From Hyphochytrium catenoides (taxonomy: Eukaryota; Sar; Hyphochytriomycetes; Hyphochytriales; Hyphochytriaceae), in NCBI GenBank assembly GCA_900088475.1, contig FLMG01000904.1, positions 123,918 through 154,916 on the forward strand: DNA of 30,999 nt. Reading direction: 5' to 3'. This document shows, piece by piece, positions 1-30,999 of the stretch. Every line of letters begins with the position of its first letter. The first letter of the stretch is position 1. The position numbers and the translations under genes were made by a program. Under the pieces are notes generated by a model. That model worked only from the letters and a program-made list of their open reading frames with translations, was not told the DNA's origin and made no database searches.

Positions 1-1546
1 GAAAAAGATAGTCAACAAGATCCGGACAGTGGAGGTGGATATCCAGAATCAGCTAGAAGACTATGAGAGGACAATGAAAGAAAACAAGAGCAAACAAGAA
101 CACTGGCTGCGAAAGAAGCAAGCCATCCTGGAGGTATGGTCCTTTTACGTCTTTGGTCACAAGCCAGATCTTCCATTACGCTTATATATCTTCTTAGCCC
201 TCACCAGCACTATCTTCGTCCCACGCTTGAGCTCTGACTCGCTAGTTTTACCTCTTCCTTTATATTAATGACGTTCAACAACAGGAATTCAAGGATCAGG
301 TAGCCGAAGTCAGGGAGCTGCTCGGTGACAATGTCGAGCAAGTTGATGATAAGGGGGATGTTCTTGAAGGTCTGCTGCCCACTCTACTGGTGGTTTTACG
401 AATATTTATCCCATAACCTTGTAAACTTTATCAAGGTAAATTCGGAAGCTTGGAAACGCCACCTGCTCTCTCTGAAGATGAACTTAGCCGCGCTGACAAG
501 GAGGAAGTGAAGTATAAGATCACGATGCTGGAGCATGAGCGTGACAAGCTCAAAGCTAACGTCAATATGGGCGCCATAGCTGAATTCAAGAAGAAGGAGA
601 AAGAATACTTGGTATGTCTGAAGGCGAACAACGAGTGCTAAAACAGTACTCTTAATCGCATTTGTCCTTGTGTTGTGTGTGCTCTTATAGGGCCGTATGA
701 AGGAGTTTGAAGAGGTTACCAACGAAAGAGACGTGTGTAGACAGAAATACGAGAACCTTCGCAGGCAGCGGCTAGAAGAGTTCATGGCTGGCTTCAGTGT
801 CATTACGTAAGTTGGAAGGCTATAAGTAGGAACTCGACCAGAACTAAGTGAATGGACCTTTCACGACTATTGCCGCGCTGTTGCCCTATTCAAACGGATG
901 CAGACTGAAGCTCAAGGAAATGTACCAGATGATTACGCTAGGGGGCGATGCAGAACTGGAGCTGGTTGATTCCTTGGATCCTTTCTCGGAAGGGATTGTC
1001 TTTAGTGTACGCCCACCGAAAAAGAGCTGGAAAAATATTTCCAATCTGTCAGGAGGGGAAAAGACACTCTCATCTCTTGCTCTGGTACGTATATTTGGCA
1101 TAATTTCTAGCATAAAGCTGCAGCGCCCATTTCAATTCATGTTATTAAAATCACCGCCTGTGTAGGTATTCGCCTTGCATCATTACAAGCCCACTCCTCT
1201 TTATGTTATGGATGAGATAGATGCAGCCCTTGACTTCAAGAATGTGTCAATTGGTAAATGTTTGTTGTACGGAACTATGTGTCGCGCCCACTCACACTTT
1301 GCCGCGACTATAGTGGCGACGTATATCAAGGAAAGGACCAAGGACGCTCAATTTATCATTATTTCCTTAAGGAACAACATGTTTGAGCTCGCAGATCGGC
1401 TTGTTGGTATCTACAAGACAGACAATGCCACCAAGTCCTTGACCATAAATCCAAAGGCGTTTGCCATGCGAGGAACAGAAACCAACTCGCCACAACAAGT
1501 AGCTCTCGTGGACAGGACCAACACTGCCCCCGCCACTGTTGCTTGA
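1..1546 (+). CDS. SMC4: Condensin subunit SMC4, C-terminal part (5' end outside window)
   Basis: This is the distal coiled coil and C-terminal ATPase lobe of the condensin ATPase SMC4, which partners SMC2 in mitotic chromosome compaction. Coding exons read as 2-133, 285-369, 436-611, 691-806, 904-1084, 1166-1253 and 1314-1546, all with GT-AG introns and consistent phases. Exons 1-4 are charged heptad-like coiled coil (for example DKEEVKYKITMLEHERDKLK). After them come the SMC4-typical stretch LGGDAELELVDSLDPFSEG, the ABC signature NLSGGEKTLSSLAL, the Walker B/D-loop LYVMDEIDAALDFKNVSI and the H-loop region FIIISLRNNMFELADRLVG. The DPFSEG and RNNMFE wording points to SMC4 rather than SMC1, 2 or 3. 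The N-terminal Walker A half and the hinge lie upstream of base 1. The stop is TGA at 1544-1546. The gene converges on the phosphatase gene to its right. Confidence 0.95.
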
Positions 1547-2095
1547 TCCTCTATTCCTTTGACCATGACTGTCTGATCGGTGCTTCCTGCTGCCATGAAG
1601 TTGGCCAGTAGGATCACTTGACGTTTGTTCTTTGACTCTCCGTTTAGTTTACATGGTACCATTTCATTTTCCTTGTCACAACAATATCATCCCTAACACC
1701 TAAAAAAGATACTTTCCATAAAATTGACCACTGGTACTAGCTTGATCTGATCCTAGAAGTCGGCGACAGGAGTGGTTCAGCGTATTGACTTGTTTTTCAG
1801 GAGAGCAGCCAGATGTCCACTTGAGCACTTGATTGCATTTAGCCCCAAAGTGCAAATGAAAGAATCATGGCGGAAGCTCGACTTCTCAGGGTTTCTATGA
1901 TCAATGGACAGACCGTTGCTACATCACTAGGCTCTCTTGCAGATACACTCTGCTGTCTAACAAAACATGCTCACGAGAGCCCACATGTAGCACATAATAA
2001 CTCTATTGGAAACAAGTCGAATAGTAATAGACGGTTTATCATTATAATTAATCCACCCACAACGATGAAAATGCAGCTGCGAGTGTGTGCTCTTT
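1547..2095. other. Intergenic spacer between two converging 3' ends
   Basis: About 550 bases separate the stop of SMC4 from the stop of the minus-strand metallophosphatase. I see no conserved reading frame, repeat or RNA gene here. A short open frame on the plus strand near 1867-2109 has no protein-like composition and runs into the phosphatase 3' end. Confidence 0.6.
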
Positions 2096-3812
2096 TTAAA
2101 CGAGTGTAAGATATGCAAGGGAAACTAAGCAAGATACTGCACTGATGAGGGATACCGACGCAGTGGCGGCAGCACTCTGCTTGTTAGTGCCTGTCTCACT
2201 ATTGGCGCTATCGTCCGCACTGTCATTGTTGCCAGAGCCACCAGCGCTAGTGCCACCGCTAGTCTTGCCAGGAGTTGGCGCAGCCTGGGGTTTCCACTTG
2301 GCAGCATCACTGTCCTTCACAGGAGGACCGCCATTCACAGGAATGTGAGCATTATGAACAACCATTGAACCTCCAGGAGTAAAGGTTTCCAGGTCGGTGT
2401 AGGACCAACTGCCGTCCGTAGTGACAAACTTGACCTGAGCCCATTTCTGGCCGAAGTACATCTCAGTGAATGAATAGATACCGCCTTGTGTCCAGAATGT
2501 GTATGCGCCATAACCGTTCTCACCCTTCATCGTCGCCGCAGATTCTGCTGTGATGGCACCACCCGCACCATCCATAATGTAGTGGACACCCGTGGCATTC
2601 TGATAGTCATGAGATCCCGCGTGTGTGTGAGCGCAGAGGAAGATATTTACTTTCCCCTTGATGACGTCCAGCAGCTTCTTGTAAGGCTCATCTGCCGCCG
2701 CGAAGTGCCGGATTGGACAATAATGGGTGTTAACAACTTTCCATGTAGCCGTGGAAGCGGCTAGGTCTTTCTTAAGACCTTCCAGTGACTCCTCGAACCA
2801 CTGGTTTACCACATTGACGCAAGCGTTATAAATGTCAGGGGGTGCGCAATATGGGGTCCCGGGCTCAACATTCTTGCACTTATCGCAAGCAGCTGCATTT
2901 GTTCCTTTGGCACAGGTTTCCTTGATGTCGCCTCCGTAGCCGAAGCATTGACAGCAAGTCTCTTTTACACCGTGCGTAGTGGCAACGTTTGTGTCGATCG
3001 TATAGACCTCAACGGTGACTCCACTGGGGCTTTTAAAGCTATCCTTGAAATATGAGCCCTTGAACTGCCATCGGTTGTTCTTGCCTACATAGTCCCTTTG
3101 CGCCTTGTAATAAGCCCACATGGCATCTGTTGCTTCCTGAGCACTTTCACACTTTTTGTGCCAGACATCATTCATCTCATTAGTGCCAGGGTCCTGACCA
3201 CAGATATACGCAGTGCCTCCAATATCGTGATTGCCCAGACACATGACCCAAGGAATGTTCATCAATGAAGGGTGGGTGTAAACGTCCTCAAAGACCGAGT
3301 TGAAGAGCTCCGATTTGGGGTTTGCCACACCATCCCAGTAGAAGTTATCACCTTGCGTGATCACCGCCTGTGGCTTCACCTTCTCTGCAGATTTTCCCAT
3401 TAGAAACGCAATGGCCTTCTGTGCATGCCATTGTCGAAGCCAATTCTGAGTACCACAGGCAACATACTCAGGCTTCTCGTTCACTCTTGAGCCCCACCCA
3501 GGTGCACCGCCTGCTGCAAACCCGCAACTTGGTGGCTTTATCTTCTTTCCATCGGGGCCTACATCGAGACCACCTTGACTAGCAAGTGTTGCACCAAAGT
3601 CCCCTAGGGTCAGTAGTCGGACACCATTGTTATAGTCCTCTACAGTGTTTCAAAGCCAAGCGTTAGTCCGATCAAAGCAGCAAACGGAGAGAGCACCCGG
3701 GTCGTTTACCTTTGGTAGGTCCTTCCTTGACCTCATTGGAAAATATTCCCGACTTGGTCTGAGCATTAGCGGAGGTTGCTAAGGCGGCAACAAGAACGAA
3801 AAGGAGCTGCAT
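2096..3812 (-). CDS. Secreted purple acid phosphatase/TRAP-like metallophosphatase, probable GPI anchor
   Basis: Two exons, 3812-3710 and 3639-2096, flank a 70-nt GT-AG intron and give 548 residues. The ATG at 3812 opens a clear signal peptide (MQLLFVLVAALATSANA, residues 1-17). The calcineurin-like phosphoesterase motifs are in order: GDFG (D48), GDNFYWDG (D132, Y135), LGNHD (N171-H172), VNTHYCP (H340) and CAHTHAGSH (H372, H374). These are the usual dinuclear metal ligands of tartrate-resistant/purple acid phosphatases, so it should hydrolyse phosphomonoesters outside the cell or in the secretory/lysosomal system. A cysteine-rich insert (about residues 260-310) is larger than in animal ACP5. 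The end has a Ser/Gly/Asn-rich spacer and then a hydrophobic tail (VSLISAVSCLVSLAYLTLV) with no charged cytoplasmic end, typical of GPI attachment. The family is firm; substrate and anchor are inferred. Confidence 0.88.
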
Positions 3813-4084
3813 GATTGCTCTGCTTACTGGCCCGCCTTTCTGTCTGAGCCTTCTCTTACACCTGTGGCGGGTTGAGCAAATGCAATTCTGAAGACTTGCC
3901 TTGACCTTGAGAGCTGATTGACAGCTAATTCAATTCTATGTGAAGCGGAATAAGGTCACATTATTAGTAAGGTGTAAGAGAGCTATCAAGTGGGGCAGAC
4001 AGGCCATCCTGGCTCTTGCGTATGAAGCAGGAAGAAGGGCTGGTGAAAGAGTCAGTCAGAGGAGGTCGTCTCGGAGCTGAGGCC

Positions 4085-4130
4085 ATGAGAGTGAGAGCGC
4101 GAGAGTGAGAGAGAGAGAGAGAGAGTGAGA

Positions 4131-4174
<44 letters not shown>

Positions 4175-4315
4175 GAGTGAGTGAGAGTGAGTGAGAGAGT
4201 ATGAGAGAGAGTGAGTGAGCGAGAGAGATGTGTGTGTGTGTGAGAGAGAGAGTGTGTGTGTGTGAGAGAGAGTGTGTATGTGTGTGAGAGAGAGTGTGTG
4301 TGTGAGAGAGAGAGA

Positions 4316-4367
<52 letters not shown>

Positions 4368-4393
4368 AAGAGAGAGAAAGAGAGAGAAAGACA
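4085..4393. repeat. GA/GT-rich microsatellite
   Basis: About 300 bases of nearly pure (GA)n on the plus strand are broken by GAGT/GAGC interruptions and by several alternating (GT)n blocks between about 4228 and 4330. The stretch ends in AAAGAGAG units up to 4390. Long Ser/Leu/Thr/His 'proteins' readable on the minus strand come only from the repeat. Confidence 0.95.
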
Positions 4394-6271
4394 GACCCAA
4401 GGAAGCGTCACAGAGGGAAGGTTGACAGGGAGTAGTAATACTATCGCTGTCCTCTATAGAATCGACTGGGATGATGGTAGTAATAGTGCTCCTCATAGAC
4501 CTGAGTCTGATCAAAGCTGCTGCTGATTCACACGACACCGATACAAATATTTCCATGCCTCTTCGTAAGATTGGAAGCTTTCATAATGCGTCTATGATTT
4601 ATCCCTGGTATTCTATTGCGCCATTATTTCGGTGAAGAGAAACTTATTTGCAGGAGAATTCAAAGGGTTAGAGATGGTTCATCTGGGAAATGTATACATC
4701 ATCCTACTGTGTATTACTACTACGGAACTCTCTATAAGGATATAGTTATTTTATTTGACGCGTATTACTACGCCGCGCTGGCTTTGGGAAGGAAAATTTA
4801 GTCCCTTGTGTAATATTTGGCGTGTGGTGGGTGGGACTAAGAAGCGCTCCTCACACCCAGGCGGCAGCACTTCAGAAGAGGCAGTCACATCTGGATCAGG
4901 TGGGTCGTAGTAGTAGGTAGAAGGAAATACACAGATTATCTATAGCACTTTGGGAGTTGTAGTAATAGAACTATGTTCCGAGCCCGTAGGTTCCATGCGC
5001 TGCTGTGTGTCCAGCCTTGTGGGTCTCGTACCTGTTGCCATTGGAGCTATGAGCTATGAGCGACACCGTCCAGTACGCACACGTATACGACGTTTGTTCG
5101 GTGGTGTACCGAGATAAGATACGAAAGATACGGATGGGGCGTTACAGCTTCCCCACGGCGGCTTTAGGGCTTTGCGTCTGATCCTGCTGCTGCTTCTGGG
5201 GCCGCCTTCTTCTCGCCATCAGCATGTCATCATCCACGCCATCTACGAGTTCTAAGTTACGTCCTCCTATCATCGCTTGTGGCAGTTATAAATGACTCCA
5301 ATAGCTCAATAATGAATGCTTCGACGGCCAGCAGCTTTTCAACAAGAGAAACAGTTTGGACATGAGCCAGAGGTAGACGGTGGATGTCTCTGGCATGAAG
5401 AGAGTCATACTTGTTGCGTCTAGTAGTGTGGCTGCGCCGTCTCACTTCTATTTTCATTCTATGACCTCACTATCGGTCACATTGCCCGATTGTTCCTATG
5501 AGAGTTGTCCCAGAACGGTCTACGTCCGCATGTGGGCTTGCATGTGGCCTTCCCCTTGGTAGGGATAGGTTTGCCGTCAACCTTATAACGTCTGATCTAT
5601 AAAACTACTACTTTTCCATGGCTTCGTAGGAGTCTACCTAGCGATAAATAGACGTTCTCGTTAGATAGTTCTACTATGGGCCGAGTGGTACTGGACAGGT
5701 CTATCAACAAGACAGATAGACAAAGTGATGAAAGATATAAGGACTAAATGTGAATCTAAACCCATTTACAACGATGCACTGGGCTGCACTTGTACTGAAC
5801 ATTCCTGTCTCGGCCTCGCTCTCTCTTCTCTCGATAATATGGTCCAGGCCCACCCTTCCCTCTCGGCGGTCTCGATTGTTTTCTTGTCTCATTTAGATGG
5901 CAGTAGCTGCAAATCTCATTGCGTGATATGCATCATATCTAAAGCCGAAAAGCACATACGGATAACTGCTAACGAGGTCTGATGACCGTTTATCGGTCTC
6001 GACGATTGATTGATTTAGAGAGAACAAGTCATAGAGGTAACAAAACTATCATCCGATGTTATCATCTTGACCGTGCCAGGGGCAGAGAATATATCTCTGG
6101 AGGTGGAAAAAAGCCGATGTGGAAATAAAGGAAGAGGATCGTCTTAAAACAGTCAGTCAGAGATAAAATGCGGAATGCCGTCACTGTGACCAACTGTCAT
6201 TGTGCAAGTAGAGGGGAGAACTGAGAGGAACAGTTGTAGAGGGATAAAACTCTGACTGCAGGCTACACAGT
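4394..6271. other. Gene-poor stretch with one tentative small frame
   Basis: This 1.9 kb lies between the microsatellite and the 3' end of the STAND NTPase gene. No family could be recognised on either strand. The minus strand has a few protein-like pieces: 5142-5273 (listed separately), the region 5257-5457 with a Leu/Val/Glu-rich stretch, and an Arg/Gly-rich frame at about 5760-5900. They could not be joined into one gene. No tRNA, rRNA or repeat was seen. Confidence 0.5.
5142..5273 (-). CDS. Small ORF or terminal exon, unknown
   Basis: An ATG at 5273 opens a 43-residue frame that ends with TAA at 5142-5144. It begins MIGGRNLELVDGVDDDMLM and continues into an Arg/Gln/Lys-rich tail ending AAVGKL. 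The composition, an acidic patch then a basic, Gln-rich end, is protein-like and more ordered than neighbouring frames. It may be the last exon of a gene reaching into 5257-5457, where a hydrophobic/acidic minus-strand frame lies, or it may be chance. I do not recognise it. Confidence 0.22.
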   Translation of the reverse strand: MIGGRNLELVDGVDDDMLMARRRRPQKQQQDQTQSPKAAVGKL

Positions 6272-9200
6272 CTATATTTGTGAGGGAGCGTCGCATGCCG
6301 ACCATCCTTCATAAATAGCACTACTAATAGACACGCAGAAGGTGTCCCTATCTACCAAGAGAGGTAGTAGCGAAGCCAGCGTCACAGTCATCAAGGCAAC
6401 GCTTAATAATATGTCATTCGCCTCGTCAGCTGGAGGAAGTGATACCTGGTTCTGGCCTTGACTGCGGGCCTGTGCGGCACTGTGCAGCACAGAAGCACTA
6501 TATATTGACAGTGAGACTTCTCTTGCCTTGGACAGTGCTGGAACTTCGCAGGCGGACCGCTTCACATCGCCAGCACCATCGGACAGCCTCTGATAAGTCA
6601 GAGGACAGAGCATCAAACTATCGACGGCTTGAATCAGAACCCAAGGATGGTCCTGATGTAGCAGTTCCACGATAGCACCCAGATCCCAAAGCTCACCACT
6701 CGACTCAGCAATGTCCAGCATTTCTTCGTCTAGAAGTCCAGTCCGACGGCCATTTGCGGGTGCTAGAGCAGTTTGGCCGTTCCCATGGAGTGCCTTGCCC
6801 AAAGAACTTTGTCCATGAATCTCTAAATCCAAAATGATAGCTTCTGTCATTAACCGTCGACAATGTTCCACGTGGTGAGGACCACAGCGCTTGTACGTCA
6901 ATAGGAAGAGGGCCCTGCTTAGAAGCTTCTGAAGATTGGTCATGAGGGCTCTCGTTTCGCCCGGAGAAGTGCTTCCAGCCTGTCGGACCACCTCAGAGAG
7001 CGCCACTAAGCCCTCCCTGGTACAACCTAGTGCCAGCAAAAGGAAGGCCAAACTGAGCCTAATTTCTGCAAGTCGTCGGTGGCATATTGGTTCTTCGAAC
7101 TCCTTCCATTCCCCACCGCCGGTCAATAGGGACTCAACGGTCGGTATCAGTGTCGCTCCTCGCTGTTGGTCACGGAATGCGATGTAGTGTCCATCGAAGA
7201 GAGACTCAATGCCTTGAAGATTTGCTTGAACAAAGCACTTTAAGGCTGAGTCCGCAGAGGACTTGACGTTTTGTGCATCCAGACAAATTCTAGCCACAAC
7301 CACCTGGCGAACTATATCCTGGACTTCGGGTGACATGGAGAATTCCTTGCCCTGCAGCCATGCGGCCCCATCCTCAGTGTCCTCTTGGGCAAATTGTAAA
7401 GCTTCAGAGTCCAGAATCTCGGTGAGAAATGTCAGAGACGAGCGACGACGCTGCTGGCGATGCCCTTGTGACCTAATGGGGAGCGCTGAAGCTAGTTTAG
7501 CATCGCACAGAGCCCTCAAAACCAACGCGAGCAGTTCCCGACAATCCTTGTCACTATACTCTATCTTACTGCCGCGGTACATCTCCATTAAACTGGCAAA
7601 GCTTCCTAACGCTGCCTACAGTCATTGAGTTGGAACAAGGCTCAACGGGTGCCAGTATAGATAAGTTGATCGGAGGAGGGCTGACTCACCTGATAGTGTT
7701 CAGATCCTATTCCGGGAGGCCGAAGTAAGGTACAACAGAAGATAATGAAGGACACTACACATTCAATATCAAGGTTCTCAGGTCCAACCACCTCCTGGTA
7801 TATTTTCTCCAGGCTGACTTCGACAAGATGGCTGAGGTAACTGTCATGTTGATAAGTCTCCTCCTTAGGTTTAGGGTTCTTCGCTCTATCTTGGAAAGCA
7901 TTCTCAACTGCATACGCAAGCCTATTAAGAAGGCTCCTCTCGTCCTCTTGTGAACCTCTATAACGTGAGGATTGAAGCACCGACTGGAGTAGTGCAAACT
8001 TCAAAGGGGCAGCTTTAGGTGGAGTTGCCAGTACTACTCGAAGAAGCTCTTCATGGCTGGATCTTTCTTTTGAGTCTCCAAACGAATCAGGGTCCAAATC
8101 TAGGAGACTCGACACCATGAGATTAATTTCGCTCTTCAGAGGCCCAGTCAAGGGAAACAGTCGTTCCTTCGCCAGCTCTAGTCCAAGAAGCTGCTCGGGT
8201 GGCATAGTGGATGTTATCAATATAGTATAGGTCTTGGTTTCTGCAAAAGTGCGCCGAACAAGCTGCAGTTGCGAGAGACTGTTCACATCATCAATCACGA
8301 CGAAGCAAGGGGAGCTATCATGCGTGAGGCCCTGGGTCCTGAACTCCATTAAAGTCTCGAAAGCTGTCTGCTCCAATCCTGTAGAATCCGTGCGCATCTT
8401 TGAGGCCGCCAGAACAGCCAGTTCTTGAGAAAGGCTTGTCACTGAGCCACCTTTCAGCATAGTATACTGTTAGTTTAGCGATTTTCTTTGCTGTCCATAA
8501 TCTTTCCCACCTGCTGGTAGCCAGACTGTCTCCTGGAATATGCCGTACTTCCTCACCCTGTCCATTACATGGGCTGCAGCGGTCGACTTGCCGCTGAGCG
8601 GTGCTAACTCCATAAGCGTCAGGTTCGCTATCGCTAGGTTTAAGGTACGATGAAAGAAGATACTCACCACCAAAGAGAACAAAAGGACAGACAGCTCCTG
8701 TTGGGTATGTCGACTGTGCTCGCAAGGATATACAACAGGAAAGACTTTCCAACAGGTCATCTCGGCCAAAGAAAAATTGATCTAGATAATGTGATGGGAC
8801 TTCCCTGCGGCGGTGGAAGGCGTGACCCCACATGGCAAGGTATTATCCCGGGTAGCAGGCGATTTACCAGAACGACTCCTTTGCAAGCGATCCAGGGCTG
8901 GCTAGCGTTAAAAGGATGTCACTGCGAGCTTTCTCATGCTCTGTGTCATGCTCGGCCTTGGCTAAAGTATTCCTGACTTCTTTATCCATCTTCCGCCCAA
9001 CTTCCAAGGCGGACTCAGAATAGGTAAAGAAGGGCAAAAACCCTAATTGGCGGACAGTAATAAGTAAGAGCAGTGCTTAGCCATAGGCAACGGACTCTAC
9101 TCCAAGCCACAGCTCCCTTACCATGACTCAGCCGTGTGGCCAATGTCTGCAAATCACGGCATGATTCGTCCAACGTCCTCCAGCTCTGAATGGCTTCCCA

Positions 9201-10379
9201 GACATGCTCGACCTCCTCCTCGTCTCTATGGCTGTCGCTAGATCGTCCTTGGAGTTGTGAGGACTCTAGAGAGGCACGATAACCGGACCATGACTATATT
9301 CAATAAGCCATCGTCAGAAGTGGTTATCTTCGTATGTCTTGGGTGATGATGCATACCTTGAGATCCTTCATTTCCTCTAAGGACGTCCGCCGGAATCCTC
9401 CGGATACGATTGAGTCGGATAGGCGAGAGTCACGATATCCCTAACCAAGAGGGTGTAAGACTTGGTACGCGACATGGCGCGGTAGGACTACTAGCTTTGA
9501 TAGAGACGATAGGCGGACCGAGCACAGTAGCAATGCCAAGCATGACGACCAGAGCGCTATAAAAACATGCTTAGCGTAGCTGTAAGCACCTCTGTGGATT
9601 CCTGAATGAGCGTCTCCAGGACTACGATGGAGTGTGCCAGCACCGCAAGGGCCAGCTCAGACTGCGTGACTGCAAGCTGCTTGCTCGCGGCCCCTGAGCG
9701 ATGAATTTCTAGCACAATGGTCTACGCGTAGGTACATCAGCCAACTGATTAGGACATAGCTACGGAACAATATGCTTACCTGCAAGCGAGAGAGTTCCAT
9801 GAGAGTCTCGTACACCACTTTATCCACATCGTTCCAGTCCTCAGAATCGGCGCGCCCTACGAAACCCACCCTCCAGAACACCTTGATAAGCGAGGATAAG
9901 TACCAGACAGTCTTGAGTGCCTCAGTGGGTGGCAGAGCGTCGATAATAAGGCAGGAGGTTACATAGTTTCTTGTCTGAATAGCGTCAACAAAGAACTGGC
10001 GCAGAGTCTCTTCGTCAAGCAGGGAATGCTCTGGACAAGTGTTGGCATATAACTGCCTCTCTACTTCACCGAGGCCCAGTTCTTGTACGATTGCCTCTTG
10101 GGCAGCGGCAAACAACGGCTTCTTTTCTTCAGCAATATGTCTTATCTCATTTTCGTACACCCCAAGAAGAGAGCGAAGGCTCAGATTTGTGTCCAGCTTA
10201 GCCTCAATAAGCACTTCGGCCTCGGCGGAAAGAGAGCTCGCGCTCTTCTCCGAAGAGTGTAAAGTCGTAGTCGATTCAGTGAGCAGAGCTCGAAAAGTCA
10301 ATGTGAGAGCTGCCTCCGTGATCTGGAAGGCTCTCCATAATAGGGAACCAATCACCTCCTCTGCCTTAAGTTCCAGCAT
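6272..10379 (-). CDS. STAND-class P-loop NTPase (NB-ARC-like), nine exons
   Basis: Nine exons with consistent phases give about 1151 residues: 10379-9780, 9721-9590, 9440-9357, 9293-9122, 9000-8868, 8804-8668, 8603-8511, 8450-7690 and 7615-6272. The N-terminal 370 residues are mostly helical and charged, with no family I recognise. An entry motif FFFGRDDLLESL precedes a Walker A split across an intron (GAPLSGKST, residues 419-427). Walker B FVVIDD is at 500-505 and a sensor-like TILITS at 526-531, followed by an APLKFALL segment where NB-ARC proteins have GLPL. The last 550 residues are alpha-helical, possibly solenoid (TPR-like), for example EHYQAALGSFASLMEMYRG. Such proteins act as nucleotide-driven switches or scaffolds in signalling. 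The ATG at 10379 has an in-frame TGA just upstream. The second intron (9589-9441) is the weakest junction. The partner and ligand are unknown. Confidence 0.78.
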
Positions 10380-11384
10380 GACTCAACACTGAACCCTACG
10401 AAGCGAGGGAGAGCCTCTTCCGCCAAACTGTCAGCACTAGACGTTCTGATTGTCGAACAATCAACGCGTGACGCCCTTGCATCGCGATATCATGGCCTGA
10501 TCTCCCACATGGAGCACTATGATATAGCTCGAAAGTGGATTCCCCAATGCCCAGAGAGTGGACAGGCAACGACGAAAGAACCAGAATAGAACTCTGGCGT
10601 TCCTTGGCTCCTTGATGGCCCGCTTGCCGTTGCCTTAAGCGGCAATAGGAGTTTGGGGCTACGTGAGAGCACAAGGGAAGGTGTATTAGCTCTGGCGGTA
10701 AGCTGCGGGGAGGAAGGAATGCAGGCGTCGAGAGCTGCAGAGGCGATCTTTTGTTGGGTCGTTGAGTCGTTGGCTTCCGCTCTCCTTCATCGCTGCTTGC
10801 CACTTGCCCTGTAGTAGTTGTTATACCGCTGTAACGGCAGTACTGCTTGTCTGTCTCTTGCTTTGTCGCTTCAGCTCTGACTTTTGATTGATGTCTCATG
10901 CCGCTGGGTCCACAGTCAGCAGTCAGCAGTTAGCAGCACCTCCTCGGTGGTCAGGTCGTCTAGCTGCTCCTGCTGCTGCGGCTGCTTCTCCAGGTGCTGC
11001 TGGTTCTGCTGCCTGTGAGACTTTGTCATTAGTAAGGCTGACTGGCAGCACGGGCCTGGTAGCAGGCATTACCTCGCATTTTTTTAGGAAGCAAATATGG
11101 ATGAATAGGCTTTTGTCGATGAGCTCCAAGCACAGTGGCCGCCCATTTTTATCCTGCTACTCACGGTTTTGCAAGTAGCTCCTGCTTCATAGAGGGGAAA
11201 ACTTTGCTGGTCCAGCCTACGTCCACATTTACGGCGAAACCAGTCGCCCCTGACTGCACCGTCAAGTGAGCATTCCTCTTGAGTGCCGCAGGGTAGGCCA
11301 TCTAGGGGTAATCACCTCAAACCCCGGTCCACTCTCTGGTGAGACTTTTGATAGGAAGGGGTCTTAGGAGAGGCGGGGTTCAAC
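10380..11384. other. Divergent intergenic region between STAND NTPase and NFU genes
   Basis: About 1 kb lies between two divergently transcribed genes and presumably holds both promoters. The part next to the NTPase (10396-10899) is open in a minus-strand frame starting at an ATG (10899), and about 10380-10590 is also open on the plus strand with a protein-like sequence (SALDVLIVEQSTRDALASRY). The true coding strand could not be decided. Bases 10910-11040 are a Gln/Ala-codon-like CAG/CTG-rich low-complexity stretch. Confidence 0.5.
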
Positions 11385-11995
11385 ATGGCCAGGACTCCGT
11401 GGATGTCAGTGCTCTATAGTCCCTTATCTAGAAGAGTTCAGCGCTCTCGTCAGTCCGCCTTTCAGCGGCCGATGACCTATCATAGACTTCAACGTAATAC
11501 TTTGCCCATCTACGACATTCCTACGCCATTGTTACGCTTATGCAGTGTAAGGACAAGAAGCTTTAGCACCGCAGGGCATGGGGACGAGGAGGAGACAGTT
11601 CTATTGATTAAGGTACGCAATATTAAGGTACGCGAAGCTATTGGTGGCAAGATGGGAGTATAACCGCTAAGCGCTACTGTAGGAAGTCTTAGAGGAGAAG
11701 GTTAAACCCTATGTTCACAGCGATGGCGGGGACGTAGAGTTCTGCGGGTTCGACCCAGCAAATGGGACTGTCTACATCAGATTGCTCGGCGCCTGCATCT
11801 CCTGTTCGAGTTCCACTGTCACCCTCAGGTAGCGTTGCCGAGAGAGAGCACGTCAAAGCCGCTACCATCATCCCTGATGCTTACCTCGGGTAACACAGGT
11901 TCAGAATCGAGAACGTCTTGAAGCACTATGTAGAAGAAGTTAACGAAGTGAAGGCAGTGGAACATCCAAACGAGGAAGTGGAAGACGAGGGCTAA
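11385..11995 (+). CDS. NFU1: Mitochondrial NFU-type Fe-S cluster scaffold/carrier
   Basis: Exons 11385-11612, 11683-11828 and 11899-11995 give 156 residues. The first 60 residues are Arg/Ser-rich with almost no acids, typical of a mitochondrial presequence (ending near RTRSFSTA). The rest is a single NifU C-terminal domain: EVLEEKVKPYVHSDGGDVEF, then GTVYIRLLGACISCSSSTVT with the cluster-binding CISC at residues 114-117, then a helix ENVLKHYVEEVNEVKAVE. NFU proteins pass 4Fe-4S clusters to mitochondrial enzymes. The N-terminal Nfu domain of animal NFU1 is absent, so this is the short single-domain form. Intron 1 has two tandem donor copies 15 nt apart. The ATG is the first in the frame and starts the presequence. 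The gene converges on the phosducin-like gene. Confidence 0.9.
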
Positions 11996-12163
11996 TGCTC
12001 AACTCAGCGTGGGCTTGAACCAAGGAGCTTGGTTTGCTGCAACGGCCGTTCGGACCACAGTCTTTCAGACCTGTGGTGCTCGACAGAGCTGTAGTGAAGT
12101 TCATATGCCCGGGAAAATCTGCCGCCTTTGGTGCTGCTGCTTGTCCCTCTGAGCCGCTCGACT

Positions 12164-13711
12164 TTACTTTAGTCCAACATGTTCATGCGCGTATGTCTTC
12201 TGACAGCCACCGAGCCCACAGTCATAGTAGTCGACACCATCATCTTCATCGTCTGAGGGTTGATCAGTACGGACTACGGCCTCTGCCAGACTCCTATTCT
12301 GCTCTGCAAGCCAAGCCAAGTCAGCAGGATCCAGATGCTCCATCAACACTCGCGTCTGCTCCATATACTCTACGACTAGGTCCAAGCAGAGATTGAGGTC
12401 TTGTTCCGCTACTTCGAAGGGCTGCCGAGGTATCTCACCCTTGTACGAAACAAATACTACCAGCCCTGGTTCAGATGTAGACCACCGCCTCTCTAGGTAG
12501 CTTGATATTGACCGCAGAAGTAAAGCTCTTTGGGTGGCTGCGTACTCCATTCGCCCATCGGCAAGACCGGATGGAAGAGAGAGGTCAATGGACTGCCTAT
12601 CCGTTATTATGAACTTTGTCCCTTTGTACTTGGAGGCAAAAGAATCAAAAAAAGACGCTATTTCTCTTCGGTTTTCTCTGCCTTGAAAGTCACTAAAGAC
12701 CACGACCAGCCTAGGAAACAATATATGGGGAAAAGTAGCCGAAGAGCATTCTGCGTCATCCCCTAAAGCGGTCAGTCGCCCCAGGCCCGCGCAGGCGGTC
12801 AGTCGGCTTTCTCGATGATCCTCTCCAATCAATTCTTGTGTTTGCTGCTGAGCTTCTTTTAGCCTAGCGATTGCCAATGAACGGATGAACTCTTCATCTT
12901 CCTCATCGTCAAAGTCGTCGTCTTCGGAGTCTGTATCTGGTTGTGATCTCTTGTTTTCATTTGCTTTGTGAAGATGAGAGCTATCTTTCGGAGGACCTGC
13001 ATCATGATGACCATCACAGCAGTGAGCTCCGCCAGCGCTGGTTTGATCCATATGACTTGAGCGGCCGGCATGCCATGTCCAGCTTTGTACTTCTCTCTTT
13101 TGTTGAAGCCTCTTCTCCGCCACATCATGCTTGCGGAGCTCCTCCCGCAACGCAAACTCTTTCCTCTCCCTTTGAAGCTCCCTCGCACAACAGGAATCTA
13201 GCGAAGGGTCAAGCCCGAACTGGTGGTCGCTAAGTTCCATGTTATTCAAGCAACCGCAATCCGCAATGTTCACGATCAGTTCAGTTACGGACAGTTAACC
13301 GATGCAACCAATCTTCAAAGCGAAAGGAGTGATTGTCTTCTTTGCTATTCGTAGTCCGTTGACCTCTTTCTGCTGTACTCTCAAGAATTACCTATGAGGA
13401 GAGAGACCGCGTTGCTGGAGGCGAGGATACCTACGACTAGAACGATCAAGTGCGTCTGCTGGTTCTGCGTCTCGGCGGTCTGCAGGTTCAAACTCCAAAG
13501 CTTCAGGCCTTTCAGGATCTTCATAAATCTTGGCTTTGAGCTTTGACACCACTCCTCAACTCTCTATTTTGGTGCTCGTCTAATATAAGATCGTATTCCC
13601 CCTTTAGCCCACCTACTAATAACTATAGCAACTAGAAGGGCTATGTGAGAATGAAGATAGCAATTTAAAAGGCCTCCACCTTTTGAGCCCCCTTACAGTC
13701 TCTTGGTCCAT
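12164..13711 (-). CDS. Divergent phosducin-like/thioredoxin-fold protein (TXNDC9-like?)
   Basis: The main exon is 13229-12164. A preceding exon, 13540-13431, joins in phase. A five-codon first exon (13711-13697, ATG then GTAAGG donor) also fits but is tentative; the full model is 396 residues. The order resembles phosducin-like proteins: a charged helical N-terminus (RERKEFALREELRKHDVAEK), an acidic run (DSEDDDFDDEEDEEFIRSLA), a thioredoxin-like segment with VVVFSDF near the first strand and GTKFIITD, a second LVVFVSYKGEIP segment where PhLPs have their beta3/beta4, and an acidic tail (DQPSDDEDDGVDYYD). No CxxC redox motif is present, as in true phosducin-like proteins, which assist the CCT chaperonin. 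Sequence similarity is low, so family membership is a proposal. An alternative start is the ATG at 13240. Confidence 0.5.
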
Positions 13712-14181
13712 CAACCACTGACCGCCCTTTCCAAACTGTGGATGGCGATTCTTATCAACAGAGGGATGACATTGAGGCCGCTGCAGCAGCCAAGCAGATC
13801 CATTAGGTTCCTTGCAAAGAGATTGGGAAGTTGGTCTGCATGTTTGGACGATGGCTGTTCTATGTTGAACCCGACAGTCAAGAAGCGAGGCATGGATCTA
13901 TAAACCTTGACCACTGCAGGTGTGATGCAGAACATGGTAAGCTACCAAGCTTGTTACTGAAGAGCAACCCCTACTTTGCCTCTACTATCGTGCCCATGTT
14001 TGGCCAACGAGGTGGTCTTAAGTTCTCATTAGGTGATGATTGAATGGTGGATGGTGCGATTGGCAAGACTGCAGTTCAGACGACCTAGGGCAGGAGGCTC
14101 ACTCCCGCCTCTCTCATAGCAAAGTCGCAAGGTAGTTATGATTGGGGAAATGATCCGGCTTAATGCAATAGAATGAGAGCC
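13712..14181. other. Spacer with an interrupted plus-strand reading frame
   Basis: This spacer separates the phosducin-like gene from the 3' end of the fumarase gene. On the plus strand a protein-like frame runs from about 13699 (after a TTACAG) through DGDSYQQRDDIEAAAAAKQI to an in-frame TAG near 13806. The same frame then continues as VPCKEIGKLVCMFGRWLFYV to 13917 and on to 14043. It could be a decayed gene or two exons whose splice sites I cannot place. No family was recognised. Confidence 0.35.
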
Positions 14182-16799
14182 CTAAACTTGCCACTTTGCG
14201 AAAAAGTCGTTACCCTTGTCATCAACCACAATAAACGCCGGAAAGTTCTCGACTTGGATTTTCCAGACGGCTTCCATTCCAAGCTCTGCGTGGACAAGAT
14301 CCACATAGTATTAGCTATAGAACTGAGCGGGGTGAGATGGGGTAGTCATGCAGCTCGTACCTGGGTATTCTAGGACTTCCACCTTCTTTATGCAATTCTT
14401 GGCAAGGATAGCGGCAGGACCGCCAATAGACCCAAGATAGAAACCGCCATGCTGCTTGCAAGCCTTTGTGACCTGCTCAACAGCGAACGGGAATCATGGC
14501 TCAGCTTTTGGCCCCAGGACCAGCTGGTAGATAACTAGCCTTACCTGCTTGCTACGATTGCCCTTGGCAAGCATCACCAGACTACCTCCACTTGATTGGA
14601 AACGCTCAACATACGAGTCCATTCGTCCTGGTTATGCAGACTTAGTAGGACCAATAAAATAATCAAGAACGTCAAAACGGACCTGCCGTGGTCGGGCCGA
14701 AGGATCCTGACGCGTAGCCCTCGGGCGTCTTAGCTGGACCCGCATAGTAGATAATATGGTCCTTAATGTATTGAGGAAGACCTTCTCCGCTTTCTAGTCT
14801 TTCGAGGATCTTAGCGTGCGCGATGTCTCGTGCAACAACAATGGTGCCAGTGAGGCTTAACCGGGTCCTGACACATTGACGTCAGCTCACCCACAGGAAC
14901 GTCAACAGTGTGACTGTATGACACAAACCGTATGGGGTACTGGGATAACAGCTCTCGGATCTTAACCATTGGCTGATTGAGATCTACGCTTACTGTCTCG
15001 GAAGATAACTGTAAACGGTACATAGAGACCGGCGCCACCTTAGTTGCTTCTAATAACGGCAGAGAAGATGAGGAGTCCTTACCTTGTCTTCCGTGACCTC
15101 CGGCAGATATTTGCCAACATCCGTCTCAAGCTGTTCTAAGAAGATGCCATCCTTTGTGATCTTTGCCTTGGCCTGGCATGACAAGTCAAAACAAGACCTA
15201 CGGAAAGGTTAAGAGTAGCGGGAGGAGCACCTGACGATCCGCAGAGCAGGACACACCAATTCCGACAGGATTTGATGCACCATGTCTTGGTAGGCGGATA
15301 ACCCTAACATCATGGCAGAAGTATTTCCCTCCAAATTGAGCGCCGATGCCCTGAGAAGTCAATCTGGTTAGTACGGCCTGACTTTGGTAAGGCACCTTGC
15401 TGTCTGACGTACCATTTCCTGTGCCAGTTTCAATATCCTTTGCTCCCACTCCAAGTCTCGGAAAGCCCTTCCATACTCATTACCGCTGCAGACACATTGG
15501 GTGAGGAGTGATCTACGGACTATGGAGTTGCTAACACTTCAAACCTGGTGTGCAGCTTGTCATAATATCTTGCCGACGCAAGTTTCACTGTTTTAAGATT
15601 AAGCTCAGCAGAGAGCCCACCGATCACAACAGCCAGATGGTACGGAGGGCAAGCTGCAGTCCCCAAGGTCTTGATCTTGGCTTCGAGGAACTTCTCGACA
15701 AAGGGCATGAGCCGTTGATCATTCATGAGGCAAACAACGTAAAGGGCAGTAGAACCTCAAGCAATTTCTTCTCTGTCAACAAAGCTTTCGTCTCCTGGAA
15801 AAGGAATGTCTTATTCGCGGATCCTCCACCCTGCAGGCCAAAACTTAGCACACATCTTAATATCTCTTACTTGAGTTTGGCCTACCTTCGCCATGAAGTG
15901 GAGATGATATTCATTTCCTGCCGTGCCATATATCTCAATCTGAGCCGGGAGGTTCGTCTTGGTATTCGCCTCGTTAAACATATCTATCGCGGTCTGAGGT
16001 GAGCACCTTCACTTCAAGGAAAAAGGCAGGGTTCTTCTTACCAAGAGGAGCGACTTGTGAATAGCGTAAGTTAGTGCCGGTGTATGTGTCATAGACCCCC
16101 TGAGACAGGTGAGACTCATCGCTCCCGTCAGTAAACACATGGACACCGCGCTTTCCCATAATAATGGCGGTTCCAGTGTCCTGACACCCAGGAAGGATCA
16201 TTCCTGAGCCTAGCAGTGATCAACGCTGACATGTAAGTATTGCAAACTGTCATCAAGCGACGCGTAAAGCGTTCTTACTGATATTGGCATTCTTTAATAG
16301 TTCGAGAGCCACGAATCTGTCGTTGCTGGAAGCCTCCGGGTCTTTCAGGATGTTAGACAGCTATGCCGCCCAGCCAAATAGTTCGAAGGCAGCTGGTGAG
16401 GCTGGGCTAATCAGAGATGGGGCAACAACCGGGAGTACCTGCTGAAGGTGTCCTGGCCGCAACAAATGAGCAATGTCGACCATGGCATGTTTTGCCAAAA
16501 GCCGTAGGCCTTCGCCATCGACGTACAGCACCTCTTCTCCTCTTGGGCCCTATTTCAAGCATTTCAAGTAAGTCAGACCAGATAGGTTTCAATGCCACTT
16601 CGGCGCTTCTGACCTTAGCAACCTCCACGTAATCACCGGTGAGCTTCTTGTATGGCGTAGCGTCAGCTTCCTTCGTCTCAAACAACTCTTGGTACTGGAA
16701 GGGCTTGGTGGCCGGTGCTGCTAAATGCCGACGTTGAGTAGTAGATAGGGCCCCCTGCACCCTCTTCCCACCAACCGTTCTTGCGATAGTACGAAGCAT
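14182..16799 (-). CDS. Fumarate hydratase class I (Fe-S), mitochondrial, 15 exons
   Basis: Fifteen exons give 579 residues: 16799-16599, 16531-16439, 16360-16279, 16209-16042, 15983-15886, 15830-15756, 15690-15545, 15485-15413, 15350-15231, 15172-15083, 15038-14929, 14867-14683, 14627-14545, 14472-14361 and 14285-14182. The enzyme interconverts fumarate and malate in the TCA cycle using an oxygen-sensitive 4Fe-4S cluster. The start has an Arg-rich presequence ([20 protein letters not shown]), so it is probably matrix-targeted. Cluster cysteines are in [10 protein letters not shown] (C134), [11 protein letters not shown] (C253) and GIGVSC (C347), the spacing known for class I fumarases. Other family marks are [78 protein letters not shown] and [13 protein letters not shown]. 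Both the alpha and beta (Fumerase_C) domains are present. No frameshift was seen. Confidence 0.95.
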
Positions 16800-17566
16800 C
16801 CTGCTCGCGGGTAAATGAAGCTGGCGCGCAGCGGGGCTTTGTACTAGTGAGGCAGTGCGGACAAGTCAGGGCCGCTGAGTTGACCACTTGGTCGATACTG
16901 AGCTTGGAACGAAAGTCAGTAGTCAATACCATGGGAGAACTAGACGTGAGTGGCAAGTCAGCAGAGGCTTCTGATGTGGATGTGTTGATGTCTCCTCAGT
17001 CGCTGGGCTGATGAGAGTGTTGGAGGCTGGAGAGCAAGTAACCGGACAAATGGCGCTAACGGCCAATGTAGCCGGTAACAGCAGGAGATTGCTTTTGTGA
17101 TAGTGTGTCATACACAGAGCGGCAACGAATGAAGAGGGATGATGATACAGCAGCAGAGCGATAAAGGCAGATCTTCAGTCGGACGGCCAGCTGAGACTAA
17201 TGAGGAGGCGGGAGAGTTCAACTGTTTAATAAAATTTACGCAATGAAGGTTGACATTTGAGGATTTATACCCTTCCATGCGGTGGAAAGAATACTCTGGC
17301 TGTGAGATTGAAGCTACCTCAAGAAGTACGTCACGGTAAAGATGAGAGTCAGTGCTTTTGATTATGCGTCCCAACAATCGCCATGACATTGCCATTCGCA
17401 TATCTTACCACCTACTGACCCTTCCTATCGAGTTGACATCGCGGAGCCCCACTCCTTGAGATAAGATTTGCGGACGGCAACGTGCCATATGACCAAGGAC
17501 ATCAGTGAAGATCGCAGGTCGCAAAGTCTGTGCGCTTTGAAATTAGCTTACAGGACAAGGAATACT
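16800..17566. other. Spacer between fumarase and NDUFS6-like genes
   Basis: The 5' flank of the fumarase gene lies here. The only protein-like frame starts at the ATG at 17401 on the minus strand (listed separately as a tentative ORF). No repeat or RNA gene was seen. Confidence 0.45.
17108..17401 (-). CDS. Hypothetical small protein, tentative
   Basis: An ATG at 17401 opens a 97-residue frame (MRMAMSWRLLGRIIKSTDSH ... YSFHRMEGYKSSN). The first part has a presequence-like basic/hydrophobic pattern. A GAG|GTAGCT donor inside the frame and a TCATTAG acceptor would give a spliced alternative. I recognise no domain, and the frame could be chance or a 5' leader of the fumarase transcript. Confidence 0.2.
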   Translation of the reverse strand: MRMAMSWRLLGRIIKSTDSHLYRDVLLEVASISQPEYSFHRMEGYKSSNVNLHCVNFIKQLNSPASSLVSAGRPTEDLPLSLCCCIIIPLHSLPLCV

Positions 17567-18048
17567 CTAGTGATGACTGTGCGCCTTCTTGACAAACCGC
17601 AATCCGCAATACTTGCAGATTTGAGGTACACCAGGTTTAGCCAGGTTTAGCTGGATCCATTCAACAGGATGTCCGAGAGGGCCAGCTCCTGTAAAAGAGG
17701 TTAACAAAGACAACTGTGAAGATGACAACACTCCATCATTGACTAGGGCTAACCTCCGTCACAGACAGCGAAGTCACGATCAACCTCGATAACTGGCACT
17801 TTGTTGACAAGCTCCTCAGCATTACTCCGGTGTTTGTTCTTTGCCTAAGATGCATCGTGAGCTTGGAATTCGAATATGTTTTGCGTTGTTCTCACCGGCC
17901 CTGTCGCGGAATCGTAATCCCAAGCGTCGCCTAGGTCTCCAGTGCTCATATGCCGAATCACAGGTGGAGTTCTGCGAAGTAGGAGCTGCGGTCTCCGTCT
18001 TAATAGACCGCAAAGTTGGGCAGCATGTGCCCTAATCATCGCCGCCAT
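17567..18048 (-). CDS. NDUFS6-type zinc-finger protein (complex I 13 kDa subunit family), mitochondrial
   Basis: Exons 18048-17896, 17844-17754 and 17688-17567 encode 121 residues. The N-terminus (MAAMIRAHAAQLCGLLRRRP and on to RHMS) is a typical Arg-rich mitochondrial presequence. The C-terminal half matches the zf-CHCC family: ELVNKVPVIEVD, VCDGGAGPLGHPVEW and CKYCGLRFVKKAHSHH, with zinc ligands C79, H88, C106 and C109. In animals, fungi and plants this protein is an accessory subunit of the complex I peripheral arm. Intron 1 (51 nt) has a strong GTGAGA donor and TTAG acceptor; reading through it meets a stop. A perfect 10-bp tandem duplication (17631-17650) lies between GHP and the CxxC and is needed for the frame. 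The spacing there is about two residues longer than usual. In a lineage without complex I it would need another role. Confidence 0.85.
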
Positions 18049-18863
18049 AGCTCCACAACGCTCAATAGATTAAATGAAAAGGTCCAACTAGTAGGTCTTC
18101 AGCTCCGAAGGGCGCGTCAAGGAGTCGTCACTGACCTCGACCGGCAGCAAGACAGCAGGAGATGATATCGCTCTGAGCAGCGCTGCTAGAGACAAAAACG
18201 GCAATGACACCTGCAGTCTGCAAATCAGTCTGCTGTCTGCTGAGTTCTTGCTTCCCAGTCATCCGTCATATTTGGAACACAGTCATCCCCTCTTGGATCC
18301 AGCTGGGGGAATATTGAATTCTATATTCTTGCGGCGAGAATGTGAAAGACCTTGTGGGAATCTTATAGTAGCGGCTACTGGTCAGCACTAAGCGATACTC
18401 CAATTTTTACAGTACATTTACTCTATCTGCAGTTCTGTTCTGCTCTATGATGATTCTTATAAAAAAAGATAATAAGGTGCCGTCAGACATCTAAGGACGG
18501 CGATGACCAGGAGCTGTTTCTATTATCAGTAATGAGTAAGGGCTGTTTCTATTATAACCTATATCTTGTATGTAGGGCAATGAAGCTCTGCACTACCTAC
18601 AGGTATATATGATAGAAAAGAAGGTGGAAGAGCAATGATTCCTCTCCGTCCGATGTCGGCTACCTGCTGGCGATCGGCTCACCAACCGCTCTTTTGTGGA
18701 GGGAAGGTCAATGTGAAAAGAAGAATGGCATGAGAAATAGAGGCTGTCCTCCGGCAAGAATGGCAAGAAGGAGTAAAGTAAATATTGTATGAGAGCATGA
18801 GAAGAGGGAACCGGCTTCAGCAAAAAAAGAGAATTAATAGGTCTTCTCTCTCTTCTTTGAAAA

Positions 18864-19320
18864 TCACACTACATCTGTAAGGAGCTGCAACAAGAAAGCC
18901 AGTAGAGTGGACAATGTGAAAGATAAGTGGTTATTAGGTGACTTGATACGGAAGTAAAGGAATGGGACGTACTACGAAGCACATTATCAAGAGAAGAGTA
19001 TTTTGAATCTTCATAGAACATTAAAAGAAGAGCGAGCAGCCAAAGGTCCATACTACTGTCCACTGATGATGATGTGCCAGCACTTACTCTTTGCCCCACA
19101 AAGGTGTCCAACCAGGTGAACATTTCTTCTTCTTTTCCAGCAAGTTCGCCGGGAGAAAGAAAGTTCACCCTGACCAACTCCGATCTTTCTTACATCATCA
19201 CATAGGAGGTACTACTCTCTGCCTTTCCTCAAGGATAAAGGCCTTCTTTGCTGAGCAAGTTATCTGTTCTTGCATATCGCGGGTATCCTCTACCCCTTTG
19301 CACAGAAGTCCACGTAACAT
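18864..19320 (-). CDS. Hypothetical small spliced gene, tentative
   Basis: Three in-phase exons, 19320-19216, 19177-19088 and 18884-18864, give 71 residues from an ATG to a TGA. They include MQEQITCSAKKAFILEERQR and GELAGKEEEMFTWLDTFVGQ. The second donor is strong (AGA|GTAAGT) and the last acceptor is good (TTGTTGCAG). The first intron would be only 38 nt, which is short for this window. The composition is protein-like and the upstream ATG is clean, but I recognise no family. Confidence 0.3.
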
Positions 19321-19341
19321 AGAACTTCCTTTATAAGATTT

Positions 19342-19392
19342 TGGGTACCAGGTCTCTCTTGCGGCCACTAGGTACCCATCATAGGCCGCAAG
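19342..19392. repeat. Two interleaved inverted repeats (pseudoknot-like layout)
   Basis: Arm A TGGGTACC (19342-19349) pairs perfectly with A' GGTACCCA (19371-19378). Arm B CTTGCGGCC (19358-19366) pairs perfectly with B' GGCCGCAAG (19384-19392). The order A-B-A'-B' interleaves two stems of 8 and 9 bp with connecting loops of 8, 4 and 5 nt. That is the layout of an H-type RNA pseudoknot, or of two competing DNA hairpins. It lies outside all recognised exons. Confidence 0.7.
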
Positions 19393-20867
19393 TTATAATG
19401 ACTCCATCAAGTTGACATTTGATTCCCCTTAGAACCGCTCATCATCATAGCACTAAGCTTCACTTCAGAGGTCCCAATTTGCGTACATCATTTGCTGATA
19501 ACCCTGCTACCTACTAGGGCATCATCTCCTCGACGCAAAAAATACTAGAAAGAAAGTATAGGTGCTGTCGTGCTGTTGCCTGTTGCCTTTAGCTTCGCTT
19601 TTTATGCGCATGATGACAACCTTCAGGCATTGGCTTGCCGTACAGTAGTCTTACTTGGCGAATCGATTGCACCTGTTGAAGACATGAACTATATTATGTG
19701 CATCACGTACGGTGGGACCTTTGAGAAGAGGCGTAATAAGAGTTCCACAATATAAGGGTTCTATCTTCCTGCTGTTGCTCTCTATTACTACTCAAGGCCC
19801 TCAGCAGGATCTGCAGGCGCCCACTTTAGAACGACGCATCAGGGGACCGACCACTGCTCGAAGGTTAATGTGGACAGCCAGGATGGACGGGAGGCTGCTC
19901 GGACTGCCTTCACTCCGAGCAACAGAGCGGCGATACTTCCAGTACCAGTTGCCGTCCGAGGAAGTGAACGTTTATTCAAACCTCTGCCTTGCACAGAACC
20001 GTTTCTGTTTCCGAGCTTGGTTGTCATGATACATAGCCTTTGAATAGTGTTTGTATGATTTATATCTCATTGTTCTTGACCACAAGATCCACCGTTACCC
20101 CTTCACCAGTAGTACAGTAGTAGTTCTATCTGCACTACCGTTTCTTTGCCTATGGAATGTTGGCTTAGACCCGGCTTAGATTATGGAGAAACAGTAGTAG
20201 AAATAAAACCTAATAACTCAATATCCCGACTACAGGTGGCTTACTTATTGGACGCAGCTTCTTCACCTTCGAGAAAAAGGAATAAGAAGGAAGATGGGTT
20301 GGGAACTACCCTTCCGGGAGACGAGGGGAAGACATTAGTGGCCTGTGGAAGTGGGGTCTGTGGTCCCTGCTATGACCGGGCACCGTTGCCTTGCAGCGGT
20401 GCAGAATGCAGATGGTTATTAGGATAGTACAGCGCTTGTCAGCCACAGCGCGCTTACTCGTAGATGCTGAAGTTCTGTCCTCTTCGGTGCATAATCCTTG
20501 TTCTGTGTCCGTACTCCCATTCTTAAGCCAAAGAAACAGCATTGCCGTGAACTCTATTGAACCCATCCCTGTGGACCCAGCCTTCCTGTCAGATGGAATA
20601 ACCTTCTTTCTGCCATCGGCTTCTCAATGCCATCTTTAGCCTTTACAGATTAGCTTCTGAAGCTTCTTGTTGAAGCTTTCTTCAAACAATATTCCGTTGG
20701 CAAACATCATCCTCAGTTTACAGATATCGGGTCCTCGGCACTAGTCGTTCGGCGCGGCGAGTAGCAGAAACGTATTTGACATCGTGGAGCTTAACACATT
20801 TTGCTTTACACGCTTTTTTGAAGTATCGCTATAGCAGGGAAAAAAGGACTCTTCAGAAGCTGAACAA

Positions 20868-22427
20868 ATGGGTCTCTTACATGGCGGCACCTCGGTGGTG
20901 GTGGCGCTGTTAAGCTTATCAGCTACTATCCACATATTTCTCTTCTATACTGCAAACGCGGCAACTATTGCCGCGGTGAGACGGCAGCGGAGTCTCATCG
21001 AAGCCCAGCCGCTTGTTACTCCGGCTGACATCTCCACTTGCAATATTACTGCTGATGAGCAATGTTCACCTGCAGAATTCAAGACTACCAACGGCACTCT
21101 CATCCTTCCAGGAGGGAACACCTCTTGCCTGTGGGGTAAGCCATATGGCTTCACCTACTACCCAGGGTCCGGCGACGATGCAAAGAAGCTCCTCATTTTC
21201 TTCCAGGGTGGTGGGGCTTGTTTCCTTAGTAAGTATCCGAACCTGAGTGGTACCTGCAGTCACATCGCAAAAGATCTCAATGTTCAGTTCACAGCGGCGA
21301 GTCAAGTTTACTTTGACGACTTCACAGGTGTATTCTCTCCTGTGGATGAAGGGAATCCTTACAGGTCATGGACAAAGGTTGTCGTGCATTACTGCTCGGG
21401 TGACCTTTACCTTGGCTCCTTGAACCGATCGTACGCCTATACCAATCGGACAGACGACACACAGCTCACCGACGAGGCCTTTCAGCGGGGCTTTGAGAAC
21501 ACATTGTCAGCTTTGACGTGGACTATCAGGAACTTTCCATCGCCAGATAGACTTGTCATTGCGGGCATGAGCGCTGGGGCGGTCGGAGCTCATCTTTGGT
21601 CTGACTACCTTCTCTCACGGTATAGCAAGATGGCGGATAGTCAGAAGGCTGTGGTACTGGATTCTTTTGGCCTCAGCGTTTTTCCTGCCAATCAAGGCAC
21701 AGTGATTAGGGAGACTGGCATCTGCGAATCTCTGCAAAGCTTGGGACTCCTCGTAGATGAGAAGCTGGCTCACTGCCAGAGGGGCGAGCTATGGATCAAT
21801 GAAGTTATATCTCAAGTTCATCAGAAGCATAACAACGTACCCTTTGTGATAGTCCAGTCCAAGATTGACAGCATCCAACAGGTCTTCTATAGTAGCCTCG
21901 CTTTGTTGGCCGATCTGAAAGTTATTCAGATCACGCCTCTTCAGCTTCCGGCTGGTGTGGATCTGGTGTATCCGTTCCTTCCCATCAAGCCGGACGAGTT
22001 CTATAGGGAGACGATGAAGGTGCTCAACTACTTTCTGCAGAACAGCAAGAATGTTCTATACTACTTGAGAAGCTCCGACCAGCATCAATATTTCACGGAT
22101 CCAAACTTCACAACTGTTGGCTTTGACTCAAAGCCTGATAAGCCCACTCTAGTTACGTTTCTAAGCCAGTTCCCGCTTGCTGTTGGGGAGAAAGCAGAGT
22201 CGCTCTGTGAGGAAGACTCCCTTTATCCCTGCCCAGGGATTGCATCCACTTTCACCCAGAGAGAGAAGGCAGCCCCACTACCCGCCGAGGCTATCACGAC
22301 TACTCCTGCACCTCCAGCTCCGTCGCCAGGCTCCACAGTACGGTCCATGGCTCCAGACGGAGTGACGACTTGCCTGCTTTCTGCGATCTTGGCGCTTGGT
22401 GCTCTCGCACATCTGCTGCTGGTGTAA
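20868..22427 (+). CDS. Pectinacetylesterase/Notum-family serine hydrolase, probable GPI anchor
   Basis: This is a single exon of 519 residues, notable among intron-rich neighbours. A hydrophobic signal or anchor lies at residues 9-33. The alpha/beta-hydrolase features of the PAE/Notum family are in order: oxyanion motif FFQGGGACF (111-119), HYCSGDLYLGS (174-184), nucleophile IAGMSAGAVGAHLWSDYL (S235), acid D334 in VQSKIDSIQ and H406 in SSDQHQYF. Several NxT/NxS sites suggest glycosylation. The C-terminus has a Pro/Ala/Thr-rich spacer and a final hydrophobic stretch (LSAILALGALAHLLLV) without a cytoplasmic tail, as in GPI-anchored proteins. Plant members deacetylate pectin and animal Notum removes palmitoleate from Wnt; the substrate here is unknown. 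The ATG at 20868 directly precedes the signal segment. Confidence 0.9.
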   Translation: MGLLHGGTSVVVALLSLSATIHIFLFYTANAATIAAVRRQRSLIEAQPLVTPADISTCNITADEQCSPAEFKTTNGTLILPGGNTSCLWGKPYGFTYYPGSGDDAKKLLIFFQGGGACFLSKYPNLSGTCSHIAKDLNVQFTAASQVYFDDFTGVFSPVDEGNPYRSWTKVVVHYCSGDLYLGSLNRSYAYTNRTDDTQLTDEAFQRGFENTLSALTWTIRNFPSPDRLVIAGMSAGAVGAHLWSDYLLSRYSKMADSQKAVVLDSFGLSVFPANQGTVIRETGICESLQSLGLLVDEKLAHCQRGELWINEVISQVHQKHNNVPFVIVQSKIDSIQQVFYSSLALLADLKVIQITPLQLPAGVDLVYPFLPIKPDEFYRETMKVLNYFLQNSKNVLYYLRSSDQHQYFTDPNFTTVGFDSKPDKPTLVTFLSQFPLAVGEKAESLCEEDSLYPCPGIASTFTQREKAAPLPAEAITTTPAPPAPSPGSTVRSMAPDGVTTCLLSAILALGALAHLLLV

Positions 22428-22466
22428 CAACAACCACTGCAGCTTCCCAACAAACACTTATGTCTC

Positions 22467-22472
22467 AATAAA
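22467..22472 (+). other. Possible polyadenylation hexamer AATAAA
   Basis: AATAAA lies 40 bases after the stop of the Notum-family gene, at the right place for a 3'-end signal, though it is only a six-base match. Confidence 0.4.
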
Positions 22473-22592
22473 ACCATCCTCTACTATAGAAATAATAAGA
22501 GCCTAGGACAATTGAAATTCTTTTAAAGTCCAGACAGCTCACGGCGGTCTGCTAAGAGGGACGCAAGCGAGTTTTCTAGGCTGCTAGCTCGA

Positions 22593-25321
22593 CTATTCCT
22601 CCTCATCCTCTTCCTCTTCTTCTTCCTCCTCTTCTTCCTCAAGCCACTGCAGGAATTTTGTGACGTCAATGATAGCCGTGGTCTTGCCTGGCACCTTGTC
22701 TGAGAGGTCATCTTTCCATTCGATGAAGCCTTGGTCCTCAATCACATCTAAAGCAGTCGAGCATACGAGCCTCACCACCAAGCATCATCGTCAACAGGAG
22801 CCGAGGACTCTTACCACACTGGTGCAGCTGGATAAATAGTTTCTCCAAAAGTCCCTTAGGATGTCCCACCTCGATGTAGTACCTTGGATGGGATAATGAG
22901 CGGTGCTATTGGCTATGAACAGCAATACACCAGGAGACTTACCGTTGGGCTTCAAAAAGGGCCTCCATCGCCTCTTTGGGCGCGACCTCGTAAAGGTAGT
23001 CGCCCAACAGGGCTCCGTACTGCCCTTGAGTCACCCACTTCAGGTCATCATTCTTGGATTTTACAGCCTTGGCCCTAGGAAGGCTAGCTGAGTTCAGGAA
23101 GGCCCAATCAAACAGTTCCTTGAGGGTTACCTGAGGAGTGCAGCCAAAATTTGACCTCCCTTCAACTCAACATTAGCTGCTGTGGCCTGCTCTTTAACCC
23201 AATCCTTGAGTGCAGAGCCTACATATTGAATGAGTTCCCCGCTTTTTTACGCCGATATTTCCCTCAAGTTGTCTGTTACTTACCTCGAAGATCGCTCTCT
23301 AAGATCTTCGAAATGAGGTCGTCTCTCTTTTTCTGCAGCTCTTCTGGGGATTCAGTAGAACGTTTTTGCACCTCCTAAATACATAGAAACCGAGGTCAGC
23401 AAACCATATTGATGGTGGACTGTTCGCAGACAGATAGACCTCCTGAGGCTTGCTCTTGCTTGTATCCTCATCCTGGACCGTGAGCTCTTCAAGCTTCTCT
23501 TCCACCTGCAACATTGAAAATGTCTTAGCCGCGACTTTTGCCAGAGATTTACAAGTGGAGGACCTTAGTGACAAGAGCCTGGCGAGCTCCTGGGCTCCTT
23601 GATCTGCTACCGCCTCTGGGCGGGCTCCGAGAGCCTGAAGGTCTGACGCGATCACCTGCCATAAAAAGGGTTACCCCAGTCCAAATGTAAGGTGTGGCAG
23701 ATGCAGCCTCTCACCTTCCCGTCTCGCTGGACTATCGCTCAGCCTTCCTCTGCCTGTGGCAAACTTATAATCAGGTTTTGATTGCTGCCCTTAGTAGAGG
23801 CGAGATAACATACCAGGATCCTCACGTCTAGATATATTACTTCGCTCTCCAGAATCCCTACGATCCGATCGTGGTCCTCCACCAATCGTCCTTAGACCAC
23901 TCCGGCTTTCTCTGCGAGTGCTAGCGGAAAGAGGTAAGCCGAAGTAAACTGCAGACTATTGCCGAGATAGATACGAACCCGGCAAGCATCTCAGCTTCTA
24001 GCCTAGCCCATTTATCTAGTTTCTCGGGCTGTTTCTCAGCCGATGGAGGATTCTGATACTCTAGAGCGTCCTAAAGAGGCGGTCGGTAGTCAGCGTGAAA
24101 GAACGCCCCGCAGAATCCAACTCTTTAAGGACTCACCTTGGTCAGCACGGCCCTAGCACCCCCAAAGGGGTCTACCTTTCTCCGAGGAGAAGAAGGCTTG
24201 GTCACCGATTCGGCCTTGGCTGGCTCCTGCTTCTCGGTGGAAGGCTTCGTAGGTTCTACACTTAGGAGTTAGTGGTGCAGACTACAACCAGTAGGTCCGT
24301 GTTATGAGTACCAGCTGGAATGGGAGTCTCTCGCTTCTTCAATTGTAGCTTCAAATGTGCAGGACGTTCGCTGGGTGCCTCATTGAAGCTATCGGAGGTT
24401 TGATGAGTATATTTGCAAGCTTATGAGGTAGCAGAATCTTATAACACACCTGTCTCTACCGCCAGGTCCACGGCCGCCATAGCTTCCAAAGCCTCTATCG
24501 CCGCGGTCGCCGAACCCACGGTCCGAGCCATATCTGTCGCGATCGCCGTATCTGTCCGCACCAAATCCTCCTCGGTCTCCATATCTATCACCACCAAAGC
24601 CACCGCGATCCCCGTATCTGTCTCCACCGAAGCCTCCACGGTCACTGTATCGGTCCCCTCCCCGATCCCCATAGCGGTCACGGTCGCCAAAGCCTTCACC
24701 CCGAAACCCTCTATCTCTGTCTCCAAAGCGGTCACCATATCCACCCCGCTCTCTATCTCCAAAGCCCCTGTGCGTGTGTTGTTAGCTCCATGTGTGAGAT
24801 AGATAAAGGGCATGGCTAACTTCGCGTGAAAGGCTATACAAAGAGGTTCAATTGGCATAGGTGCAGACAACGAAGGGTCAAATTGTTATTCTGCAGCTCG
24901 TACCGGCCACCGGGACCCCTGTCTCCGAATCCACTTCCTTCAGGTGGACCCCGTCTCCAGTTATCGTCTAGATGCCGTGAGATTATTAAGGTCTACCGCC
25001 TACATGGATCAGTGGGTAGTCGACGTACCAGTCATTGCCGCTGATTGCGCTTCTTCATCCTCTTCGTCGTCTGCCCATCTTCCACTTCCCCTCCAGTGGC
25101 TTCCACCCTCGCCGCGAGGCCCATCACGGCCGCCCCTCCCGTAACCATCGCGTGAGCCATCGTCTTCGCCAACGCTGTTGATAATGGTTATCCCCGCTGA
25201 ATTAGATGTCAAGGAAAGCATAGTCATCATGGCACCTGGGTCCGGTAGGCAGCCGGGCTTTTGGAGCGTAATTGCTATTGCCCAGGAAGTCTCCAAGGCT
25301 CATCTTCTTATTTTTACTCAT
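22593..25321 (-). CDS. eIF4B-like protein with C-terminal W2 (eIF4G/eIF5-type) domain, 16 exons
   Basis: Sixteen in-phase exons give 579 residues: 25321-25236, 25174-25029, 24967-24904, 24767-24450, 24388-24312, 24255-24137, 24070-23979, 23920-23814, 23753-23715, 23655-23564, 23505-23440, 23374-23284, 23218-23131, 23074-22943, 22882-22815 and 22747-22593. The N-terminus [10 protein letters not shown] resembles the eIF4B opening SLTDFL. Residues 99-205 are tandem [11 protein letters not shown] units like the DRYG repeats of eIF4B, followed by [10 protein letters not shown], a [12 protein letters not shown] motif and RS-rich linkers. No RRM was seen between these parts. The last 150 residues form a W2 fold: [45 protein letters not shown] and [18 protein letters not shown], closest to the eIF4G/eIF5 C-terminus. 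It is presumably a translation-initiation factor. No internal start or phase break separates the halves. Confidence 0.82.
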
Positions 25322-25491
25322 GGTTCCGTACTATCTGTCTCAGCGAGCTGGTCTGGTGCTTGTAACGGAAAGAACAATAATCTCTGTTGCCTGTCCCACC
25401 ACGCCTAGAAGCTGTGTGAGGAGATCCGATGCCGCCGCCGAAGACCGATGCTGATGCGGAGGCTGGGGCAAGAAGAGAGCGTGCACTTCGT

Positions 25492-26422
25492 TCATTTTGT
25501 GTCACTGCTGGAGCGCCCGCCAACCACTTCCGCCGCCCTGAAGGCCATTATTACTGCACGATCAAGGTCCATGGCAAGGGTGATATTCCTAGAGGCAGAG
25601 TCAAAGGGTGATCCTATTATTATGCATTTGTACTTCCATGTTCTGTCAGGTAATAAAAGACGCCATAGAATCCAGCAGTATCCATGCCCTATCACTACTG
25701 GAGGAGATCTGGGAACCTGTTCTTCCCATAATAACTGTTTCCTTTCACTCGCTCTCCCTTCCACTTGGAGGTCATTCCTCGAACTGCAGGGCGTTAGTAG
25801 GCTGATCATCAGAGAAGGCGGCTCCTCAGCAGCCATGTGCGCCACGGCGAGCTGCATCAGAGCTGCATCGCAGAGCTGCTTAGCAGAGAGCTAGTGGTCA
25901 TCAAAGCCGCTTGTTACCTCATGCCGTTTTCCGTGGAAGCTTTGTCTTGATGATGAAGGTTGATCACGATCCACTGGGAGACAGTAGAAAGGAGATAGCT
26001 CACCACCCCTCAGACCGAAGGATTTGTTGCATGTGTTGTAGCAGCTCTGGTCTCTCGAGAAGCAAACCGGTCCAAACTGATAACGCCTAACGTCAATCAC
26101 CAGCCTCATTGTGATTGGTAATGGTCCCTCTAGTCAGAGTTTCGTCCGTTATCCCTTGACTGCTACTGAACTTGCATCTATTTCGACTGTCGAAGACACC
26201 TCTTTGAGCTCTCCGATCGGCAATCGCATAGTATCTGAGTTTCTTTTGAGCCTGCGAATGGCCAAGTTCCTGTCATTATTGGTTAGCTCAGCCGTAGGCC
26301 ATATAATCTGTAAGCGGAGGTAATCGATTATCTTCAAGCACGTCCATACGGACAGCAGGCGCATGAACAAGTCTGTCTCTCACTCTTCGAGTTGGTCCAG
26401 AATGTCCAAGTCTCCGGCACAT
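25492..26422 (-). CDS. Uncharacterised protein, five exons
   Basis: Proposed exons are 26422-26342, 26307-26200, 26086-26007, 25945-25918 (or 25939-25918) and 25890-25492, about 231 residues, all phases agreeing. It starts MCRRLGHSGPTRRVRDRLVH, an Arg-rich, acid-poor segment that could be a mitochondrial presequence. It continues with helical stretches (VWTGLLLERPELLQHMQQIL, KQLCDAALMQLAVAHMAAEE) and ends with a compact segment holding TWKYKCIII and NITLAMDLDRAVIMAFRAAE. That last part weakly recalls the W...I and F-x-x-x-x-x-A-x-x-A-x-x-A-A pattern of AP2-type domains, but this is only a pattern impression. The 34-nt first intron and the tiny fourth exon are the weak points. The stop lies 170 bases before the start of the translation-factor gene. 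Confidence 0.45.
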
Positions 26423-26567
26423 GGTTATTAGCCTCATATGGTAAAACTATCTCATCTTCCCTTTGATGCTACCCGATAGCAAGAATGATGGTGCAAATTG
26501 AAGTGAGAAGCCTTGTTATGGCTAAGAGAGTTTATATCCTGTGGAGTCTCTAGATAGACGTCTCCCA

Positions 26568-28176
26568 TCACTTCTGCTTCAGCTTGCGTGCTTGAGGAAG
26601 CTGACCCTCAGCCACCTCATAGCTATGGCCTGCTTTTTGGAGGCGATTGACGAGCTTCATACCAAGAGCTGTTGCCGGAGTATGGAAGCCTCCTGGAACC
26701 CTTGCATCACTTTCAAGAGCCAGACCAATACCAGTCTCTGCTAGCATGAGGGCGGTCTGCGAGTATCCGGGATCACCCTGCATCTCTACGAGAGCAAACA
26801 CCTTAGGTGGAGCCTGAGCGCCAGCTGGCGCTACAGGCTTCGCAACAATCGTTGCTCGTGCCCACCCATTTTTCATGACATCGGCAGAGGGGCCCTACAA
26901 TGACGTAGTCAGCTACGACAGCGGGAGGAGACTAGTCTTTGCGGCAAACCTACCGATCCAGGGGGAAGGAGTCTTGTTAGGATCCACCTCACTGGAGGAA
27001 AGATGAGGAAGACAGGCCCAATGGCCACAGCAAAAGCGAGGATAAAGGCGCTGATGAGTCCTATTAGTCCTCTGCCGGTTGCTGCGGTTTCAGCGTATGA
27101 GAACTTGTCACCATAGTTCAAGACAGCACCACTCTTTCTGACGACTTTGGCGTTGATGGTCTGCATGACAAAGGGTCCAGTCCATTTTTTTATGTCCTTG
27201 TCAAACCATGGCACCATTTGATCGCCACCAGCTCCCTTCTGACCAGGGACCAAGCTATGAGCGTTGGCAGTGACCTTAAGCAGAGAGATTGTGAGCTCTG
27301 CATCCTCCTTGCTCGGAATACCAGCTTACTCACCTTCAGGCTCTTGAGGAATTTCGGCCAAGGCTGCTCAAATAGGCTGATCGCACTATCAAGAGTCCCT
27401 CCACTGACGCCACCTTGGGCTTCAAAATGACCAACTACTGGTCCGACGGAAGCCTTGAGCTTGTTCTTGATGTAGTCTGCTGCAACTAAAGTACCCAAGT
27501 CGCTTGGGATGGAATCAAAGCCGCAGCAGTGGACAATCTTCGCTCCCGATTGCTTTGCTCTTTCTCCATATTTTTCTGTCATCTCGTAGACAAACCATGG
27601 CTCTCCTGTTAGGTCAGCATAATGGACACCATTTTCGGCACAGGCTGCGACAAGTCCCTCGCCATATCTGCCGTAAGGACCAACGGTCGTAATGACTGCC
27701 TTTGTCTGGCGCACCATTCTAACCAGAGACCCGCGATCGGCACTGGAGGGGCAAAGCGCTTAGCCCATGACGACCAACGACAACGTGTGAGAGCATCATA
27801 CCTATCAGCCTCAATAGTAGGAAGGTTGCTGGTATTGGGGTACATCTTGGCTACTCGTGACTTAACTCCTTCTAGCTTTGTAGCGGAGCGTCCAGCAATC
27901 GCCCATTTCAATGACGCATTGACGTCATAGTTCTAGAGGAGACTCGTTAGAACTATAAAAGATAAAGCCGAACTCCATGCTTAACCTAGACAAATGCAGC
28001 TACCTTCGCAAGATACTCCACAATCAGGTTTCCTGTGAAGCCTGTCGCTCCAAAGACAACTGGCATCCAATAGTTTATTGGAGTGCACGTGCATACAGAG
28101 CAAATTAGCTGCAGTGGAGGATGGGTAACGGTAACTGCAGGTACGCACCAAGATCGAACGGCTTGCCAGTCGCCAT
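26568..28176 (-). CDS. Saccharopine dehydrogenase-like oxidoreductase (SCCPDH family)
   Basis: Six exons, 28176-28149, 28059-28004, 27932-27802, 27742-27334, 27274-26954 and 26894-26568, encode 423 residues. The start MATGKPFDLVVFGATGFTGN puts the Rossmann dinucleotide loop G13-A-T-G-F-T-G19 right at the N-terminus. It is followed by WAIAGRSATKLEGV, VITTVGPYGRYGEGLVAACA, GVHYADLTGEPWFV and CCGFDSIPSDLGTLVAADYI, all hallmarks of the SCCPDH branch rather than of true lysine-pathway saccharopine dehydrogenase. A hydrophobic segment GLIGLISAFILAFAVAIGPV (about residues 285-304) could attach it to a membrane or lipid droplet, as reported for relatives. The C-terminal ETGIGLALESDARVPGGFHT is also family-typical. 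The ATG has an in-frame TGA just upstream. The substrate is unknown. The region 5' of the ATG has a second open, protein-like frame that could not be linked to it. Confidence 0.92.
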
Positions 28177-30384
28177 GGTAAGAGCTCACGAAGATCCTCT
28201 GATGCTGGAATCTCTTTCAGGTTGCAAGAATCTTCAAAAGTATGATGTCTGGCTAAGCTTCTGAGGTTCTCAATGTGAGCTTCAGTGGCCTGGAAGATCT
28301 TGTTCTGAATTCTGAAGTCTTCTGTACTGACTGACTGAGTGAGGACATCTTTGATCTTGGGGACAGGAATCTTTCCTTGAGAAAGAGCTTGACGACCTGG
28401 ATGCACTCAGTTACAAGAATGACGTTCTCTTCTCGGTGTATTCTGGACAAAGCTTCGTAGTTTCGGTGGGACACACTGTTGTTCTCGTACTGTAACTATG
28501 GTAACACGGTGTTGCTGGTGTAGTTGTACACCAAGTCGTACGTGTAGTAGTAGTATATCAGAACCCACGTGTCTCATCAGAATCTGGCCACCCGGCCTGA
28601 CGTGTGAAGATGCTTCCCTTCGTCAAATCCGACCATGCTGATTTATCATAGGGCTCAGTTAGGTTTGTGTTATTTGAGATAAAGGAAGTTGATTGGGGTG
28701 AAACATGATGCTGTCCGTGCTTGATGGGTTCTGACTGTCTGTCTGCCCACTGCTACTAGGAGCTCACTCTATGACGATCGTGTGCTGATGGGTGGTGACT
28801 GATGAGCTGGCTGTTGATGATAAACAGAGGAGGAAAGTGATGATGTTGGTCAAGTGCTGCGGTGGTGCTGCAGTGGTGGCGTGTCGCTCCAAGGGGTGGG
28901 ACGGGCCCGGCACTGAGTCAGACGGCCGTTAGTACTCAAAAGGCTGTTGCGTCATAGAAACAATTTGCTATGATTGTCCATTTCTTTCGTCTCTTGTTGT
29001 TGCTTGCGGCAATTGTTGACACAACAGTAGCAGTAGCATTACCCCTGAGCGTGACTACACTTCTAGATGGAACAGAGACCTCCAACCCTATAGTTCTATC
29101 AATGCTGCGGAGTTGCAAAGATGATGGTTCCAAAGATGATGTTTGTTAGGGCGGTAAGCAGCCTCACATCATGGAGGTGGAAGGTGATGGTAGTAGATGG
29201 ATGACATAGTTAGTACGCATGTACTGTTGTTGTTCCACCACAACTCACATAGCTCTTCTAAACCCATGACATGATTTATGATGTTTGCTCTGATCATGAC
29301 ACTTCAACGACAAGGACATCATAGCATCAAAATGGCAGAGATTGATCAGCTGCGCTGGGTGTAGGCATCATCGTAGTTGTCGTCATCGCACGGCCACCAT
29401 CCAAGCGGCCATCTCACCCCAATTGTCAATACAACAGTAGTGCGATAAATTCTTGATCCTCCTCCCTATTAACTAATGTAGGTGCACGTTCGAGGATTTC
29501 GTAGTACAAGTAGTAGAAGACGGAAGGAGGGATACCACCGTCGCAAGAATAACCAACAAAGATTATGACTAGCAGAAAAGATAAACAATGCAGCCAGAGA
29601 TAAAACTTCTACCCTACTACTACCCGCCCGCACCCGTCCAAGAAACGTGGAACTATAATGGTACCAGGAAAAACACCGGGAGATCGCAGTTATTTGTCCT
29701 CTGGACTAGGCGATAGGAGGAAGGCCGACAACAACAAACCGTATGAGGTCAATATATTGATTATTAGCAGAAAAGATATTCCACAAACACAGCATGATGC
29801 CACTTCTGTGTCGTCGTCTAGTTCAGTCGCGGACCTTCTTGGTCATCCTTTTCTCCTTCTTCGCCACCTCAACCTTATGAACCTGATGGTGGGGTGCAAA
29901 GGTATCTTGTGTGTCTACTATAAGCTACTTCTAACTGTAAGCAGCCTCCCTTCGTCTTTAGTAGTAGTGTCATTGTTTGGCTCCACGATGATGCCACCAC
30001 CGCGCACCACTATCCAACTTCATCAGCTCCAATCTGCAGTGCAATAACAATATATCATCAAAATTAGGGCCCTTTTCTTCTCTTTTCGCTCAGAAGAATT
30101 TGATAATCTGGTCTCCCCTCCTCCCCTCCTTCGGAGATCCCTTATTATTGTTCCACTGCTGCACCCTCCTCATTATGTGAGGACCAAACCACCGAGAAAA
30201 GCGGTTTGTCGCCAAACAACGACGACATCAATCACTCACTTGATCGAGGTGTCTAGTTCTTAGAAAGCTTCCCAAGCAGCAGAGGAGCGTAAGTATTAGT
30301 GTAGGATCACAGAGGCTCACCATTGCAACACTACCTAGCAGCGCAGCAGCAGAAGACAGAAACACGAAGAGCGACGGAAGACAG
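28177..30384. other. Long region without a recognised gene
   Basis: About 2.2 kb lies between the start of the SCCPDH-like gene and the tentative right-edge gene. A minus-strand frame at about 28195-28405 reads like protein (VLTQSVSTEDFRIQNKIFQA) but has an in-frame stop upstream and is out of phase with the SCCPDH start; it may be a leader exon or chance. A 129-codon plus-strand frame from the ATG at 29658 has low-complexity Ser/Leu content. A short Lys-rich minus-strand end (KKEKRMTKKVRD) is readable at about 29830-29880. No tRNA, rRNA or mobile element was seen. Confidence 0.45.
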
Positions 30385-30952
30385 GACTGAAGTGACGGGA
30401 AGAAGGTGGCAACTCCTCAAACGAGACAGAAGACAACAACCGCCAGCAGCAACGAGCGGGACACACCGCCGGATAATAACGGATTTCTTTCAGAGACAGA
30501 ATCGCCACAACAACAAGAGCAGCAGCCAGAGTGGCCTCTTCCTGACCGACCATCAACACAGTTGCAACATCAAAGAGGAGATTGAAGATAACAAAGGCCG
30601 CGACACAGCAAGAGTTCCCAGAAGATTATTTGATGTCCATTATTAGACTATAAGTAAGGGGAGTCCTAGAAGAAAGCATCATGCTCAAGTAAAAATGTCA
30701 ACAAAAAACGACAAGAAGACGACGGAAGAAGAGTGATACGAGGAGAGAAGAGAACCCAGATACGGGACGCCAGCGGCGCACCATATAGAGCCTAGCTTTG
30801 CGCATGATGACCCAACGCTATCACCACAACGGCCTCCCGCCTACGATGAGCAGGGCCGGCCAGTGGCTCACAAGAGGCAGGACTCCCCGCGAAGGGGGAA
30901 GGGGTCGGTCGTTGTAACCTCCCTGGAGGCCCCACCATCCATACAGCCATAA
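30385..30952 (+). CDS. Tentative disordered Gln/Pro-rich protein, 3' exons
   Basis: A plus-strand frame from about 30395 to 30560 reads SSNERDTPPDNNGFLSETES and PEWPLPDRPSTQ. A second frame from 30760 to the TAA at 30950-30952 reads GTPAAHHIEPSFAHDDPTLS, PQRPPAYDEQGRPVAHKRQD and SVVVTSLEAPPSIQP. A GTTGCA donor (30561) and a CCCAG acceptor (30758-30759) would join them in phase. The composition is that of an intrinsically disordered protein end. The 5' part was not found and the donor is weak, so the junction is uncertain. The second exon is the more convincing of the two. No family was recognised. Confidence 0.33.
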
Positions 30953-30999
30953 CAAAATCGAAGCTCACAGGGTAGGGCTAGCCAGGTCTTGTTGGTGCC

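What the first reader, a model, noticed from the sequence alone, without database searches (positions are those of the whole stretch)
22593..25321. Composite translation factor: eIF4B-like front and a W2 domain in one gene
Sixteen exons with uninterrupted phase join an SLGDFL-type N-terminus and DRYG repeats (eIF4B-like) to a C-terminal W2 domain with the FIEWKDD / [13 protein letters not shown] ending. In known eukaryotes W2 sits on eIF4G, eIF5, eIF2B-epsilon and BZW proteins, not on eIF4B. The model has no RRM and no MIF4G. If real, it could tether helicase-stimulating and W2-mediated contacts in one polypeptide.
Basis: partly seen in the sequence, partly recalled or inferred. Interest (0 to 1): 0.75.

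Follow-up and report, generated by a model that had tools for sequence, protein, structure and literature searches.

The report
eIF4B-like translation factor with W2 tail
A protist gene joins the front half of one protein-synthesis helper (eIF4B) to a docking domain normally found on other initiation factors, and water moulds carry the same combination, so it looks like a genuine and overlooked version of eIF4B.

Summary
On the minus strand, 25321-22593, sixteen GT-AG exons give one 584-residue frame. The C-terminus is a real W2 domain (Pfam E 1.6e-13). The front carries four motifs of human eIF4B in the same order. Pfam shows no RRM, MIF4G or MA3.

The fusion is not an exon-joining artefact: five named oomycete proteins, and unnamed ones, have the same order of SLGDFL-type start, LPSGPR, DRFG repeats, RPAHxRLNLxRR and W2. 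A profile of six relatives' N-termini finds the window's first 35 residues (E 1.2e-10; best of 1,500 shuffles 0.16). Public records call them mostly 'W2 domain-containing' or 'hypothetical'. The same genome has an eIF4G-like frame in which no W2 was found, and a MIF4G...W2 gene.

Best reading: an RRM-less eIF4B-like factor whose W2 adds a contact to the initiation complex; the contact is inferred. Against: no transcript, no codon-usage support for exons 8-10, no curated eIF4B match, and the relatives' profiles do not find human eIF4B. I found no description in print in ten searches. Verdict: real, a new variant of a known kind.

The parts
25236..25321 (-). exon 1: start, KKMSLGDFL motif (25283-25309), LPTGPS motif up to the splice site
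   Evidence: relatives' N-terminal profile E 1.2e-10
25029..25174 (-). exon 2: RG-rich
24904..24967 (-). exon 3
24450..24767 (-). exon 4: DRYG/RGG repeats
   Evidence: codon usage does not favour this frame
24312..24388 (-). exon 5: [12 protein letters not shown] motif (24331-24366)
24137..24255 (-). exon 6: PFGGARAV motif (24146-24169)
23979..24070 (-). exon 7
23814..23920 (-). exon 8: R/S-rich linker; no codon-usage support
23715..23753 (-). exon 9: R/S-rich linker; no codon-usage support; acceptor chosen by frame
23564..23655 (-). exon 10: R/S-rich linker; no codon-usage support
23440..23505 (-). exon 11
23284..23374 (-). exon 12
23172..23218 (-). exon 13: first part of the W2 fold upstream of the Pfam match; acceptor chosen by frame
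22943..23130 (-). exon 14: W2; Pfam W2 match begins at about 22968
22815..22882 (-). exon 15: W2 (PKGLLEK)
22593..22747 (-). exon 16: W2 end (FIEWKDD ... FLQWLEEEE), acidic tail, TAG stop

Best explanation
The locus is one gene for an eIF4B-like initiation factor without an RRM that ends in an eIF4G2-type W2 (HEAT) domain. It belongs to an unnamed family shared with oomycetes. Proposed working: the N-terminal motif, the RG/DRYG repeats and the RPxLxL-FGGA block act as in eIF4B (bind the 40S subunit and mRNA, raise eIF4A helicase activity), while W2 docks on a partner in the pre-initiation complex, most likely the eIF2beta N-tail (alternatives: eIF1, eIF3c, an Mnk-like kinase). The factor that activates the helicase is thereby tied to the complex that scans. 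Shown: the frame, the motifs, the W2 domain, the shared fusion. Inferred: splicing as drawn, and every binding and activity step.
For: W2 by Pfam (E 1.6e-13) and by nearest solved sequences (eIF4G2, E 9.9e-13). Four motifs in the order of human eIF4B; mid-block alignment with human reached by 2 of 2000 shuffles for the window and 0 of 2000 for P0001. Same architecture in P0001 and in five named oomycete proteins. Relatives' N-terminal profile ranks the window first of 1,509 sequences. A relative's model has a HEAT region closest to DAP5 by Foldseek (E 6.8e-5). Single copy: 14 of 15 matches are the gene itself, the other is the W2 on C372. In yeast eIF4B the NTD and repeats bind 40S and the RRM is dispensable (PMC8762332, passages); the eIF4G2 W2 binds Mnk1 and eIF2beta (PMC9977666, passages).
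Against: No RRM and no PF06273 match. Human N-terminus against window is not significant (84 of 2000), and window against P0001 over the mid-block is not either (96 of 2000). The relatives' profiles do not pick out human eIF4B: rank 70, E 16 for the N-terminal one, not listed for the mid one. Exons 8-10 lack codon support. No binding or activity data; no RNA.
Confidence: 0.6

Rival explanations
1. It works mainly as a W2 regulator of start-codon choice, like the eIF5-mimic proteins BZW1/2: W2 competes for eIF2beta, and the RG-rich front only brings it to mRNA or ribosomes.
For: BZW proteins are thought to act through their C-terminal HEAT domain on eIF2beta (PMC5823381, passages). The relative's W2 model also resembles eIF5 and eIF2B-epsilon.
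Against: By sequence the W2 is nearest eIF4G2, not eIF5 (51.4 against 21.4 bits). The eIF4B-like blocks are kept in the window and in relatives.
Confidence: 0.2
2. An RGG/RS-rich RNA-binding protein with a W2 domain that is not eIF4B by descent; the eIF4B motifs are convergent short matches.
For: The motifs are short and were written as patterns after the sequences were seen. The N-terminus against human is not significant (84 of 2000). No eIF4B family match, and the relatives' profiles miss human eIF4B.
Against: Four motifs in the same order, each in at most 9 of 20,000 shuffles of the window front or of human eIF4B; P0001 mid-block against human reached by 0 of 2000 shuffles.
Confidence: 0.14
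3. Two neighbouring genes, an eIF4B-like one and a small W2 protein, joined on paper by splice sites in the R/S-rich middle.
For: Exons 8-10 have no codon-usage support and some acceptors were chosen by frame. No transcript was seen.
Against: Oomycete and other proteins carry both ends in one chain, and both ends of the window match them. Those relatives also have an R/G-rich linker at that place.
Confidence: 0.06

Closest known systems
Oomycete 'W2 domain-containing' proteins (P0003 Peronospora belbahrii, P0004 Bremia lactucae, P0006 Plasmopara halstedii, P0007 Globisporangium splendens, P0009 Peronospora destructor) and unnamed P0001, P0002, P0005
   Same: SLGDFL-type N-terminus, LPSGPR, DRFG/RG repeats, RPxLxLxxR and W2 in one chain, for the five named ones and P0005; P0001 lacks the first two motifs as recorded
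   Different: The PFGGARAV block is in the window and P0001 but not found by the pattern in the oomycete ones; the window has a longer repeat and an R/S-rich linker
eIF4B (human, PDB 6fec chain u)
   Same: Four motifs in the same order, and DRYG-type repeats between them
   Different: Human eIF4B has an RRM; no W2 was seen in the 421 residues used; the window protein has W2 and no RRM
eIF4G2/DAP5 C-terminal W2
   Same: Nearest solved sequence to the window's W2 and first Foldseek match of a relative's model
   Different: eIF4G2-type hits have MIF4G, most with MA3; this protein has neither
eIF5, eIF2B-epsilon, BZW1/2
   Same: C-terminal W2; fold similarity of a relative's model to eIF5 and eIF2B-epsilon
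   Different: No eIF-5_eIF-2B or other folded domain found in the front

Membership tests
W2 domain (PF02020) | Profile match over the cut-off | tested here: met
   51 bits against 30, residues 503-579, profile 3-79 of 79
W2 domain (PF02020) | HEAT-type helical fold | tested here: inconclusive
eIF4B | SLTDFL-type N-terminal motif and LPTxPR | tested here: met
   Present in order, though the N-terminus alone against human is not significant (84 of 2000)
eIF4B | DRYG-rich repeat region | tested here: met
   7 DR[YF] in the protein, 33-nt tandem repeat
eIF4B | RPxLxLxxR followed by FGGAxxV | tested here: met
   2 of 2000 shuffles reach the alignment with human
eIF4B | RRM (animal and yeast forms) | tested here: not met
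   No RRM up to E 10. Plant eIF4B lacking an RRM is recalled; the yeast RRM is dispensable (PMC8762332, passages). For this reason it is called eIF4B-like, not filed as canonical eIF4B.
eIF4B | Pfam eIF-4B (PF06273) | tested here: not met
   No match in 9 of 9 members scanned up to E 10; none in the genome, where the control also gave none
eIF4B | Stimulates eIF4A, binds 40S and RNA | not testable with these tools
   Needs protein
eIF4G / eIF4G2 (DAP5) | MIF4G and MA3 domains | tested here: not met
   No such Pfam match in the protein
eIF5 / eIF2B-epsilon / BZW | Their characteristic front domains (for eIF5, eIF-5_eIF-2B) | tested here: not met
   Only W2 and one chance-like match in this protein up to E 10

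The most novel reading that the evidence does not exclude
In a broad group of protists the W2 contact is carried by eIF4B instead of the eIF4G scaffold: no W2 was found on this genome's eIF4G-like frame after MA3, and an RRM-less eIF4B-W2 supplies it, so eIF4B physically couples helicase activation to the eIF2 ternary complex. The same family would be the eIF4B reported as unrecognised in dinoflagellates and apicomplexans.
Probability: 0.3. Interest if true: 0.78.

Novelty: new variant of a known kind. Interest (0 to 1): 0.6.

Why it matters
Reviews state that eIF4B has not been recognised in dinoflagellates and appears to be lacking in apicomplexans, with the caution that its sequence is hard to recognise (PMC6027434 and PMC12787238, passages). 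A conserved eIF4B-like protein marked by a W2 domain gives a handle: W2 is easy to detect, the eIF4B front is not. It adds a further carrier of W2 and makes a testable proposal, that helicase stimulation and the W2 contact can sit in one chain.

Tried and rejected
Chance exon joining: rejected because named proteins elsewhere carry the fusion and both ends of the window match them.

Perkinsid or dinoflagellate origin (my first guess): a spliced-leader pattern recalled from memory is absent; with up to 3 mismatches there was one match, at 3 mismatches. Not proof, as repeats may be missing from the assembly. The organism was not identified. The best PDB match of its beta-tubulin is 6u0h, then 6u42 and 7miz (that these are Tetrahymena, Chlamydomonas and Toxoplasma is recalled).

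A separate eIF4B with RRM in this genome: a search with the human eIF4B RRM gave 3 matches at two places. The one on C102 reads by eye like an RBMX2/IST3-type protein; C508 was not followed. Not excluded, since intron-split genes are easily missed.

eIF5 by PF01873: no match in the genome, probably because of introns; not taken as absence. Protein search with residues 205-330: 170 candidates, none at E 0.001. PDB sequence search with the front and with the mid-block: none up to E 10. Viral contigs: 36 pattern matches, none confirmed. W2 tree: window, P0016 and the C372 exon are long rows whose place is unsure. Bacterial-type promoter/terminator scan: uninformative. A first profile run printed nothing; rerun with other options. 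One codon script stopped on an error; rerun without that training gene.

Print: ten searches of the open PMC library, for eIF4B with W2 domain, Perkinsus, oomycete, apicomplexan+absent, conserved motif/DRYG/plant eIF4B, Phytophthora, stramenopile+translation initiation factor, alveolate, and for W2 domain with eIF4G/domain architecture/protist or with oomycete. No title listed, and none of the passages that I read in 12 of the papers, describes this fusion. No paper was read whole; one search listed 20 of 177. Subscription journals are mostly not held.

Full report
What is there. On the minus strand a hand-built model of 16 exons runs from ATG at 25321 to a TAG ending at 22593 and encodes 584 residues; all 15 introns are GT...AG and 41 to 136 nt long. 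My first joining had stops inside and was corrected to keep the frame, so phase alone is weak support. Codon usage trained on six long frames (3,241 codons; two of the frames have no supporting family match) favours the model frame over the other two sense frames in 12 of 16 exons and over all five other frames in 11. It fails in exon 4, which by reading encodes the DRYG repeats, and in exons 8-10, which encode an R/S-rich linker.

The eIF4B front. Human eIF4B residues 1-421, recalled and then shown identical to PDB chain 6fec_u, carry KTISLTDFL (13), LPTAPR (73), RPKLNLKPR (331) and IFGGAKPV (360). The window protein carries KKMSLGDFL (5), LPTGPS (24), [12 protein letters not shown] (213) and PFGGARAV (260), in the same order. 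Each pattern occurs in at most 9 of 20,000 shuffles of the window front or of human eIF4B; the patterns were written after the sequences were seen, so these rates flatter. Local alignment of human 327-400 with window 205-330 is reached by 2 of 2000 shuffles, and with P0001 by 0 of 2000. The N-terminus against human is not significant (84 of 2000 for the window, 268 of 2000 for P0007), nor is window against P0001 over the mid-block (96 of 2000), while window against P0007 there is 3 of 2000. No RRM and no PF06273 match was found.

The fusion elsewhere. A search with residues 370-584 gave one protein, P0001 (E 9.8e-20), among the 7,986 candidates scored. P0001 also has RG-rich repeats, RPRLQLAPR and NPFGSARPV. 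A search with the W2 part of P0001 gave 16 proteins, itself included, among 1,014 candidates. Six are eIF4G2-type with MIF4G (P0010-P0015). Of the other ten (P0001-P0009, P0016), the RPxLxL pattern is in 8 (not P0008, a short record, nor P0016), LPSGPR/LPTGPR in 8 (not P0001, P0008), the SLGDFL-type pattern in 6 (P0002 has a variant by eye), and PFGSAR in 1. Four of the six eIF4G2-type proteins were tested, and none has any of the motifs. The records name P0003 Peronospora belbahrii, P0004 Bremia lactucae, P0006 Plasmopara halstedii, P0007 Globisporangium splendens (marked partial), P0008 Hyaloperonospora arabidopsidis and P0009 Peronospora destructor; that these are oomycetes is recalled.

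Tests of kinship with that family. A profile of six relatives' N-termini, built without the window or human, ranks the window first of 1,509 sequences (E 1.2e-10, residues 1-35; best of 1,500 shuffles 0.16). A mid-block profile of seven relatives also ranks it first (E 2.7e-4; next 2.7). The same profiles do not pick out human eIF4B: rank 70, E 16 for the first, not listed for the second. P0016 ranks 20th (E 3.2) for the first and is not listed for the second. Within W2 a W-x4/5-[Y/F/L]G motif is in the window and in 9 of 9 proteins tested (P0001-P0007, P0009, P0016) and in 0 of 2 eIF4G2-type proteins tested.

The rest of the machinery. In this 42.5-Mb genome W2 was found only here and on C372. 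C372 has MIF4G matches at 1077-1187 and 1498-1695 and W2 at 5726-5890 on the same strand; MA3-like exons between them are seen by eye only, and Pfam found nothing in the two frames tested. C769 has a 925-residue frame with MIF4G 304-528 and MA3 737-849 and no W2, and a YTIQELF stretch that fits the eIF4E-binding consensus YxxxxL-hydrophobic (consensus recalled; sequence). MIF4G and MA3 also lie together on C1097 and C142, which were not identified. No second copy of the window protein was found: 14 of 15 matches are the gene itself and the other is the W2 on C372. Because the genome is searched exon by exon, a missing match does not prove absence; eIF5's front domain was not found either.

How it most likely works. 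In yeast, eIF4B binds 40S through its NTD and repeats, and its RRM is dispensable (PMC8762332, passages). The W2 of eIF4G2 binds Mnk1 and eIF2beta through its acidic/aromatic boxes (PMC9977666, passages). The eIF5 C-terminal domain binds eIF1, eIF2beta, eIF3c and eIF4G (PMC5823381, passages). The window protein has parts for both roles. I infer an RRM-less eIF4B-like factor that uses its front on mRNA, 40S and eIF4A, and its W2 to dock on the pre-initiation complex, most likely on eIF2beta. None of these contacts has been tested.

What is known and what is new. Plant eIF4G lacks the W2 domain (PMC3352336, passages), and dinoflagellate eIF4G transcripts found so far hold only the MIF4G part (PMC6027434, passages), so W2 missing from eIF4G is not in itself unusual. 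Reviews say that eIF4B has not been recognised in dinoflagellates and appears to be lacking in apicomplexans, with the caution that it is hard to recognise (PMC6027434; PMC12787238; passages). Public records of the oomycete proteins say 'W2 domain-containing protein', 'hypothetical protein', 'unnamed protein product', 'putative W2 domain, MIF4G-like domain superfamily protein' or 'putative cleavage-induced protein'. In ten searches of the open library I found no paper describing the fusion (listed under Tried and rejected). I rate it a new variant of a known kind. The organism was not identified, so how wide the family is remains open.

Noticed in passing
genome contig C372:1077-5890 (L018): MIF4G matches and a W2 match on one strand, with MA3-like exons between them by eye: an eIF4G2/DAP5-like gene in a protist (MA3 not confirmed).
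   Followed up: partly
genome contig C769:124400-127177 (L019:901-3678): 925-residue frame with MIF4G and MA3 and a YTIQELF stretch that fits the eIF4E-binding consensus (recalled); likely the canonical eIF4G, no W2 found.
   Followed up: partly
P0016 (442 aa, unnamed source): W2 of the same type, but a front with GPPPxxxSRF repeats and LPTGPR instead of SLGDFL and DRYG: perhaps a further variant.
   Followed up: partly
window 20835-22427 +: Pectinacetylesterase/Notum-family frame (PF03283, E 1.7e-15) that ends about 165 bases from the end of the eIF4B-W2 gene, pointing towards it.
   Followed up: no
window 2096-3649 -: Metallophosphatase frame (PF00149, E 3.8e-7) with a hydrophobic C-terminus that looks like an anchor signal by eye.
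   Followed up: no
window 27190-27759 -: Exon with a saccharopine dehydrogenase NADP-binding match (PF03435, E 7.2e-6).
   Followed up: no
window 4001-5000: GC skew of 0.41 with simple repeats that read SLSLSL/HTHTLS in one frame.
   Followed up: no
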